Shown here: one piece after another, positions 1 to 64,000 of the stretch
Position numbering within the stretch: the first letter of the stretch is position 1
How the letters are laid out: each line of letters starts with the position of its first letter
NCBI GenBank assembly: GCA_017412605.1
Contig: JAFPWY010000003.1
Span: 248,001 to 312,000 of the forward strand
Reading direction: 5' to 3'
DNA length: 64,000 nucleotides
From: Fibrobacter sp.
GTDB taxonomy: Bacteria; Fibrobacterota; Fibrobacteria; Fibrobacterales; Fibrobacteraceae
The notes under the pieces: generated by a model
What the model was told of the DNA's origin: nothing
Databases searched by the model: none
What the model saw: the letters and a program-made list of their open reading frames with translations, nothing else
Translations under genes and position numbers: made by a program

Positions 1-68
1 TTGTTTTAGGTGGATTTTTTGTATATTTTTGTAGCGTAACTACGAATTTTATACAGAAAGGCTCGTCC

Positions 69-1349
69 ATGATAAGAAATTTTTGGGTAAAGAATTACCT
101 TTCCATTCGCGACAAGCAAGAATTAAGTTTCTTGGCTAAGGGGCCCTCGTCGGAACTTGTTGCGGAAGTTGCCGATGGTGTATTCTTATATAAATTGGGT
201 ATCCTTTATGGTTCGAATGCTTCTGGAAAATCGAACATGCTTACTGCGTTGAATGAAGTGTTCCGCATATTGGTCTTGTCGAAATCAGATGCAAGCAAGA
301 AAATTTACGGAAGCATTCCGTTTGCTCTCACAAAAGATGAACCCATAGAGATGCATGTGTCATTCTATGCCAATGGTATTAGATATGATTATGATGTAAA
401 GTTCAATGAAAAATACATTTTGAATGAAGCCTTGTACTATTATCCCAACAAGTCTAAATCATTATTCTATGAACGTTCATTTGTTGGCGAAAATATACAG
501 GCCGATATCAAGTTTGGAACCAGTCTGAAACTACAGGTTAAGACCCAAGAAAGTATTCGCGAGAACACTTTGAACAACCATAGTGTTTTATCTGTTTGCA
601 GAAAGGCCGCGCTGAAAGAGGATATTGCCCCCTTCAACGAGCTTCATCGTTGGGTCATGGACAACTATCATGATGTGGATGGCGATGGGGAAAGGGGTAT
701 TGTTGAAATTCTAACGGAGGCTTATAATAATCCAAGGAAACGCAAGTTCTATAACGCCATGCTACAGAAGGCTGATTTGAACATTGTGGAATATCGGCCT
801 GTTGTGGAAGATAATTTAATGCCTGCAGAATATCGAGAATACTTTCAAAGGGAAAACTTTCCCCAAAAAATGAAGGATGAATTGCTTAAGCCAACAGTCG
901 ATTCTGTGGCATTTGTCAATCATTCTGTCGATGGCGATTTTGAAATTTCTCTTAATTGGCAGTCAAAAGGGACCCAAAAATACATCCGCATTTTAGATGC
1001 TTTATACGATATGATTACCGGCTCTCATGTGTACTACCTTGATGAATTAGGAGAGGATCTACACAATGACTTGTTGTATTATTACCTTAACGTTTTCATT
1101 TTCAATTCAGGCAAATCGCAACTGATTATCACGAGTCAGGAAACGACGCTCTTGTCTCAAGATTTGATTAATGAAAATAGAGGCGTTGTATGGTTTGTTG
1201 ATAAAAACAAAGAGACTGCATCGTCGACATATTCTCGTGGAGATTCTTTTGGATTGCATAAGAACCTATCCCTTTACAATTCATATCGCATTGGCCGACT
1301 TGGAGCTAAGCCCGAACTTGGTAGTATCTTTATAAATCTGGATGATTGA
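69..1349 (+). CDS. AAA-family ATPase, RloA/AbiLi-like (defence module)
   Basis: A 426-residue SMC/RecF-like ATPase of the AAA_15/AAA_21 type. The Walker A motif GSNASGKSN is at residues 48-56, an ABC-signature-like stretch (SKGTQ) at about 299-303, and the Walker B motif VYYLDELGEDLH at 321-332. Such ATPases drive abortive-infection modules, usually with a TOPRIM or RloB partner. The RloB gene follows with an 8-base overlap, so the two are translationally coupled; this is the layout of RloA-RloB and AbiL. Upstream lie TATATT (22-27) and an AAAGG ribosome site just before the ATG. The pair is visibly more AT-rich than most of the window, which suggests transfer. The family is confident; the exact defence type is inferred. 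Confidence 0.8.
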   Translation: MIRNFWVKNYLSIRDKQELSFLAKGPSSELVAEVADGVFLYKLGILYGSNASGKSNMLTALNEVFRILVLSKSDASKKIYGSIPFALTKDEPIEMHVSFYANGIRYDYDVKFNEKYILNEALYYYPNKSKSLFYERSFVGENIQADIKFGTSLKLQVKTQESIRENTLNNHSVLSVCRKAALKEDIAPFNELHRWVMDNYHDVDGDGERGIVEILTEAYNNPRKRKFYNAMLQKADLNIVEYRPVVEDNLMPAEYREYFQRENFPQKMKDELLKPTVDSVAFVNHSVDGDFEISLNWQSKGTQKYIRILDALYDMITGSHVYYLDELGEDLHNDLLYYYLNVFIFNSGKSQLIITSQETTLLSQDLINENRGVVWFVDKNKETASSTYSRGDSFGLHKNLSLYNSYRIGRLGAKPELGSIFINLDD

Positions 1350-1950
1350 TATGGGCCAACTACGTCAAACAGTTCTTATCTTAGGTGAAGGGCCTACTGA
1401 ATTCTATTACTTCAAGTCCTTGTGCGATGTATTCAAACGTTTGACCATCAAACCAGACTCTCCAAAGCATACGAACCTAACGGAACTTGAGGCTAAGATA
1501 AAAGAGGGCATTGAATTGGGCTTCAACCATATCTTCTGCATTATCGATATGGACACGAAGGACAAAGAACCCGAACATACTCAATATCAAAAGTTGAAAA
1601 AGAAGTATGCCGAACCAATCAAAAAACCAAAGAAAGGTATTGACTGTAAGGTCGAATTTTTCGAAACACATCGCTGTACAGAGTTGTTCTTCCTTTACTA
1701 TTTCCGATACACATCGCGTCCTTATGAAAATCAAGAACAACTTTTAAATGATTTGAATCAGTGTGTGATTTACAAGAAGGCAAATGAGTTCTTCAGAAAG
1801 GGTTTGCACAGCTACTTTGAACGGAACAAAGGAAGTCTTGATAATGCAGTAGCCAATGCTGAAAGATCAATGGCGGAAAAGCAGAAGGATGAAAGAGAAT
1901 ATACATACTCGGAGTTGGGGCGATTAATGACTTTATTGAAAGAATTATAA
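1342..1950 (+). CDS. RloB-like protein, partner of the upstream ATPase
   Basis: A 202-residue RloB-family protein. The N-terminal LILGEGPTEFYYFKSL (residues 12-27) supplies the TOPRIM-like glutamate (E16, E20), and CIIDMDTKD (66-74) supplies the aspartate cluster (D69, D71). In RloB/AbiLii proteins these residues are thought to form a metal-dependent nuclease site triggered by the ATPase partner. The ATG at 1342 lies inside the end of the ATPase gene; a second in-frame ATG at 1351 is possible. Together the two genes form a complete two-gene defence candidate at the edge of an accessory patch. Family call firm; activity inferred. Confidence 0.75.
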   Translation: MIDMGQLRQTVLILGEGPTEFYYFKSLCDVFKRLTIKPDSPKHTNLTELEAKIKEGIELGFNHIFCIIDMDTKDKEPEHTQYQKLKKKYAEPIKKPKKGIDCKVEFFETHRCTELFFLYYFRYTSRPYENQEQLLNDLNQCVIYKKANEFFRKGLHSYFERNKGSLDNAVANAERSMAEKQKDEREYTYSELGRLMTLLKEL

Positions 1951-2065
1951 TGGTAAGAGTGGCTTATAAATACGGCCCTTTTTCCAATGAAAAAATTCCG
2001 CATGAATTGTATACTTTAAACCAGTCCTAAAAATGGGTAACTGACAGGTAGCTGACAATCGATGT

Positions 2066-2266
2066 TTGGATAACACTGCAACTAACAAGGATTTCTTGCT
2101 AGTTCGACAAGAAGGGAAACGGCCGGTTCAGTTTATTGAGTTGTATGAGACTACCTGTCAAAATATCGGCCAGCACATAGAGAATATCTATGTGGACATG
2201 GAACTGCCGAGAGAGGCAACTATAAAGAAATTCTTTATAGTTCAACAGGACGATATATCCCCGTAA
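2066..2266 (+). pseudogene. RhuM-family N-terminal fragment
   Basis: A 66-codon open frame, readable only from a TTG. Residues about 23-60 resemble the N-terminal DNA-binding region of RhuM-type proteins (the 'ELF-TTrQNI-HI-NIf-EgEL-e-s-vKdfl' pattern): here IELYETTCQNIGQHIENIY followed by MELPREATIKKFF. The first residues (KDFLLVRQEGKRPV) look like the segment that normally comes after this region, so the fragment seems rearranged. RhuM proteins are about 330 residues, so this is a remnant. It lies directly after the defence pair, as RhuM genes often do in defence or restriction islands. Confidence 0.5.
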
Positions 2267-2290
2267 TAGGGGAGAACTTGTGTTTTTCCT

Positions 2291-2501
2291 TTGATTAATA
2301 TATTGGAGTCCTTCGTTAAGGCCGTGGATCGCTCATTGAAGTCCCCTGTTTCCGTCTGCCGTGTCAAGGCAGAAGTTCTAAGCGGAGTTAACGGTTTGAA
2401 AAAACTTGCTTTACTCAGGAAAAAACATGGCCCTACCCATTAGCGACATACCGATTCTGACGGGTGCAGCTGCGGAGTCTTTCATTAAGAATGCGAACTA
2501 A
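2291..2501 (+). other. Two overlapping small reading frames, 2291-2443 and 2427-2501
   Basis: The stretch 2267-2640 holds no clear gene. It contains a 50-codon frame from a TTG at 2291, ending in KLALLRKKHGPTH. A 24-codon frame overlaps it, starting at the ATG at 2427 behind an AGGA ribosome site (MALPISDIPILTGAAAE...). The overlap resembles a small antitoxin/toxin-like pair cut short by decay. I do not recognise either product. From 2502 to 2640 I see only AT-rich sequence. Confidence 0.25.
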
Positions 2502-2701
2502 GCTGAGGGCCGAAGGCAAATGGCCTTTCTAGAGTCTTGCCGAATTCGCCCTTCTAATCCAAAAGTTTACACATTTTTTCAAAAAATCTAGGACAAAAAT
2601 CAATTTTAAGACGTCTATAGTAATGGAAGGCGTTCTATTTAAACGGATATGGGGCTTTGTTCTCCCAAAACATACTTATATTTAAGCAAAAGGCTTGCCC
2701 C

Positions 2702-3085
2702 ATGAACATAATCCTTCTATTCCTCCTGCTTGCATCCTCGTTTGCGTTTTCTGGTGCATCGAATGAGGACTTGGGAGAAATCATGACGGGGGCGGTCGTT
2801 GAGCAGGGATTGAATATGACGCCTCTTTTTGCTTTGGCGTTTTGTATTGCCCTTTTCTTCATATTCATTCAGAAAAAGCCGCAGAAGACCCTTCAGGTTT
2901 GCGGTAGTCTGGTTGCGATAGTCTTTGCCGTTGGGCTTGTCACCTGGATTCTTGATTTCATGTCGAGCCATGCCTTTGTGTTCATTCTGCTAGGGGGCTG
3001 CCTGGTATTCGGATGCCTGATTCTCTTTATGGTTTTCTCGCCGCCCAGTCCTCCGAAGAAACAAAACGATTTGCCATGGGAATGA
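2702..3085 (+). CDS. Small integral membrane protein, unknown function
   Basis: The product is 127 residues. The N-terminal hydrophobic stretch IILLFLLLASSFAFSGAS looks like a signal peptide. It is followed by three predicted membrane segments (around FALAFCIALFFIFI, VCGSLVAIVFAVGLVTWIL and AFVFILLGGCLVFGCLILFM) and a short proline/lysine-rich tail. An earlier in-frame ATG (2657) is rejected because a TATATTT -10-like element lies between it and the ATG at 2702. No catalytic motif is visible and I do not recognise the family. It stands alone between the defence remnants and the lipoprotein genes. Confidence 0.6.
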   Translation: MNIILLFLLLASSFAFSGASNEDLGEIMTGAVVEQGLNMTPLFALAFCIALFFIFIQKKPQKTLQVCGSLVAIVFAVGLVTWILDFMSSHAFVFILLGGCLVFGCLILFMVFSPPSPPKKQNDLPWE

Positions 3086-3433
3086 CACAACGATTCCCGT
3101 AGATGGTATTGAAAATATAAAGGCAATTTGTTCTGCGAATTTTAAAAAAGCAAATTGGCTCTTGTTTGATGACAAAAATTTACCGTCGTCTGTCGAATCA
3201 TTTACTCAAGGAATAATTTGTGCAGTAACAAGATGCTTGATGCTTTGGATAATTGAGAAAAAATTTCGTTGCGGTGTATAGACTTGCTTTATTAAAGGGT
3301 AAAACAATAACTTTATCCGACAGATTTAGGACAAACTGGGCTACTGTCCGAGCAATCGGCTTGACCGCCTGCCCCCAAATGTGTATCTTTCAAGGCTAGA
3401 AAACCGCTTTAATGTACACTTAACGGGCCCGTA
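3086..3433 (+). other. Intergenic stretch with an open frame lacking a start
   Basis: This 348-base stretch has no convincing gene. A frame entered from upstream stays open to about 3281 (ending ...IIEKKFRCGV) and reads like ordinary protein (VDGIENIKAICSANFKKANW...), but it has no usable start codon, so it may be a gene fragment. A -10-like TGTATCTTT lies at about 3378-3386, ahead of the lipoprotein gene at 3434. Confidence 0.3.
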
Positions 3434-3751
3434 ATGAAAAAGATCGTTCTTTCTGCTATGCTCCTGCTCGCTTTTTTGCTGAGCGCATGCAATGACACCC
3501 CTATCAAGGGCAAGTGGCAGGCCGCCACGGATGACCTTGTCTTCGACATCATAAACTGCAGGTCCCTCGAGTTTACGTCTACGCGGATGTATATGTGCGG
3601 AATGTCTAGCAAGGTCAAGTACGTGGTCGAGGGGAACAAGGTCGTGGTCGACTCGGGCGACGATTCTCCGCTGGTCTGCGTCCTCGATGGCGACGACAAG
3701 ATGCATTTCGAGATAAACAACAAGCGACTTGACTGGAACAGGGTCAAGTAG
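3434..3751 (+). CDS. Small lipoprotein
   Basis: The product is 105 residues with a lipoprotein signal peptide. The lipobox LLSAC places the acylated Cys at residue 19. The mature part (about 86 residues) starts TPIKGKWQAATDDLVFDI, a pattern seen in small lipocalin-like or META-like lipoproteins that open with 'GKW'. It probably sits in the cell envelope. The next lipoprotein gene starts 19 bases downstream on the same strand, so the two are likely co-transcribed. No specific function is recognised. Confidence 0.65.
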   Translation: MKKIVLSAMLLLAFLLSACNDTPIKGKWQAATDDLVFDIINCRSLEFTSTRMYMCGMSSKVKYVVEGNKVVVDSGDDSPLVCVLDGDDKMHFEINNKRLDWNRVK

Positions 3752-3770
3752 TTTTTGGGGGTTCAGGGAT

Positions 3771-5093
3771 ATGGGTAACACTCATTCATCAAAAATCTGT
3801 CTTTCAGCCGTATTCGTCCTGCTTCTGGCTTTCCTGGCCGCATGTGGCGACGACACCTCCAGCGCCACGGATATCTACGGCAGCAAGGGCGATCACAGCC
3901 GTTCTTCTTCCAGCCGCTCCGTCAAGGTCAGCAAGGCCAATGACGAAGAAGAAGATAAGTCCAGTAGCAGCAGTGCGGAATGCGTGGACGACGACGAGCG
4001 CGAGTACGGCTATATCGGGTTCATGAACGACGCGAAATTCAATGAGATCGAAAATAAGGAGGTTCACATCTGGGCCTTGGCGGAAGACGGCCTCGAGCTG
4101 GTCAAGACGGATACCCTTGACTGCAAGAACATGATCAAGATAGATTCGTCCTTGAGCGGTTTTTATCTTGTCGAGATGAATCTCGAATACAATGCTGCCA
4201 TGAGGTGGATCGACTTCAAGAAAGACATGAAAACCCAAATCTATATGGCAGACTATCCGGTCGAACTAACGGGTTACATCAAGGAGATGGGCATTGGCAT
4301 CAACAAGGCCAAGATCAGGGTTCTGGATATCGAAATGGAAACGCAGCACGATGGCTACTTCTCTTTTGAATATGTTCCCGACGGCGTCCACTACATGACG
4401 GTCGAATACGATGGAGAAACCCGTGTTTACCAAGTCCCGACGACCACGCGGATTGGATACTCGGACAAGCCGGTTGTGAACCAGATCCACTGGGAGTATG
4501 GCGAATATATGATGCTGGACGATTTCGAAGATTGGTCCAGCGGGCGCACCGTCCCCGCAAACACGTTCTGGCTCGGTGGCTATAGATACTTCGGTACCGA
4601 CGCGACGAACGGGGGCGGCAGCCGCTTCAAGGGCGAGGGGGGATTCGCCGACGAGGACAAGTTCCGCTACGACGACATGATGGGCTACTGCCTGTACCTT
4701 AACGTCGATATCGATGAAGAAACCGAAAATCACTATGCTGTCGCCGGGTTCACGCTTGGCAAGGGTTCGACCGATAACGACGAAGGCTTCAGATATTACG
4801 ATATCAGTGACGCGAAGTCCCTTTCGTTCGACGCGAAAGGCAGCGGAAGCCTTTCAATCCAGTTCAAGAACAACCATTCCGGTAGCCCGGACTATGTTAC
4901 GTCGGAAATCCTGGAGCTCGACACCGCATGGAGTTCTTACTCCTATCCGTTTGCCCCGGCCCGCTCCATGCTGACTGCGGTCGAGGCTATCAACTTCATT
5001 ATCGAAGAAGACGCGGAAATCTTTATTGACAACGTAAGACTCGACGGAATTAAGCCGACATCGTGGCTAAGTCATGGCCGGCAGGGTCTTTAG
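3771..5093 (+). CDS. Lipoprotein with a Ser-rich linker and a C-terminal CBM-like domain
   Basis: The product is 440 residues from the ATG at 3771, preceded by a GGG-containing ribosome site; the longer frame from 3729 would delay the signal peptide. The lipobox LAAC lies near residue 25 and is followed by Ser-rich linker blocks (SSSSRS, SSSSS) typical of Fibrobacter surface proteins. A carboxypeptidase-regulatory-like fold segment (VELTGYIKEMGIGINKAKIRV) comes next. The C-terminal domain opens with MMLDDFEDW and resembles galactose-binding CBM11/CBM30-type modules. The likely role is a surface carbohydrate-binding lipoprotein; this rests on the 'DDFED' start and the strand pattern, so the domain call is moderate. 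Confidence 0.6.
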   Translation: MGNTHSSKICLSAVFVLLLAFLAACGDDTSSATDIYGSKGDHSRSSSSRSVKVSKANDEEEDKSSSSSAECVDDDEREYGYIGFMNDAKFNEIENKEVHIWALAEDGLELVKTDTLDCKNMIKIDSSLSGFYLVEMNLEYNAAMRWIDFKKDMKTQIYMADYPVELTGYIKEMGIGINKAKIRVLDIEMETQHDGYFSFEYVPDGVHYMTVEYDGETRVYQVPTTTRIGYSDKPVVNQIHWEYGEYMMLDDFEDWSSGRTVPANTFWLGGYRYFGTDATNGGGSRFKGEGGFADEDKFRYDDMMGYCLYLNVDIDEETENHYAVAGFTLGKGSTDNDEGFRYYDISDAKSLSFDAKGSGSLSIQFKNNHSGSPDYVTSEILELDTAWSSYSYPFAPARSMLTAVEAINFIIEEDAEIFIDNVRLDGIKPTSWLSHGRQGL

Positions 5094-5116
5094 AGTTTGT
5101 TCCACATTTGGGGTAT

Positions 5117-5145
5117 TGACATCCGTGTAAGTTTTTTATACGTTT
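5117..5145 (+). promoter_or_regulatory. Sigma-70-like promoter of the CotH gene
   Basis: TTGACA at 5117-5122 matches the -35 consensus. A 17-base spacer leads to TACGTT at 5140-5145 (a 15-base spacer would give TATACG). The CotH start codon is 41 bases further on, behind a purine-rich AAAGGAAGAG site. Confidence 0.55.
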
Positions 5146-5185
5146 CGGATAGTATAAGTCTAAAACACTTTAAAAAAAGGAAGAG

Positions 5186-8100
5186 ATGATGTTGAATGTT
5201 AAAAATTCATTGTTTTCTCATTGGAAATTGTCCGTTTTAGCGGCAATTTTCTCGGCGGCAATGGCTTTTGCCCAGGATACCGCCTCAGTCGCCACTCCTG
5301 AACTGGTCGTTACCGGGCAACCTGCTGCGATTTCCATTGCAGAGAAGGACTCGTCGGTTACGATCACTTTCAAAGCTCAAAAGGGTGAAGAAACTGTCTC
5401 GTACCAGTGGTTCAAGTCTGCCGACGGCTCTACGGAAAACGCAGAAGCCATCGAAGGGGCTAACGAGGGTTCGTTCAGCACGGAAGTGTTTACCGAAAAG
5501 GGCATCCGTTATTACTTCTGCGTTGCGACCGCCGGCGAAGAATCCGTGACCTCGGATGTCGCCGCGGTGGCCTACACGGGCCTCCCGGTGCTGTACATCA
5601 ACACCGAAATCCCGATGGAGGAAATAACAAAGGATGTGTACGTTTTCGGAAATATGAAACTTGTCTACGAAGACGGCACCAACTTTGCTTATAAATTCGA
5701 GAAAGAAAAAAATGGCGAGAAAAAAGAAGGCATCAAGGGTCGTGGAAATACGACCTGGCAAATGGACAAGAAGGGATACGCCATCAAGTTCGACAAGAAG
5801 CAACAGCTTTTCGGCCTTGCCGCCGCCAAGAAATGGTGCATTATCGCAAACTACGCCGACAAGACGCTGTTGCGTAACGTCTATGCGTCCTTGCTGGCAA
5901 AAAACATCTTCAATGCGGAATGGAATCCCTCCTTCCGCCCTGTAGAAGTGGTGTGGAACGGCGTCTATCAGGGTAATTACATCCTGTGCGAAAGGAATAC
6001 CGTCAGTGCGGGTCGTGTTGATGTCCAGGACATTTCAAATATTGGTAAAGACGATTTCGCAGACGCGAATGGTGATGGCGAAGTCGATATGTACGACGGA
6101 GGCTTTGTCCTGGAAATCGATGGCTGGAGGGATGCTGAATTCTGGTTCGAATCGGAAAAAGCAAAAGCTCCTGTTGCTTTGAAGGACCCCGACGAAGTAT
6201 CCGAAGACATCCAGGAACATGTGAGGACTATTGTTCAGACTGCGGAAAATGCCTTGTACAGCGACAATTTCAAGGATGCTGTGGATGGCTGGCGTAAATA
6301 TTTCGACGAAGAATCCGTAATCGACTGGTTCTTCGTGAACGAAATTGCCCGTAACCACGACGCAAAGGATTCCTCCTCTATTTACAAATTCTACGATCCT
6401 ACCGATTCTAAGCTGCATTACGGCCCGATTTGGGATTTCGACGTTGGATTCGGTAACGATGGCGATGGCGAAGTTGCTGCCGTCACTGGATGGTATGTCA
6501 AGAACGGCTTCTGGACAATCCGCATGTTCGAAGACTCCCTGTTTGTTCATAACGTGATTGAACGCTGGAACGAACAGAAGGAAGCCCTGAACGCTTCTGT
6601 GCAAGACATGTTCCTGTCCTTGGCCAGCAGTGACTCTGTTTCTGCCGAAACCAACTTTATGAAATGGGATATTCTTGGCAAGAAGGTCCATACGAACTCG
6701 GCTGGTTATGAAGAACGTCTCACGTACCAGAGCGAAGTCGATTACATGAAGACATGGGTGGAAGAACGCATTGCCTGGATTGACAACGCTCTCAAGAATT
6801 CGTTCTTTATTTCGTACGATCTCGATGGCGGTACTTTGCCGACCGCCAACCCCAACGTGTTCCTCTCCGAAGATACCGAACCGTTCCAGCTCAACAACCC
6901 GGTTAAGGAAGGGTATGTGTTCGCTGGCTGGAGCGGCACCGGCATAGACGGCACGTCTGAAACGGTCCAGGTTACCGATGATAAGTCGGGCAACAAGGCT
7001 TTCAAGGCCAACTGGAAGGCTGACATCGCTTTCTACGAAGCCTCTTTTGCCGAAAGCGAATTCGTTTATAGCGGCGCTGCGTTGACGCCTGCTGTGGTCG
7101 TTGCCCTCGAAGGCGGCGAACCCTTGACCGCTGAGACGGATTATGTCGTAAGCTACGCGAATAACGTGGAAGCTGGCGTTGCCACCGTGACGATCACCGG
7201 TGTCGGTGACTTTGGCGGCATTCTGGAAAAGACCTTCACGATTGCTCCGAAGCCGGTCACCTTGACTGTTGCCGATACTTCGAAGATGTTTGGCGAAACC
7301 GACCCCGAATTTGGTTTCGCTGTCGAAGGCCTTGTCGAACGTGATGGCGCTGTGGAAGAGCTCAAGGATGTTGAAATCGCCCGTGAAGAAGGCGAAGACG
7401 TGGGCGAATACGCCATTAGCGCGACCGTGAATGCTGAATCCAACCCGAACTACGCAGTGACGGTAGAAAACGGCAAGTTCACGATTGCTCCGAATACTAC
7501 GGAAATTGTCGTCACGATTACCGGACATAAGGACTCGGTGGTGTATGATGGCGAAGAACATTCTGTAAGCGGTTTCGACATGGTATCTAGCGTGGAAGCC
7601 TACTCCGTGGATAACGTCACCTATAGTGGCGATGCCGCTGTAGCCGGTATCGACGCGAAGACTTACGCCATGGGCCTTGCCGAAGGCGATTTCGCAAACT
7701 CCTCCGTCAACTACACGAACGTGTCGTTTGTTGTCGAGGACGGTGGTCTTGAAATCTTCCCGAAGCCGGTCACTTTGACTGTTGCTGATACTTCCAAGAA
7801 CCTCGGTGAAGTTGATCCTGAATTCAGCTACACGGTCGAAGGCCTCCTCACGTTCAATGATATCGAGGATTCCCTGAAGAATGTGACGCTGTCTCGCGAA
7901 GAAGGTTCGGATGCGGGCGAGTACGCCATTACGGCGACGGTCGATGCCGATTCCAATGCGAACTATGCTGTGACGGTCAACAACGGCGTGTTCACGATTA
8001 AGCCGGACACGACGAAGATTATCGTCACCATCACGGGTAACAAGGACACCCTGGAATATAACGGCAAGTCTCAGGCTGTAACCGGATTCCGCGCCACTGC

Positions 8101-9061
8101 CGACAATGCTGCCTACTCCGTCAACTCTGTCAGCTTCTCGGGTAACGCGATTGCGGTCGGAAAGGACGTGAATACATACATCATGAAGCTTTCTGCCGAC
8201 AACTTCAAGAACACTTCCGTCAACTACCCGAACGTGGAATTCGTTATCGAAGACGGTAGCCTCGTGATTACCCAGAAGCTTGTCTACCTGGCTGTAAGGA
8301 ACGAAAGCAAGGACTACGGCGAAAAGGATCCTGAATTCAGCTATGATGTCCTTGGGCTCATTGAGGACGAAAAGCTGAACGATGTTTCGCTGGTCCGCGA
8401 AACCGGTGAAGACCTGGGCGAATACGCCATCAAGGTTGCGGTCGAAAAGCAGTCCAACCCGAATTACAATGTTGGCACGTCTGACGGTGTCTTTACCATC
8501 AGGCCGAATTCCAAGGAAATCATCGTGACAATCAAGGGTCACAAGGATACCGTGGAATACGACAAGGAGAAGCATCGCGTGGAGGGTTACGAAATGTCTT
8601 GCAACAACAAGGCCTATTCTCTTGATAACGTGATCTTCAAGGACTATGCGATCGTTTCCGGTATTGAACCCGGTACGTATCCGATGGGCATCAAGGCGGA
8701 AGATTTCAAGAATTTGTCCGAAAACTACTCGAACGTGGTATTCAAGGTTACGGACGGTAGCCTGACCATCGTCAAGAAGGAAGAAAAGGAAAACAAGGAC
8801 AAGGAGAAAGACAAGAACAAGGAAAAGGAATCCATACTTGCTTCTCGTGCTCCGGCAAGCCTCCTGCAGGTCCATGTCATGGATCGCAACATCCAGGTGA
8901 ACAGCACCCTGACGGGCAAGGTCTATACCGTGTTCGACATGCAGGGCAATGTTGTGCGCAAGGGCCGCGTGGAATCCGCAAGCTTCGAGATTCCGGTCTC
9001 CAAGGCTGGCGTCTACATGGTCCGCGTCGGTACGCTCTCCCAGCGCGTCACCGTCAGGTAA
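5186..9061 (+). CDS. Secreted CotH-kinase protein with MBG repeats and a T9SS-type C-terminus
   Basis: The product is 1291 residues. Order of parts: signal peptide to AMAFAQ (residue 30); an Ig-like segment; a CotH kinase-like domain (about 134-540) with GRGNTTW at 185-191, YAIKFDKK just after, and IWDFDVGFGND in the second half; a Listeria-Bacteroides repeat (about 541-612, YVFAGW); about four MBG/Ig-like repeats each starting like KPVTLTVADTSK; a charged Lys/Glu linker; and a C-terminal module with FDMQGNVVRKG and GVYMVRVG, the pattern of type A type IX secretion sorting domains. CotH proteins are atypical protein kinases. Start at 5186, with an alternative ATG at 5189. Likely exported and cell-surface or extracellular; the substrate is unknown. 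Confidence 0.8.
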   Translation: MMLNVKNSLFSHWKLSVLAAIFSAAMAFAQDTASVATPELVVTGQPAAISIAEKDSSVTITFKAQKGEETVSYQWFKSADGSTENAEAIEGANEGSFSTEVFTEKGIRYYFCVATAGEESVTSDVAAVAYTGLPVLYINTEIPMEEITKDVYVFGNMKLVYEDGTNFAYKFEKEKNGEKKEGIKGRGNTTWQMDKKGYAIKFDKKQQLFGLAAAKKWCIIANYADKTLLRNVYASLLAKNIFNAEWNPSFRPVEVVWNGVYQGNYILCERNTVSAGRVDVQDISNIGKDDFADANGDGEVDMYDGGFVLEIDGWRDAEFWFESEKAKAPVALKDPDEVSEDIQEHVRTIVQTAENALYSDNFKDAVDGWRKYFDEESVIDWFFVNEIARNHDAKDSSSIYKFYDPTDSKLHYGPIWDFDVGFGNDGDGEVAAVTGWYVKNGFWTIRMFEDSLFVHNVIERWNEQKEALNASVQDMFLSLASSDSVSAETNFMKWDILGKKVHTNSAGYEERLTYQSEVDYMKTWVEERIAWIDNALKNSFFISYDLDGGTLPTANPNVFLSEDTEPFQLNNPVKEGYVFAGWSGTGIDGTSETVQVTDDKSGNKAFKANWKADIAFYEASFAESEFVYSGAALTPAVVVALEGGEPLTAETDYVVSYANNVEAGVATVTITGVGDFGGILEKTFTIAPKPVTLTVADTSKMFGETDPEFGFAVEGLVERDGAVEELKDVEIAREEGEDVGEYAISATVNAESNPNYAVTVENGKFTIAPNTTEIVVTITGHKDSVVYDGEEHSVSGFDMVSSVEAYSVDNVTYSGDAAVAGIDAKTYAMGLAEGDFANSSVNYTNVSFVVEDGGLEIFPKPVTLTVADTSKNLGEVDPEFSYTVEGLLTFNDIEDSLKNVTLSREEGSDAGEYAITATVDADSNANYAVTVNNGVFTIKPDTTKIIVTITGNKDTLEYNGKSQAVTGFRATADNAAYSVNSVSFSGNAIAVGKDVNTYIMKLSADNFKNTSVNYPNVEFVIEDGSLVITQKLVYLAVRNESKDYGEKDPEFSYDVLGLIEDEKLNDVSLVRETGEDLGEYAIKVAVEKQSNPNYNVGTSDGVFTIRPNSKEIIVTIKGHKDTVEYDKEKHRVEGYEMSCNNKAYSLDNVIFKDYAIVSGIEPGTYPMGIKAEDFKNLSENYSNVVFKVTDGSLTIVKKEEKENKDKEKDKNKEKESILASRAPASLLQVHVMDRNIQVNSTLTGKVYTVFDMQGNVVRKGRVESASFEIPVSKAGVYMVRVGTLSQRVTVR

Positions 9062-9091
9062 TGGCATCCTGAATTCGCATTAACTAATTTT

Positions 9092-9147
9092 AAGCAAAGC
9101 CGTTTTTTGTATATTTAAGATATATGGAAAACGGCTTTGCTTTTTTT
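9092..9147 (+). terminator. 15-bp stem terminator overlapping the mscS start
   Basis: AAGCAAAGCCGTTTT (9092-9106) is perfectly complementary to AAAACGGCTTTGCTT (9128-9142), and seven T follow at 9141-9147. It would end the CotH transcript. The loop contains TATATT (9110-9115) and the ATG at 9124, so the 3' arm of the terminator is also codons 2-7 of mscS. Confidence 0.7.
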
Positions 9148-9969
9148 GAAAACGGAATGGCTTCGCTGATGCAGCACTCGCTGTTGCAGCGGCTTATTCT
9201 TGCGCTTTTGGTGCTTGGCCTTGCTAAGGTTTTGCTCTTTCTTTTGAAACGCCTCATTGCCCGCGCAGAACTCCATAGGATGGACCCTGCCGCGAGCCCT
9301 CTGGTGTATTCCCTCGCTTCTTACACTATTTATGTCGCCACGCTCCTGATTGTGCTCCACATCGCTGGAGTCAACACGGCGGGGCTGGTGGCCATGGTAG
9401 GCGCGGCTAGCCTTGCTGTGGGTCTTGCGCTCAAGGATACGCTTTCCAACATTGCGTCGGGACTCTTGCTCATGTTCCTCAGGCCGTTCAAGGCGGGGGA
9501 CTATATCGAGTGCGGCTCCATCAAGGGCAAAATCAAGGGCATCGGCCTTTTCAACACGACGCTTGTTTCGCTGGACGGGCTGTACGTCTCGGCCCCGAAC
9601 AGCACGCTGTCGGGCAATCCTATCGTGAACTTCAGCAAGAACGCGACCCGCCGCCTGGAAATTGTCGTGGGTATCGATTACGGCGACTCTACCGACAAGG
9701 CGCTCTCCATCATGCGCGAAATGGTCGAAGAAGAACCCAAGTTCCTCAAGTCTCCGGCTCCGCAGTTCTTTGTCTCCGCCTTGGCGGACAGCTCCGTGAA
9801 TGTCGCTTTCAGGGCATGGTCCAAGAATGCGGATTACTTTGAGCTCCTGTGGAAATATACGGACGAAATCAAGCGGCGGTTCGACAAGGCGGGCATCACG
9901 ATTCCGTTCCCGCAGCGGACACTGCACGTGCAGCAGCCGCTGGATGCCGATATCGACGGCCAGGAATAG
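9124..9969 (+). CDS. mscS: MscS-family small-conductance mechanosensitive channel
   Basis: The product is 281 residues. Three membrane segments come first. The pore helix is MVGAASLAVGLALKDTLSNIASGLLLM, with the Gly/Ala pattern of MscS TM3, followed by the beta-domain (RPFKAGDYIECGSIKGKIKGI, then NSTLSGNPIVNFS) and the C-terminal alpha/beta domain. The channel releases solutes during hypo-osmotic shock and acts in the inner membrane. The ATG at 9124 lies 8 bases after TATATT and has no ribosome site, so it would be leaderless; an ATG at 9157 (MASLMQHSL) is an alternative. It is convergent with the GH43 gene, which ends 3 bases beyond. Confidence 0.85.
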   Translation: MENGFAFFENGMASLMQHSLLQRLILALLVLGLAKVLLFLLKRLIARAELHRMDPAASPLVYSLASYTIYVATLLIVLHIAGVNTAGLVAMVGAASLAVGLALKDTLSNIASGLLLMFLRPFKAGDYIECGSIKGKIKGIGLFNTTLVSLDGLYVSAPNSTLSGNPIVNFSKNATRRLEIVVGIDYGDSTDKALSIMREMVEEEPKFLKSPAPQFFVSALADSSVNVAFRAWSKNADYFELLWKYTDEIKRRFDKAGITIPFPQRTLHVQQPLDADIDGQE

Positions 9970-9972
9970 TTC

Positions 9973-11781
9973 TTATCTCTTTATGTAGACGCTGTTCCTG
10001 GGCTTGCCCTTGAGGCGGTTACCCAGCAGGTCAAAGTAGGCGGGGGCGCTGTTGCGGCGCATGCTTTTCACGTAATCGCGGTAATCCCGGGCAATTGCCG
10101 TTGTCGTAGTATCTTCATCCACGTAGGGCTTGTCGGGGTCGTCGACAACCATCTTTATCTTGGCCTCGCTCTTGCAGCCGGTCTCGTTGGTGTAGACCAC
10201 GGTGTAGTAGCCGCTGTTGTCGCCGTCCACGTTCTTGAGCGTGTTTTCGCGGTCGGTGGACTTGAATTTGTCCGGACCGGTCCAGCTCCATATCTTGCCG
10301 TCCCAGGGATGCGGGCCGAACGTAACGCTTGCGCCCTTTTTCACCTTGACTTCCGTGGTTTCGTCCCATTCGCCATCGCCAATCTTCACGTAGGGAATGA
10401 TCTTTGTGCCGCTGCACGGCCCGACAACCTTTTTACCCTCGCTCACGCCGACGGAATCGGGTATTTCGATGACTCTCGGCTCGAAATCCGGGGTGGGGAA
10501 GGCTTTCATCAGCGCCGCGGTCTCTTGGGCTGTAATGGGGAGTACGGTTCCGTGGCGGGGTGTAAAGGCTCCGCTCGTCTTGGTATCTTGCACGAACTTG
10601 AAGTTTTCGAGGTCGGTGCTGCTCGTGAACTGGTAATGCCCGTTGTTGTAGCAGTCGTACATCAGAATCCACGTTCCCTGGTTGATGAGCTTGAATACGC
10701 CAGCGCCTTCGACGGCTTCGGTCGTCTGCTGCAGGCCGTCTTTCTTGCGGTACCAGGTGGCCGCTTCCGTACCGTTCGCCTTGGTGAGTTCCAGCGCCCT
10801 GACCTTGCTGATGCCGCCGTCGCCCTCGTTCTTGTAGAAGGCGTGGTAGTACTTGTCGGCCGGGTTGTAGACAATGTCCATGTCGATGGTGGATTTTCCG
10901 CGGCTGAAGTAGAAGATGGGATCGCTCTCGAGGTCGGTAAAGTCCTCGTTCGCATAGGCGAAGTACACCTTGTCGAATTCAATGGTCCCGTCGTTGGTCA
11001 AAAGCGAGAAATACACGAGCGGGCGGCCCTTGCTTCCGTCCTTGTTCTCGTGATTGGAGTCCCAGATGGTCTCGGGAGCCCAAACACGGGTCACGTTCGC
11101 GAAGTTCTTGCCCTTGTAGCGGTCCGGGAAATGCACCGTGCTGTGCTTCCAGTTGATGAGGTCCTTGGATTTCATCATGACGATGCCGCGGTTGCTAGCC
11201 CAGCCTTCGGCACTCTTCATGTCGGTATTCACCATGTAGAACCAGCCGTCGGGCCCGCGCATCACGTGCGGGTCGCGGAGTCCCTTCTTCACGCTCACGG
11301 TATCGGCGGCGACCACGCGCTTGCCGTTGTTCATCGGCGTGTAGTTGAACCCGTCGTTGCTCAGCGCGTAATAGATGTTCTCGTTGTCGTTTGCGGGGAA
11401 ATACACGAAAAGGTAGTTGGAATACGGCTCGAAACCGTGGATGGAAATCTGGTAGGTCTTCTTTTCGACCTTTCCGGATTCGATGTTGGTCATGCTCGCC
11501 GTCAAGGTGACATCCTTGTTCTCGCCGACAAAGCGGCCCTTGATTCGGCCGTCATGGCCCAAAAAGAGCGTGTCGCTGCTTTCCCAGGTGACAGGGACGG
11601 GAACGTGCTCCTTGATGGTGTCGGGGAGGTTCATGTCGTTGTAGAGGTCGCCTGCGCTAGAGTCAACCACGTAATAGTCGTATGTCTGCCAGAATGGGGC
11701 CAGCTCGACGACTTCCTGCGCAAAAACACCCCCCGCAAAGGCGAGGCCCAAAAATGCCATACCGAAACACGTTTTTCTCAT
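9973..11781 (-). CDS. Secreted glycoside hydrolase family 43 protein
   Basis: The product is 602 residues with a signal peptide ending AGGVFAQ (residue 22). A beta-strand-rich N-terminal part precedes the GH43 five-bladed propeller (about 120-425). GLRDPHVMRGPDG carries the likely catalytic base D170, WAPETIW is a GH43 hallmark, IDMDIVYNP gives the pKa-setting Asp, and EGAGVFK likely the acid Glu. An Ig-like segment and a basic tail ending in a DLLGNRL...VYIKR tag follow. GH43 enzymes cleave arabinose or xylose side chains and arabinan, so a hemicellulose role is likely; the exact substrate cannot be read. The gene starts opposite the response-regulator gene, with TATATTT about 25 bases upstream. 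Confidence 0.8.
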   Translation of the reverse strand: MRKTCFGMAFLGLAFAGGVFAQEVVELAPFWQTYDYYVVDSSAGDLYNDMNLPDTIKEHVPVPVTWESSDTLFLGHDGRIKGRFVGENKDVTLTASMTNIESGKVEKKTYQISIHGFEPYSNYLFVYFPANDNENIYYALSNDGFNYTPMNNGKRVVAADTVSVKKGLRDPHVMRGPDGWFYMVNTDMKSAEGWASNRGIVMMKSKDLINWKHSTVHFPDRYKGKNFANVTRVWAPETIWDSNHENKDGSKGRPLVYFSLLTNDGTIEFDKVYFAYANEDFTDLESDPIFYFSRGKSTIDMDIVYNPADKYYHAFYKNEGDGGISKVRALELTKANGTEAATWYRKKDGLQQTTEAVEGAGVFKLINQGTWILMYDCYNNGHYQFTSSTDLENFKFVQDTKTSGAFTPRHGTVLPITAQETAALMKAFPTPDFEPRVIEIPDSVGVSEGKKVVGPCSGTKIIPYVKIGDGEWDETTEVKVKKGASVTFGPHPWDGKIWSWTGPDKFKSTDRENTLKNVDGDNSGYYTVVYTNETGCKSEAKIKMVVDDPDKPYVDEDTTTTAIARDYRDYVKSMRRNSAPAYFDLLGNRLKGKPRNSVYIKR

Positions 11782-11943
11782 ACTCAGATTCCTGTATACA
11801 CCTCAATATAAATATAACTTGCGTCACACTCCTGTTTTGACCCTATTTTTCATAGAAAAATTGTCCATTTGGCCTAATTTCTTCATTTGAGGGAATTTTT
11901 GGCCAAAAAAAACGTATCTTATTATTTGTAAGCGTCTTGCATA

Positions 11944-11995
11944 TTCCACTTTGGAATAGAATAGATTGTTCCACTTTTAAAAAAAGGCATATATT
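11944..11995 (+). promoter_or_regulatory. Promoter region of the REC-HD-GYP gene with a direct repeat
   Basis: TTCCACTTT occurs twice, at 11944-11952 and 11969-11977 (25 bases apart). The first copy is part of TTCC-N5-GGAA. TTGTTC (11966-11971), an 18-base gap and TATATT (11990-11995) form a sigma-70-like promoter. The ATG at 12003 is 7 bases after the -10. The repeats may bind a regulator. Confidence 0.4.
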
Positions 11996-12002
11996 CAAAT
12001 AT

Positions 12003-13079
12003 ATGGACAAACCCCGTGCCAAAATTCTGGTTATAGACGATACCAAGACCAATATCGACGTATTGGACGGCATACTGTCTATGGACTACGATATTTATGT
12101 GGCTTTGAATGGCGAAAAAGGCATTATGCTAACGGACAAGATTCATCCGGATCTTATCTTGTTGGACGTGATGATGCCGGAAATGGACGGTTACGAGACG
12201 CTGCGCCAGCTTCACGAGCGCAAAATCCTGCGCGACACTCCCGTCATCTTCCTTACAGCGAAAGCAGATGCCAAGAGCGAACAGACCGGGCTCGATTTAG
12301 GAGCCGTGGACTACATTACCAAGCCATTCAACCCCTCCCTCGTAAAGCTGCGCATCAAGAACCAGCTTGACCTCAAGTTCCAGCGCGACCATCTGAACGA
12401 CCTTGTTCTCGAAAAGACAGCCGACATCCGTAAGACGATGAAGGTTATGCTCACGAGTCTGGGTTCTCTGGCTGAATACCGCGACCCCGAAACGGGCGAG
12501 CACATTCGCCGCACGCAGATTATTGTGCAGAAGCTTGCCGAACAGCTCAAGGACCATCCGCGTTTCAGCATGTACATCAAGTCCGTCGAGTATATCGACT
12601 ACTATGCCACGGCGGCACCGCTGCACGACATTGGCAAGGTGGGCATCCACGACGAGATTTTGCGCAAGCCGGGCAAGCTTTCGGATTCCGAGCGAGACGT
12701 CATGATGATGCACCCCAAGATGGGCTACGAGGTTCTGCTGCAGGCGACCAAGGAACTCAACGGCAACCCGATGGTGCGTATCGCGGCCGACATGGCCCTG
12801 GGGCACCACGAGCACTGGGATGGCAACGGCTACCCGAACCACCTGAAGGGCGACCAGATTCCGGTCGGGGCGCGCATGATGGCCGTGGCCGACGTGTACG
12901 ACGCGCTGGTTTCGCGCAGGCCCTACAAGGAACCGTACCCGTTCGAGGTCGCAGTCCAGGAAATCCGCAACGGGAGCGGCAAGCAGTTCGACCCCGACGT
13001 TGTCGAGGCCTTCCTGAAAATCGCTCCTGAATTGCCCAAGATTTACGAACAATTTGACGATAAGGAAAAAGCCACTTGA
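12003..13079 (+). CDS. Response regulator with HD-GYP phosphodiesterase output
   Basis: The product is 358 residues. The N-terminal receiver domain has the acidic pair in VIDD (11-13) and the phospho-acceptor D55 in [14 protein letters not shown] linker helix leads to an HD-GYP domain with H208-D209 in [20 protein letters not shown] with G276-Y277-P278, and DVYDAL. HD-GYP domains hydrolyse cyclic-di-GMP. The start at 12003 is chosen because the frame upstream contains the promoter. No ribosome site is visible and the start lies 7 bases after TATATT, consistent with a leaderless mRNA. The hybrid kinase gene overlaps its stop by 4 bases and is its obvious partner. Confidence 0.88.
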
Positions 13080-16000
13080 TCCATAGTCCGGCGAACATAA
13101 AGCGTCGCAAACTAGGCTGGCGCATTTCTGTTGTGTACACAGCACCGATGTTCGTCGTTGCTCTGGCTATGGTATTTATCTTTTCGTTTTACATCCGCAA
13201 CTTCCTGATCGAAGCCTCCTACACCAGTACCGAGCAGAACTTGAAAAAGACGGCCATGGATACGGAATCGTACCTCAGGTCGATCAGCGAAGATTTTATG
13301 CTGTTGCCCAGGAGACTCGCGGGAGTTACCAGGCCGAATGCGATTAAGAGTCAGCTGCTCAAACACGTGCAGTCGAAAAACAGCATGTTCGACGCCTATT
13401 ACGGGGGCTCGGATGGTTTCTTCGTCAGCGCCCGCGACATTTCGCTGGACAAGAACAACGCGGAGTTCCGTACAAAGGGGTGGTACCTGGAAGCCGCCCG
13501 AAACAAGGGACTCGCTATCACCGGGCCTACGACAAAGAACTTGGGAATGGAAAAGAAACCCGTGATGACCCTTTCCATGCCCATCTGGAACAAGGCCGAC
13601 AAGATTCGGGGAATTGTTGCCGAAGACTATGGCATAAGCAAGTTGCGCGAGAGCATGGGTAGGATTGTCCGCGACGAAGGCGGCATCACCATTCTCGTCA
13701 ATTCCCAGAACAATAACATCTTTGCCCATTTCCCCTACATGCTCAATACGGGGAAGGTCACGCAAGATACCGTAATGGATCTTTTCCACCTGATCGAGGA
13801 CTCTTTCAATCCTGACACGCTCCGGAAAGGGAATGTCTTGCGTATAGAGAAGACAAACGTCCACCGGCAAGACATGGTGTTCATGATTGTGCGGATGAGC
13901 CATGCGCCATTCTACATGATTCACGTGCTCCAGCAGAACAAGGTCGTCATGAAGCTGAAGAAGGATCTTTCCGCAATGCAGCTGATCATGGCGCTCATCG
14001 TGCTTTTGCTTATATCGTTCTCGGTATTTATTTCGGGCGTGCTGTTCCGGCTCTTCATCAAGAAGGACTTGCGCGAAAGCGTGCATTCGAGTACGCTGTT
14101 CGACACGCTGCTGGGTAGCCCGCACCTTTCGCTCATTTTGACCAGCGACACCTACGACATTCTGCATGCGAGTGCGAACATCGAGACATTCTTCAAGGAA
14201 GACGGGAAGGAGATGAAGGGGCAAATCCTCTTCGACTACATTCCGTCGGATCAGTTCAAGCATTTTGCGCACCGCGTGGCCATGGGCGGTGACCTCTATC
14301 CAAGCGAACGCAAGATTATCGTGTCGGTGACGAACAAGCAAGGTGAAGAAGTCTGGTGGGAAATCAGTTTCCAGATTCTGGTCGAGGACAACGGCACCAT
14401 CCGCTACCTCTTCATGATTAACGATGAGACGAGCGGCATCCAGAAAGACACCATCCTCGATACCATCCTGCTTTCCGGCGACCGTTCGCTGCTGATTATC
14501 TTCGACAGGAACATGAACGTCAAGTACATGTCCAAGCAGATTGCGGATATATTCGACAAGAACTGGCGCGATCTCCTCGGCGTCTCGCTCGACAAGCTGC
14601 AGGAATTCGGCTTGCCCGAGACCGTGTGCGAATCCGTGGGCAAGGCGTTCCGCTTCCAGGATACATGGAAGGATTCGTTCATGCTCTCGCTCGCGAACGG
14701 CAGCGACATCTGGTTCCGCGGCGAAGCCGTGACGCTCAAGGCGCAGGAATCCATCGTGGGCTACATGCTTTCGATGACCGACATTTCCGAAGTGGTCGCG
14801 ACCCGTGAAATTGCCGAGAAGGCGACCCAGGCCAAGAGCGAGTTCCTTGCGAACATGAGCCACGAAATCCGCACCCCGATGAACGCCATCATCGGCATGG
14901 TCCACTTGATTGCCGAAACCGACCTCGACAACCGCCAGCGCGGATTCGTCGACCGGATTGGCCATGCGGCAAAATCCCTGCTCGCCATCATCAACGATAT
15001 TCTGGACTTCTCGAAAATCGAGGCGAAAAAGCAGGAACTGGAAATCACGCAGCTCGTGCTCCACGATGTCATCAGCGAAGTCACGACGCTTGCTCAGGTC
15101 CGTATTGCATCGAAGCCCATCGAACTCATTATCGACGTGGATCCCGACATCCCGGAAGTCCTCCTGGGCGACCCGCTGCGCCTCTCGCAGATTTTCACGA
15201 ACCTCATCAACAACGCGACGAAGTTTACTGAGAAGGGCAACATCACGCTCCGTATCGAAATCGAGCAGGCGACAGACACGAACGTAAGGCTTGCCATCAG
15301 CGTGTCGGATACGGGTATCGGCATGACTCCCGAACAAGTCGAGCGCCTGTTCAATGCCTTTACCCAGGCGGACGGCTCCACGACCCGCAAGTACGGCGGA
15401 ACCGGGCTTGGGCTTGTCATTACGAAGTCCCTCGTGGAACTCATGGGCGGCCAGCTCAACGTGGAAAGTACAGCCGGTGTCGGCTCCAAGTTCTTCTTCC
15501 GTCTCACGTTCCCGATTGCCCCGCAGACGGCAGAACCCAAGTGGAAGGAAGAAAAGTCCTTCAAGGGCAAGAACGTCTTGCTCGTGGATAACAGCGCCGA
15601 ACTCAGGAAGGTCCTCCGTCATTTGCTCGAAAGGCTGCAGTGCGTTGTCGAGGAAGCCATGACCGTAGACGAGGCGCTCGACGTGATCCAGGCCCACGAG
15701 GCGGCAGGGGAGGCCCGGTTCGACTTGTTCATTGTGGATTACGACATGCCTTTCCTCGGCGGCTTCGACTTTGCGCACGGGCTGCCCGAAACGATGCAGG
15801 ATATCCCGAAAATCCTGATGCACCCGATCAATTTTGACGAGGAAAATGCGAAGAAGGCGACCGAGGAACTGCACTACAACAGCTGTGTCGCCAAGCCCCT
15901 GCAGATGGTGAACCTGCTCGGCGCGATGCAGCAGGCCTTTGGGCTGGAACTCAGCTACAAGAAGCAGGTCAAGAAGGAAAAGCGCAAGATATACTTCAAG

Positions 16001-17062
16001 GAAGCCAAGATTCTCCTGGTCGAGGACAACCAGATGAACCAGGAACTGGCCGTATCGCTTTTGAACAGCGTGGGTCTTACCGCCATGGTGGCCGAGAACG
16101 GCAAGCAGGCCATCGAAAAGCTGGCCGAGAAGGCATTCGACCTTGTGCTCATGGACATCCAGATGCCCGTGATGGACGGCTTTACCGCGACAAAGCTCAT
16201 CCGCAACATGGATGACGAGTATTTCAAGAAATTGCCTATCCTCGCGATGAGTGCTCGCGCCTTCCAGAAAGACAAGGACGAGTGCTTAAAAGTCGGGATG
16301 AACTCCTACATTGTCAAGCCGATCGATCCGCCGCTGCTTTACGAGGAACTGGCGAAGTTCCTGCAGATTGCGGGGGAGGCACCCCAGCAGGAGGCGACAA
16401 TCCAGCTATTGCCGCCATCGCAGCCGGACAGCGAGGAATCGGCCTTTGTCATGCAGTTCCAGAAGGTACGCAATTTCGATGCCACCACGGGCCTGTACCA
16501 CGCCAACAACTCGATGTCGCTCTACCTCAAGATTGTCCAGGGCTTTGTCCGCGATTACGGAAAGTGCTCCATAGAACTCCGCAAGATGCTCGAGGAAAAC
16601 CGTTTCGAAGAGTCGGCGCGAATGGTCCATACCATCAAGGGCCTTTGCGGGACTATCGGGTCGAACCACCTGCACCGTCTCGGGCAGACACTCGAAAGCG
16701 AACTGGTCAAGAAAGTCAAGAATTTCGACACCTTCAACGAATTCGAAAAGTCACTTCTCGAACTCATCTCTGACCTGGAAGTATCGCTGAAGGTGATTAC
16801 TTTGCCGGAACATGCTGGCCAGGTCAAGAAAAACCGCACTCCGGAAGCGACAAACATTCTCAAGAAGCAGCTTGCCCAGCTCAGGGTGTTCGTGGATGCC
16901 TGCTCGACAACCAAGTGCAAGCGCGTTATCGAGGAACTCGAAGGAATCGCTTTTGGTGAGGAAATCGAGGCGAAACTGCGCACGATCAAGGAGAAGGTGA
17001 ACGATTACGACTTCGCCGAAGCCATGACGCTCATCAAGGAACTCGAAAGCATGATCCGCTAG
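13076..17062 (+). CDS. Large hybrid sensor histidine kinase (sensor-PAS-HisKA-HATPase-REC-REC-HPt)
   Basis: The product is 1328 residues starting at a TTG that overlaps the regulator's TGA; AAGGA lies about 10 bases before it. Two membrane segments (about 18-42 and 301-328) flank a Cache-like periplasmic sensor. PAS-like regions follow, then HisKA with H596 in [12 protein letters not shown], and HATPase with DTGIGM and GGTGLGL. The first receiver has D888 in FIVDYDMPF and a reduced acidic pair (VDNSAE). The second receiver has D1027 in [13 protein letters not shown]. The HPt domain has H1185 in [10 protein letters not shown]. Together these form a complete phosphorelay that probably ends at the adjacent HD-GYP regulator, linking an outside signal to cyclic-di-GMP. 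The ligand is unknown. Confidence 0.88.
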
Positions 17063-17130
17063 GCAGTGCCAAGCCGTTTGGCTGATAAGTCTACCAGAAA
17101 AGATCTGGCCGTTTGGCTGCTATGCGCCGG

Positions 17131-17385
17131 CTACCTTATGACCATGGCGGCGATGAACGCGAGCGCGACGACGATTGCCGCTACGACGGCAATCGGTTTT
17201 GCCTTTTTCTTCTTGTTGCCGTATTCGTCCGTCCCGAACTCATTCTCCACAATCTCGTCGTAATCCGGCGATTCGAGGTCGGCAAACTCGGCACCGTCTT
17301 TCCAGCCGGTGTCGGCGTCGCTACCACAATGCGGGCAGAACGTGGCGTTATCTTTGAGAGGGGCGTGGCAGTGAGGGCAGAGCAT
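17131..17385 (-). CDS. Zinc-ribbon membrane-anchored small protein
   Basis: The product is 84 residues. Two CxxC pairs (CPHCHAPLKDNATFCPHCG, residues 3-21) form a zinc ribbon. An acidic middle part, a lysine cluster (NKKKKAK) and a C-terminal membrane helix (PIAVVAAIVVALAFIAAMVI) follow. It is probably anchored by the tail helix with the ribbon in the cytoplasm. It is convergent with the sensor kinase gene. Proteins of this layout are common and mostly uncharacterised. Confidence 0.7.
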   Translation of the reverse strand: MLCPHCHAPLKDNATFCPHCGSDADTGWKDGAEFADLESPDYDEIVENEFGTDEYGNKKKKAKPIAVVAAIVVALAFIAAMVIR

Positions 17386-17413
17386 AATTGATGATTGATA
17401 ATTGATGATTTAC
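17386..17413 (+). repeat. Heptad repeat, AATTGAT type
   Basis: Units of seven bases: AATTGAT (17386-17392), GATTGAT (17393-17399), AATTGAT (17400-17406), then degenerate GATTTAC. The array fills the gap between two minus-strand genes. The same unit recurs at 58385-58405. Confidence 0.6.
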
Positions 17414-18207
17414 TTGCTGAATTTATAACGGCCGAGAAGGTCGAAGTAGCGCATTTTCGGGGAAATCATGACCGGCTTAAGTGTCTTGCGGATGGCTTGG
17501 GCTTCACCGGCGTTGGTTACGAAATACTCGAAAGACGTCTTGCCTTCGGTAATGCTGAAGGCTATGGAATAACCCTTGTCGTTGGGCTTGTACGCAAATT
17601 CGCCGTAAGTCTTGCCGCTCATGTTTATGTAGCACTTTTTGTCGTCTTTCTTGTCGGCAGAATAGAGCATCTCGCTCACTTTTTGCGGATTCGATTTGGA
17701 GCCAAGAATGGTTCTGTCGATGACGGTGTCCTTCATCATTATGACTTCTTCAAACTTGTTCCCGGCAGGTTCTATCGTCTCGTGGCTGACGTAGTTTTTC
17801 GTGATTTTTGTTGTCAACGAGCCTTCGTACGCCATCCCTTCGTCGTACACCTTCTGCTTGAAGCACAAGGTATCTTTCACGCTGCAGTCGGACACGAGGT
17901 ATTCGCGCCCTTTTCTCTTCAATGCGGATTCATCCGAAGTATAGTAGATGTACAAGTCCATGTAATCGCTGCTATTTTCTCTCTTGTCTTTATGGATATG
18001 GACGAGTTTCCCGTTCTCGTAATTGTATTTCGTGCTGTTGGAACTGTAAAGAGAATCTACTCGGTCTCCTCCGTCGTTATTGAGCAGCGGATTTGCATAA
18101 ACTCTAAAGAGGGCGTCTGTGCAGGTGTTTGCCGAGGCTGTTGCGCCGAGGGCGAGGATGGTAGTGGAAATCAGAACAAACTGCTTAGTAATACAGAAAT
18201 GCGACAT
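17410..18207 (-). CDS. Secreted protein of unknown function with a DLLGR tail
   Basis: The product is 265 residues with a signal peptide (ending about GATASANT). The mature domain has few landmarks: several cysteines (CTDAL, DCSVKDTLCF, KKCYINM) that may form disulfides, and lysine-rich strands. The C-terminus is PKMRYFDLLGRYKFSK, a short form of the D-[LI]-x-G-R tag shared by other exported proteins here. An AGGAGT ribosome site precedes the ATG, and TATATTT lies upstream at 18232-18238 (minus strand). I do not recognise the fold. Confidence 0.6.
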   Translation of the reverse strand: MSHFCITKQFVLISTTILALGATASANTCTDALFRVYANPLLNNDGGDRVDSLYSSNSTKYNYENGKLVHIHKDKRENSSDYMDLYIYYTSDESALKRKGREYLVSDCSVKDTLCFKQKVYDEGMAYEGSLTTKITKNYVSHETIEPAGNKFEEVIMMKDTVIDRTILGSKSNPQKVSEMLYSADKKDDKKCYINMSGKTYGEFAYKPNDKGYSIAFSITEGKTSFEYFVTNAGEAQAIRKTLKPVMISPKMRYFDLLGRYKFSK

Positions 18208-18235
18208 TGTATACTCCTAAAGAATTACTGCAAAT

Positions 18236-18265
18236 ATAAAAACACCTCGGAAAAAATCCGAGGTG
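18236..18265 (-). terminator. Rho-independent terminator of fba
   Basis: CACCTCGG (18243-18250) pairs with CCGAGGTG (18258-18265) around a 7-base loop. On the minus strand it is followed by TTTTTATATTT. The same T/A run supplies the TATATTT element of the next minus-strand gene. A second small hairpin (about 18285-18303, ATGCGG/CCGCAT) lies between it and the fba stop. Confidence 0.7.
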
Positions 18266-18307
18266 CTTTTAAAGCTTTTGGCTTATGCGGCCAAGCCGCA
18301 TTTACGA

Positions 18308-19309
18308 TTAAAGCTTGTTGTTAGAACCAAGAACGTCAACGATCTTGTGTTCGTACATCTTCTGCATGTTTTCGCGAGCCGGCTTGAGGTACTGGCGCGG
18401 GTCGAAGTGTTCCGGATGTTCGTCGAAATACTTACGGATAGCGGCAGTCATGGCGAGACGGCTGTCAGAGTCGATGTTGATCTTGCAAACAGCAGACTTG
18501 GAAGCTTCGCGGAGCTGTTCTTCCGGAATACCGACGGCATCCGGGAGCTTGCCACCGTGGGCGTTGATGGTGTCGACTTCGTCCTGCGGGACAGAAGAAG
18601 AACCGTGGAGAACGATCGGGAAGCCCGGGAGCTTCTGTTCGATGGCGTGGAGCACGTCGAATGCCAGGGGAGGCGGAACGAGCTTGCCAGTCTTCGGGTC
18701 GCGAGTGCACTGTTCCGGCTTGAACTTGTAAGCACCGTGAGAAGTACCGATGGAGATAGCGAGGGAGTCGCAGCCCGTACGGGTAGCGAAGTCGATCACT
18801 TCTTCCGGCTTGGTGTAGTGGGATTCTTCAGCCTGGACTTCGTCTTCCACACCGGCGAGCACGCCGAGTTCAGCTTCGACGGTCACGTCGTGCTGGTGAG
18901 CGTATTCAACAACCTTCTTGGTGAGGGCGATGTTGTCTTCGTACGGAAGAGCGGAACCGTCGATCATCACGGAAGAGAAACCGTTGTCGATGCAGTCCTT
19001 GCAGAGTTCGAAAGAGTCACCGTGGTCGAGGTGGAGCACGATCTGCGGATTGGCGCAGCCGAGTTCCTTGGCGTATTCAACAGCACCCTGGGCCATGTAG
19101 CGGAGGATGGTGCCGTTTGCGTAGTTACGAGCACCCTTAGAGACCTGCATGATCACCGGAGACTTCTGCTTCACAGCAGCCTGCACGATGGCCTGCATCT
19201 GTTCCATGGTGTTGAAGTTGAAAGCCGGGATAGCGTAGCCACCCTTAACAGCCTTTGCAAACATTTCCCTGGTGTTCACCAGGCCGAGTTCCTTGTAAGA
19301 AACTGCCAT
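18308..19309 (-). CDS. fba: Class II fructose-1,6-bisphosphate aldolase
   Basis: The product is 333 residues from MAVSYKELGL; an AGAGG site precedes this ATG, and the longer frame to 19399 adds 30 unlikely residues. It cleaves fructose-1,6-bisphosphate to dihydroxyacetone phosphate and glyceraldehyde-3-phosphate in the cytoplasm (glycolysis/gluconeogenesis). Class II landmarks are visible: YAIPAFNFN near the N-terminus, VLHLDHGDS with zinc-ligand His, AELGVLAGVED, SIGTSHGAYKF, VLHGSSSVP and CKINIDSDSR. Length and motifs fit a zinc-dependent type B-like enzyme. It stands alone with its own terminator. Confidence 0.95.
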   Translation of the reverse strand: MAVSYKELGLVNTREMFAKAVKGGYAIPAFNFNTMEQMQAIVQAAVKQKSPVIMQVSKGARNYANGTILRYMAQGAVEYAKELGCANPQIVLHLDHGDSFELCKDCIDNGFSSVMIDGSALPYEDNIALTKKVVEYAHQHDVTVEAELGVLAGVEDEVQAEESHYTKPEEVIDFATRTGCDSLAISIGTSHGAYKFKPEQCTRDPKTGKLVPPPLAFDVLHAIEQKLPGFPIVLHGSSSVPQDEVDTINAHGGKLPDAVGIPEEQLREASKSAVCKINIDSDSRLAMTAAIRKYFDEHPEHFDPRQYLKPARENMQKMYEHKIVDVLGSNNKL

Positions 19310-19444
19310 TTGATTTACCTCTTGATTGTGTGGCGACCTAGGCCGCCGGTTTAAAGTTACGGGGCTAAATTTAGCAAAATCGCACCCGTTTGGAAACACG
19401 GGAACGAAAAAATATCAATGGTGAAAGCGTTGATGGGGGAGCGC

Positions 19445-19735
19445 TCACTTGCGCAACTTGGACAGGGCCTGCAGGACCTGTGCGCGGAGTTCCCGGAGAA
19501 CTTCCGGGTCGGGATCGTGCGGGGGGAGGGGCTTGGCGTTCTTCGCCTTCAGTTCCTTCACGAGGTCGATGTCCTGTTTTCGCCAGCTCCGCTTGCCGGC
19601 CCGGTTCCGGGGGACGCTAAGTTCGGGAATATGCTTTTCCCAATAACGCAGGGTATACTCCGGCACCCCGATCATCTCGGAGACCTCCCTCGTGGACCAG
19701 TAGACCTTTTCGATTTTAAGACTGCCGTAACGCAT
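19445..19735 (-). CDS. MerR-type helix-turn-helix regulator, short form
   Basis: The product is 96 residues. A MerR-like HTH is clear: YWSTREVSEMIGVPEYTLRYWEKHIPEL, with the W/Y-rich wing, then SWRKQDIDLVKEL. There is no effector domain, only a charged C-terminal helix (EVLRELRAQVLQALSKL). Such short MerR forms with 'TLRYWEK' are usually DNA-binding regulators whose targets cannot be told from sequence. TATATT lies about 17 bases before the start on the minus strand. Confidence 0.75.
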   Translation of the reverse strand: MRYGSLKIEKVYWSTREVSEMIGVPEYTLRYWEKHIPELSVPRNRAGKRSWRKQDIDLVKELKAKNAKPLPPHDPDPEVLRELRAQVLQALSKLRK

Positions 19736-20081
19736 GTTCCTTTAAGGCAATATAAATCTTTATTCCATGATGCGCACCTGGAATCTTTCCCTTTTTTGCT
19801 GGGGTCCGATATCCTGCTGCTGCGGGCGCCCTGTTTCGTGTTGTTGCATCCCGAATGCGAATTTTAGCCAACAACACCCCTTTGGCGGCGTGTTTTTGAA
19901 ATTTCCTAACTTTATATAATTCAACGACTTACGTAAAAAAGTTAATAATCAAAATATGGAGGTTTCGCCACAAAAAATGGACTGTCCGGTCAACAAACAA
20001 TGCATTATGGCATCTCTTTTTACTTGCACTTTGCCCCGGGGAAATCTAGTTTTAGGGAGTATGGGTTTATAAGGGGTATCT
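19736..20081 (+). other. Promoter and long leader of the HExxH protein gene
   Basis: This 346-base gap between divergent genes holds TATAAT at 19915-19920, directly followed by one arm of a 15-base inverted repeat (19920-19934). A leader of about 150 bases follows. It contains a 38-codon frame (ATG 19956, stop 20070-20072) that ends 9 bases before the next gene, without a clear ribosome site. It may be an upstream ORF or chance. Confidence 0.35.
19920..19934 (+). repeat. Inverted repeat arm (left), mate at 21457-21471
   Basis: TTCAACGACTTACGT is the exact reverse complement of ACGTAAGTCGTTGAA at 21457-21471. The two arms enclose the gene at 20082-21383 and its promoter leader. No transposase or target duplication is visible. 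Confidence 0.6.
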
Positions 20082-21383
20082 ATGTCTTTCCGTTCGTTCC
20101 TTGTTGCCGGGATTGCCGTGGCCGTGCTTTCGACAGTATCTTTTGCGGAGGGCGGTGTCTCGTACACGCTCCACAAGTCGGCAAACCCGACTGCCGACGA
20201 AGAGGATGCCTACAAGCGCATCACTGCCGTCATGGATTCGGCGGTCAAGCTGTACAATACTTACTCGAACCTCTCCAAGTTCATCAACGTCTATTACTCG
20301 CCGGGAGTGCCTACGGCCGAGGCCAGCAGCAACGGCGACCTGCGTTTTGGCGAAAACCGCAGTTACATGGTGGTCCCGACGGCCATGCACGAGATGGGGC
20401 ATACGATGGGTATCGGCACGACCCAGGAATACTGGGATGCATGCCAGGACGGAGTTTTCAGGAACGACAAGGTCCAGGCTAAGCTCCGTGAACTGAGCGG
20501 CAAGTCAAGTGACGAGCTCCATTGCGACAGGCAGCATATCTGGCCGTACGGGTTGAACCAGGCCAGCGAAGTCAAGTCCGAGAAGGACCTGATTATCCAT
20601 GTGCAGCTCGTCGATTTTATCCACCAGCAGCTATTTAAAGAGGCGTTCTATAAGCAGGGGAGGATCAAGTCCCTCGCCAACTCCAAGTGCATGGGGATTA
20701 CCTCCGACAACGCGCTTGAGCTGATGGACTGCTCCAAGGAAGAGACCTTCGTGAAGATTTTCTCCGTGGGCGACAATCCGGTCACCTATTATATTAAGCT
20801 CGGGAGCCGCGTGGTGGATATCCCGAACGAATCCACGGCTGCAGGCATTGTCGCCTCGACCTACGGCTACAACGGCGGTGCGCACCAGCGGTACGTGTTC
20901 GACGATGCCGGAGTCAATATGCCGAACGCGTTCCTGCTCAAGAACCACAAGAGCGGGCTCTACCTGCAGGCAGTGGGTACACAGGTGCAGCAGAACCGGA
21001 AGGTAGACCGCGACGAATCCTTCATCTGGCAAATCGAGGAGGACGCCTCCGCGCCCGACACCTCCAAGGCCCCGGACACGACGAAGACTGCCGACACGAC
21101 CAAGGCCAAAGATACCACAAAGACGCCGGATACGACAAAGGTCGCGGATACTTCAAAGACGCCAGATTCGTCCAAGGTTACCGACCCGACGAAGCCGGCC
21201 GACACCTCAAAAGTTGCGGATTCTTCCAAAACCGGAGACTCGTCAAAGGCGTCAATCGCCCGAATCCGGGATCCGAAGGTTGACCTCGCTCCGGCCAGGG
21301 CATTTGACCTCAAGGGCAGGAGCCTCGGCAGGCAGCCACTCGGTCGCAACCGCGCCTCGCATACCGTCATATTCCGCAAGTAA
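20082..21383 (+). CDS. Secreted HExxH protein with a lectin-like domain and PDTSK repeats
   Basis: The product is 433 residues; AAGGGG precedes the ATG. A signal peptide ends near SFAEG. The catalytic-type domain has AMHEMGHTMGIGT: H103, E104, H107 and G110 fit HExxHxxG, but the residue expected to be the third metal ligand of metzincins (position 113) is Thr. A ricin/beta-trefoil-like region follows (about 210-330; GSRVVDIPNES, NHKSGLYLQAVG, SFIWQIEED). Then come about ten hexapeptide units of the (P/A)DTSK type and a basic C-terminal tag, AFDLKGRSLGR...FRK. It is probably an exported zinc protease or inactive relative. A strong terminator follows. Confidence 0.65.
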   Translation: MSFRSFLVAGIAVAVLSTVSFAEGGVSYTLHKSANPTADEEDAYKRITAVMDSAVKLYNTYSNLSKFINVYYSPGVPTAEASSNGDLRFGENRSYMVVPTAMHEMGHTMGIGTTQEYWDACQDGVFRNDKVQAKLRELSGKSSDELHCDRQHIWPYGLNQASEVKSEKDLIIHVQLVDFIHQQLFKEAFYKQGRIKSLANSKCMGITSDNALELMDCSKEETFVKIFSVGDNPVTYYIKLGSRVVDIPNESTAAGIVASTYGYNGGAHQRYVFDDAGVNMPNAFLLKNHKSGLYLQAVGTQVQQNRKVDRDESFIWQIEEDASAPDTSKAPDTTKTADTTKAKDTTKTPDTTKVADTSKTPDSSKVTDPTKPADTSKVADSSKTGDSSKASIARIRDPKVDLAPARAFDLKGRSLGRQPLGRNRASHTVIFRK

Positions 21384-21404
21384 ATACAGAACTTAAACGT
21401 GAAT

Positions 21405-21428
21405 GGCCGCTTGCAAAGCGGCCTTTTT
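21405..21428 (+). terminator. Terminator of the HExxH protein gene
   Basis: GGCCGCTT (21405-21412) pairs with AAGCGGCC (21416-21423) over a GCA loop, followed by TTTTT. Confidence 0.8.
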
Positions 21429-21456
21429 AATTGGGAAATCACGAATCAGCAGTTTA

Positions 21457-21486
21457 ACGTAAGTCGTTGAAAAATAAAGACTTACG
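21457..21486 (+). repeat. Inverted repeat arm (right) and local hairpin
   Basis: ACGTAAGTCGTTGAA (21457-21471) is the mate of 19920-19934. Its CGTAAGTC (21458-21465) also pairs locally with GACTTACG (21479-21486), which is followed by TTTTT. Confidence 0.5.
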
Positions 21487-21501
21487 TTTTTCAGCGAACA
21501 C

Positions 21502-21528
21502 AAAAAAAGACCGTTCGTTTGAACGGTC
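21502..21528 (-). terminator. Terminator of the rpoZ-like gene
   Basis: GACCGTTC (21509-21516) and GAACGGTC (21521-21528) form an 8-bp stem with a 4-base loop. On the minus strand a run of seven T (21508-21502) follows. Confidence 0.75.
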
Positions 21529-21553
21529 CAATTTCTTTTCCGATTCCGGAGAA

Positions 21554-21886
21554 TTACATGCCGAAGGCGTCGTCAGCCTGGGCGCTCACGTCCGGAGAGA
21601 TTTCCGTGATGGGAGAGGAGGCTTCGGCTTCCGGGGCGAAAGCGGCTGCGCTAGCAGCTTCGGCGGGAGCGTCGTTGGAGGTCTTTTCGGTCATCGAGAG
21701 CTTGCCTTCCTTGAACTTGTACATGGCAATCGTGGTCGGCTTCTTGGTGAGTTGAATGAATCCCTGTCCTGCTTGCTTATTAATGAAGCGAGCCTCGTGC
21801 GCCATCATGACGACAGCACGAAATACAGAGCCCTGACATTGTTCATTGGAATAGATGTCGTCCAGGTAAACTCTCTGATCAGGCAT
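21554..21886 (-). CDS. rpoZ: Probable RNA polymerase omega subunit (Rpb6-like)
   Basis: The product is 110 residues. The first 60 fit the omega/Rpb6 pattern: RVYLDDIY, then GSVFRAVVMMAHEARFINKQ (the 'RF-lV-vAa-RArq' helix), then KKPTTIAMYKFKEGKL (the 'KpTtiAl-Ei-eGk' strand). The last 45 residues are an Ala/Glu/Ser-rich acidic tail, as in many omega subunits. Omega helps assemble and stabilise the beta' subunit. The gene lies 24 bases downstream of tRNA-Ser on the same strand and is probably co-transcribed from the tRNA promoter. Homology is inferred from pattern only. Confidence 0.65.
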   Translation of the reverse strand: MPDQRVYLDDIYSNEQCQGSVFRAVVMMAHEARFINKQAGQGFIQLTKKPTTIAMYKFKEGKLSMTEKTSNDAPAEAASAAAFAPEAEASSPITEISPDVSAQADDAFGM

Positions 21887-21910
21887 TTGGACCTCTGGAA
21901 AAAGTTTTAG

Positions 21911-21995
21911 AAGAGGGAGAGGGATTCGAACCCTCGTTACCGTAAAGTAAACACGCTTTCCAAGCGTGCGCCTTCAACCACTCGGCCATCCCTCC
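21911..21995 (-). tRNA. tRNA-Ser (anticodon GGA)
   Basis: Read on the minus strand, the 5' acceptor GGAGGGA pairs with TCCCTCT (21912-21918; one G-U pair). The D-arm GGCCGAGTGGTTGAAGGC is typical of serine, and the anticodon loop TTGGAAA sits in the stem CACGC/GCGTG. A long variable arm (class II tRNA) and the T-arm GAGGG-TTCGAAT-CCCTC complete the cloverleaf. It would decode UCC/UCU. CCA is not encoded, and the apparent discriminator base is U rather than the usual G. Confidence 0.95.
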
Positions 21996-22011
21996 TTAGG
22001 ATGTGGAGCCA

Positions 22012-22040
22012 AATATAGTTTATTCCATTTCGTTTGTCAA
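22012..22040 (-). promoter_or_regulatory. Sigma-70 promoter of tRNA-Ser
   Basis: On the minus strand TTGACA (22040-22035) is followed by exactly 17 bases and TATATT (22017-22012). The tRNA 5' end is 16 bases further on. It is the best sigma-70 match in the window and helps calibrate the host's -10 element. Confidence 0.85.
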
Positions 22041-22100
22041 GCGACTTGGGCGCTTTTTTGCATATTTTTTGCGAAAAAAACAAAAAATATTGCCACAAGC

Positions 22101-22135
22101 CTCGTGCATCGCGCCTCGAACCTCGTGCCTCATAC
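22101..22135 (+). repeat. Heptad repeat, CTC-N4 type
   Basis: Five 7-base units: CTCGTGC, ATCGCGC, CTCGAAC, CTCGTGC, CTCATAC. The array directly abuts the end of the M3 peptidase gene (22137). Confidence 0.6.
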
Positions 22136-22136
22136 C

Positions 22137-23828
22137 CTACATCTTGCTAATTTCGTCCCAAACGGTCTGCACCAGCGGCTCAATGGTCTTCGGGGTGAAG
22201 TCGAACTTGATGCCCGCTGTGCTGAACATTTCGGGGATTGACACGCTGTAGCCGAGGCTTTCAGCCTTGAAGAGTTTGTCGATGGCAGCCGGACCTTCCT
22301 TCTTGAAGTTCGCCCAGACCTGCAGGGCGCCCAGCTGAGCAATACCATATTCAATATAGTAGAACGGGCACTCGAACAGGTGGAGCTGCTTCTGCCAGAG
22401 GTTCCGGCGGACAGCCTCGAGCCCGGAGTAGTCCACGCCAGCGTCGTAGCGGGACATGATTTCGTCCCAGATGTCGCTGCGGTCTTCTGCCGTATGTTCG
22501 GGATATTCGTAAAGCCTGTGCTGGAAGCTGTCGATGCTCGCCACCCACGGGAAAAGCCAGACGACGTCGGCCAGTTCGCCCAAGACGCTGCGCTGGATGG
22601 ATTCATTGTCGTCGCCGTAGAACGGCTTGAGGTTCGACATGCCGATGAGTTCCATGCTCATGCTCGCCACCTCGGCAAATTCCGCCGGCACATCGCGGTA
22701 CGGGAAAATCGGCTGGTTTGCAAGCGCAAACTGGTGGAACGAGTGGCCCGATTCGTGCAAAAGCGTGTAGATGTCGCGGTCCGTGGCGGCCGAGTTCATG
22801 AAGATGAAGGGGAGGCGGCTCTCGTCGAAACCGATCTGGTAGCCGCCCGGGGCCTTGCCGAGCCTGGAATCCGGGTCGATGAGCTTCTTGGCCTGCATCT
22901 CGCGGGCCCACTTGCCCGCCTGCGGGTGGACACCCTCGAAAATCTGGTCAACCTTCTCGATAAGTTCCTCGCCGGTCTTGTACGGAGTCAGCGGCGGACG
23001 GTTCAGCGGGTCAACATCCAAGTCCCACGGGCGCAGGCGTTCGAGGCCCATCTTCTGGGCGCGGCGCTTGTACATTTCGCGCTGGAGGGGGAGAACAAGC
23101 TTCTCGATGCTCTCGTGGAAGGCCTTGCAGTCGTCCGGAGTGTAGTCGAAGCGGCGCTTGGCGAGGAAAATGTAGTCGATGTAGTCCTTGCAGTGTGCGT
23201 TCTTGGCAATCTTGTTGCGGATCTGGAAAAGCTTGTCGAAGGCGTCGTCGAGCGGCTTCTTGTCTTGCAGGCGGCGTTCCCAGACGGTTCGCCAGGCCTT
23301 TTCGCGCAAGTCGCGGTCAGTCCTTTCGAGGTAGGCTCCGACCTGCTGCAGCGTCTTGACGCTTCCGTCGAACTCGACGCTCATGCCGCCGGTAATCTTC
23401 TGGTAGTCCTGGATAGCCTTGGTTTCTTCGGTCGAGAGGGGGATGTTTCTCGGGTCGAACAGGTCCAGCGAAACCTGGACGCTCTTGAACCAGATGCCGA
23501 ATTCGCCCTTCAGGTTGTTGAAGCAGGGGTGGGCGACGAGCTTCTTGTTCAGCTTGTCGTCGTACTCGTTCGAGATGGGCTCGATATTTTCAATAAAATC
23601 CCCGTAGGCCTTGGCGGCGGCCTCGTCCTGGGTATTCAGCGTCATCGCCACGTAGCGGCGGCTGGAAACCTCGGCCAACACGGAATCCAGCTCGCTCCAA
23701 TTGAAAATCCAGTTGCGCAGGGCGTCGGGCGAGGGCGCGAGCTCGGCGGTGAGGAGCGATTGGAATAGGGAAGTCACCAGTGCGACGTTATCGGGATTAA
23801 AATCTTGCGGTACAAACTTGCGAGTCAT
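22137..23828 (-). CDS. pepF: M3-family oligoendopeptidase (PepF-like)
   Basis: The product is 563 residues and lacks a signal peptide. The zinc-binding HExxH lies in LLHESGHSFHQFAL (H358, E359, H362), with the downstream ligand region EFAEVASMSMELIG giving the third ligand Glu. The M3 family (thimet/PepF) degrades cytoplasmic oligopeptides of about 5-20 residues. The ATG follows the lipoprotein gene's TAA without a gap, and the ribosome site GGAGG is inside that gene's last codons, so the two are translated together. Length and HESGHSFHQ fit the M3B oligoendopeptidase group. Confidence 0.88.
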   Translation of the reverse strand: MTRKFVPQDFNPDNVALVTSLFQSLLTAELAPSPDALRNWIFNWSELDSVLAEVSSRRYVAMTLNTQDEAAAKAYGDFIENIEPISNEYDDKLNKKLVAHPCFNNLKGEFGIWFKSVQVSLDLFDPRNIPLSTEETKAIQDYQKITGGMSVEFDGSVKTLQQVGAYLERTDRDLREKAWRTVWERRLQDKKPLDDAFDKLFQIRNKIAKNAHCKDYIDYIFLAKRRFDYTPDDCKAFHESIEKLVLPLQREMYKRRAQKMGLERLRPWDLDVDPLNRPPLTPYKTGEELIEKVDQIFEGVHPQAGKWAREMQAKKLIDPDSRLGKAPGGYQIGFDESRLPFIFMNSAATDRDIYTLLHESGHSFHQFALANQPIFPYRDVPAEFAEVASMSMELIGMSNLKPFYGDDNESIQRSVLGELADVVWLFPWVASIDSFQHRLYEYPEHTAEDRSDIWDEIMSRYDAGVDYSGLEAVRRNLWQKQLHLFECPFYYIEYGIAQLGALQVWANFKKEGPAAIDKLFKAESLGYSVSIPEMFSTAGIKFDFTPKTIEPLVQTVWDEISKM

Positions 23829-24512
23829 TTAAAAGCCTCCGGGCAAAATAGCCCCAACCCAGTTGTTCACGATGCCATTGATAATGGAAGTCGTTACGGT
23901 TTCCATGATGTTGTTCATTTCCTCGTCGGAAATGTCGCGTTCGATGTTAAAGTCTAGCGGAATTGTCTTGCCGTCGGAATCCAGGGCGACCTCGATGACG
24001 CCCACAATCTTGAAATGCCGGACGGTGGGCAGCTTGAAGATGCGCCAGTCCAGCGGGAACTGCGTCTTGACGGACAGGCTGTTCTTGCCGGGCTTGAGCA
24101 GGCTGGAATCCTTGAGCGACACCGGCAGCGTGATAATCGTGTCGAGCGTGATGTTCGCGTTGAACGAGCGGATCCACAGCGTGTCCTTGCTCCCGTTCGT
24201 CGCCGAAAGAGCGATACCCAGGCAGGCCGTCCCGAGTTCCTTCTCGATAATGCCGCGGGAGAAATTCTGCAACGTCGTGACGACCTGGGGGTTCGGCAGC
24301 AGGCTTGACGAGAGTCCCTTTTCCGGGAAAAGCGCCTTATTGATATTGACCGAGTCCAGCGAGATAGCCTCGAATTCCAGCTTTGTCTTGGAAAGGATAT
24401 CGGCCGCCGTAATCTTCTTGGTGACGGCACAGCTAGAGAACATTACGAGGCAAAGGAAAGATATAAGCAGAAAAGCCGCCATTCCCGGCGAACGAACAAA
24501 AAGTCGAAGCAT
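23829..24512 (-). CDS. Lipoprotein of unknown function, upstream partner of pepF
   Basis: The product is 227 residues from the ATG at 24512, preceded by GGGAG 9 bases upstream; an ATG at 24536 has no ribosome site. The hydrophobic stretch and lipobox MFSSC mark a lipoprotein (mature sequence AVTKKITAADIL). The body has alternating strands (LEFEAISLDSVNINKALF, LWIRSFNANITLDTIITLPVSL, FKIVGVIEVALDSDGK) that could form an LEA-like or AsmA-like beta fold. It is in an operon with the M3 peptidase. I do not recognise the family. Confidence 0.6.
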   Translation of the reverse strand: MLRLFVRSPGMAAFLLISFLCLVMFSSCAVTKKITAADILSKTKLEFEAISLDSVNINKALFPEKGLSSSLLPNPQVVTTLQNFSRGIIEKELGTACLGIALSATNGSKDTLWIRSFNANITLDTIITLPVSLKDSSLLKPGKNSLSVKTQFPLDWRIFKLPTVRHFKIVGVIEVALDSDGKTIPLDFNIERDISDEEMNNIMETVTTSIINGIVNNWVGAILPGGF

Positions 24513-24723
24513 GCTCGTAAATCTCCCTAGTCCCATATTTTTTCTGTAAATCTCATGGTTCGTCTGTCTAAGGACAATATAACAAATTAACGAGAAAGCC
24601 TTGGCTCCAAAAAGGCGCAGGAGCCAAAAGTGGCGTTTTGCCGTGATTCTAATCCTCGAAAATTAGCCTACGCTATATTGCCGATAATGCGGATTATGTA
24701 AACTAAATAATCGGATTTTAATC
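24513..24723. other. Intergenic region without a gene
   Basis: A TATATT-like element (minus strand, near 24580) precedes the lipoprotein gene. The rest is AT-rich, with no hairpin or frame I would support. Confidence 0.4.
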
Positions 24724-24749
24724 AAAAAACGGAGGTTCTATACCTCCGT
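24724..24749 (-). terminator. Terminator of the GH5 gene
   Basis: ACGGAGGT (24729-24736) pairs with ACCTCCGT (24742-24749). On the minus strand the stem is followed by TTTTTGATT. Confidence 0.75.
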
Positions 24750-24776
24750 TCTCCTTTTGGGCTTTTTTCGTGTCAC

Positions 24777-26333
24777 CTACCTGATGTCGACTTTCAGGAA
24801 TTCCTTGCCGCTTTTCGCCACGTAGAGCCCGCGGTTCAGTCCCTGCAGGTTCATGTTCTTGCCAGCGCTGCGTACCAGGTTGCCGTTCATGTCGAACAGA
24901 CGGATGTTGGCAGATGCCCGGAGCAAACATCCATCGCGGGCAAGTCCTGTGGAGAATTTTACCGTGGCAGAAGGCACCGAGCGCAAGCCCGTCCAGCCAC
25001 ATTCGGGAATCATCGCGTCGCACAGAGGTACCGAGCTGGATGACCCTGGCGAAGCGACGCTGGAGCTCGATGATGGAGAGCCGCCTTCAACAAAGTCGTC
25101 CATGTGCGTAATCCCGTTGTTCACGTAATCCGGCAGCCCGTAGGCCTTGCGCATTATATTCAGCACTTCCATGTCGAACACGGAGCCGTCTGGTTCACTC
25201 TGCCTGCGGATGACGGTCATGTTGTTTTCGCCCTCATGGCCGGTGTCCCAGGCGATGGGTACGACCTTGTTCCTCTTGGCGGAATTCATCAGGTAGTCGT
25301 AATAGGCGAGTCGGCCTTGCCGGTGCATATCGTAATTCGAACCGGTAAGCACGCCTACGCGGTCGTTTGCACCAAATTCACCGATAATCACGGGCACGCC
25401 CTGGTCCACGAAGTTCGCCTTCATTTTCCCGAACTGGTCATCCATGCGGTCGCCGGTGCAGGGGTCCCCCATCGCGTTTGCCCAGGAATTGTAGCCACAG
25501 TTGTGTACGATGTCCTCGCCCGTTGCCAGGTTTTCCGTTCCCCAGTAATACTGCGGCTCGACGATAGCACCCCAGTCGGCGGGCTCGTTCATGAGCGTGT
25601 ACGTGTACGGATCGTAATAATGCACCTCCACCATCAGGCGATTTTCGATGACATCATTGGGGAGTTTGCTCACGGGCATAACCTCGCAGCTGCGGTCTAT
25701 GCTCGTCGAAGGTCCCTGGATGATCAGCGTACGACTCCCGTTGTTGCCGCCCGTCGCGCGCACGGCGTCCACGAAGGTCTGATGGTACGTCATCAGGATT
25801 TCCGTCTCGTGCTGGTAATTGTCGTCAGTCGTGGCGGGTTCGTTTGCACTCGCGAAAAGCAAACGCTCATTATAATCCTTGAAATGCGTGGCAATTTGCG
25901 TCCAGTAGGCTTTCTGCTTGGCGTTTACCTCGTCTTTCTTGTCGTCGCTCAGGTTGCCTTCGAGCCAGCCGCCGTCCCAGTGGATGTTCAGAATCGTGAC
26001 AAGTCCGGCTCGCATGCATCGGTCGACCACCACCTGAACCGAATCCATCCAGCTCTGGTTAATGACACCGTCTTTGGCGTGACTATCCCAGGCGCACGGG
26101 ATGCGGATGGTGCTGAAACCCGCCGCTTTCACGGAATCGATGTAGGTCTCCGTCGGGAACTTGTTGCCCCAGCCGGTCGGATTGCCCGGAACCTCCATCG
26201 TGTTGCCGATGTTGATGCCGAAGCCCATCTGGTTGAAGATTTCGGTCGCAGTCGGGAGCGTTTTTGCCGCCGCAGGTACGACCAAAGAGAATGATGCGGC
26301 CATAGCCGCAGTCCATAGGATGCGTTTTTTCAT
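24777..26333 (-). CDS. Secreted endoglucanase, glycoside hydrolase family 5
   Basis: The product is 518 residues from MKKRILWTAA; GGGGT precedes this ATG, and a start at 26348 would sit before it. A signal peptide ends at VVPAAAK. The GH5 barrel opens with MGFGINIGNTME. It has RIPCAW, NIHWDGGW, the acid/base E165 in FASANEP, VHYYDPYTYT and the nucleophile E319 in VIIGEFGAND. A SSSSS...SSSS linker and a C-terminal module (LFDMNGNLVRSAG...GLYVAKSG...DIR) of the type IX sorting kind follow. It probably cleaves internal beta-1,4 bonds of cellulose or mixed-linkage glucan outside the cell. The family is firm; subfamily and substrate are inferred. Confidence 0.9.
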   Translation of the reverse strand: MKKRILWTAAMAASFSLVVPAAAKTLPTATEIFNQMGFGINIGNTMEVPGNPTGWGNKFPTETYIDSVKAAGFSTIRIPCAWDSHAKDGVINQSWMDSVQVVVDRCMRAGLVTILNIHWDGGWLEGNLSDDKKDEVNAKQKAYWTQIATHFKDYNERLLFASANEPATTDDNYQHETEILMTYHQTFVDAVRATGGNNGSRTLIIQGPSTSIDRSCEVMPVSKLPNDVIENRLMVEVHYYDPYTYTLMNEPADWGAIVEPQYYWGTENLATGEDIVHNCGYNSWANAMGDPCTGDRMDDQFGKMKANFVDQGVPVIIGEFGANDRVGVLTGSNYDMHRQGRLAYYDYLMNSAKRNKVVPIAWDTGHEGENNMTVIRRQSEPDGSVFDMEVLNIMRKAYGLPDYVNNGITHMDDFVEGGSPSSSSSVASPGSSSSVPLCDAMIPECGWTGLRSVPSATVKFSTGLARDGCLLRASANIRLFDMNGNLVRSAGKNMNLQGLNRGLYVAKSGKEFLKVDIR

Positions 26334-26451
26334 GTTTACCCCATACAAACAACAATATGAATATAGGTCAGGAATGGCGTTATTTGACGCAAATAGGGAA
26401 ATTTCCCATTGACAAAAAATCTATCCCGGGTAAAGCATGTGCCAAACTGTC

Positions 26452-26501
26452 GTTTTAAATTGAAACAGGGCTTCCCCGCTTTGAATTGGCATAAAAATTG
26501 C
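26452..26501 (+). promoter_or_regulatory. Sigma-54-type promoter and upstream palindrome of grpE
   Basis: TTGGCA (26486-26491) and TTGC (26498-26501) put GG and GC exactly 10 bases apart, the sigma-54 (RpoN) -24/-12 spacing. Upstream, GTTTT-AAATT-GAAAC (26452-26466) is a one-mismatch copy of the GTTTC-N5-GAAAC palindromes found before dnaK. Start site about 26513. Confidence 0.7.
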
Positions 26502-26575
26502 TATCTTTGGCACGAAAAATGTAAAACGTGCGCCCGCAGGGTTTTCTCGGGCGATTATATATAAGGCAATTTGAA

Positions 26576-27229
26576 ATGGCTGAAGATAAAAACGAACAGG
26601 AACCGACCGCAGAAGAAAAGGCAAAATTCGAACAGGACGTGCTCAAGGCCGCCGAAGACGCAATGAAGATGGAAGCCGAGGCGAACAAGGCTGACGAAGC
26701 TCAGGCCGAAGCTGCCGCCGAGCAACCCGCTGAAACCGCAGACCAGCCCGCTGACCAAGCTCCCGAATCTACAGAATCTGCCGAGGACGTGCTCAAAGCC
26801 GAACTCGCTGCCGCCAACGACCGTAACCTGCGCCTGATGGCCGAATTCGACAACTTCCGCCGCCGTAGCGCCAAGGAACAGCTCGAACTTATCGAGACCG
26901 CGAACGGCAAGCTCCTGGAAAAGCTCTCCGAAGTGCAGGACAACTTCGAGCGCGCTTTCGCGAGCGAAAACAAGGCCCAGGATTTGGAAGCCTTCGAAAA
27001 AGGCATGCAGATGATTTACAACCAGTTCGCAAAGATTTTGACCGACGCGGGCCTTGAGCAAATCGACCCGACCGGCGCGGAATTCGACCCGAACATGCAC
27101 GAAGCCCTGATGCAGCAGCCCAGCGAGACCGTGCCCGAAGGCCACGTAGTGACCGTCTTCCAGAAGGGCTACAAGCTCAAGAACAAGATCTTGAAGACCG
27201 CGAAGGTGATTGTCTCGTCCGGGAAGTAA
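26576..27229 (+). CDS. grpE: GrpE nucleotide-exchange factor
   Basis: The product is 217 residues from MAEDKNEQEP; the upstream frame to 26528 covers the leader. A long acidic Ala/Glu-rich N-terminal tail precedes the GrpE coiled coil (AELAAANDRNLRLMAEFDNFRRRSAKE, where the FDNFRRR pattern is diagnostic) and the beta-wing (MHEALMQQPSETVPEGHVVTVFQKGYKLKNKILKTAKVIVS). GrpE releases ADP from DnaK. dnaK lies 3.8 kb downstream in its own unit with the same type of promoter. Confidence 0.93.
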   Translation: MAEDKNEQEPTAEEKAKFEQDVLKAAEDAMKMEAEANKADEAQAEAAAEQPAETADQPADQAPESTESAEDVLKAELAAANDRNLRLMAEFDNFRRRSAKEQLELIETANGKLLEKLSEVQDNFERAFASENKAQDLEAFEKGMQMIYNQFAKILTDAGLEQIDPTGAEFDPNMHEALMQQPSETVPEGHVVTVFQKGYKLKNKILKTAKVIVSSGK

Positions 27230-27261
27230 TCCCGCACAATCTCCTCCCCTTTTCTCACAAA

Positions 27262-27852
27262 TCAGACATTATTCAAAATCCAGTATATTGCCGGATGATT
27301 GTTTTTCAATCGGCGGTATTTGTCGGCGAGTTCCCGGAATCGCGCTCTGGATTTAGGGCTCACTTTATCACACATGATGTTTTCGTCTATGAAAATAATG
27401 AGGTCTAAAAAGTTTCTGCAGAAATAGAATGGTATAGACCGTCCATAGGGTAAATTTTTTGGACTGAGATCAATATCTCCCCCACAATGGTAAGTATTGT
27501 CTTGGCGTAGGAATGCAAACATATAGTAGAAAGGGAATACGGCGCGGACTTGAAGAATTTCGTAATTCCATGGCGTAAATTCGCGTTTTTTCGAGGGACT
27601 TAGCGCGGGTCCAAACATCAACTGCCACCGGACTCCTTCCTTCGTCACAACATAAATAGAGCAGGCTGAAAAAAAGAAGAAAGACATGCATGCAAGGGCT
27701 GCAATGGGAAGAAACCAGTGAGAATGGAACATTTCCACTATATTAAGGACTTCGCTAAAAAAGTAAAAGCCATAAAGAAAGACAGCCCCGTTAAACAGCC
27801 TCAACCCAAGACGTAGGCTCAAAACGACGTGTTTTTCCGTAAAGTCATGCAT
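27262..27852 (-). CDS. Membrane protein of unknown function
   Basis: The product is 196 residues with two predicted membrane helices (GAVFLYGFYFFSEVLNIV and FLPIAALACMSFFFFSACSIYVV). A soluble C-terminal part of about 130 residues is rich in aromatic and basic residues (NFLDLIIFIDENIM, RARFRELADKYRRLKNN). The helix pair plus PH-like strands resembles bacterial 'PH domain' membrane proteins, but I cannot confirm that. Codon use is more AT-rich than grpE next to it. It lies at the edge of the toxin-antitoxin cluster. Confidence 0.6.
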   Translation of the reverse strand: MHDFTEKHVVLSLRLGLRLFNGAVFLYGFYFFSEVLNIVEMFHSHWFLPIAALACMSFFFFSACSIYVVTKEGVRWQLMFGPALSPSKKREFTPWNYEILQVRAVFPFYYMFAFLRQDNTYHCGGDIDLSPKNLPYGRSIPFYFCRNFLDLIIFIDENIMCDKVSPKSRARFRELADKYRRLKNNHPAIYWILNNV

Positions 27853-27912
27853 TTCAGTCTAAATTTATAATAATAAATGAAATCTTGTACTTTTTCTTGA
27901 CATCGGAAAGGA

Positions 27913-28116
27913 GTAACCATAACCAAAAAAGCGGATCGTTCGGCAAAAACGATGCCTAGAGCGGTGCAGAACAAGCTGAAGGCTCTACTGCAATCACTAA
28001 AGGTTTCGGGACCTATACAACCACTTTTCTGGCATTACTCAAAACTTGGCGATAACAGGTATCATTGTCACATCGCTTTGAACTGGGTCGCTTGCTCACG
28101 AGGCCGTTTTTTTTAG
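27913..28116 (+). pseudogene. Truncated RelE/HigB-like toxin
   Basis: The frame runs from about 27913 to the stop at 28114-28116. An AAAGGAG site precedes GTA where a start codon should be. Residues TKKADRSAKTMPRAVQNKL and SKLGDNRYHCHIALNWVAC follow a RelE-superfamily toxin pattern (N-terminal helices, then 'K-YHCH---WVACW'). After VAC the frame ends in SRGRFF, losing the last strands that hold the catalytic C-terminus. Both the start and the end are damaged, so this is a dead toxin. An internal ATG at 27952 could still be used. Confidence 0.55.
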
Positions 28117-28129
28117 TGTCAAAGAGTCA

Positions 28130-28172
28130 ATGCAGTTTTATGCAAAATGCAGAGTTTTTATCAAAAATGCAG
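28130..28172 (+). promoter_or_regulatory. ATGCAG direct repeats upstream of relB
   Basis: ATGCAG occurs at 28130-28135, 28147-28152 and 28167-28172; the last two sit in AAAATGCAG copies exactly 20 bases apart. TATATT follows at 28214-28219. Antitoxins of this class repress their own operons, so these are candidate operator sites. Confidence 0.4.
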
Positions 28173-28242
28173 TAAAATTCTTAAAATAGCTAGCGTTTTG
28201 TAGTTGATAAATGTATATTTGTAAGGTAACAAAGGAGCATTT

Positions 28243-28506
28243 ATGGCACAGGCAACGATATCCGCACGCATCGACAGCAAGGACAAAGAAAGCTTTGACA
28301 AGTTCTGCAGCAATGTGGGGCTGTCCACTTCTGCCGCCATTTACATGTTCGTGAAAAACGTCATCAACGAGCGCCGCATCCCCTTTGAAGTCCGCGAACC
28401 CTCCCCCCGCTACAACGCAAACGACGTCGAAGCCCTCAAGAAAGGCATCGAACAGCTTAACGCCGGGAAAGGTGTCGAACACGAACTTATTGAGGTAGAT
28501 GACTGA
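28243..28506 (+). CDS. relB: RelB/DinJ-family antitoxin
   Basis: The product is 87 residues with AAAGGAG before the ATG. The ribbon-helix-helix N-terminus is clear: ATISARIDSKDKESFDKFC, then NVGLSTSAAIYMFVKNVINERRIPFEV, the RelB/DinJ signature. The C-terminal half (ALKKGIEQLNAGKGVEHELIEVD) would bind the toxin. It represses its own operon and neutralises a toxin. The toxin gene that follows (TGATG overlap at 28506) is broken, so the antitoxin survives without its cognate toxin here. Confidence 0.85.
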   Translation: MAQATISARIDSKDKESFDKFCSNVGLSTSAAIYMFVKNVINERRIPFEVREPSPRYNANDVEALKKGIEQLNAGKGVEHELIEVDD

Positions 28507-28586
28507 TGAAGAAAATTTGGTCAGACAAAGCCTGGGACGACTACATTGACATCCTTTCGTGCAAAGGACATTACGAAGACGTTTGA
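28506..28586 (+). pseudogene. Truncated YoeB/Txe-like toxin
   Basis: The ATG at 28506 overlaps the relB stop. Only 26 codons remain: MKKIWSDKAWDDYI matches the N-terminus of YoeB/Txe mRNA interferases ('mk-iWs-eAWeDYlyWq'). The sequence then departs (DILSCKGHYEDV, stop). The catalytic C-terminal part is gone; the downstream bases belong to the convergent DUF2442 gene. Confidence 0.65.
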
Positions 28587-28599
28587 CGATTATGTCGGC

Positions 28600-28833
28600 T
28601 TACTGAAGGTTCTTGATGAATTCTGGGGCGAAGTCGACGCCGTTTGACCATGTGATTGTGTGTGCTTGCAGCGTGAAATCTTTAAAGGTATTGATATCTG
28701 CAAGTTGCTGCACAATGGGTCGGTGGTCCGACTTGATGACGCTTTCGAAATCAGCGATAAAACAGCATCCGTCGTTGAATTCGACGGATATCTTGTAATC
28801 GCCAATATATTTCGCGTCAGTCACATGAAGCAT
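28600..28833 (-). CDS. DUF2442 protein
   Basis: The product is 77 residues with the DUF2442 pattern: VTDAKYIGDYKISVEFNDG, a FADFESVIKSD segment, then FKDFTLQAHTITWSNGVDFAPEFI. It is the usual partner of DUF4160 in small two-gene units that behave like toxin-antitoxin or regulatory modules. It starts 3 bases after the DUF4160 stop without its own ribosome site, so it is probably translationally coupled. Its 3' end abuts the broken yoeB fragment. Confidence 0.8.
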   Translation of the reverse strand: MLHVTDAKYIGDYKISVEFNDGCCFIADFESVIKSDHRPIVQQLADINTFKDFTLQAHTITWSNGVDFAPEFIKNLQ

Positions 28834-28836
28834 AGT

Positions 28837-29097
28837 CTAGACCAGTGGATCGATTTTCTTGTATTCTCCGGTATTTGTCAAAGAATTCCAGTTGTCTAGC
28901 AAATCCTGCTTATGAAGAGTTGCCCATTCGACAACAAGACCTTTGACCCTTGCCGGAAGATTGCCTTCCAGCATCTGAAATGTAGATAATTCGAAGACAC
29001 CTTCCAAGTCATTATATATCGCATGGAAGTGTGGAGGCATGTGATCGTTGAAGTACATTTGGATAACGATGCCCAAAAAACGGCATAATTCTGGCAT
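28837..29097 (-). CDS. DUF4160 protein
   Basis: The product is 86 residues. MPELCRFLGIVIQMYFNDHMPPHFHAIYND is the DUF4160 signature (a start like 'mPtI-rf-Gi-I-my--dH-PPHfHa-Y'), followed by RVKGLVVEWATLHKQDLLDNWN. The paired His residues in HMPPHFH may bind metal. GGAAGGAG lies upstream, and TATATTT lies about 60 bases before the start on the minus strand. First gene of the DUF4160-DUF2442 pair; function unproven. Confidence 0.82.
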   Translation of the reverse strand: MPELCRFLGIVIQMYFNDHMPPHFHAIYNDLEGVFELSTFQMLEGNLPARVKGLVVEWATLHKQDLLDNWNSLTNTGEYKKIDPLV

Positions 29098-29276
29098 TTT
29101 TTACTCCTTCCCGCCTACAAGCATAAAAAGGCGGAATTTATGATTTTATGTCTGCGAGTAAATATAATTCATTTGCTATGTCAGATTATGACAAAAATGG
29201 GCTTATCCGGTGTATTTAGTCACGGGGTGGTTGATTTTGGGGCGGTTATGGGTTATATTTAGGGGTGAGGTTTTTT

Positions 29277-30449
29277 ATGCTGAAGAAGTTTGTTCTGGGG
29301 GGAATGGTTGTGGTGGCGGCGTTGCTTGGCAATGCTTGCGGGGACGACGGTTCGAGTGACAGCTCGCCGGTGCTGGCCGCCGAAGAATCTTCTTCGAGCG
29401 TCGATGAAACTTTATCGAGTTCTACGACAGAGGCACCTTCCAGTTCCGCCAAAGACAAAGAATCGTCCAGTTCGCTCAAAAGCAAAGCCTCTTCCAGTTC
29501 CGAGAAATCTGCAAAGTCCAGCAGCAGTAAGGACACTGAACCGGGTGACAAATCGTCCAGTTCAATGAAGAACGGAGGCTCTTCCAGTTCTGTAAAGACG
29601 AAAGAATCTTCTAGTTCCGAAAAGAAAGAGGTGTCCTCTAGTTCCGAAAAACCTGTAGAATCCAGCAGCAGCGAAAAGGTTGTGGAAAGTTCTTCAAGCG
29701 AGAAATCGAGTTCGAGTTCCGCGAAATCTTCGTCGTCGGAGGAAAGTTCTTCGAGTGTTAAGCCTGATGAATCATCATCTTCAATGTTTGGTAGTTCGTC
29801 AAGTGCTGTTGAAAACAGTTCCAGCAGCTTAGAAGTCTCAGGTGTTTGCAAAACGGAACTAGAGGATCGTTGTACATATGGTTCTTTATACGATGAACGG
29901 GATGGACAAACTTACAAAACCGTAAAAATTGGCGAACAATGGTGGATGGCTGAGAATCTGAAATACAATGATACTACTCAATCAGAGTGTCATCCCGACG
30001 ATCCTAATTGTGATATTTACGGAAGATTCTATAACAGAGATGGCGCTCTAAATGATTGTCCTAAAGGATGGCATTTGCCTACAGAAAAAGAATGGCTTAC
30101 ATTAAGTCAATTTGTAAGAGAACATAGTGAAAAGGGGTATTCTGGACAGAATTTACGAACAGATTCGCTTTGGAATGTTTCTGGATTAGGGGCCGGTTAT
30201 GATGCCTTTGGCTTTAGCGCTGTTCCAGGTGGTGGGAAAGATTTAATTGATGGCTGGTGGATACTCGGTCAAAATGCTTTGTTTTGGATGAAAGACTCTT
30301 ATAAGAGTGGCTCCCAAGACTGTTATACCTATACAAGACTATGCTACAAAGTATACAAGGATGATTCAGATTTGATAATCGGAAAATCTGGAGGTACTTG
30401 TGTTCGATATAAAAAATCAAAGTATTCTGTTCGTTGTATAAAGGATTAA
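29277..30449 (+). CDS. Lipoprotein with Fibrobacter major paralogous domain
   Basis: The product is 390 residues from MLKKFVLGG (GAGG before it; a GTG at 29265 is less likely). The lipobox LLGNAC is followed by an unusually long poly-Ser linker of about 150 residues, made of SSSS blocks separated by short charged spacers. The C-terminal domain (about 196-390) has the signature of the F. succinogenes major paralogous domain (TIGR02145): DGQTYKTVKIGEQWWMAENL, CPKGWHLPTEKEW, GAGYDAFGFSAVPGG and a final SVRCIKD. These domains are displayed on the surface and function is unknown. The linker is rich in TCCAGTTC-type codon repeats. Confidence 0.9.
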   Translation: MLKKFVLGGMVVVAALLGNACGDDGSSDSSPVLAAEESSSSVDETLSSSTTEAPSSSAKDKESSSSLKSKASSSSEKSAKSSSSKDTEPGDKSSSSMKNGGSSSSVKTKESSSSEKKEVSSSSEKPVESSSSEKVVESSSSEKSSSSSAKSSSSEESSSSVKPDESSSSMFGSSSSAVENSSSSLEVSGVCKTELEDRCTYGSLYDERDGQTYKTVKIGEQWWMAENLKYNDTTQSECHPDDPNCDIYGRFYNRDGALNDCPKGWHLPTEKEWLTLSQFVREHSEKGYSGQNLRTDSLWNVSGLGAGYDAFGFSAVPGGGKDLIDGWWILGQNALFWMKDSYKSGSQDCYTYTRLCYKVYKDDSDLIIGKSGGTCVRYKKSKYSVRCIKD

Positions 30450-30553
30450 AAAAGGCGTTCCTCTATGCCCAAATCCATCCTCTTCTGGCCTGATGTTTAC
30501 AAGGAACAGGAAATTCAATAAATAGCTGCATAAGCGCCACCTGATTTCACTTG

Positions 30554-30585
30554 GAGCGAATCTTGACAAAGACTCGCTCTTTTTT
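30554..30585 (+). terminator. Terminator downstream of the paralogous-domain lipoprotein
   Basis: AGCGAATCTT pairs with AAGACTCGCT (one mismatch) around GACA, followed by six T. Confidence 0.6.
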
Positions 30586-30746
30586 ATGCCAAGACAAGCC
30601 GGAGCGCTTTCTGATAAACTCGCCTTTCTCGGATAGAAAAGGAGATGCCGGGGCGTTGCGGGGCGGCGAGCGCCCGCACGAGGGGGTGGTGAGCAACGGA
30701 GTGCGAATCAGGGGGAGGCTTCCCCCTCCCCTTTTATGATGGTCTA

Positions 30747-30793
30747 GATCCTTCGACTTCGAGCCTGCGGCTCTCCGCTCAGGATGACACATC
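30747..30793 (-). repeat. REP-like element (TGTCATCCTGAGC ... TCGAAGGATC)
   Basis: On the minus strand it reads TGTCATCCTGAGC, an inner GC-rich hairpin (GAGAGCCGCAGGCTC), then CGAAGTCGAAGGATC. The same two end blocks recur at about 34340-34433. Such elements are common bacterial intergenic repeats. Confidence 0.6.
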
Positions 30794-30814
30794 CCGCAGC
30801 CTTCCTAACCACCA

Positions 30815-30926
30815 TTTCATAATGAAACAAGCCGGTTTTACCCCTTTTTCGGCCTTTTTCTTGTTTCAGAACGAAACAAAATGGCCGTTTTTTGCCAGTT
30901 ATTAGCATTTGGCACGGGTTTTGCTT
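30815..30926 (+). promoter_or_regulatory. Sigma-54-type promoter of dnaK with two upstream palindromes
   Basis: TTGGCACGGGTTTTGCTT (30909-30926) is a near-perfect RpoN site: GG at 30911-30912 and GC at 30923-30924, 10 bases between. Two palindromes lie upstream: TTTC-ATAAT-GAAAC (30815-30828) and TTGTTTC-AGAAC-GAAACAA (30861-30879), both with N5 spacing and centred about 49 bases apart. This is the layout of enhancer sites for a sigma-54 activator. No CIRCE element is present. Confidence 0.75.
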
Positions 30927-31000
30927 ATGTATGGGCGTAAAAAATCGCCCCGTTCAGATTGATTCGCGGGCGGCAAGAATTTAAAAATAGGAGACTCATT

Positions 31001-32902
31001 ATGAGCAAGATTATCGGTATTGACTTGGGAACGACCAACAGCTGCGTGTCCGTGATGGAAGGCGGCAAGCCGGTCGTGATCGCAAACGCGGAAGGTTTCC
31101 GCACCACCCCGTCCATTGTCGCTTTCGGCAAGAACGGCGAACGTCTGGTGGGCCATGTGGCAAAGCGCCAGGCCATCACCAACCCCGAAAAGACCATTTA
31201 CTCCATCAAGCGTTTCATGGGCCGTACGGCCGGCGAATGCTCCGCTGCCGAAAAGAACATGCCCTACAAGCTGGTGGGCTCGGGTTCTGACCCGGTCCGC
31301 GTGCAGGTGGACGACAAGCAGTTCGCTCCTCCCGAGATTTCGGCCATGGTTCTCCAGACCATGAAGAAGATTGCCGAAGACTACCTGGGCCAGCCGGTGA
31401 CGCAGGCCGTGATTACGGTCCCTGCCTACTTCAACGACTCCCAGCGTCAGGCTACGAAGGATGCCGGCAAGATTGCTGGCCTCGAAGTGCTGCGTATCGT
31501 GAACGAACCGACGGCAGCAGCCCTTGCCTACGGTCTTGACTCCAAGAAGAGCGAAAAGGTCGCCGTGTATGACCTCGGTGGCGGTACGTTCGATATCTCT
31601 ATCCTGGAAATCGACGACGGCATGTTCAGCGTGAAGGCCACCAACGGCGATACGATGCTCGGCGGTGACAACTTCGACGAAGTCATCATCGACTGGATCA
31701 ACGACGAATTCAAGAAGGACAATCCGGGCATCGACCTGAAGAAGGACAAGATGGCCCTGCAGCGTTTGAAGGACGCCGCGGAAAAGGCGAAAATCGACCT
31801 TTCTGCCACGACTTCCACGAACATCAACCTCCCCTTCATCACTGCCGACGCTTCGGGCCCGAAACATTTGGACCTCACGCTCAGCCGTGCAAAGTTTGAC
31901 CAGCTGACCGCCCACCTGGTGGAACGCTCCATGGAACCCTGCCGCAAGGCTATCGCCGACTCCGGCCTCTCCCTGAGCGAAATCGACGAGGTGATCCTGG
32001 TCGGTGGTTCGACCCGTATCCCGGCCGTTCAGGAAGCCGTGAAGAAGTTCTTCGGCAAGGAACCGAACAAGACTGTGAACCCGGACGAAGTGGTGGCTAT
32101 CGGTGCCGCCGTCCAGGGTGCCGTGCTTAGCGGCGACTCCTCCGTGAAGGACGTGTTGCTCCTCGACGTGACCCCGCTTTCCTTGGGTATCGAGACTCTC
32201 GGTGGCGTGATGACCAAGCTCATCGACCGTAACACCACGATTCCGACCAAGAAGAGCCAGGTGTTCTCTACCGCCGAAGACAACCAGCCGGCCGTGACGA
32301 TTCACGTGCTCCAGGGCGAACGCGAATTTGCTCGCGACAACCGTACGCTCGGCAAGTTCGACTTGACCGACCTCCCGAAGAAGCCGCGTGGCGTGCCGCA
32401 GATCGAAGTGACCTTCGATATCGACGCGAACGGCATTGTGCACGTGTCCGCCAAGGACAAGGAAACCGGTAAGGAACAGTCCATCAAGATTACTTCTTCC
32501 AGCGGCTTGTCTGAAGACGAAATCAACAAGATGGTGAAGGATGCCGAAGCCAACGCTGCCAAGGACAAGGAACAGCGCGAACTGGTGGACATCAGGAACC
32601 AGGCCGAACAGATGGCTTACCAGGCCGAAGGTCAGCTGAAGGAATTTGGCGACAAGTTGCCGGCCGACACCAAGAGCCAGCTGCAGGCAGCCATCGACGA
32701 CATCAAGGCCAAGAAGGACAACGGCACCAAGGAAGAGATCAAGGCCGCTATGGACAAGCTTCAGGGCATGATCAGCTCCATGGCCCAGGCCGCCGGTGCA
32801 AACCAGGCTCAGCCGGGTCCGCAGCCGGGTGCTTCTGAACAGCCGAAGAACGACAAGAAGGGCGACGGTCCGGAAGTCGTCGACGCGGAAGTGGTGGACT
32901 AA
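31001..32902 (+). CDS. dnaK: Hsp70 chaperone DnaK
   Basis: The product is 633 residues from [19 protein letters not shown] precedes this ATG. Diagnostic segments are [12 protein letters not shown] (phosphate 1), [46 protein letters not shown], the substrate domain around [15 protein letters not shown], and the C-terminal acidic EVVDAEVVD tail. It folds proteins in the cytoplasm with DnaJ and GrpE. Full length, no defects. It is separated from dnaJ by a terminator and repeat elements, so the usual dnaK-dnaJ operon is interrupted. Confidence 0.97.
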
Positions 32903-32915
32903 TAGGCGTGAGGTC

Positions 32916-32968
32916 GCTCGCAAGCTCGCTTTGAGGACGCTGCGCTCTGAGGAGTGAGCCTTGAAAGC
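32916..32968 (-). repeat. GAGGTC...TTTGAG element after dnaK
   Basis: GAGGTCGC...GCTTTGAG and an adjacent variant (GAGGACGC...TCTGAG) are the reverse orientation of the CTCAAA-hairpin-GACCTCA element found at 33041-33120. Confidence 0.5.
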
Positions 32969-32980
32969 GATCTCTTAAAT

Positions 32981-33016
32981 GGTGTTTCCCCGTTTTTTGA
33001 CCGGGAACACCTTTTT
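32981..33016 (+). terminator. Terminator of dnaK
   Basis: GGTGTTTCCCCG (32981-32992) pairs, with two mismatches, with CCGGGAACACC (33001-33011), followed by TTTTT. Confidence 0.75.
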
Positions 33017-33031
33017 GCTATAGAATTTAAC

Positions 33032-33121
33032 CTCAAAGGGGCTTTAGCCCCGACCTCAAAGTGCCTTTAGGCACGACCTCATTGCTCAAAGGGAGCCGCT
33101 AGGCGACCGACCTGCGAGCAA
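33032..33121 (+). repeat. Tandem CTCAAA-hairpin-GACCTCA elements before dnaJ
   Basis: Two 23-base units are adjacent: CCTCAAAG-GGGCTTTAGCCCC-GA and CCTCAAAG-TGCCTTTAGGCAC-GA. A partial third unit follows. The stems differ by paired changes (GGGGC/GCCCC against GTGCC/GGCAC), so base pairing is kept. The related element occurs inverted at 52378-52407 and 53377-53403. Confidence 0.65.
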
Positions 33122-33133
33122 AGCGAGCGAAAA

Positions 33134-34282
33134 ATGGCTGAAAAAAGAGATTATTACGAAGTTCTAGGCGTTGGCAAGGACGCAAGTGCAGACGAGATCA
33201 AGCACGCGTACAAGAAGCTTGCCATCAAGTACCACCCGGACAAGAACCCGGGCGACAAGGAAGCCGAAGAGAAGTTCAAGGAGGCTGCCGAGGCCTACGA
33301 TGTGCTCAGCAACCCCGAAAAGCGTAAACAGTACGACCAGTTCGGCTTCAACGCCCCCGGTGGCGGTTTTGGTGGCGGCGGATTCGGCGGCCAGGGCTTC
33401 AGTTTCGAGGATATTTTCGCGAACTTTGGCGATATTTTCGGTGGCGGATTCGGTGGTTTTGGCGGCGGTGGACGTCGTGGTGGCGGTCGCAAGGCCGGGC
33501 CTCCGCGCGGTAACGACTTGCAGATCAAGGTGGCGCTCAGCTACAAGGAAATCTTCGAGGGTTGCACCAAGAAGGTTCGCCTGAAACGCTACACGCCGTG
33601 TACGGAATGTAATGGCAAGGGCGGCTCCGACATCAAGACTTGCGATACCTGTCATGGAACGGGGCGCGTACGCCGTTCTACGGGTGGTTTCTTCCAGATG
33701 ATTACCGAGAGCGCCTGCCCCAACTGTAACGGCATGGGCGAAGTTATTGCCAAGCCGTGTCCGCACTGCCGCGGCGAGGGCCGTGTGCAGGAAACGGAAG
33801 AAATCTCCATCAAGATTCCGGCGGGCGTGAGCGAAGGCCAGTACCTGAACCTGCGTGGCGAAGGCAACTGCGGGCCTCGCGGCGGTGCCTGCGGCGACTT
33901 GCTGGCGGTGATTGCCGAGAAGCCCGACGACTTCTTCACTCGTGAAGGCGACGACCTGCATTGCGAAGTCAAGGTGCCTATCCACAAGCTGGTCCTTGGC
34001 GGTACGCAACGTATCCCGACGCTCGACGGCGGCGAAGTGCAGATCAAGATTGCGGCCGGCACTCAGGCGGGCAGCATTTTGCGCCTGCGCGAACAGGGCC
34101 TTTACCCGCTGAACAAGCGCGGCGACCGTGGAAGCCTGTACGTGAACATCGGCGTGGAAATCCCGAAGGACCTCTCCCGCGAAGAGAAGGAGCTCTACCA
34201 GAAACTCGCGGAACTGCGCCACGACAAGGAAACCGCGCAGGAAGAGAGCTTCCTTGAAAAGATGAAGAATCTGTTTAAATAG
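33134..34282 (+). CDS. dnaJ: Hsp40 co-chaperone DnaJ
   Basis: The product is 382 residues. The J domain holds H34-P35-D36 in [10 protein letters not shown] Gly/Phe-rich linker ([29 protein letters not shown] in pieces) follows. Four CxxCxGxG zinc motifs are intact: [24 protein letters not shown] and CPHCRGEG. The C-terminal substrate domains end in KNLFK. DnaJ stimulates DnaK ATPase. Upstream, TATAGAAT at about 33019-33026 may be its -10; no sigma-54 site is visible, unlike grpE and dnaK. Confidence 0.96.
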
Positions 34283-34541
34283 ACGAAAGAACGCTCACTC
34301 TGTTCGCTATAGACGAAAGACGAAAGATGGGTCTCTGACGTGTCATCCTGAGCTATACGAAACTTAGAACTTTAGTTCTGTAGTTGAGTTATGCCCTTTG
34401 GGTAGAAGCCCATAGGGCGAAGTCGAAGGATCCTGTTAAAGGAGATCCCCGCTCGGAGGCGGGGATGACACTGCAGGATGCTGGAATGGCATATGTGTAG
34501 AAATCCCGGGCGGTGGTCCGGGATTTTTGCATGGTCAATGT
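34281..34541 (+). repeat. Repeat-filled region after dnaJ: AGACGAA heptads, REP-like element, hairpins
   Basis: AGACGAA occurs at 34281-34287, 34311-34317 and 34318-34324, then AGATGGG at 34325-34331 (7-base period). A TGTCATCCTGAGC block at 34341 pairs in type with CGAAGTCGAAGGATC at about 34418-34432, the same REP-like element as at 30747-30793. Hairpins ATCCCCGC/GCGGGGAT (about 34445-34466) and AAATCCCGG/CCGGGATTT (34501-34526, then TTTTT) follow; the last is a plausible terminator. No gene. Confidence 0.6.
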
Positions 34542-37004
34542 CTAAAAGTAAACGCCGTAATGGGGTCGCGCTTTCGAGCTGCGGCCCTTTATGTCGTACT
34601 TGCGGACGTGATTCTTCTTAAGCGGGACTGGGGGATTTTTTCTAGAAATGCCTATTTTACGGCTATTTCCGCTGTTCCCCATCGCATTAATCCAGAGTTT
34701 CTCATAGTACACTTCGTATTTATAATAGTAGCTCGCAATGTACAAGTCCTGTACTTCGGGAAACCAGCCTTCGTATTCTGAATTCCATATCAGTCCGTTG
34801 AATATATCGGGTTCCGGAATAATGCTGGTCATAAACAAACCGTTGATAGTATGCCCGTTCCCATAAATAATCCCCACAAATGGATTGTCATGGCCGTTTA
34901 GAGGTTCCCACTCTATCATCTCATTATATCTGGAGTATTTAGGAGCCAATCCGCTTATTTCATCGTTAACGACTATATCGTTCATTATATTGATACATGC
35001 ATAGACCGGCGGTTTTTCTTCAAGGAAACTGTTCGCGAACTCGTTAAAAAAGTACAGTTCATGGACGTTGGTAACCATGTAACAGCCGTTCGAATCTATC
35101 GCCGGTTTTTGGGCTTCAAAAACCCACTTGGCGCTAAGGTAAATCGTGTCGTACTTGGCGCTATAGGCTGTAAAAGAGGAGTTCAAGTAAGTATAAGAAT
35201 GGACGGCATCGTACCAACCGCGGAAAACAAACCCTTCACGGGTCGGGTTTTTCAAGTAAATTTCATCTCCGTTCACGACCTTTTCTGGATTCACGGAATC
35301 CCCCATCGTGCCGCCGTACAAATCATAAATCATCGTGATTTCGCGGCCATTCCATTTGCCGATAAGGATAAAATCTTCTGTATTTCCATGCGGCAGTTCC
35401 GTTACGCGAGTCGTAAAGGTTGAATCCGTGTACCATCCCTCGAATGTAGCGCCGTCCCGTATAGGTTCTTCCAAGACGAACGTTGCAGAATCCGCATAGC
35501 GGTATTTGGGATTTGTCTTGGCACTAGGGCCGTAATTACCGTCGTTCACGTATGTAATGGAATACCCGCTTTCCCACTTGGCAAACAACCTCAGGTTCCC
35601 TTCTGTCGTCGAAGAAATATTTTCGACCGGAATCGTAAAGATGGAATCGCTGAACCACCCTTCAAAGACATCGCCTTCCTTTGTGGCCGGCATCAGCATC
35701 ACCTCTTGCTGGGATGCGTAATAGGCGGGGTTGGATGGATCGTTGACTCCATTGTTCAGATAATACCGAATATCGTAATAAGCCCCATTCAGTTTTGGGT
35801 AAGCATCCCCGGAGTCTTGGGTCCATATGGGAATTTCGGTGCCGTTCTTCAATTTTTCCAGGACGGTTCCGTTCGCAAATTCCGAAGCCAAAACGGGAGT
35901 TGCCACAAAACCATTGTTCGGGAAATTTTCCGGGTAAAAAACATTTTCGAACGTCGTAGCATCTTCCGAAAGGACAACACACCTTTTCTCCTGTTGCAAA
36001 CCGATTCCCGAAAAAGTCTTCGCCACATCAATTTTGCCCGCAAAGAATGAATTCTTGATGGAAACCATGTCCATCTTTCCAACAAGTCCCCCACCTTCCT
36101 CGCCCCTTAAATATCCGGCGGCATAGGAGTTTTCTACAACGAAATTAGAAGAGGGTGCTGTATATGCATAAGCGTTGCTTCTGGGAGCATGCGCCACAGC
36201 CAGACAGGGGTCGCCGTATAAATCTGCGAATCCAACAAGCCCTCCGACATAGCCGTAGGTAGCGACTACGGTGGCGGTACTGAATACATTCTTCAGCAGA
36301 AGAGAAGAATGAACACTTGATACAAAGGAGCCAGCATCTCTGCCGCTGAAGTATGAATCTACAATCCCCAGATTCTGGATAACCAGATCTGCGTTTGTTA
36401 GAAGGAGTCCCACATTGCCATATAAGCCCGATATAGTATGACCGTTCCCTTCAATAACCCCGTAAAAGGATCTAAATGGTTCCCACCAATAGAAATCTCC
36501 TTTGTTAAGGTTGCCATCCGGTGTCAATAGATTTTCATTGACAACGATATCATTCTCGATGAACATGCATCTTTTTCGTAGATACGAGTTTTCGACAACC
36601 TTCACGGCGCCATACAGTTCTGCTGCATCGTGAATTAGATAACAGCCCGATTCGTCTTGCTGCGGAGTTTTGGATACTACACCCCAGCGTGCATGGATTT
36701 GAAGTATGTTTCCGGGTGTATGATTGGGCTTGTCAATTGAAGAAAGGCTAGACAACTTGTAATTGATGTCAAGACGGTTGTCGTTATTCGTCCAATACCA
36801 GCCCAGGAACTCGTAACCTTTCCTAGTAGGCGGCAACAGGCCATATTTAGTGGAAGTGTTATAATCGTATATAAAGTAGGTTATGTTATTCGGGTTGTTT
36901 ACGCCGCCCTGCAAGTCATAATCGATATAGACGGTATCACCGTTTTCTATGGCGAAGACGGTTGCTGCAAAGAAAAGAATGGCAAAAAAAATCTTTTTTG
37001 ACAT
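34542..37004 (-). CDS. Large secreted repeat protein with InlB-type repeats and a KYDIKGR tag
   Basis: The product is 820 residues with a signal peptide (FFAILFFAATVFA). It has Listeria-Bacteroides (Flg_new/InlB B-type) repeats marked by 'GYEFLGWY', 'GDVFEGWFSDS', 'GATFEGWYTDS' and 'GFVFRGWY'. Two GLUG-like beta-helix regions have NGHTISGLYGN, GGLVG and NGHTINGLF. The C-terminus RKYDIKGRSSKARPHYGVYF is a basic tag. It is probably exported to the surface, possibly as an adhesin; no enzyme motif is seen. A paralogue of the same length and layout lies at 38617-41097. Confidence 0.7.
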   Translation of the reverse strand: MSKKIFFAILFFAATVFAIENGDTVYIDYDLQGGVNNPNNITYFIYDYNTSTKYGLLPPTRKGYEFLGWYWTNNDNRLDINYKLSSLSSIDKPNHTPGNILQIHARWGVVSKTPQQDESGCYLIHDAAELYGAVKVVENSYLRKRCMFIENDIVVNENLLTPDGNLNKGDFYWWEPFRSFYGVIEGNGHTISGLYGNVGLLLTNADLVIQNLGIVDSYFSGRDAGSFVSSVHSSLLLKNVFSTATVVATYGYVGGLVGFADLYGDPCLAVAHAPRSNAYAYTAPSSNFVVENSYAAGYLRGEEGGGLVGKMDMVSIKNSFFAGKIDVAKTFSGIGLQQEKRCVVLSEDATTFENVFYPENFPNNGFVATPVLASEFANGTVLEKLKNGTEIPIWTQDSGDAYPKLNGAYYDIRYYLNNGVNDPSNPAYYASQQEVMLMPATKEGDVFEGWFSDSIFTIPVENISSTTEGNLRLFAKWESGYSITYVNDGNYGPSAKTNPKYRYADSATFVLEEPIRDGATFEGWYTDSTFTTRVTELPHGNTEDFILIGKWNGREITMIYDLYGGTMGDSVNPEKVVNGDEIYLKNPTREGFVFRGWYDAVHSYTYLNSSFTAYSAKYDTIYLSAKWVFEAQKPAIDSNGCYMVTNVHELYFFNEFANSFLEEKPPVYACINIMNDIVVNDEISGLAPKYSRYNEMIEWEPLNGHDNPFVGIIYGNGHTINGLFMTSIIPEPDIFNGLIWNSEYEGWFPEVQDLYIASYYYKYEVYYEKLWINAMGNSGNSRKIGISRKNPPVPLKKNHVRKYDIKGRSSKARPHYGVYF

Positions 37005-37118
37005 AGATCCCTCTTGTTTTACTCCAATACCGCCATATACCTAATCCTAATATATGATTAATTTGGCGAATTTGATACACCTGGAGGTTATTTTGAGGGG
37101 TTTTCCATTGACACTGGG

Positions 37119-37601
37119 CTAAAAATAGACAACAGGAAAACCTTCACGGTATTCCTTGACAATGTACGGATGCGTCTTGGCGTACTCGAATATTTGTTCG
37201 CCGAGGCCAGATTTTACGAGTTCAATCAGCTCGGGCCGAGGTGTCGCGCCGATGCTTGGGCACGAGGGAGTGAGCGCGATGACGAGTTCACCATCCTTGC
37301 GCATGATGCGGAGCGGCCAGATGGAGCAGTCGAAGGGCTTGTCTTCGGGCTTTAAGATGCAGCCTTTGTGCGGGTCCAGGAAGGTGCAGGGAACTTCTTC
37401 TTCGGGGTCGTCGGTGCGGTAGCCGCCAAGGATAATTTGGCCGTCGCGAAACTCCCCCACCACGCCGTATTCGTTGGGGTTGCTGAGTTTTTCGGCGACT
37501 TCGGGCGGGAAAAGCGGGGTTTCCCAAAGGCTCTGCCTGCGGAAGGAGCAGCAGAACTTGCAGGCGGCGCAACTAGATTTAGAGAGGATGGAGGATAGCA
37601 T
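37119..37601 (-). CDS. YkgJ-family cysteine-cluster protein
   Basis: The product is 160 residues from the ATG at 37601, which shares one base with the preceding gene's TAA and follows GGTGGGG. The Cys pattern SSCAACKFCCSF, with later PCTFLD, GCILK, FDCSIWPLR and PSCPS, fits the YkgJ/Fe-S-like cysteine cluster family (zinc or iron binding). The role in cells is unproven. It is the second gene of a coupled pair with DUF2156. Confidence 0.75.
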   Translation of the reverse strand: MLSSILSKSSCAACKFCCSFRRQSLWETPLFPPEVAEKLSNPNEYGVVGEFRDGQIILGGYRTDDPEEEVPCTFLDPHKGCILKPEDKPFDCSIWPLRIMRKDGELVIALTPSCPSIGATPRPELIELVKSGLGEQIFEYAKTHPYIVKEYREGFPVVYF

Positions 37602-38572
37602 TACGTCCCCACCATAACATGACATTTGTCTAATATTGTCTGCGGGTAGTACGAGAGCTTTGCCTTGCGGAGGCCTTCGATGTTGATATCCTCTTCGCGG
37701 TTGATGAATTTTGCTCCGGCAGCCACGAGGCGTTCAGCGAAAAGCTTGTTTATAATCGCGTACCCGCCATTCACCGCATATTCGTCGATGACTTTTTCGA
37801 AGTGTATATCCCATGCACCGGGAGCTATTTCGGAAGCCATTGTCATGCCGGTGGGAACACCGCCAACATAGAGCACCGCCCCTTTCATGCCGAGGGCGTC
37901 AAAGTTTTCCAGAGCCTCCACAATGGCGCAGTATTCTGCCATACGGGATTTTTCATCTTCGGAGCGTTCTGCCCAAGCGGCTTCGCGACATTCACAGGTG
38001 CATTCACAGTCGGAATCGCCGGATTCGCCTAAAGATTCCACTTTGAGCCAGCTCTTTTCGACCGTGAGCGCATCCGCGTAATTTTCGGGCGTAAGCGGGT
38101 GAATTTCGTAGTCCGAATAAGTCCTGTTGAATCGGGAAACGTGGTTGCGCTTTTTCTTGTACTGGTTGCCCGCAAGGGACGCGAGACCTTCGGCAGAATA
38201 GATGTAGTCGCTGTCGCCGCGATTTTCTTCGAAATGAAGGGTATCAAAATTTTCCCGCAGAATCTGTGCCCGAGGTTCGTCGACTAGGCAGAATTCCAGC
38301 AGACGGCCCGATTCGCGGGCATCTTCGGCAATCAACTTCAAGGCAGCCTGCGGCTCCCCTGTCCCTAGCGGGAAAGCATAGCCCCGGCGACTCCCCTGCC
38401 CGTTGTAGTAGCGGAACAGGAACCCGTCTTGCAACGCAATCTGCGTGCCGTACTTTTTGCGCAACAGAAAGATGTTTGCGAAACTTGCGTCACTGCCGGT
38501 ATAGCCCGAGTCGGCCACGGCATTTGCCACCGCCACTCGGTCAGAAAGCTCTGGAGCCTTAAACTCTATCAT
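37601..38572 (-). CDS. DUF2156 / phosphatidylglycerol lysyltransferase C-terminal-like protein
   Basis: The product is 323 residues from MIEFKAPELS; the longer frame to 38608 adds 12 residues without a better site. The acyltransferase-like (GNAT-fold) pattern of DUF2156 is visible: SFANIFLLRKKYGTQIALQDGFLFRYY, YIYSAEGLASLAGNQYKKKRNHVSRF, PTGMTMASE, and the final FINREEDINIEGLRKAKLSYYP. A Cys-rich insert (CECTCECRE) in the middle is unusual. Related proteins transfer aminoacyl groups or modify lipids; the substrate here is unknown. Overlaps the YkgJ gene by one base. Confidence 0.75.
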   Translation of the reverse strand: MIEFKAPELSDRVAVANAVADSGYTGSDASFANIFLLRKKYGTQIALQDGFLFRYYNGQGSRRGYAFPLGTGEPQAALKLIAEDARESGRLLEFCLVDEPRAQILRENFDTLHFEENRGDSDYIYSAEGLASLAGNQYKKKRNHVSRFNRTYSDYEIHPLTPENYADALTVEKSWLKVESLGESGDSDCECTCECREAAWAERSEDEKSRMAEYCAIVEALENFDALGMKGAVLYVGGVPTGMTMASEIAPGAWDIHFEKVIDEYAVNGGYAIINKLFAERLVAAGAKFINREEDINIEGLRKAKLSYYPQTILDKCHVMVGT

Positions 38573-38616
38573 CTTCCAGAAAATACAATTTTGCGGCTCC
38601 AAAATCAAATAGGGCT

Positions 38617-41097
38617 CTAGAAGTAAACGCCGTAGTTGGGGCGCACTTTTGCGCTGCGGCCCTTGATGTCGTACCTGCGGGCGCGTTTCATCATGTTCTG
38701 CGCCGGAACTGGCTTTCTAGAAATGCTTACAGGTCCACCTTTCACGTTGATCGGGACCTTGCAATCATACGTAATTTGGCCATAGGTGGAATTTTCGATG
38801 AATAAATTCCTGACTTCAGGATATTCCCCGTTGCTTGGCTTGTTCATTACCAACCCGTAAAATGGATCTGAATCCGGATACCAGTATGGCATGTACAGGC
38901 CGTAGATTGTATGGCCGTTCCCGTAAATGGTCCCGACGAAGGGATTGTTCAGGTTCATTGGATACCAGTCAGAAGATTCAAAGTATCGGTGGGTATAGCC
39001 CGGGTTCACGAGAATATCGTTCATGATCTTGATACATGAATTTGCTGGCGGTTTTACGCCGATGACTTCATTTGCGACTTCGTTGAAATAGTACAGTTCA
39101 TTGGCGTTTGTCACCATATAGCACCCATCGGCATCTTTTGCCGGCTTTGCAGGAGCGACAATCCACTTGGCGTATATGTATTCATAATCATACCGCGTAT
39201 TGACTACGAAAAGTTGTTCTGCTTCACCCAACTGGTGTTCATCGGTCTCGTTCGAATGGAACCACCCCTGAAACAGGTAACCGTCCCGTTTCGGAGCCTT
39301 AAGATGGATTGTATCGCCGTTCAGGACTTCCTGCGGATAGTAGCCCTCCGTTACAATGCCTCCGTTCAGGCTGTAAATGAGCTGAATTTTCCTGCGAATC
39401 CATTTTGCATAAAGAACAATGTCTTCGGTGTTGCCCGTCGGCAATTCCGTCACACGGACCATGAAAGTGGAATCCAAATACCAGCCATCGAATGTTCGCG
39501 CCCCACCATCGATATCCCAGGGATCCCTAAGTAGATAAGTTGCAGAATCCGCATAACGGTAAGAGGGGTTGCGTGACATTTCGTTGTAATTTGCCCCGTC
39601 GCTTATATAAGTAATGGAATAACCGCTTTTCCACTTGGCGTAATATACCTGGTCGCCCTTGGCCGAGGATGGCGTCGCCGTTACCGGGGTTGTATAATTG
39701 GAATCGGAGAACCATCCTTCAAAGACATCCCCCTCCTTTGTAGCAGGCTGCAACGATACTTCCTGTTTTGGCGTATAGTATTTAGGGTTGGATGCATCGT
39801 TTTCGCCACCATTCAAAACGTATGTAATGTCAAAATACGGAGCGTTCAATTTCGGGTACTCATCCTCCACGATGGTCTGCGACCAAATAGCATACTCGCT
39901 CCCGTCCAAGAGTTTTTCAAGAACGGTACCGTCCACAAAATCCAATGCGGACATGGGCGTAGCTCCAGAATCGGAAGCGCCATAATCAGCCAAATAAAAA
40001 ACATTTTCAAAAGAGAAGGCATCTCCCACAAGTTCCGTACACTCCAGCTCCAACTTTTTTGCTATAGGGGAAAAATCCTCTTTTATGTCGGCGGTTCCCG
40101 CAAAAAAGGAATTCTTGATTGATATTGCATCGGTTTCTCCGACCAAACCACCACCTTTTTTCCCGGACATGCGCCCTGCATAATAAGAATTTTCAATAGA
40201 CATTAAATAATAGTAAACAGATCGAATAATGGATGTTTTTCTTGCCATCGGCGGCCTGTCATACACCATTCCAAGATCGTCATCCAAGCATGCACTAATG
40301 AAAGTATTCGCTGATCCGACCAAGCCACCCACATCATAACCGGAAGTGCTCACCAAGGTGGCCGTACTAAACACATTCTTGAGCGATAGCTCGTACGAGC
40401 TTGCGGCAAAAGAGGCAACATGAATTCCCTCAAAGTAAGAATCGATAATGCCCAAATTTTGAATTTTTGCGTGCGAGACTTCGTCGACAAGAGCGACATT
40501 GCCATATAACCCCGATATGGTGTGGCCATTGCCCTCGATAATCCCGGAAAAATAGCCTTCAATGGGATTCCACCAAAAATGGTCCCCGTCGTTTAGAGAG
40601 CCATCGGCAGCAAGGAGGTCTTTATTGACAACGATGTCGTCTTCGATGGAAATACAGACTTTCTCAAATTTTTTTGCCAGGCTATCGGCAATCTGCACGG
40701 CTCCATAAAGTTCCGCAGCGTCGTGGACATGCATGCAGCCGGAAGCGTCCTGTTCCGGTCTTTTTGAAACCACTCCCCAACGGGCATAAACGGGAATTCT
40801 ATGGTCCTTGGATAAATAAATCGAATTGCACAGGCGAATGCCATCCATACTATAGTTGTCGCCAAGCATGTCCGAATCCAGGTACCAGCCTATAAATTCG
40901 AAACCTTCCTTGGTCGGCGGCTGCAAGTCTATCCAGCCACCATCATCTCCGATGCATTCATAAGAAGATATATTGGCAGGATGGTTTGTTCCGCCCCGTA
41001 AGTCATAATCGATGTAGGTGATTGTCGAGCTAGTTTGGGCGAACGCATTTCCGGCGAGGAAAAGCGAAAAGACGAGAGGACAGATGACTTTTGACAT
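38617..41097 (-). CDS. Large secreted repeat protein, paralogue of 34542-37004
   Basis: The product is 826 residues with a signal peptide ending GNAFAQ. It has the same order of parts as the 820-residue paralogue: 'GFEFIGWYLDS', HDAAELYGAV, NGHTISGLYGN, FSTATLVSTSGYDVGGLVG, YPKLNAPYFDITY, 'EGDVFEGWFSDS', 'GYLFQGWF', NGHTIYGLY and the tag RRYDIKGRSAKVRPNYGVYF. It is likely surface-exposed and non-enzymatic. The two paralogues share orientation and flank the YkgJ/DUF2156 pair, which points to a tandem duplication. Confidence 0.7.
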   Translation of the reverse strand: MSKVICPLVFSLFLAGNAFAQTSSTITYIDYDLRGGTNHPANISSYECIGDDGGWIDLQPPTKEGFEFIGWYLDSDMLGDNYSMDGIRLCNSIYLSKDHRIPVYARWGVVSKRPEQDASGCMHVHDAAELYGAVQIADSLAKKFEKVCISIEDDIVVNKDLLAADGSLNDGDHFWWNPIEGYFSGIIEGNGHTISGLYGNVALVDEVSHAKIQNLGIIDSYFEGIHVASFAASSYELSLKNVFSTATLVSTSGYDVGGLVGSANTFISACLDDDLGMVYDRPPMARKTSIIRSVYYYLMSIENSYYAGRMSGKKGGGLVGETDAISIKNSFFAGTADIKEDFSPIAKKLELECTELVGDAFSFENVFYLADYGASDSGATPMSALDFVDGTVLEKLLDGSEYAIWSQTIVEDEYPKLNAPYFDITYVLNGGENDASNPKYYTPKQEVSLQPATKEGDVFEGWFSDSNYTTPVTATPSSAKGDQVYYAKWKSGYSITYISDGANYNEMSRNPSYRYADSATYLLRDPWDIDGGARTFDGWYLDSTFMVRVTELPTGNTEDIVLYAKWIRRKIQLIYSLNGGIVTEGYYPQEVLNGDTIHLKAPKRDGYLFQGWFHSNETDEHQLGEAEQLFVVNTRYDYEYIYAKWIVAPAKPAKDADGCYMVTNANELYYFNEVANEVIGVKPPANSCIKIMNDILVNPGYTHRYFESSDWYPMNLNNPFVGTIYGNGHTIYGLYMPYWYPDSDPFYGLVMNKPSNGEYPEVRNLFIENSTYGQITYDCKVPINVKGGPVSISRKPVPAQNMMKRARRYDIKGRSAKVRPNYGVYF

Positions 41098-41161
41098 AAA
41101 GCCCCAGCATGAAAGACTCTCTCTCTTTCATCTCGAAATATATACATAATTGAGGATAGCG

Positions 41162-42361
<1,200 letters not shown>

Positions 42362-42379
42362 CTAAAGATTACTCACCGT

Positions 42380-43804
42380 TCATCGTGATTCAAGGAGTTT
42401 TTGGACAGATTGGGCGAAGGCCTGCAAACTGGGGTCACGAGCGCCCATCAGCAGGATTGTATCGCCCGGCTGGGCACATTCCACCATTTTCTTGGCGCAT
42501 TCATCGCGATTTTCGATGTAGATGGCTTCGCAGCCCTTCAGCAACAGGTCGTCGGCGAGGTCGCCCGCACTGATATCGCGGGTAACGGTACCGCCGGCAT
42601 AGTAGATTTCGCTAAAGAACATCATGTCGTTGTCGCGGTCGTCGTCAAAATCTTTAGGACGGAGCGTCTTCGAGATGAATTCGACAAGGTCGTTGCGCAG
42701 GAATCGCGTAGGACCGAAACCATGCGGCTGGAACCAGGCAATCACGCGGCCATCGGTAAAGTCCTGAGCGCTCTTGATGCTGGCTGCAATCTTGGCGGGG
42801 TTGTGCGCGAAGTCGTCCACAAGCGTGATACCGTTGAACGTCCCCAGAATCTGGTGACGGCGGAATACGCCGGGGAAAGTGGCGAGTGCGTCGGCACAGG
42901 TATGCAGGGAAACTCCCGCAAACAAGGCGGCGGCCGTCGCGGCGAGAGCGTTTTCCATGTTGTGCTTGCCCGGGAGCGGCACGATAAACTTCACGAGTTC
43001 GGCCTTGTGGCGAACGCGGAACTGGATGGAGGTACCGACAGACTTGAAGTCGGTGCCCTGCACGCCCACGTAGCTTTCGAAGCCGAAATCGAATTCGCGG
43101 CCTGCGCTGAACTTCTTGGCGAGCGGGTGCGCGTCGTTCACGATGAGGATTTTCCCGTTGTCGAGGATGTTGTGGCTGAACTTGAGGAAGATTTCCTGGA
43201 GTTCGCTCATTTCCTTGTGGTCCTTGTCGACGTTCAGGATCAGGCCGATTTCGGGCTCGTAGCGCACAAGCGTTCCGTCGCTTTCGTCGGCCTCGACAAC
43301 GAGCCACTCGCCCTTGCCGCTCACGGCGTTGCCGATCTTGCCTTCTTTTTGCAGGTTCACGAGGCCAGCACCCGTCATCACCGAGGGCTGGAGGCCGGCA
43401 TACTGCAAGATATGGTAAATCATCGCGGTCACGGTGGACTTGCCGCTGGTGCCGCTCACGGCGATGGTCTTCGCCTCTTTCGAAATCTTCGCGAGCATCT
43501 CGCTCCTGTGCATCACCGGAATTCCGAGTTCCTTGGCTCGCTTGAGGTCGGGATTCGTGTCCTCGATGGCGGTGCTCACCACCACGGCGGTCAGGCCTTC
43601 AATTACGCCCGAGCCGTCCTGCGCAAAGCACTTGATACCGCAATCTTCGAGCTGGCCCATGACGAGCGGTTTTTCCGTTTTACCGGCAAGGAACTCGCCA
43701 AATTGACGGTCAGAGCCGCTAATAGAAACGCCCTTGCCAACAAGATACTGGGCGATGGCACTCATGCCCACGCCCGCAACACCGATAAAGAAATAGGATT
43801 CCAT
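42380..43804 (-). CDS. Mur ligase, MurC/Mpl-like
   Basis: The product is 474 residues. The N-terminal Rossmann motif is FIGVAGVGMSAIAQYL (MurC-type 'GIGGiGMS'). The P-loop is GTSGKST at 118-124 rather than the usual GTHGKTT. VEADESDGTL, HNMENALAATAAAL, FRRHQILG, DDFAHNPAKI and the C-terminal FQPHGFGPTR follow. MurC adds L-Ala to UDP-MurNAc; Mpl re-uses tripeptide. The divergent P-loop leaves both options open, and a second, canonical MurC could exist elsewhere. Peptidoglycan synthesis or recycling in the cytoplasm. Confidence 0.8.
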   Translation of the reverse strand: MESYFFIGVAGVGMSAIAQYLVGKGVSISGSDRQFGEFLAGKTEKPLVMGQLEDCGIKCFAQDGSGVIEGLTAVVVSTAIEDTNPDLKRAKELGIPVMHRSEMLAKISKEAKTIAVSGTSGKSTVTAMIYHILQYAGLQPSVMTGAGLVNLQKEGKIGNAVSGKGEWLVVEADESDGTLVRYEPEIGLILNVDKDHKEMSELQEIFLKFSHNILDNGKILIVNDAHPLAKKFSAGREFDFGFESYVGVQGTDFKSVGTSIQFRVRHKAELVKFIVPLPGKHNMENALAATAAALFAGVSLHTCADALATFPGVFRRHQILGTFNGITLVDDFAHNPAKIAASIKSAQDFTDGRVIAWFQPHGFGPTRFLRNDLVEFISKTLRPKDFDDDRDNDMMFFSEIYYAGGTVTRDISAGDLADDLLLKGCEAIYIENRDECAKKMVECAQPGDTILLMGARDPSLQAFAQSVQKLLESR

Positions 43805-43864
43805 GCGATAAAATTAAAAAATTATCGCATCTTCTGTATTGCCCCGAAAAAAATGTTCTGCTTG

Positions 43865-44023
43865 TTATTTATGCACCGGTTTTCGTGGTGTACGATGAAT
43901 GCTCGGGCGTCTGTTGCCCGGATGCAGCGGCATGACCTTGGATGTCGCCGAAAGGGTGTGCTCGATTTTTTCCTCGCCGAAGGAGGAATACTGTCCCGTA
44001 AAAAGTCTGTTGTCTATAGCCAT
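43865..44023 (-). CDS. Possible small protein upstream of the Mur ligase
   Basis: A 52-codon frame on the minus strand (ATG at 44023-44021, stop 43867-43865) encodes MAIDNRLFTGQYSSFGEEK and a basic C-terminus ending TPRKPVHK. Codon use looks protein-like and it lies 60 bases before the Mur ligase. There is no strong ribosome site and I do not recognise it. The rest of 43805-44172 shows only AT-rich sequence. Confidence 0.4.
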   Translation of the reverse strand: MAIDNRLFTGQYSSFGEEKIEHTLSATSKVMPLHPGNRRPSIHRTPRKPVHK

Positions 44024-44172
44024 AAATCGTACCTGTGAAAGCGAAAATGGAAAAAGCTAAATGAAGTAAAGAGATAATTATTCAAGATAATCTATTTTGC
44101 CAAAAAAAACAAATGAACAATTCCGTTTTTTGGGCAAACAAGCGTACTTAAACGTTTTTTTACATTTCTTTT

Positions 44173-44201
44173 TTGCCAAAAAGCCCATTTTTAGGTATAT
44201 T
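44173..44201 (+). promoter_or_regulatory. Sigma-70 promoter of the trpB2 leader
   Basis: TTGCCA (44173-44178), 17 bases, then TATATT (44196-44201). The leader ATG is 7 bases beyond the -10, so transcription may start at or near the A of the ATG. Confidence 0.75.
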
Positions 44202-44208
44202 TCGGCAC

Positions 44209-44256
44209 ATGAAATTCGTAGCAAGCATCAACTTCTGGTGGTGGCAGGCCCAATAA
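44209..44256 (+). CDS. Tryptophan leader peptide (trpL-like)
   Basis: A 15-residue leader, MKFVASINFWWWQAQ, with three consecutive UGG Trp codons at 44236-44244. It lies between a promoter and an attenuator, 137 bases before a tryptophan synthase gene. Ribosome stalling at the Trp codons when charged tRNA-Trp is scarce would set which RNA hairpin forms. The ATG has no ribosome site and is probably at the mRNA 5' end. Confidence 0.85.
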   Translation: MKFVASINFWWWQAQ

Positions 44257-44323
44257 ACGGAGCCTGGTATTTTTGGTACGGTTTTCAAAAGAAGCAGGCT
44301 CCTCAAAGGGAGCCAATTTTTTT
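44245..44323 (+). promoter_or_regulatory. Tryptophan attenuator (1:2, 2:3 antiterminator, 3:4 terminator)
   Basis: Segment 1 CAGGC (44245-44249) can pair with GCCTG in segment 2 (GGAGCCTG, 44259-44266). Segment 2 pairs perfectly with segment 3 CAGGCTCC (44295-44302). Segment 3 GGCTCC also pairs with segment 4 GGAGCC (44309-44314), which is followed by AA and seven T (44317-44323). This is the full set of mutually exclusive hairpins of a classical attenuator. Confidence 0.85.
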
Positions 44324-44392
44324 GCAAAAATTTTGGAAACCCGGCAAAGAACCTGAAACTGACGCAAACTACAACAAAGAAAGGAAAATAAA

Positions 44393-45775
44393 ATGAGAAA
44401 CTCGCTCAAGCTCGACGGCCCGGTCAAGACTTACCTCGACGAAAACGAACTCCCGAAGGCATGGTACAATGTCCGTGCCGACATGAAGAAGAAGCCCGCT
44501 CCGCTGCTGAACCCCGGTACCGGCAAGCCGGTAACCTTCGAAGACCTGCAGCCCGTGTTCTGCGACGAACTCATCAAGCAGGAACTCGACAACGACACCC
44601 GCTTCTTCGAAATTCCCGAAGACATCCTCACGTTCTACAAGATGTACCGTCCGTCGCCGTTGGTCCGCGCCTACTTCCTCGAACAGGCCCTCGGCACTCC
44701 GGCCCACATCTACTACAAGTTCGAAGGCAACAACACCTCGGGCTCCCACAAGCTCAACTCTGCCATCGCCCAGGCCTACTACGCCAAGAAGCAAGGGCTG
44801 AAAGGTGTGACGACCGAAACGGGTGCAGGCCAGTGGGGCACCGCCCTTTCCATGGCATCCGCCTTCTTCGGCATCGACTGCCAGGTCTACATGGTGAAGG
44901 TCTCCTACGAACAGAAGCCGTTCCGCCGCGAAGTCATGCGCACCTACGGTGCATCCGTGACCCCGTCCCCGTCCATGACGACCGACATCGGCAAGAAGAT
45001 CAACGCCGAATTCCCGGGCACCACGGGTAGCCTCGGCTGCGCCATCTCCGAAGCCGTGGAAGCCGCCGTGAAGCAGGAAGGCTACCGCTACGTCCTCGGT
45101 TCCGTGCTGAACCAGGTGCTCCTCCACCAGTCCGTCATCGGTCTCGAAACCAAGGCCGCCCTCGACAAGATTGGCGTGAAGGCCGACCTCATCATTGGTT
45201 GTGCCGGCGGTGGTTCCAACCTCGGTGGTCTCGTGAGCCCGTTTGTCGGCGAAAAGCTCCGTGGCGAAGCCGACTACGATATTCTCGCTGTGGAACCGGC
45301 AAGCTGCCCGAGCTTCACTCGCGGTAAGTACGCCTACGACTTCTGCGATACCGGTAAGGTTTGCCCGCTCGCCAAGATGTACACGCTCGGCTCGAGCTTC
45401 ATCCCGTCTGCCAACCACGCCGGTGGCCTCCGCTACCACGGCATGAGCAGCATCCTCTCTGAACTCTACGATCAGGGCCTGATGCGTGCAACGTCTGTGG
45501 AACAGACCAAGGTATTCGAAGCCGCCAAGCTCTTCGCCCAGACCGAAGGCATCCTCCCAGCTCCGGAATCCAGCCACGCTATCCGCGCAACCATCGACGA
45601 AGCCCTCAAGTGCAAGGAAAACGGCCAGGCCAAGAACATCGTGTTCGGCCTCACCGGTACGGGTTACTTCGACATGGTTGCCTACCAGAAGTTCAACGAC
45701 GGCGAAATGAGCGACTACATCCCGACGGATGAAGACATCGCCAAGAGCCTCGCCCAGCTTCCGCAGATTGGCTAA
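44393..45775 (+). CDS. trpB: Tryptophan synthase beta chain, TrpB2 type
   Basis: The product is 460 residues, longer than TrpB1 (about 400), with the long N-terminal extension of the TrpB2 group. The PLP lysine is K120 in NTSGSHKLNSA. TETGAGQWGTALSMA and the phosphate loop GCAGGGSNLGG are present. It condenses indole with L-serine to tryptophan. TrpB2 enzymes usually act without TrpA and may salvage free indole. No trpA is adjacent. Expression is probably attenuated by tryptophan (see the leader at 44209-44323). Confidence 0.93.
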   Translation: MRNSLKLDGPVKTYLDENELPKAWYNVRADMKKKPAPLLNPGTGKPVTFEDLQPVFCDELIKQELDNDTRFFEIPEDILTFYKMYRPSPLVRAYFLEQALGTPAHIYYKFEGNNTSGSHKLNSAIAQAYYAKKQGLKGVTTETGAGQWGTALSMASAFFGIDCQVYMVKVSYEQKPFRREVMRTYGASVTPSPSMTTDIGKKINAEFPGTTGSLGCAISEAVEAAVKQEGYRYVLGSVLNQVLLHQSVIGLETKAALDKIGVKADLIIGCAGGGSNLGGLVSPFVGEKLRGEADYDILAVEPASCPSFTRGKYAYDFCDTGKVCPLAKMYTLGSSFIPSANHAGGLRYHGMSSILSELYDQGLMRATSVEQTKVFEAAKLFAQTEGILPAPESSHAIRATIDEALKCKENGQAKNIVFGLTGTGYFDMVAYQKFNDGEMSDYIPTDEDIAKSLAQLPQIG

Positions 45776-45778
45776 TTG

Positions 45779-45822
45779 TCATCGCGAGGCTTCGCTTTGC
45801 GAAGCCGTGGCGATCACAATCC
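45779..45822 (+). repeat. REP-like element (TGTCATCGCGAG ... GCGATCACAA)
   Basis: An imperfect palindrome, TTGTCATCGCGAGGCTTCG facing CGAAGCCGTGGCGATCACAA, placed just after the trpB stop. It is of the common 'GTCATTGCGAG' intergenic repeat type. Confidence 0.55.
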
Positions 45823-45836
45823 CGCATTAAATTAAC

Positions 45837-45862
45837 GCCCCAGATTCAAATCCGGGGCTTTT
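45837..45862 (+). terminator. Terminator of trpB
   Basis: GCCCCAGATT pairs with the AATCCGGGGC arm around CA, followed by TTTT. Confidence 0.65.
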
Positions 45863-45879
45863 CATATCCAGAGAAATCC

Positions 45880-48105
45880 CTAGTTCTTGCGGCCTGTCAC
45901 GCGGTAGCGGAATTCACGGCCGTTTTTCTTGTAGCGGATAAATACCGCCTGTTCCTTCTTGTCGAAGTACAGCTTGGGCTCGCTTGTACCCATAGGACGC
46001 ACTTGCTGCAAGAGCCCGATAGCCGTTGTGCTGCTGTCCAAATCCGTAGAATCGTCTGCCACGGCATACCAGCGTGCCAAATCCAGGCTTGCCGTCGCCT
46101 CGGTCGGCGGAGTCGTGAGGTTTGCGCCATAATTTGCATTGTTCAGCATGCCGTCGTCGACCATGCCGTAGAAGATTCCCTTGGAAATTTCCTTGCTGAA
46201 GTTGTTCTCGAGGTCGCCACGCAGCTGCGCCGTCCCGCTGATGGTCTTGTATTCAAGCGGCCACATTACACCGTAGACCTCGGCATCGTCCTTGATGGTG
46301 CTTTCGAAGATGACCGAAAGTGCGCCGACCTTTGCGTTTCCGCTGATGCTTCCGCTTACGAGCCAAGCATCTTCTTCGAGTACAGCATCGTCGCTGACCG
46401 ACCCTGCACTCATGAAGGCACGCCCGCGGAGCACTGCGTTCCCGCTGACCTTGCCCCCGTCCACGACCGCGAAATCCTCGATGCGGGCGTTTCCGGTGAT
46501 GGTTCCGCCGTTCACGACCGCATTCGGCCCGACAAACACCGTGGAGGCCACACTCGCCTTGCTGCTCACGAGCCCACCCCCGTTGCTGTGCTGCTTGTAG
46601 CCGCTTGTGTTCGCGGGTTTCCAGAAATCCTTGTTGTAGCCTTCGGGCGTACCGTTAACCACTTCGATCATGTACGGGTAGCGGTAGATGCTGTAGTAGA
46701 ACTGGTCCCACATAATGGTCTGCATCTCGGTCGGGGTCGCCGTCACGGCAAGCCATAGCGCCTTGTCGCTATCCTTCGTCTCGATTTCGAGGTTGAAACC
46801 CTTGCCGTGTTTCATCTCGCTGTAACGTGGCGTACCGTCGCTGCCTTCGGCCACGAGGCCTACCGTCCAGCCCGAAGCCGGGTCGGGCAGAGCATCCGGA
46901 GCGTAGTTGCACCACTTGTATTTTTTGCCCAGGTAGTCGTCCTCGTTGTCGCCAAAGCAGGTGTACCCCTTGACAGTCGGCTTGTCCTGCACGATGCCGC
47001 GGAACTTGACCGTCACCTTCCCCGCCTTGTCCGGATAGATGCGGACGAGGTTGTAGCCCCAGCGCTGCGGGGCCCAGTAGCTCGGGGTGATGTATTGGTC
47101 CGGGCACTCTTCTTCCGCGCCTTCCTCCTGCGCCAGATCCGGGCATGGAATCTTGTTCATCATCGTGATGCGGGCGTGATTGCTGTACGGGTAGCCTACG
47201 CCGACACTGCGCCGCGTAGAAAATTCATAGTCGCCCCAGGCCTTCTTGTAGAGTTTTTTCTTGGCGGGCGTGTATTCGAGCGTCGCCTGCTTCATCGCGA
47301 ACTTGCCGAATTGCTGGTTCAGGCTATCGAGAGTCCAGTTGTAGACCATCATCATCGCGCTGAAGGGAGTCTGTTCCATGCGGCCGGCTTCGCCGTCCTT
47401 GATGGATTCCGTCCAGATGCGGTTCACTTCCTTGACCCCTTCAATTCCGCCGCCGAATTCCTCTTTCAGGTGCTCCATGAAATGCCAGTTGCAGTAGCGG
47501 TCTCGCGTGGAACCGTAATAGAGGAACGGGAAATCGATGAGGTATTCGGAACAGCCGGGAGCCTCATTCGGGATAAACTGGTGCATCATCCAATTAGCGT
47601 GGGATTCGCAGACCCACCCGGTATGGCTGTTGTTGCCCATCCAGCCGGTAAGGCTCTGCATGCCGTGTGCATATTCGTGCGCTAGGCCCGAACGGTCCTT
47701 GAGCGAGCCCTTTCCGAGCCAGATTCCCGGAGAGCATCCCGCATCGGTGCAGGCTTCGCTGTTGTCGCCGCCATAAAGGGCGCCCATCTTTTCGTCGTCG
47801 AATACATAGACCGCCACTTTCAACTTGTTGTCCGGATCGCCGGGCTGCGGCAGAATCCACTGGAGGGAGTCGTGGTAGAAAACGAAAACGCTTTCGAGGA
47901 TATCCAGGCCCTTTTGCGCCTCGTCGCGCGAGACGCCGACATTGTTCGTGGAGCCGTCGTCGTACTTGGCCTTGCGGCAGATTTCGAAATGGTCGGAAGC
48001 AAGGATAAGCGTATGCCCTTTTGTCTCGCACACAGGATTCCAGGTGACAGCGTTAGCGCCGACAAAACCGCCCAGAACAGCGAAACCGATTGCCCATTTT
48101 TTCAT
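45880..48105 (-). CDS. Secreted HExxH (DUF6055-like) protein with a beta-helix C-terminus
   Basis: The product is 741 residues from MKKWAIGFAV; AGGAG precedes it, and the frame to 48144 adds residues before the signal peptide. The signal peptide ends GANA. The N-terminal part has a metalloprotease-like GLAHEYAHGMQ (H143, E144, H147) with CESHANWMMHQF after it, as in DUF6055 proteins. A beta-rich middle follows. A run of short imperfect repeats (VVNGGTITGNARIEDFAVVDGGKVSGNA in pieces) then looks like a left-handed beta-helix. Likely exported; protease activity unproven. A basic end (YKKNGREFRYRVTGRKN) closes it. Confidence 0.65.
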   Translation of the reverse strand: MKKWAIGFAVLGGFVGANAVTWNPVCETKGHTLILASDHFEICRKAKYDDGSTNNVGVSRDEAQKGLDILESVFVFYHDSLQWILPQPGDPDNKLKVAVYVFDDEKMGALYGGDNSEACTDAGCSPGIWLGKGSLKDRSGLAHEYAHGMQSLTGWMGNNSHTGWVCESHANWMMHQFIPNEAPGCSEYLIDFPFLYYGSTRDRYCNWHFMEHLKEEFGGGIEGVKEVNRIWTESIKDGEAGRMEQTPFSAMMMVYNWTLDSLNQQFGKFAMKQATLEYTPAKKKLYKKAWGDYEFSTRRSVGVGYPYSNHARITMMNKIPCPDLAQEEGAEEECPDQYITPSYWAPQRWGYNLVRIYPDKAGKVTVKFRGIVQDKPTVKGYTCFGDNEDDYLGKKYKWCNYAPDALPDPASGWTVGLVAEGSDGTPRYSEMKHGKGFNLEIETKDSDKALWLAVTATPTEMQTIMWDQFYYSIYRYPYMIEVVNGTPEGYNKDFWKPANTSGYKQHSNGGGLVSSKASVASTVFVGPNAVVNGGTITGNARIEDFAVVDGGKVSGNAVLRGRAFMSAGSVSDDAVLEEDAWLVSGSISGNAKVGALSVIFESTIKDDAEVYGVMWPLEYKTISGTAQLRGDLENNFSKEISKGIFYGMVDDGMLNNANYGANLTTPPTEATASLDLARWYAVADDSTDLDSSTTAIGLLQQVRPMGTSEPKLYFDKKEQAVFIRYKKNGREFRYRVTGRKN

Positions 48106-48209
48106 CGTAATACTCCTATCCGAACCGCCAAAGCCTTTCTTCATAAATGAATATATTCTTTTTCAGCGTTTGCGGGACAAATACGGGCGGAGAATAATCA
48201 AAATAAAAG

Positions 48210-48236
48210 CAAAACGTCCGGGATGAACCCCGAACG
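48210..48236 (-). terminator. Terminator of the namZ-sodB unit
   Basis: On the minus strand CGTTCGGGG pairs, with mismatches, with CCCGGACG over a short loop, followed by TTTTGCTTTTATTTT. Confidence 0.6.
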
Positions 48237-48264
48237 CCCGCAATAATTTGCCTTTTGCGGCGCT

Positions 48265-48864
48265 TTAGCCGAGACGCTTGTTGACTTCGTCCCAGTTGAC
48301 GATGCTCCAGAGTGCCTTGAGGTAGTCCGGACGGCGGTTGCGGTAGTCGATGTAGTAGGCGTGTTCCCACACGTCGAACGTGAGGAGCGGTTTGAGACCC
48401 TTGGTGAGCGGGTTCTGGGCGTTGCCTTCCTGCGTAATCACGAGCTTGCCGCTAGCATCGGCGGAGAGCCAGACCCAGCCGGAACCGAAGAGGCCGGCAC
48501 CTTTCGCCTGGAATTCTTCCTGGAACTTTTCGAAGGAGCCGAAGTCGCGAGCAATGGCTTCCGCGATCTTACCAGTCGGGGCGTTGTCAGCCTTCGGGGC
48601 GGCAAACTGCAAGAAGTACATGGAGTGGTTCAGGAACTGGCCTGCATTGTTGAAAACACCACCTTCGGCCGTTTTCACAATTTCTTCAAGAGACTTGCCT
48701 TCGAAGGCGCTGCCCGGGAGGGCCGCATTCAGGTTGTTGAGGTAGGTCTGCAGGTGCTTTCCGTAGTGGAATTCGATGGTCTCCGCGCTCAGTGCCGGGG
48801 CCAGGTCTGCGCCCGCGTACGGGAGAGCGGGCATTTCAAATTTTCCGTTGATGGGTTGGGTCAT
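48265..48864 (-). CDS. sodB: Superoxide dismutase, Fe/Mn family
   Basis: The product is 199 residues. Metal ligands are H33 (EFHYGKHLQTY), H80 (FLNHSMYF), D164 and H168 (FDVWEHAYYIDYRN). Gln76 in NNAGQFLNH is placed as in iron enzymes, and GNAQNPLTKGLKPLL resembles the cambialistic (Fe or Mn) enzymes of Bacteroidetes. It removes superoxide in the cytoplasm, useful to an anaerobe on oxygen exposure. It lies 13 bases downstream of the NamZ-like gene and shares its transcript. Confidence 0.95.
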   Translation of the reverse strand: MTQPINGKFEMPALPYAGADLAPALSAETIEFHYGKHLQTYLNNLNAALPGSAFEGKSLEEIVKTAEGGVFNNAGQFLNHSMYFLQFAAPKADNAPTGKIAEAIARDFGSFEKFQEEFQAKGAGLFGSGWVWLSADASGKLVITQEGNAQNPLTKGLKPLLTFDVWEHAYYIDYRNRRPDYLKALWSIVNWDEVNKRLG

Positions 48865-48877
48865 TGTGTCTCCTTGG

Positions 48878-49975
48878 TTAAATACAACTCTCTATGAATT
48901 CTTTACGGAAGGTGCCGTTGCCGAGCAAGATGTCGATGGGCAACTTCTTGAACTCATATTCGTAAGGCGGCTGCTTCCAAGCGAAATCCTTCGGGTATTC
49001 GTTGAAAATGTACTGCAAGAGCTTCACCGCCATATCAAAACTGCGGAACTTGTCGCGGTCGAGCACGTGTATCTGCGCACCGCCGCAAATCTGGCCTGCG
49101 CCCTTGTGGAACGTGGGCTGGAAGTAGTTTTCACGGAAATAAACTCCGGGGAGCTTGAGTCCGTTCATGTACTTGCAGAGCTTGACCGCATCGATGAACG
49201 GAGCACCGAAAATTTCGAAGGGGCGCGTGGTACCACGGCCTTCGCTCACGTTGGTCGCCTCGAAAAGGCACATGCCCGGGTAAACGATGGCGGTATCGAG
49301 AGTCGGCATGTTCGGGCTCGGCAGAATCCACGGAAGTCCGGTCTGGTCGTACCACATCTTTTTGTCGTAGCCTTCCATGCCGAGCACGTAAAGTTCGCAC
49401 TTCGGGAAGCGTTCTTCCTTGAACTGCACCGCAAGTTCGCCAATCGTTTTCGCATGGCGCGTGCGGATGCTGTGGAGCCCCACGAAACTCGTGTAGTCCA
49501 GGTCTAGCACCGGGCCTTCCTCGTCGATACAGTTGATGGGGTTCGGACGGTCCACCACGATAACGGGGATACCGGCCTTTTCGCAGGCCTTCATGCACAG
49601 GAACAGCGTCCAAATAAACGTATAGTAACGCGCACCCACGTCTTGCAGGTCCACGAGCATCATGTCCACATGGCTGAGCATCTCGGGGGTGGGTTCACGG
49701 TGTTCGCCATACAGGCTGTAGACGGGAATTCCCAGTTCGGGGTCGGTGTAACCTTCCCACTCGATCATGTTATCCTGGGTATGCCCCTTAATGCCGTGCT
49801 GCGGGCCAAAAAGCGCAGAATGCTTGAAAAGCTTGCCGTCGTATTCCTTCAGAAGGTCGAGAGTATAGCGTAAATCGGGCAAAACTGAAGCCGGGTGGAG
49901 GACTGCGCCGAGGCGCTTGCCTTTAAGATTTGCGGGAAAAACTTTTTCAAAACGTGTAAGAGCGAGTGAAATCAT
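48878..49975 (-). CDS. namZ: NamZ-like exo-beta-N-acetylmuramidase (DUF1343, GH171)
   Basis: The product is 365 residues without a clear signal peptide. DUF1343/NamZ hallmarks are HSALFGPQHGIKGH, GIPVYSLYGEHREPTPEML, DMMLVDLQDVGARYYTFIWTL, VVDRPNPIN, PSPNMPTLDTAIVYPGMCLFEATNVSEGRGTTRPFE in pieces, and GAGQICGGAQIHV. NamZ cleaves terminal MurNAc from peptidoglycan fragments. It may recycle cell wall in the cytoplasm here. sodB follows closely. Confidence 0.85.
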   Translation of the reverse strand: MISLALTRFEKVFPANLKGKRLGAVLHPASVLPDLRYTLDLLKEYDGKLFKHSALFGPQHGIKGHTQDNMIEWEGYTDPELGIPVYSLYGEHREPTPEMLSHVDMMLVDLQDVGARYYTFIWTLFLCMKACEKAGIPVIVVDRPNPINCIDEEGPVLDLDYTSFVGLHSIRTRHAKTIGELAVQFKEERFPKCELYVLGMEGYDKKMWYDQTGLPWILPSPNMPTLDTAIVYPGMCLFEATNVSEGRGTTRPFEIFGAPFIDAVKLCKYMNGLKLPGVYFRENYFQPTFHKGAGQICGGAQIHVLDRDKFRSFDMAVKLLQYIFNEYPKDFAWKQPPYEYEFKKLPIDILLGNGTFRKEFIESCI

Positions 49976-49979
49976 GAGA

Positions 49980-50014
49980 TAGAGGCTAGGATTTAGAATC
50001 TAGGGGTTAGGGGT
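49980..50014 (+). repeat. Heptad repeat, TAG-N4 type
   Basis: Five units of exactly 7 bases beginning TAG: TAGAGGC, TAGGATT, TAGAATC, TAGGGGT, TAGGGGT. The array starts 5 bases before the namZ start codon region on the opposite strand. Confidence 0.6.
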
Positions 50015-50107
50015 GTGCAAAGTTGTTTTTCTTAATATATAATTCTTTTGGGTCCCTGATGGTGTGGCTTATAATAGCCGAAGCCGCTTTTTTCTAGATT
50101 ATTTGGC

Positions 50108-52372
50108 ATGAAAAAAGCTATTAAGATTACCCTGATTTCCCTTGTCGCCTTGATTGTCCTCGTTCTCGCGGCCCTCAAATTCGCCCCGGGATTCATCAAG
50201 GATTACGTAGTAGCCCATTCCGAGGAGTTTATCGGTCGAAAAATGGCGATCGAAGACGTCAGCCTCAACCCGTTCACGTTTACCGTGAATGTCGACAAGT
50301 TCGCCTTGCTCGAACCGGACGGCACGACCCCGTTTGTCGCCTTCGAGAAGTTCCGCATCAACGTAGACCCGCTCAAGATTGTGACAAAGACCGCCGCAGT
50401 CAGCGAAATCTACATGAAAGGCCTCTACGTACACGTGACGCAGAACGGGGACAAGTTCAACTTCAGCGACATTCTGGATTTCCTTGCCAAGGCGGACTCC
50501 GCCTCCCCCGACACGGTTGCGGTCGACACGACAGCATCCGACACCGGCATGGTCAACGCAGCAGAAATCGCAAAAGGCCTCCCGGTCAACATTTCCGTCA
50601 AGAATATCGTGTTCGAGAACGGCAACATTATATATGAAGACAAGAAGATTGGTTCCAAGATCCATATCAAGGACTTTGGCGTGGCCATTCCGGCAGTCTA
50701 CCTGAGCAACAAGCAGACGGACGTGGGCGTAAGCCTCAAGTTTGCCGACGGCGGCGACTTGAACGTCAAGGTGTCTGTCAATGCGGCAACAAACGACTTC
50801 AACGTGAACGTGGGCCTCAAGGACTTCGCCCTGGCCAGCGGCAAGCCCTACCTGAACGACTTTATTGCCTACAAGGACTTCAGCGGCAGCGTCTCCACCG
50901 ACATTTCCGTTGCCGGCAACCTGGGCGATGTGCTCTCGAGCAACGTGGGCGGCGTCGTTTCCGTTGACAACGTTGTCCTGACCGAAACCAGCGGCAAGAC
51001 TATCGGCGTAAAGCATGTCGGCGTCGGAATCGGCAAGGCAAACTTGAACGAGAACAAATTCCTCATTGACTCGGTGATTGTGGATGGCGCATACGCCCAC
51101 CTCGACATGTACAAGGACGGCAAGACGAACATCGACGTGCTGCTCGCCCCGCTGAACAAGAAGTCCGCTGCACCGGCCGACAGCAGCGCTCCCGACACCA
51201 CGGCCAAGGAAGAAGCGAAGCCCGCCCCGGCCAAGAAGATGGTCGCCAAGGTCGGCAAGCTCTACGTCCACAACACCAAGGTCAGCGCGAACGACCAGAC
51301 CCTCACGAAGCCGTTCAACTACACGGTGAGCGGCATTACCGTGAACGGCTCGAACATCAACTTTGACACTCCGTGCACCGTAAACGTCACTGCGGCATTC
51401 CCCGAAGGCGGCAGCGTTTCGGTCAAGTACCAGGGCGCATTGAGCGATATGGGCACGATGGACGCCTACATCAGCGTGAAGAACCTCGCCCTGAAGCACT
51501 TCAGCAACTACAGCCTCCACTACACGGGCTACCCGATTAGCGCCGGTACGATGGCCTTCGCGAGCGAGAACAAGATCCAGGACTTCAACCTGGAAAGCAA
51601 GAACACCATCGATATCTACAATATCGACGTCGGTGACAAGGACGATTCTGTCGACCCGGAATTCATGGTCCCGATGAAGGTTGGCCTGTACATTCTCAAG
51701 GACAAGAACGACAAGATCCAGTTCGACGTGCCGGTCAAGGGCAACATGAAGGACCCGGAATTCTCCGTGCTGAAGATTATCTGGAAGACCGTGATGAACC
51801 TGATTATCAAGGTGGCCGTATCCCCGCTGAAGGTTGTGGGCAATGTCGCCACGACCGGAGCCGGCATGGTCGGTCTCGACTTGGGCAATGACGACGAGAT
51901 TATCATTGACGTGAAGAGCGCCACATTCACAAGCGAACAGTACGCCAAGGCAACCAAGATGACCGAGGCACTTGTCAAAGACCCGAAGCTCAAGCTCATC
52001 TTTACGCAGTACTACAACCCGACGAAGTCTGCGAAAAAAATCAAGCAGCACAAGCTGAAGACGGACTTCTACAAGCAAAGCCAAGGCAAGCAGACCCTGA
52101 ACGAGCTCGACGAACGCGCCATACTTGAAATCAAGGACGGCGACGACGCCTTCAAGGCATATGCCAAGGAGCATGCAGCGGAAGTCGACGAGAAATCGCT
52201 GAAGAAGGAACTGGCCGAACTTGCCGCCAAGCGCAACGACGACCTGCTCAAGGTGTTGATGCAGCAGAACGGCGTCACGAAGAAGAACATCAAGGTCATC
52301 ACCGCTCCTGCCGGTGCGCTCAACAGCCACAATCGCAAGGCGATGTATAAAGTGACCGTGGATGTGCAGTAG
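50108..52372 (+). CDS. DUF748/AsmA-like envelope protein
   Basis: The product is 754 residues. One N-terminal membrane helix (ITLISLVALIVLVLAALKF) is followed by the DUF748 start FAPGFIKDYVVAHSEEFIGRKMAIEDVSLNPFTFTVNVDKF, as in AsmA-family proteins. These are long periplasmic beta-structures linked to outer-membrane lipid or protein transport. Two Ala/Pro/Thr-rich linkers and a Lys-rich C-terminal part follow. TAGATT lies 7 bases before the ATG, without a ribosome site. It stands alone, with repeats on both sides. Confidence 0.75.
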   Translation: MKKAIKITLISLVALIVLVLAALKFAPGFIKDYVVAHSEEFIGRKMAIEDVSLNPFTFTVNVDKFALLEPDGTTPFVAFEKFRINVDPLKIVTKTAAVSEIYMKGLYVHVTQNGDKFNFSDILDFLAKADSASPDTVAVDTTASDTGMVNAAEIAKGLPVNISVKNIVFENGNIIYEDKKIGSKIHIKDFGVAIPAVYLSNKQTDVGVSLKFADGGDLNVKVSVNAATNDFNVNVGLKDFALASGKPYLNDFIAYKDFSGSVSTDISVAGNLGDVLSSNVGGVVSVDNVVLTETSGKTIGVKHVGVGIGKANLNENKFLIDSVIVDGAYAHLDMYKDGKTNIDVLLAPLNKKSAAPADSSAPDTTAKEEAKPAPAKKMVAKVGKLYVHNTKVSANDQTLTKPFNYTVSGITVNGSNINFDTPCTVNVTAAFPEGGSVSVKYQGALSDMGTMDAYISVKNLALKHFSNYSLHYTGYPISAGTMAFASENKIQDFNLESKNTIDIYNIDVGDKDDSVDPEFMVPMKVGLYILKDKNDKIQFDVPVKGNMKDPEFSVLKIIWKTVMNLIIKVAVSPLKVVGNVATTGAGMVGLDLGNDDEIIIDVKSATFTSEQYAKATKMTEALVKDPKLKLIFTQYYNPTKSAKKIKQHKLKTDFYKQSQGKQTLNELDERAILEIKDGDDAFKAYAKEHAAEVDEKSLKKELAELAAKRNDDLLKVLMQQNGVTKKNIKVITAPAGALNSHNRKAMYKVTVDVQ

Positions 52373-52375
52373 AGC

Positions 52376-52496
52376 GTTGAGGTCGGGGCTGAAGCCCCTC
52401 TGAGCAGTCAGCGATGAGCAGTAAAACCGCAGAGATTATACTCATACCTCATACCTCATGGCTCACCGCTCATAGCTCATTGCTCGTGCCTCGAAC
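52376..52496 (+). repeat. GAGGTC-hairpin-CTGAG element and CTCA-N3 heptads
   Basis: GAGGTC-GGGGCTGAAGCCCC-TCTGAG (about 52378-52407) is the reverse form of the element before dnaJ. TGAGCAG-type units follow, then from 52441 the heptads CTCATAC, CTCATAC, CTCATGG, CTCACCG, CTCATAG, CTCATTG, CTCGTGC, CTCGAAC. The array ends 26 bases before the nfu start. Confidence 0.65.
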
Positions 52497-52522
52497 CTAA
52501 AATTTCTACATTTGACCGCATC

Positions 52523-53362
52523 ATGAGCGAAGAACTTTGTGCAAATCTTTCCCAGAAGGTGCAGGAGGCCGCCAAGGCCCCCAAATACCGCGGGGCTATT
52601 TTCCAGATTGAAGCCGACGAAAAGGGACTTGCCCTCGTAGACGTTAAAGAATCCAGCCTCAAAGTCTACTTGATGATAGACCCGGAATGCGACAAGATTC
52701 TGGAGACGCGGTTCTTCACTTACGGTGGCCCGATATTCACCGCCCTCGCCGACACGTTCTGCAAGAAAATCCAGATGGTGACGGTGGACGAGGCCTGCGC
52801 CATCACGGCCGAGAGCCTGGAACTCGAACTCCGCGATACTCCAGATGTACGCGCCATCCCCGAAAACGCTCCCGAAATCAAGCAGATGAATACGCTCATC
52901 AAGCGCATCCTCGAGGCCTACCCCGAAAAGAAGGGCACCGCCATCCTCGTGCGCGAAAAGATGGAGCGCATCAAGTACCGCACGCAGACGGCCGAAGGCC
53001 GCGCCGAAGCGGACGCCGAGTGGAACGCCCTCGCGAAACACGAAAAAATCGAGAAAATCGAAGCCTGGCTGCACCAGTCCGTCCGTGGAATGCTCCAGGG
53101 CGACGGTGGCGACGTGGAAATCCTCGACCTCACGGAAGACAATCGCCTCAAGATCCGCTACCAGGGCGCATGCGCCGGTTGCGGTTCAGCCATGGGCGGC
53201 ACGCTCTTCTACATCGAGGACGAACTCAAGAACAACGTGTACTACAACCTGATTGTGGAACCCGAGGATCCGCTCGACAACCTCCCGCCGAACCAAATGT
53301 CCGATGCCGACCGCAATTTGGCCGGGCTGGACGACAACAATCCGCCACCCAGTCTGTTTTAG
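52523..53362 (+). CDS. Nfu/NifU-type Fe-S cluster protein
   Basis: The product is 279 residues. The C-terminal Nfu domain (about 180-240) has MLQGDGGDVEILDL and the cluster-binding C217-x-x-C220 in GACAGCGSAMGG. The N-terminal part has an IscU/NifU-N layout (YLMIDPECDKILETRFFTYGGPIFTALADTFC), but Gly replaces the Cys expected in the 'fGCg' motif, so it probably does not hold a cluster. It likely carries Fe-S clusters to target enzymes. A short acidic, Asn/Pro-rich tail ends it. Confidence 0.8.
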   Translation: MSEELCANLSQKVQEAAKAPKYRGAIFQIEADEKGLALVDVKESSLKVYLMIDPECDKILETRFFTYGGPIFTALADTFCKKIQMVTVDEACAITAESLELELRDTPDVRAIPENAPEIKQMNTLIKRILEAYPEKKGTAILVREKMERIKYRTQTAEGRAEADAEWNALAKHEKIEKIEAWLHQSVRGMLQGDGGDVEILDLTEDNRLKIRYQGACAGCGSAMGGTLFYIEDELKNNVYYNLIVEPEDPLDNLPPNQMSDADRNLAGLDDNNPPPSLF

Positions 53363-53365
53363 TAG

Positions 53366-53506
53366 CTACGAGCTATGAGGTCGCGACCTCCGGTCGCTTT
53401 GAGCAATGAGGTATGAGAACACCTCAAAACTCACAGCTCATACCTCACCGCTCACAGCTCATTGCTCACTGCTCACGGCTCATTGCCCATACCTCACCGC
53501 TCACTG
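53366..53506 (+). repeat. Long CTCA-N3 heptad array with an inverted GAGGTC element
   Basis: GAGGTCGCGACCTCCGGTCG with TTTGAG (53377-53403) is the inverted hairpin element (stem GCGACC/GGTCGC on the reverse strand). From 53423 there are twelve consecutive 7-base units: CTCAAAA, CTCACAG, CTCATAC, CTCACCG, CTCACAG, CTCATTG, CTCACTG, CTCACGG, CTCATTG, CCCATAC, CTCACCG, CTCACTG. TGAGGTATGAG at about 53407-53417 can pair with CTCATACCTCA (53437-53447). Confidence 0.75.
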
Positions 53507-53548
53507 CTATTTTCTATATTGCATCCTGTAATTATCAAAGGAAACTTT

Positions 53549-54601
53549 ATGTCCGAAGAACTCGTTTTGAAATTTGTCGATCCCGTGCCGATGCGCTACG
53601 GTGAAAACTCCCACCAGTCCGCTGTGTTCTACCGCGACCCGACCTGCACTGAAGCAAGCCTCGCCACCGCAAAGCAGCTCTGGGGCAAGGAACTTTCCTA
53701 CAACAACATCGTCGACGCTGACGCCGCCCTCGAGATGGCCCGCGAATTCAGCGACGGCAATGCAGTCGTCATCGTGAAGCACATGAACCCCTGCGGACTC
53801 GCTACCGGCGAAACGCTCCGCGAAGCCATGGAAGCCGCCTGGGCAGGTGACCCGGTGTCGGCGTTCGGTTCCGTGATTGCCGTGACCCGCAAGGTCGACC
53901 TCAAGACAGCCGAGTTCCTCAAGGGCAAGTTCGTGGAAATTCTCCTCGCTCCGGCATTCGACGACGACGCTCTCGAATTCCTCAAGAACAAGTCCAAGGA
54001 CATCCGCCTCTTGGAAGTCGGAGAAATCAAGAAGGCTACCCACTGCAAGGTCTACAAGCACGTCATCGGCGGTATGCTCGTCCAGGACCGCGACGTGGAC
54101 ACCTACGAAAAGTTTGAATGCGTGACGAAGGCCCAGTTCCCGAAGAACAAGGAAGACCTCGCCCGCTTTACCTGGCTCGTGACCAAGCACACCAAGAGTA
54201 ACGCCATCGTGATGGGCTACGAATACAAGCCCGGTTACTTCCAGGTGATGGGCCTCGGCCCCGGCCAGCCCAACCGCATCGACTCGAACCTCCGCCTCTG
54301 CCAGCCCCGCGTCCGCGACAACGTCGCCCGCCTGGAAGAAGCCAAGCCGTTCTTCGACGAATCCGGCAAGCTTATCGACGAGGCCGGACTCAAGGCCCTG
54401 GAACGCAAGGTGTTCGGCGAAGTCGTGATGGGTTCCGATGCCTTCTTCCCGTTCCCGGATAACGTAGAAGCCGCCCACGACGCCGGCGTGCGCTACATCG
54501 TTCAGCCGGGTGGTTCCAAGAAGGACGACCTCTCCATCGAGAAGTGCGACGAGTTCGGCATCGCCATGGTGTTCACCGGCATGAGGCACTTCCGCCACTA
54601 A
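53549..54601 (+). CDS. purH: Stand-alone AICAR formyltransferase (PurH C-terminal type)
   Basis: The product is 350 residues from [16 protein letters not shown] precedes it. It matches the AICAR transformylase half of Pur[46 protein letters not shown] (K77-H78), [37 protein letters not shown] and the final FTGMRHFRH. The N-terminal IMP cyclohydrolase (MGS) domain is missing, and the start is ordinary, so this is a natural single-domain enzyme. It formylates AICAR in purine synthesis. A separate cyclohydrolase should exist elsewhere. Confidence 0.9.
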
Positions 54602-54616
54602 GCATATTAGGTTGTC

Positions 54617-55072
54617 ATGATTCCTGCATCGACAAAAGAAACCGTCCAAAAAGAGAAAAACCTGTATTATACGGTTCTCTCTTTTTTGAAGGACGTTCGC
54701 AAGAAGGGTAAAACAACCCAGAAGGAATGGGGCAATTACCGCAAGCTCCTCAAGCAGCTGTCGCTTTCTCCAGAAATGTACAAGGCTGCGGACATGTGGG
54801 CCATGGACAACCTAGACCAGTTCCATCCTGAAACAACGCAGTTGCCGCCATTGAACGACATGGAAGCCATCGCCAGAGTTTCAAAGGAATTCCTTTCACA
54901 GCTGATGGAAGCCCTGTATTACGGCATGCTGAATCAGACCCAGGCCAACCTGATTTCCGACGAAATTCAGGATGCCGACCCGGAATGTGTCAGTACGGCC
55001 TCGCTTGAGGATTTGCTGGTCAAGCTCTGGATCGGGAACGCCAAGACATACCGGAAGATGGTGACGAATTGA
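54617..55072 (+). CDS. Possible Smg/DUF494-like protein
   Basis: The product is 151 residues, all-helical. The C-terminal stretch EFLSQLMEALYYGMLNQTQ, followed by ASLEDLLVKLWIGNA, resembles the end of Smg (DUF494) proteins ('LE--GilS-aqrE-vId ... iDLeDlKlvvLmvLw'). Smg is usually about 150 residues and sits near topA or trmFO in many genomes; trmFO overlaps this gene's end by 4 bases. The similarity is weak, so the call is tentative. Confidence 0.4.
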   Translation: MIPASTKETVQKEKNLYYTVLSFLKDVRKKGKTTQKEWGNYRKLLKQLSLSPEMYKAADMWAMDNLDQFHPETTQLPPLNDMEAIARVSKEFLSQLMEALYYGMLNQTQANLISDEIQDADPECVSTASLEDLLVKLWIGNAKTYRKMVTN

Positions 55073-56406
55073 TCGACCAACGTGTACGTGTCATCGGTGG
55101 TGGCCTTGCTGGCTGCGAGGCGGCTCTCCAGTTGGCGAGCCGCGGTTTCAAGGTTGACTTGTACGAAATGAGGCCGGTAAAGCAAACGCCTGCACACAGG
55201 GACGGTCACCTGGCGCAGTTAGTTTGTTCCAACAGTTTCAAGGCTTTGGGCGTTACATCGGCTCACGGGCTTTTAAAGCAGGAGCTCACGATGCTGGGCA
55301 GTTTCCTGCTTGACTCCGCACGGGAAGCGGCAGTCCCCGCTGGCGATTCCCTCACGGTGAACCGCGACATTTTCAGCGAATCGGTAGAAAAGAAAATTGC
55401 GGAAAACCCCAACATCACGCTTCGCCGCGAAGAGGTAACCAGCCTCGAAGGCGACTGCCCTACCCTAGTGGCAGCAGGGCCCTTGGCCAGCGATGCCTTG
55501 GCCGACGACATTTTCAAGCGCCTGGGAAGCAACCGTCTCCACTTTTTTGACGCCATCGCTCCTGTGGTCGAGGCCGACAGCATCGATTTTGACCACGCCT
55601 TTTACATGAACCGCTGGGAAAAGGGCGAAACTGCGGACTTCATCAACTGTCCGCTGGACAAGGAAACCTACACGGAATTCGTGCGCAAGCTCTGCGAAGC
55701 CGAAGCCGTAGAACCGCGCCCCTTCGAAAAGAACGAGCTGTTCGAGGGTTGCCTCCCTGTCGAGGAAATGGCCCGCCGTGGTTACGAGACACTCCGCCAT
55801 GGTCCCATGCGCCCTATTGGGCTAGGGCTCGGCAACAATGGTCACCTGTGGTATGCCGTCATTCAGCTCCGTGCCGAGAACAAGCAGAAAACGCTTTTCA
55901 ACATGGTCGGCTTCCAGACCCGTCTCAAGTGGGGCACACAAAAGGAAATCTTTACCATGGTGCCGGCGTTGCGCAACGCCAAGTTCGCGCGTCTCGGCTG
56001 CATGCACCGGAACACTTTTATCGAGTCTCCGAAATTCCTGGACGCGACGCTGCGCCTGCGTCCGGACCTTCCCTGCTCCCAGGGAATTCCGCCAACCTGG
56101 TTCGCTGGTCAGATTACCGGTTCCGAAGGATACACCGAAGCTGTGGCTACAGGGTGGTATGCTGCCTGGAACATGGCACAAACCCTCTTGCACGGTGTCG
56201 CAGACCCTCTCCCGGACGAGAGTTGTATCGCTTCGCTCATGAACCGCCTTGTCGAAGAGAACGAGAATTTCCAGCCGATGAACTTCAATTTCGGACTTCT
56301 TCCGCATAAAATGGAAATGAAGAAGAAAAACAAGAAGGAAATCCTTGCGGAACAAGCACAAAAGGCCGTTTTAGCCTGGATTGACAAGCGAAATAGCCAA
56401 TTTTAG
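55069..56406 (+). CDS. trmFO: Methylenetetrahydrofolate-tRNA-(uracil-5-)-methyltransferase TrmFO
   Basis: The product is 445 residues starting at a TTG that overlaps the previous stop (TTGA). The FAD-binding VIGGGLAGCEAALQLASRG is at the N-terminus. YEMRPVKQTPAH, LVCSNSFKA, HGLLKQEL, AGDSLTVNRDIFSE, TPKLKWG-like QTRLKWGTQKEIFTMVPAL, FVESPKFLD-like FIESPKFLDA, and FAGQITGSEGYTEAVATGW follow. TrmFO makes ribothymidine-54 in tRNA using folate. A full-length, typical member. Confidence 0.93.
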   Translation: MIDQRVRVIGGGLAGCEAALQLASRGFKVDLYEMRPVKQTPAHRDGHLAQLVCSNSFKALGVTSAHGLLKQELTMLGSFLLDSAREAAVPAGDSLTVNRDIFSESVEKKIAENPNITLRREEVTSLEGDCPTLVAAGPLASDALADDIFKRLGSNRLHFFDAIAPVVEADSIDFDHAFYMNRWEKGETADFINCPLDKETYTEFVRKLCEAEAVEPRPFEKNELFEGCLPVEEMARRGYETLRHGPMRPIGLGLGNNGHLWYAVIQLRAENKQKTLFNMVGFQTRLKWGTQKEIFTMVPALRNAKFARLGCMHRNTFIESPKFLDATLRLRPDLPCSQGIPPTWFAGQITGSEGYTEAVATGWYAAWNMAQTLLHGVADPLPDESCIASLMNRLVEENENFQPMNFNFGLLPHKMEMKKKNKKEILAEQAQKAVLAWIDKRNSQF

Positions 56407-56475
56407 ACTTATTTAGACTTATTCTTCTTTTTTTTAACTATTTTCTCCTTAGTTTAATCAACAAAGGAGAAATGA

Positions 56476-57861
56476 ATGAACCTTAAACTTTTGACTCTTG
56501 GAACCGCTGTAGCTATTTCTGCAGCAATGGCTCAGAATGCAGCTCCGGCCGCCCCGGCTCAGCCCGCAGCCCAGCCTGCAGCAGCACAGCCTGCAGCCGC
56601 TCCGGCTGAACAGCCCGCAGCAGAACAGGCAGCCCCTGCCGCCGAAGCCGCTCCGGCTGAACAGGCCGCTCCGGCCGAAGAAGCCGCTCCAGCTGAACAG
56701 CCTGCCGAACAGGTCGCTGCTCCGGCCCCGGCACCCGAACCGGCCCCGGCTCCTGAAGCCGCTCCGGCACCGGCACCCGAAGCCGCCCCGGCCGAAGAAG
56801 CCGCAGCTCCAACCCGTTTCGATGTTCTCCATGGCAACTCCTACAACGCCGTGGGTAACGAAGCCGCTGCCGCTACCATTGGCGGTAACATGGCTATCCC
56901 TGTAGACATGTTTGGTTCCAAGCTTTTCTATGTTGAACCGACCCTCCAGACCGGTGCAGTCGCCTTCGGTAACGAAGCCACGACCTACTTCCTCAGTTTT
57001 GACAACTCCAGAGATCTCGGCCTCCTCACTGCCGGTTTGGCAAAGCAGACCTTCGGTGTTAGTGTCAGGGCTTCTCTCGGCAAGACCTTCACCAATGTCG
57101 ACGACAACGCCGACACCGAAACTTCCACCACGCAGCCGGGTGACGATATCGGTGCTAGCGCCGGCTTCATCTTGGGCGGTTACAAACTGGCCGTAAGCGC
57201 TGATTGGCTCACCATTGCCGAAGACAACGACGTCGAAACCAAGAACAACGAAAAGGACGACCACTTCTTCGACATTTCCGCCAACGTGAGCCTTTCCAAC
57301 ACTCCGTCCGGCAAGAACGTGTTCTGGAGCGTAGGCTTGGACTTCCTCCGTCACAACCTCACCTCGACGAACAAGCCCAAGGGTGGCAAGGAAGTCACGG
57401 AAACAGATCCGAACTCCCACCTGCTCTTCTCCCCGTACTTCAACATCGGCGGAACCATCCTGAGTGCTGAGAACGCACGCATTCTTATCGGCTTGAACAC
57501 CGAACTTCCTATCATCATCTATGATGATATCGATGACGAACGCGAAAGCGCCATGGAATTCGGCCTCAACACGACTCCGAACATCCTCGGCGAACTGGCC
57601 CTCACCAACTGCTGGATCATCCATGCCGGCGTTGCCCATACCTGGACGCTGTTCGACTATGCGACGGAAACGGTCGGCAAGACGGAAACCTCCGAAATCA
57701 CCTTCTACACCAGCAAGACGACGGTTGATACGGGTATCCGCTTCCAGTACAACAACTACGCCCTCGAAGCGAACATCGCCAAGAACTTCTACAACGATCC
57801 TCTTGGCGGATTCAACGGCGATCCTATGATTGCCTCTCTCGGTGGCTTCATCTTCTTCTAA
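56476..57861 (+). CDS. Outer-membrane beta-barrel protein with a Pro-Ala-Glu linker
   Basis: The product is 461 residues; AAAGGAG precedes the ATG. The signal peptide ends at AAMAQ. A 90-residue linker of APAEQ/APAP repeats may span the peptidoglycan or periplasm. The rest (about 110-461) is made of amphipathic strands and ends in GGFIFF, with a C-terminal Phe as in BAM-assembled outer-membrane barrels. Short acidic loops (DDNADTETSTTQ, NDVETKNNEKDD) may bind metals. A perfect terminator follows. No specific function is recognised. Confidence 0.7.
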   Translation: MNLKLLTLGTAVAISAAMAQNAAPAAPAQPAAQPAAAQPAAAPAEQPAAEQAAPAAEAAPAEQAAPAEEAAPAEQPAEQVAAPAPAPEPAPAPEAAPAPAPEAAPAEEAAAPTRFDVLHGNSYNAVGNEAAAATIGGNMAIPVDMFGSKLFYVEPTLQTGAVAFGNEATTYFLSFDNSRDLGLLTAGLAKQTFGVSVRASLGKTFTNVDDNADTETSTTQPGDDIGASAGFILGGYKLAVSADWLTIAEDNDVETKNNEKDDHFFDISANVSLSNTPSGKNVFWSVGLDFLRHNLTSTNKPKGGKEVTETDPNSHLLFSPYFNIGGTILSAENARILIGLNTELPIIIYDDIDDERESAMEFGLNTTPNILGELALTNCWIIHAGVAHTWTLFDYATETVGKTETSEITFYTSKTTVDTGIRFQYNNYALEANIAKNFYNDPLGGFNGDPMIASLGGFIFF

Positions 57862-57884
57862 TCGAAGAAATCCTTGAAACTAAG

Positions 57885-57916
57885 GAATCCCGCAGGTCTT
57901 CTGCGGGATTCTTTTT
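57885..57916 (+). terminator. Strong rho-independent terminator
   Basis: GAATCCCGCAG (57885-57895) pairs perfectly with CTGCGGGATTC (57901-57911), loop GTCTT, then TTTTT. Confidence 0.9.
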
Positions 57917-57963
57917 ATGAATAGAAACCTCTCTACAAACGTGTCATTTTTTTTCAGTAATTT

Positions 57964-58371
57964 TCAATAGGTCGGGAGCGAAGCGATTTTGCTGAACCGT
58001 TGGCCTTCCAGCTGGAAAAAGCGAACCGAGTCACCCAGAGCAAGCATCACATACTTGGGCGTTAGAATCCTCAAGTATTTGTTGAGCTGGACCTGTAATG
58101 CTTCCCATGTGTATTCGCCGGGAGCCTTGCATTCCACCAGCAGCCACGGCTTGTCGAGAGCTGCACCCTCACGGAAGTTGTGCACCAATATGTCGACGCG
58201 GTCATCCGTCTTGGGATCGATGGCGCATAGGCCGAACTCCACCGCAATCAGGTGGGCAGGCACCTTGACCTCGTTCAGCAGGAACTGGATAGTCGCCTGA
58301 CGCACGTGTTCTTCGGGCGTGGCGGGAACATCCTTCTTGCGGATGGGATCATATAGCGTTCCGTGGGGCAT
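57964..58371 (-). CDS. Orphan HsdR N-terminal-domain-like protein (PD-(D/E)xK)
   Basis: The product is 135 residues. It matches the type I restriction R-protein N-terminal domain (HSDR_N): TPEEHVRQATIQFLLNEVKVPAHLIAVEFGL, then DDRVDILVHN and WLLVECKAPGE, which give the E-D-ExK nuclease motif. The helicase part of HsdR is absent, and no hsdM or hsdS is nearby. This is the usual size of free-standing HSDR_N proteins, so it may be complete, with unknown targets. It is flanked by a terminator and AATTGAT heptads. Confidence 0.75.
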   Translation of the reverse strand: MPHGTLYDPIRKKDVPATPEEHVRQATIQFLLNEVKVPAHLIAVEFGLCAIDPKTDDRVDILVHNFREGAALDKPWLLVECKAPGEYTWEALQVQLNKYLRILTPKYVMLALGDSVRFFQLEGQRFSKIASLPTY

Positions 58372-58384
58372 ATAATTAATTAAT

Positions 58385-58412
58385 AATTGATAATTGATAA
58401 TTGATGATGGAT
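58385..58412 (+). repeat. Heptad repeat, AATTGAT type
   Basis: AATTGAT at 58385-58391, 58392-58398 and 58399-58405, then degenerate GATGGAT. It is the same unit as at 17386-17413. Confidence 0.6.
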
Positions 58413-58446
58413 GACGGGTTCATAAAATAAAAATTTTTCGGCGGGG

Positions 58447-58476
58447 TTGACACTTCACAAACCTATGAACTATATT
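58447..58476 (+). promoter_or_regulatory. Sigma-70 promoter of a small transcript
   Basis: TTGACA (58447-58452), an 18-base spacer, TATATT (58471-58476). The GTG of a small frame follows 7 bases later. Confidence 0.7.
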
Positions 58477-58483
58477 TAGAATC

Positions 58484-58594
58484 GTGAACAAAATCTTTGG
58501 ACAGAACCTCGCAGCAGCGATGATTGCAGCAAGCCCGGCAGCAGCCCGAGCTATTATGGGGCTGTCCAGAGAAACCAAGATCTGCAAAGCATAG
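58484..58594 (+). CDS. Ala-rich small reading frame (small protein or leader)
   Basis: A 36-codon frame from a GTG, with the core LAAAMIAASPAAARAIMG (9 Ala in about 14 codons). It has its own strong promoter and no ribosome site, and a 9-bp hairpin follows at 58621-58646. It may be a small protein, part of a small RNA, or a leader peptide for the aminotransferase gene 170 bases on. That gene seems to have its own TATAAT (58711-58716). Confidence 0.4.
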   Translation: MNKIFGQNLAAAMIAASPAAARAIMGLSRETKICKA

Positions 58595-58620
58595 CGCTAA
58601 AATCCAGACCAAAAGTTTCA

Positions 58621-58646
58621 AGGGCAGCCCCGCAAACGGCTGCCCT
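58621..58646 (+). terminator. Hairpin after the small frame
   Basis: AGGGCAGCC (58621-58629) pairs with GGCTGCCCT (58638-58646) around CCGCAAAC. The T-tract after it is weak (AACTATTTA), so termination may be partial. Confidence 0.5.
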
Positions 58647-58763
58647 AACTATTTACCCAAATCTTTAACTATTAACCTAGGAACCGGAAGTTCTTAGATA
58701 AATATTATTCTATAATTACGCAGTAAAATTTGAGAATTTTCGATACCTATACAGGAGCATAAA

Positions 58764-60065
58764 ATGCGCAGAAGACTATTGAGCGAAGGTGCCAAGGAAC
58801 TCTCTTACGAAATCCGCGAGATCGTGAAGAAGGCAAACCAGCTCAAGGCACTCGGCCTCCCCATCCACTGGGAAAACATCGGCGACCCGATCGAAAAGAA
58901 GTGCCAGATTCCCGACTGGATCAAGGATATCGTCGTGGACCTCGCCAAGACGAACCGCAGCTACGGTTACTGCCCCTCCAAGGGCATGCTCGAGACCCGC
59001 GAATTTCTGGTGAAGGAGAACAACAAGTTGGGCGGCGCCCAGATTAACGTCGACGACATCCTGTTCTTCAACGGCCTCGGTGACGCCATCGCCACCATCT
59101 ACGGCCTCCTCTCGATGAACACGCGTATCATCGGACCGGCCCCGGCCTACTCCACCCACAGTTCTGCCGAAGCGGCCCACGCCCACACGGCCCCGATTAC
59201 CTACAGGCTCCAGCCGGAAAACCACTGGTACCCGGACCTCGAAGAACTCGAGAACAAGGTGAAGTACAACCCGAGCATCGCGGGCATCCTCATCTTGAAC
59301 CCGGACAACCCGACCGGCATGGTCTACCCGCTCGAAATCCTCCAGAAAATCGTGGATATCGCGAAGCGCTACAACCTGTTCATCATCTGCGACGAAATCT
59401 ACAACAAGATTACCTACAATGGCGCCCACGCCTACGCGCTTGCCGAATACATCGGTGACGTGCCGGGCATTGCGCTCAAGGGTATTTCCAAGGAATACCC
59501 GTGGCCGGGCGCTCGCTGCGGCTGGGCCGAATACTACAACCGCGACAAGGACGAGCAGTTCGACGCCTTCTGCCGCGCTATCGACAACGCCAAGATGGTG
59601 GAAGTCTGCTCGACCACGCTCCCGCAGATGACGATTCCGCGCGTGCTGGGCGACAAGCGTTTCATTGAGCACCGCACCGCACTGAACGAAAAGATTGGCC
59701 GCCGCAGTGCCATCATCAACGAAATCCTTTCCGATATCCCGGAACTTTACTTCAACCCGACTTACGGTGCATTCTACAACACCATCATCTTCCGCGAAGG
59801 GACGCTTAACAGCCACCAGAGCCTAAAGATTGACAACCCGATCATCAAGAAGAAGGTCGAGGAATGGTGCAGCAAGACCACGAACCTGGACTACCGCTTC
59901 GTGTACTACCTGCTGGGCGCAAAGGGCATCTGCGTTGTGCCGAGTACGAGCTTCTGCACCGACCTGAAGGGCTTCCGCGTGACGCTCCTCGAAGAGGATG
60001 AAGACGAACTGCGCAGCGTGTTCACCACAATCCACGACGCCATCGTGGAATACCTGCACAGCTAA
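58764..60065 (+). CDS. PLP-dependent class I/II aminotransferase
   Basis: The product is 433 residues. Fold type I features are GYCPSKGMLETREFL, PAPAYSTHSS, ILNPDNPTGMVYP (NPDNPTG at 179-185), IICDEIYNKI and the PLP lysine K243 in GISKEYPWPGARCGW. The GD-N-P/Y-S region near the N-terminus (WENIGDPIEKK) fits COG0436 amino acid aminotransferases (Asp/Ala type). Substrates cannot be fixed from sequence; alanine is a guess suggested only by the Ala-rich leader-like frame upstream. AGGAGC precedes the ATG. Confidence 0.88.
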   Translation: MRRRLLSEGAKELSYEIREIVKKANQLKALGLPIHWENIGDPIEKKCQIPDWIKDIVVDLAKTNRSYGYCPSKGMLETREFLVKENNKLGGAQINVDDILFFNGLGDAIATIYGLLSMNTRIIGPAPAYSTHSSAEAAHAHTAPITYRLQPENHWYPDLEELENKVKYNPSIAGILILNPDNPTGMVYPLEILQKIVDIAKRYNLFIICDEIYNKITYNGAHAYALAEYIGDVPGIALKGISKEYPWPGARCGWAEYYNRDKDEQFDAFCRAIDNAKMVEVCSTTLPQMTIPRVLGDKRFIEHRTALNEKIGRRSAIINEILSDIPELYFNPTYGAFYNTIIFREGTLNSHQSLKIDNPIIKKKVEEWCSKTTNLDYRFVYYLLGAKGICVVPSTSFCTDLKGFRVTLLEEDEDELRSVFTTIHDAIVEYLHS

Positions 60066-60082
60066 AGTCGCAGAAACTACAG

Positions 60083-60111
60083 AGCACTCTTATTAAATAA
60101 GAGTGCTTTTA
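60083..60111. terminator. Bidirectional terminator
   Basis: AGCACTCTTATT and AATAAGAGTGCT form a stem, with T-rich tails on both strands between two convergent aminotransferase genes. Confidence 0.7.
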
Positions 60112-60116
60112 TTCAA

Positions 60117-61379
60117 TTAAACGAAACAGTCCCTAATGGCCTGAATGATAGCATCCTGCTGTTCAGGAGTCATCTTGTTGTCGCTCGGGAGGCAAAGCCC
60201 GCGTGCAAAGATGTCTGCACCGGCATCCGTACATTCGCCAGCGATGTAGGCGTTGGTGCGAGCCCGACCATTCCCCTGTGCAGTCACGAAAGCATGGCTC
60301 ATGTACATGGGCTGCATGTGCATGGGCTTCCAGATGGGGCGGCCCTCGGCGTTCATCGCGGCAATCTTCTCAAGAATTTCCGTGGGACAACTCTTGCCGA
60401 TCTCGTGGACATACAGCGCATCGGAGCCGCTGCGAACTTGCCTGCACATGGCATCCTTGTCGATTATCATGCAGCTGAGCCAGAAATTCGGTACGGAATT
60501 CTCGGCATCGTAGGGGTTCATCTGCACCGGCAACCCCTTGAATCCTTCGCGGTAACGCTCATATATGGCGCGTTTCTGGGCAATATGCTCCTCGAGGTAG
60601 GGCATCTGGCCGCGGACCACACCCGCGATGACGTTGCTCATGCGGTAGTTGTAGCCGACTTCCTCGTGCTCGTACCAAGGGGCGGCCTCGCGCGACTGCG
60701 TGCTCCACTTACGCACTTTATCGGCATCTTCCTTACTGTCGGTGAGGAACATGCCGCCGCTGCTGCCGGTAATGATCTTGTTGCCGTTGAAGCTGATGGC
60801 GCTGTAGTCGCCGAAATTGCCAGTCTGTACGCCCTTGTAGGTCGCGCCAAAGCTCTCGGCGGCGTCTTCGATAAGGAGAGCTTTGTGTCGGGCGCAAATC
60901 GCGCGGATTTCGTCGACCTTGCCGGGTGTTCCGTATAAATGAACAAGAACGACAAGACGCACATCGGGGTAGATTTCAAATGCTTTTTCGAGTGCGACCG
61001 GGTCCATGTTCCAGGTATCGTACTCAGTGTCGATAAACACGGCCTCACCATTCTCGTAGGCTACGGGGTTGACCGTCGCATCAAAAGTCATGTCGCTGCA
61101 AAACACCCTATGGCCACGCAGGGCCCCCTCGCCCACCTTGGGCATGCCGTACAGCGCCTCGCCAGCGAGCTTCGTGCATAGATGGAGCGCTGCGGTTCCA
61201 GCGGAAAGCGCCACAGCGTACTTGCAGCCCACCTTCTCGGCGACCATGCGTTCCAATTCGTTGATGTTTGCGCCGACGGTGCTCATCCAATTGGTTTCGT
61301 AGGCCTCGGTCACGTACTTGATTTCGTCGCCGTGCATCGTAGGGCTACTGAGCCAAACTTTCTTTTCGAAACGTGTCAT
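60117..61379 (-). CDS. DegT/DnrJ/EryC1/StrS-family aminotransferase
   Basis: The product is 420 residues from MTRFEKKVWL; AAAGAG precedes it, and the frame to 61418 is untranslated leader. The family start is VWLSSPTMHGDEIKYVTEAYETNWMSTVG. It has ALSAGTAALHLC, DMTFDATVNPVAYENGEAVFIDTE, HLYGTPGKVDEI, LIEDAAESFGATYKG, and the PLP lysine K201 in SFNGNKIITGSSGGM. It makes amino-sugars such as UDP- or dTDP-linked 4-amino sugars for glycans. No other sugar-nucleotide gene is next to it. TATATTT lies upstream on the minus strand. Confidence 0.9.
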   Translation of the reverse strand: MTRFEKKVWLSSPTMHGDEIKYVTEAYETNWMSTVGANINELERMVAEKVGCKYAVALSAGTAALHLCTKLAGEALYGMPKVGEGALRGHRVFCSDMTFDATVNPVAYENGEAVFIDTEYDTWNMDPVALEKAFEIYPDVRLVVLVHLYGTPGKVDEIRAICARHKALLIEDAAESFGATYKGVQTGNFGDYSAISFNGNKIITGSSGGMFLTDSKEDADKVRKWSTQSREAAPWYEHEEVGYNYRMSNVIAGVVRGQMPYLEEHIAQKRAIYERYREGFKGLPVQMNPYDAENSVPNFWLSCMIIDKDAMCRQVRSGSDALYVHEIGKSCPTEILEKIAAMNAEGRPIWKPMHMQPMYMSHAFVTAQGNGRARTNAYIAGECTDAGADIFARGLCLPSDNKMTPEQQDAIIQAIRDCFV

Positions 61380-61440
61380 ATAAATTCTCTTTTTTTGCAA
61401 ATATAAGATTATTCGCATTTAAAGAGCATCGACTATGTCC

Positions 61441-63048
61441 CTAAAACATCACATGATACGGGATTTGCTTATCGAAACGACGCCCCTTGAGGTCGTGGTA
61501 GCCATTCAAATTATTAGAACGGGCGGGCGACATCGTATTGTCAGGGCGAACGACACTCGGTTCAATAGCCGTCGTTCCGGACGAACTTGAAATTCCGCTG
61601 TCGCTTGAACCCGGCGCAATTTCCGAAGAACTGGAAACGGCCGCCGAACTTGAAATATTCACCGAACTCGAGGATTCCACGGCAGGTTCCGGCAACTTCG
61701 CCGCCTTGAATTGGAACTTCTGGTTATCCGTCCCGGTGCGGACCCACGTAATCACGGGCATTCCCGCATCCTTCGAGATGTTCAGCACATCGCCCACGAA
61801 GTCGCTATCGTAATCGCCATAAACGTAATAGCCCTTGTTCACAGACGCATTTTCAATGCGGATATTGCAAGCAGTCTCAGATGTCTTGACGGTATCAAGC
61901 AAAGCCTTGGGCGGGCAATAATAGCGACCGGTCGCAAAGTTCTTGAGCGTGTAATGGCGTGCGGAATCGCCCTTTGCAATCACCCACAGCTGAGCATCAG
62001 CAGATTCGTCCGTCGGACGCTGCACCACGATGCCGTTTTCGTCTTCGAGTGCCATGTTGCTATGCGTCACCGTCAGGCGGTAGCCCCCTTCGGCAAGCGG
62101 AGCGTTGTTTACTTTGTCTACACCCGTCGAGGTGCGCTTGATTTTCTGGATATTCGCATCCTCGTCATAATACAGGTAGTCAATATTCACGGAACGGCGG
62201 TAAGTCCAGCCGCCCGGAGAGTTCGCGCCGTGATACATAAAATACCAGTGCCCGAGATACTTGAAAATCGCCTGGTGGTTCGTCTCGGAATTGTCAAGCT
62301 TATCGTTGATGACGCCCTTCTGCGTCCAGGGGCCATTCAAACTGGGCGCCATTGAGTAGTTCGTCGTGGAGGGGTAACCCGAAGCGTAACTGAAGTAGTA
62401 GTTGCCGCGGTACTTGTGCATCCACGGGGCCTCGAAAAAGTCCTTAATCTTGATATCTTCGGGAGTACTCGCAAGTTCAAGCATGTTCTCCTTGAGTTTC
62501 ACGCGACGGCCCGCATTCCACGAGCCCCAATACATCCAGATATCATCGCCATCGTAGAAAATCGCGGGGTCGATATTCAGCGCCACGTCGTTCTGCGTGT
62601 TGTCGGTAACGAGCGCCTGCCCGATAGCGTCCTTCCACGGGCCCGACGGATGGTCCGCCACCGCGACGCCAATCGCAAAGCCTTCGCTACCATTTTCCTT
62701 GATTGTCGCATGGTGCACCGCCACATACCAGTAGAACTTGCCGTTACGGTATTCGCAATGTCCCGCGAACGCGCTCGCATTCGCCCACTTGAAAGTCTTG
62801 ACGCTCAGCACCGCACCGTAGTCGTGATAGTTTTCCATGTCATCGGTCACCATCACGTGCCAGTCGTTCATCACGAACGCCTTGTTGTTATTGCCCTGCG
62901 GGCCCTGCTCGTCGTGCCCCGCGAAAATGAACAGGCTATCGTGATACACGAGCGCCGCCGCATCCGCCGAATAAAAATCAGTCGTGAGCGGATTCGCCGC
63001 GAGACAAGCCGCAGCCAGGAGCAGAACGATTGAAAAAATTTTACGCAT
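61441..63048 (-). CDS. Secreted GH43-like enzyme with a ricin-type domain and short tag
   Basis: The product is 535 residues with a signal peptide ending CLAAN. The five-bladed propeller begins PLTTDFYSADAAALVYHDSLFIFAGHDE, with the likely base Asp in FYSADAAAL, NIDPAIFYDGDDIWMYWGSW (second Asp), and FFEAPWMHKYRGNYYFSYA (likely acid Glu in FEAPW). A beta-trefoil-like segment (about 345-455) follows, then Ser linkers and the tag YHDLKGRRFDKQIPYHVMF. GH43 members act on xylan or arabinan. It probably forms an operon with the next gene upstream (26 bases apart). Confidence 0.82.
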   Translation of the reverse strand: MRKIFSIVLLLAAACLAANPLTTDFYSADAAALVYHDSLFIFAGHDEQGPQGNNNKAFVMNDWHVMVTDDMENYHDYGAVLSVKTFKWANASAFAGHCEYRNGKFYWYVAVHHATIKENGSEGFAIGVAVADHPSGPWKDAIGQALVTDNTQNDVALNIDPAIFYDGDDIWMYWGSWNAGRRVKLKENMLELASTPEDIKIKDFFEAPWMHKYRGNYYFSYASGYPSTTNYSMAPSLNGPWTQKGVINDKLDNSETNHQAIFKYLGHWYFMYHGANSPGGWTYRRSVNIDYLYYDEDANIQKIKRTSTGVDKVNNAPLAEGGYRLTVTHSNMALEDENGIVVQRPTDESADAQLWVIAKGDSARHYTLKNFATGRYYCPPKALLDTVKTSETACNIRIENASVNKGYYVYGDYDSDFVGDVLNISKDAGMPVITWVRTGTDNQKFQFKAAKLPEPAVESSSSVNISSSAAVSSSSEIAPGSSDSGISSSSGTTAIEPSVVRPDNTMSPARSNNLNGYHDLKGRRFDKQIPYHVMF

Positions 63049-63074
63049 AACAAAAACTTTTTTTGGGAGATCCC

Positions 63075-64000
63075 CTAGAACATCACCCTGTACGGGATTT
63101 GCCTGTCGAAGGCGCGGCCCTTCAGGTCGCGGTAGGCCTTGCGAGCGGGCGTTTGAGAATCGTGGCGGATAGCACGCGGGACAATTGCGTCCGTGCCCGA
63201 AGAACTGGACAAAATACCGGCAATTTCCGAGCTGCTAGATGAGGCCGTTGAATCTGCCAAAGAGGAACTGGAAAGCGGTTCGCCGCACGGTTCCTGATTG
63301 CAGACAATCTCCCCCGACGAGCTCGCGAACACGATGTTCCTGACAATCGCCTCGCCCGAAATGCTGGATGCTGTCAGGTAAAAGTCCTTCACACCGCCGA
63401 TACTCTTGAGGTTCGAGCAAGTCACCGTTGTCCATCCGTTAGCAACCGACTTCGCATTGGCCGCCACCAGTTCGCATTCCGAAAGAACGGTCCCGTCCTT
63501 CTTGCCGTCGCGAATGCTGAGCTTGCCGCTGGTAAGGCTCTTCACCTCGATAGCCACGTCCACAGACTTGATGGAATCCGTCACCACGTTCTCGAAAATC
63601 GCGTAGCCACCGTCCTTGATGGCGAACTCGTCATCTGCCGTCAGACGCACGCGGATGCCGTTGTCAAAACCGTTCGCGGGAATCGTATCGCGAATCACGC
63701 GCAAGAAGTCGATGCGGTCGAGTTCCGCAAAATTGCCGTTCGGCGAAGGCTCCAGTTCGATGAAGTTGCCGCCACGCTTGAGTTTTGCAGGCACCATCAC
63801 GACAGATTTTTCGGGGAATGTGCCCCACTCCCCCATTGGCGGGAGCGTCACCGTCTGCGACTTGCCATTCACCGTCACCTTGTGCGTCGCGGCCGCATCG
63901 CCACCGTTGGCGTAGCGGTAACGCAGCAGGTAGTCCCCCGCCTGCATAATGTTCATCGGCAGGCGAATCTTGGAGCCCTCGGTATTCACGTACGCAAGGT
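63075..64000 (-). CDS. C-terminal part of a secreted CBM6-type protein (runs off the window)
   Basis: The frame is open to the window edge (LAYVNTEGSKIRLPMNIMQAG), so the N-terminus lies beyond 64000. The visible part holds one CBM6/CBM35-like domain (NTEGSKIRLP to FAELDRIDFLRV) and a second CBM6-like domain (VRLTADDEFAIKDGGYAIFENV to VRNIVFAS). SSSS linkers and the tag AYRDLKGRAFDRQIPYRVMF follow. The catalytic domain would be upstream; none is visible here. It is the first gene of the unit with the GH43-like enzyme. Confidence 0.8.
   Translation of the reverse strand, partial: LAYVNTEGSKIRLPMNIMQAGDYLLRYRYANGGDAAATHKVTVNGKSQTVTLPPMGEWGTFPEKSVVMVPAKLKRGGNFIELEPSPNGNFAELDRIDFLRVIRDTIPANGFDNGIRVRLTADDEFAIKDGGYAIFENVVTDSIKSVDVAIEVKSLTSGKLSIRDGKKDGTVLSECELVAANAKSVANGWTTVTCSNLKSIGGVKDFYLTASSISGEAIVRNIVFASSSGEIVCNQEPCGEPLSSSSLADSTASSSSSEIAGILSSSSGTDAIVPRAIRHDSQTPARKAYRDLKGRAFDRQIPYRVMF

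Follow-up and report, generated by a model that had tools for sequence, protein, structure and literature searches.

A candidate leaderless tryptophan attenuator preceding a stand-alone trpB2 gene in the Fibrobacteraceae

Actinobacteria possess tryptophan (Trp) peptide leaders with double or triple UGG codons before trp operons, and in C. diphtheriae such a leader precedes an operon called trpB2A (PMC1262725). The Rfam family RF01692 (Bacteroid-trp) represents a Trp peptide leader of the Bacteroidota, the sister phylum of the Fibrobacterota. The locus described here had been placed by the original prediction in a phylum far from those best known for trp leaders; with these two groups in view, that distance has to be reduced. 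In S. meliloti, the 5′ end of the known RNA rnTrpL coincides with the AUG that opens a WWW leader peptide of 14 aa (PMC7298713). As for the enzyme, TrpB2 of T. kodakarensis is a paralogue beside TrpB1 and is assigned a role in Trp synthesis and indole salvage by Hiyama 2014, as cited in PMC11085991. A search of the open literature library brought up no account of Trp attenuation for Fibrobacter.

The window, i.e. the whole 64,000-nt stretch of DNA that was analysed, belongs to a Fibrobacter genome (G000) of 3.53 Mb that is 99.5% complete. The parts of the locus are as follows.

44173..44201, plus strand: sigma-70-type promoter TTGCCA-17-TATATT, read from the sequence, with the 17-nt spacer found in 54 of 54 Fibrobacteraceae Trp leaders
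44173-44178, plus strand: -35 box TTGCCA, read from the sequence
44196-44201, plus strand: -10 box TATATT, read from the sequence, followed by 7 nt and then the ATG at 44209
44209..44256, plus strand: leader ORF MKFVASINFWWWQAQ, 15 residues, its start codon being the predicted transcription start; homologous peptides occur at 15 other trpB2 loci
44236..44244, plus strand: TGG TGG TGG, three consecutive regulatory Trp (UGG) codons, invariant across trpB2 leaders
44254-44256, plus strand: leader stop codon TAA, between segments 1 and 2
44245..44251, plus strand: segment 1 CAGGCCC, for 1:2 pairing, with compensatory pair types in 17 leaders
44259..44266, plus strand: segment 2 GGAGCCTG, partner of segment 1 or 3
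44295..44302, plus strand: segment 3 CAGGCTCC, in the 2:3 antiterminator and the 3:4 terminator
44308-44314, plus strand: segment 4 GGGAGCC, which with AA and T7 forms the 3′ half of an intrinsic terminator (44308..44323)
44317-44323, plus strand: T7 tract, end of the terminator
44393..45775, plus strand: trpB2, 460 aa, a TrpB-like PLP enzyme by its TIGR01415 and PRK12391 scores, monocistronic, with the next gene on the other strand

Every element that had been predicted, i.e. the promoter, the 15-residue leader, three Trp codons, four segments, seven T and trpB2, was confirmed at its position. Helix 2:3 is a perfect 8 bp, helix 3:4 consists of six Watson-Crick pairs plus one G.U, and helix 1:2 of 5 bp plus 2 past a bulge. 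The fold of the leader exceeds that of shuffles in stability by 3.9 s.d. A short WWW ORF combined with a terminator and a directly adjoining promoter was seen a single time in the window and in none of 60 dinucleotide shuffles (3.84 Mb). No Shine-Dalgarno sequence precedes the leader ORF in the window sequence. Scored with Rfam covariance models, the window leader reached 19.9 bits for the best family, and no trp leader family was among the matches; it stands outside every Rfam leader family, RF01692 included. That another sensor of tRNA-Trp, such as the T-boxes used by clostridial trpB2 genes, or a riboswitch takes the place of the leader peptide has next to no probability, since an Rfam scan of positions 43900-44700 gave no T-box or riboswitch match even at E up to 10, and the in-frame WWW ORF with its correctly placed stop codon is conserved. 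An unlisted ORF of 52 aa (MAIDNRLFTGQYSSFGEEKIEHTLSATSKVMPLHPGNRRPSIHRTPRKPVHK) lies divergent from trpB2 on the minus strand (43865-44023), and short ORFs resembling it were found 5′ of trpB2 in several relatives.

Judged from its sequence, the window element carries every testable feature of a ribosome-mediated trp attenuator. We consider it very probable that a transcription attenuator of this kind, sensing charged tRNA-Trp, controls trpB2; we infer the Trp response, the transcription start and the substrate. RNA polymerase would start on the A of the leader AUG or on a neighbouring base, as the promoter position implies, and a ribosome would initiate on the leaderless 15-codon ORF. With Trp-tRNA scarce, this ribosome would stall on UGG UGG UGG and cover segment 1, upon which 2:3 would pair and transcription would read into trpB2. 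With Trp-tRNA plentiful, it would reach the stop codon and cover segment 2, and 3:4 would end transcription at 44323. The position of the stop codon relative to segment 2 (44254-44256 vs 44259-44266) is such that a terminating ribosome would cover segment 2.

Folding calculations are consistent with this mechanism. When a modelled ribosome occupies one of the three Trp codons, whichever it is, the RNA left free forms 2:3 (-22.0 kcal/mol); with the ribosome on the stop codon it adopts the 3:4 fold, and without a ribosome folding gives 1:2 plus 3:4. For most leaders the terminator is the favoured equilibrium structure of the complete RNA, which makes full-length folding uninformative on the switch and implies that antitermination, like that of E. 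coli, has to take place during transcription. The switch was therefore tested on RNA folded only as far as segment 3. With the ribosome stalled, 36 of 36 distinct leaders paired at least half of the terminator left arm upstream, with fold energies of -11 to -25 kcal/mol, compared to 0 to -10 kcal/mol with the ribosome at the stop codon.

The pairing was also followed by covariation in 17 leaders, ten of trpB2 and seven of trpE (genera g5, g6, g7, g9 and g10). Pairs were counted on core-anchored segments, the MAFFT alignment A1 having put segment 2 out of register. All three helices still pair despite changes on both sides. The pair before the GGAG core in 2:3 appears as A-T, T-A, T-G or C-G and the loop-proximal pair of 3:4 as T-G, T-A, A-T or G-C, while in 1:2 the pairs C-G and A-T, G-C and T-A, and G-C, G-T and A-T were found. 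Part of this covariation rests on the trpE leaders, the trpB2 leaders being much alike.

Altogether 54 Fibrobacteraceae leaders were examined for their layout (24 trpE, 14 trpBA and 16 trpB2). Beyond the uniform promoter spacer, the distance from the end of the -10 box to the start codon is 6-7 nt in 51 leaders and 8-9 nt in three; for loci L187 and L227 the start at the standard spacing was taken, which is a GTG in L227. Because this is the usual distance from a -10 box to the transcription start, transcription of all 54 leaders should begin at the leader start codon, as predicted from promoter position. A Shine-Dalgarno-like 4-mer within 12 nt upstream was found in 0 of 41 leaders; within 16 nt, 66 of 82 trpB2 genes have one. 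The Trp leader peptides of the Fibrobacteraceae are thus probably leaderless throughout the family. The terminated window RNA, about 115 nt from the AUG, would have the layout of S. meliloti rnTrpL (PMC7298713), and the RNA or its peptide could, like rnTrpL and peTrpL, also act in trans. We regard this as unlikely: the N-terminus of the peptide varies among the paralogous leaders and the trpB2 leader is often lost.

Control of trpB2 by Trp attenuation agrees with the rest of the genome. In G000, further Trp leaders with terminators precede trpE (MMIYATSATLNRRWWRGL) and trpBA (MKMKSAIRFNRWWWGSRT), which makes trpB2 the predicted third unit of a Trp-attenuator regulon. We searched 111 Fibrobacteraceae genomes for a promoter with a 17-nt spacer whose -10 box is followed, after 5-9 nt, by an ATG and then by TGGTGG. 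In G000 this pattern matched only at trpB2, trpBA and trpE; over the whole set it matched in 82 of the 111 genomes with TTGCCA and in 15 with TTGACA, whereas the reversed pattern used as a control matched in none. Leaders were present at 23 of 30 trpE loci, and all seven loci without one belong to genus g4. Elsewhere in the phylum, a clear Trp leader was seen at one of 30 trpE loci (L234). This leader, MKTSNNKVLMWWWQGNITSLERAFIAN, from a distant Fibrobacterota family, has TTGACA-17-TATATT 7 nt before its ATG, i.e. the same leaderless layout. Looked for as a test of whether leader-peptide attenuation is general here, His leaders were found at 0 of 28 hisG loci. The anatomy, the covariation and the paralogous leaders at trpE and trpBA hence support the prediction that a monocistronic trpB2 is under Trp attenuation.

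A separate observation concerns the trpBA locus. In L009, the minus strand has another element in tandem with the Trp leader of trpBA and 5′ of it, at about 8960-9210; it possesses a promoter and a terminator of its own and no Trp codons, and such an element is also present in L221, L225, L228, L230, L268 and L275. It is bracketed by the conserved GATGAAAT..GGCAATCC and TTGCC.TTTCATCAAGTGTTT, both of which recur in the Trp leader itself, and an Rfam match for it was not found. Perhaps it is a duplicated attenuator with another input.

The gene product scored 576.9 bits against TIGR01415 (cut-off 518.85) and 675.4 bits against PRK12391 (cut-off 366), and far below the curated cut-off for TrpB1. 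Its PLP-lysine and catalytic-loop motifs are GSHKLN, ETGAGQWG and GGGSN, those of TrpB1 from the same genome GAHKIN, ETGAGQHG and GGGSN, and the closest solved structures (6hul, 4qys, 6hte) were deposited as tryptophan synthase beta chain 1 and 2. G000 also carries trpE, trpGD, trpCF and, apart from these, trpBA (trpB1 plus trpA) on contig C9. The description as a single TrpB2 gene without trpA therefore holds for the locus, where trpB2 stands alone, but not for the genome; since trpA and trpB1 are present, TrpB2 would be an extra beta subunit. It would make Trp from serine and indole, a substrate assigned by prediction, and in G000 it would use free indole, leaked or environmental, beside TrpAB.

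Outside the family, the nearest TrpB2 proteins come from Lachnospiraceae and other Clostridia, many from the rumen, at 80-85% identity (L010-L089), which suggests transfer. A strict T-box motif is present in 25 of 77 upstream regions, most of them from Clostridia, and 24 of the 25 have a GAA-UGG-R specifier. Many of the clostridial genes carry their Trp T-box immediately 5′ of trpB2, and one clostridial trpB2 T-box was checked by covariance model. Two trpB2 genes of Bacteroidales have WWW leader peptides with terminators (L060, about 2805-2960; L085, about 2665-2820); they scored 36.5 and 30.9 bits against RF01692, below its cut-off of 49, and in both a 5′ UTR seems to precede the ATG. By these features trpB2 is under predicted tRNA-Trp control through different devices in different phyla, and this is the best argument that the product of TrpB2 is Trp.

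Within the main clade, the leader is present at 16 of 63 trpB2 loci. The alignment proposed as a check showed invariant UGG codons and compensatory stem changes, in a leader of restricted distribution; with 47 of 63 close relatives devoid of it, this control would not be essential where the trp operon exists. On the trpB2 gene tree the leader was gained or lost about 7 times, at least 3 of these changes being forced by well-supported branches. The trpB2 leader peptides are homologous (MKxVxSINFWWWQxx) and resemble those of trpE, e.g. MKNANFAIRFWWWQAL in g11; from this we infer a single origin from a trpE-type leader, followed by repeated loss or transfer. In several relatives, a similar -10 box runs straight to a Shine-Dalgarno sequence, and in sister species without the leader the promoter cores look alike, the flanks aligning too poorly to prove a clean deletion. 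In some species (L111, L170), the spacer from terminator to Shine-Dalgarno sequence (44331-44385 in the window) is nearly identical despite wholly different promoters upstream, which suggests that leader and trpB2 travel as one unit. The patchy distribution and the relatives whose -10 box leads directly to the Shine-Dalgarno sequence, together with the trpE and trpBA attenuators that already control flux, would also suit a leader that was copied from an old trp leader and is now degenerating, its parts intact and of little regulatory consequence. Decay is expected to break parts piecemeal, whereas WWW, terminator and promoter spacing are intact in 16 of 16 trpB2 leaders, with pair-preserving changes; we therefore judge a degenerating copy very unlikely.

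Four relatives bear on the indole-salvage reading. L102, L103, L140 and L153 form a trpB2 clade with 98% support that spans two genera, and all four have kept the leader. Their genomes are G110 (98% complete), G109 (71%), G045 (99%) and G042 (85%), and in these four, two of them incomplete assemblies, none of trpE, trpD, trpC (IGPS), trpB1 and trpA was found. Here trpB2 with its leader is the only trp gene detected; as one trpB2 clade, the four count statistically as one event. Many relatives are represented by incomplete metagenome assemblies. G065 (80% complete) has trpB2 without a leader, and trpE, trpA, trpB1 and IGPS were not found; it may be a counterexample or just incomplete. In G040 and G041 (L286, 1500-1590; L313), an N gap or the end of the contig comes directly after a WWW leader of the trpB2 type, and a search for trp genes found none; these assemblies break at the leader. 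The retention of switch and gene in pathway-less relatives suggests that TrpB2 makes Trp from scavenged indole there, as a pure indole-salvage enzyme, and strengthens the indole-salvage reading put forward originally. In its widest form, the reading would be that a leaderless Trp attenuator and a stand-alone trpB2 make up a transferable indole-salvage module, the only Trp gene kept in pathway-less Fibrobacteraceae, within a family where mRNAs with a Trp leader peptide generally begin with its start codon; on this full statement our confidence is evenly divided.

On its regulation alone, TrpB2, a widespread enzyme of debated role, can in this way be placed in the Trp regulon; the same assignment follows from different tRNA-Trp sensors in three phyla, a leader peptide in Fibrobacterota and Bacteroidota and a T-box in Clostridia. 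The distribution further suggests that some Fibrobacteraceae make Trp only from indole. With its probably leaderless leader peptides, the whole family would also be a simple natural system in which to test how 70S ribosomes that initiate on a 5′ AUG keep pace with RNA polymerase during attenuation.

Compared with known systems, the classical enteric mechanism that had been proposed stands in its main parts: the locus shares with E. coli trpL the tandem Trp codons, segments 1-4, the stop codon between 1 and 2, the U-tract terminator and the logic. Unlike E. coli trpL, the Fibrobacter leader lacks a ribosome-binding site and probably a 5′ UTR, and its target, in another phylum, is a lone trpB2 rather than a trp operon. 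S. meliloti trpL/rnTrpL (PMC7298713) is alike in its WWW leader, transcription attenuation and RNA 5′ end at the AUG, which in Fibrobacter is predicted; it controls trpE(G) in an alphaproteobacterium, whereas the Fibrobacter target is trpB2, with paralogues at trpE and trpBA. RF01692 is likewise a Trp peptide leader, but does not match the window leader. The actinobacterial attenuators (PMC1262725) also have leader peptides with tandem UGG, in a different phylum and before operons that include trpA. The clostridial Trp T-box senses tRNA-Trp charging at the same kind of gene, with proteins 80-85% identical, but binds the tRNA directly and without a leader peptide. TrpB2 of T. kodakarensis differs in being archaeal, and the portions of the literature examined report no leader-peptide attenuation there. 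The mechanism is thus already known; what appears to be new is the phylum, the lone trpB2 target, the fact that relatives without the pathway have kept it, and the probably leaderless layout shared by the whole family.
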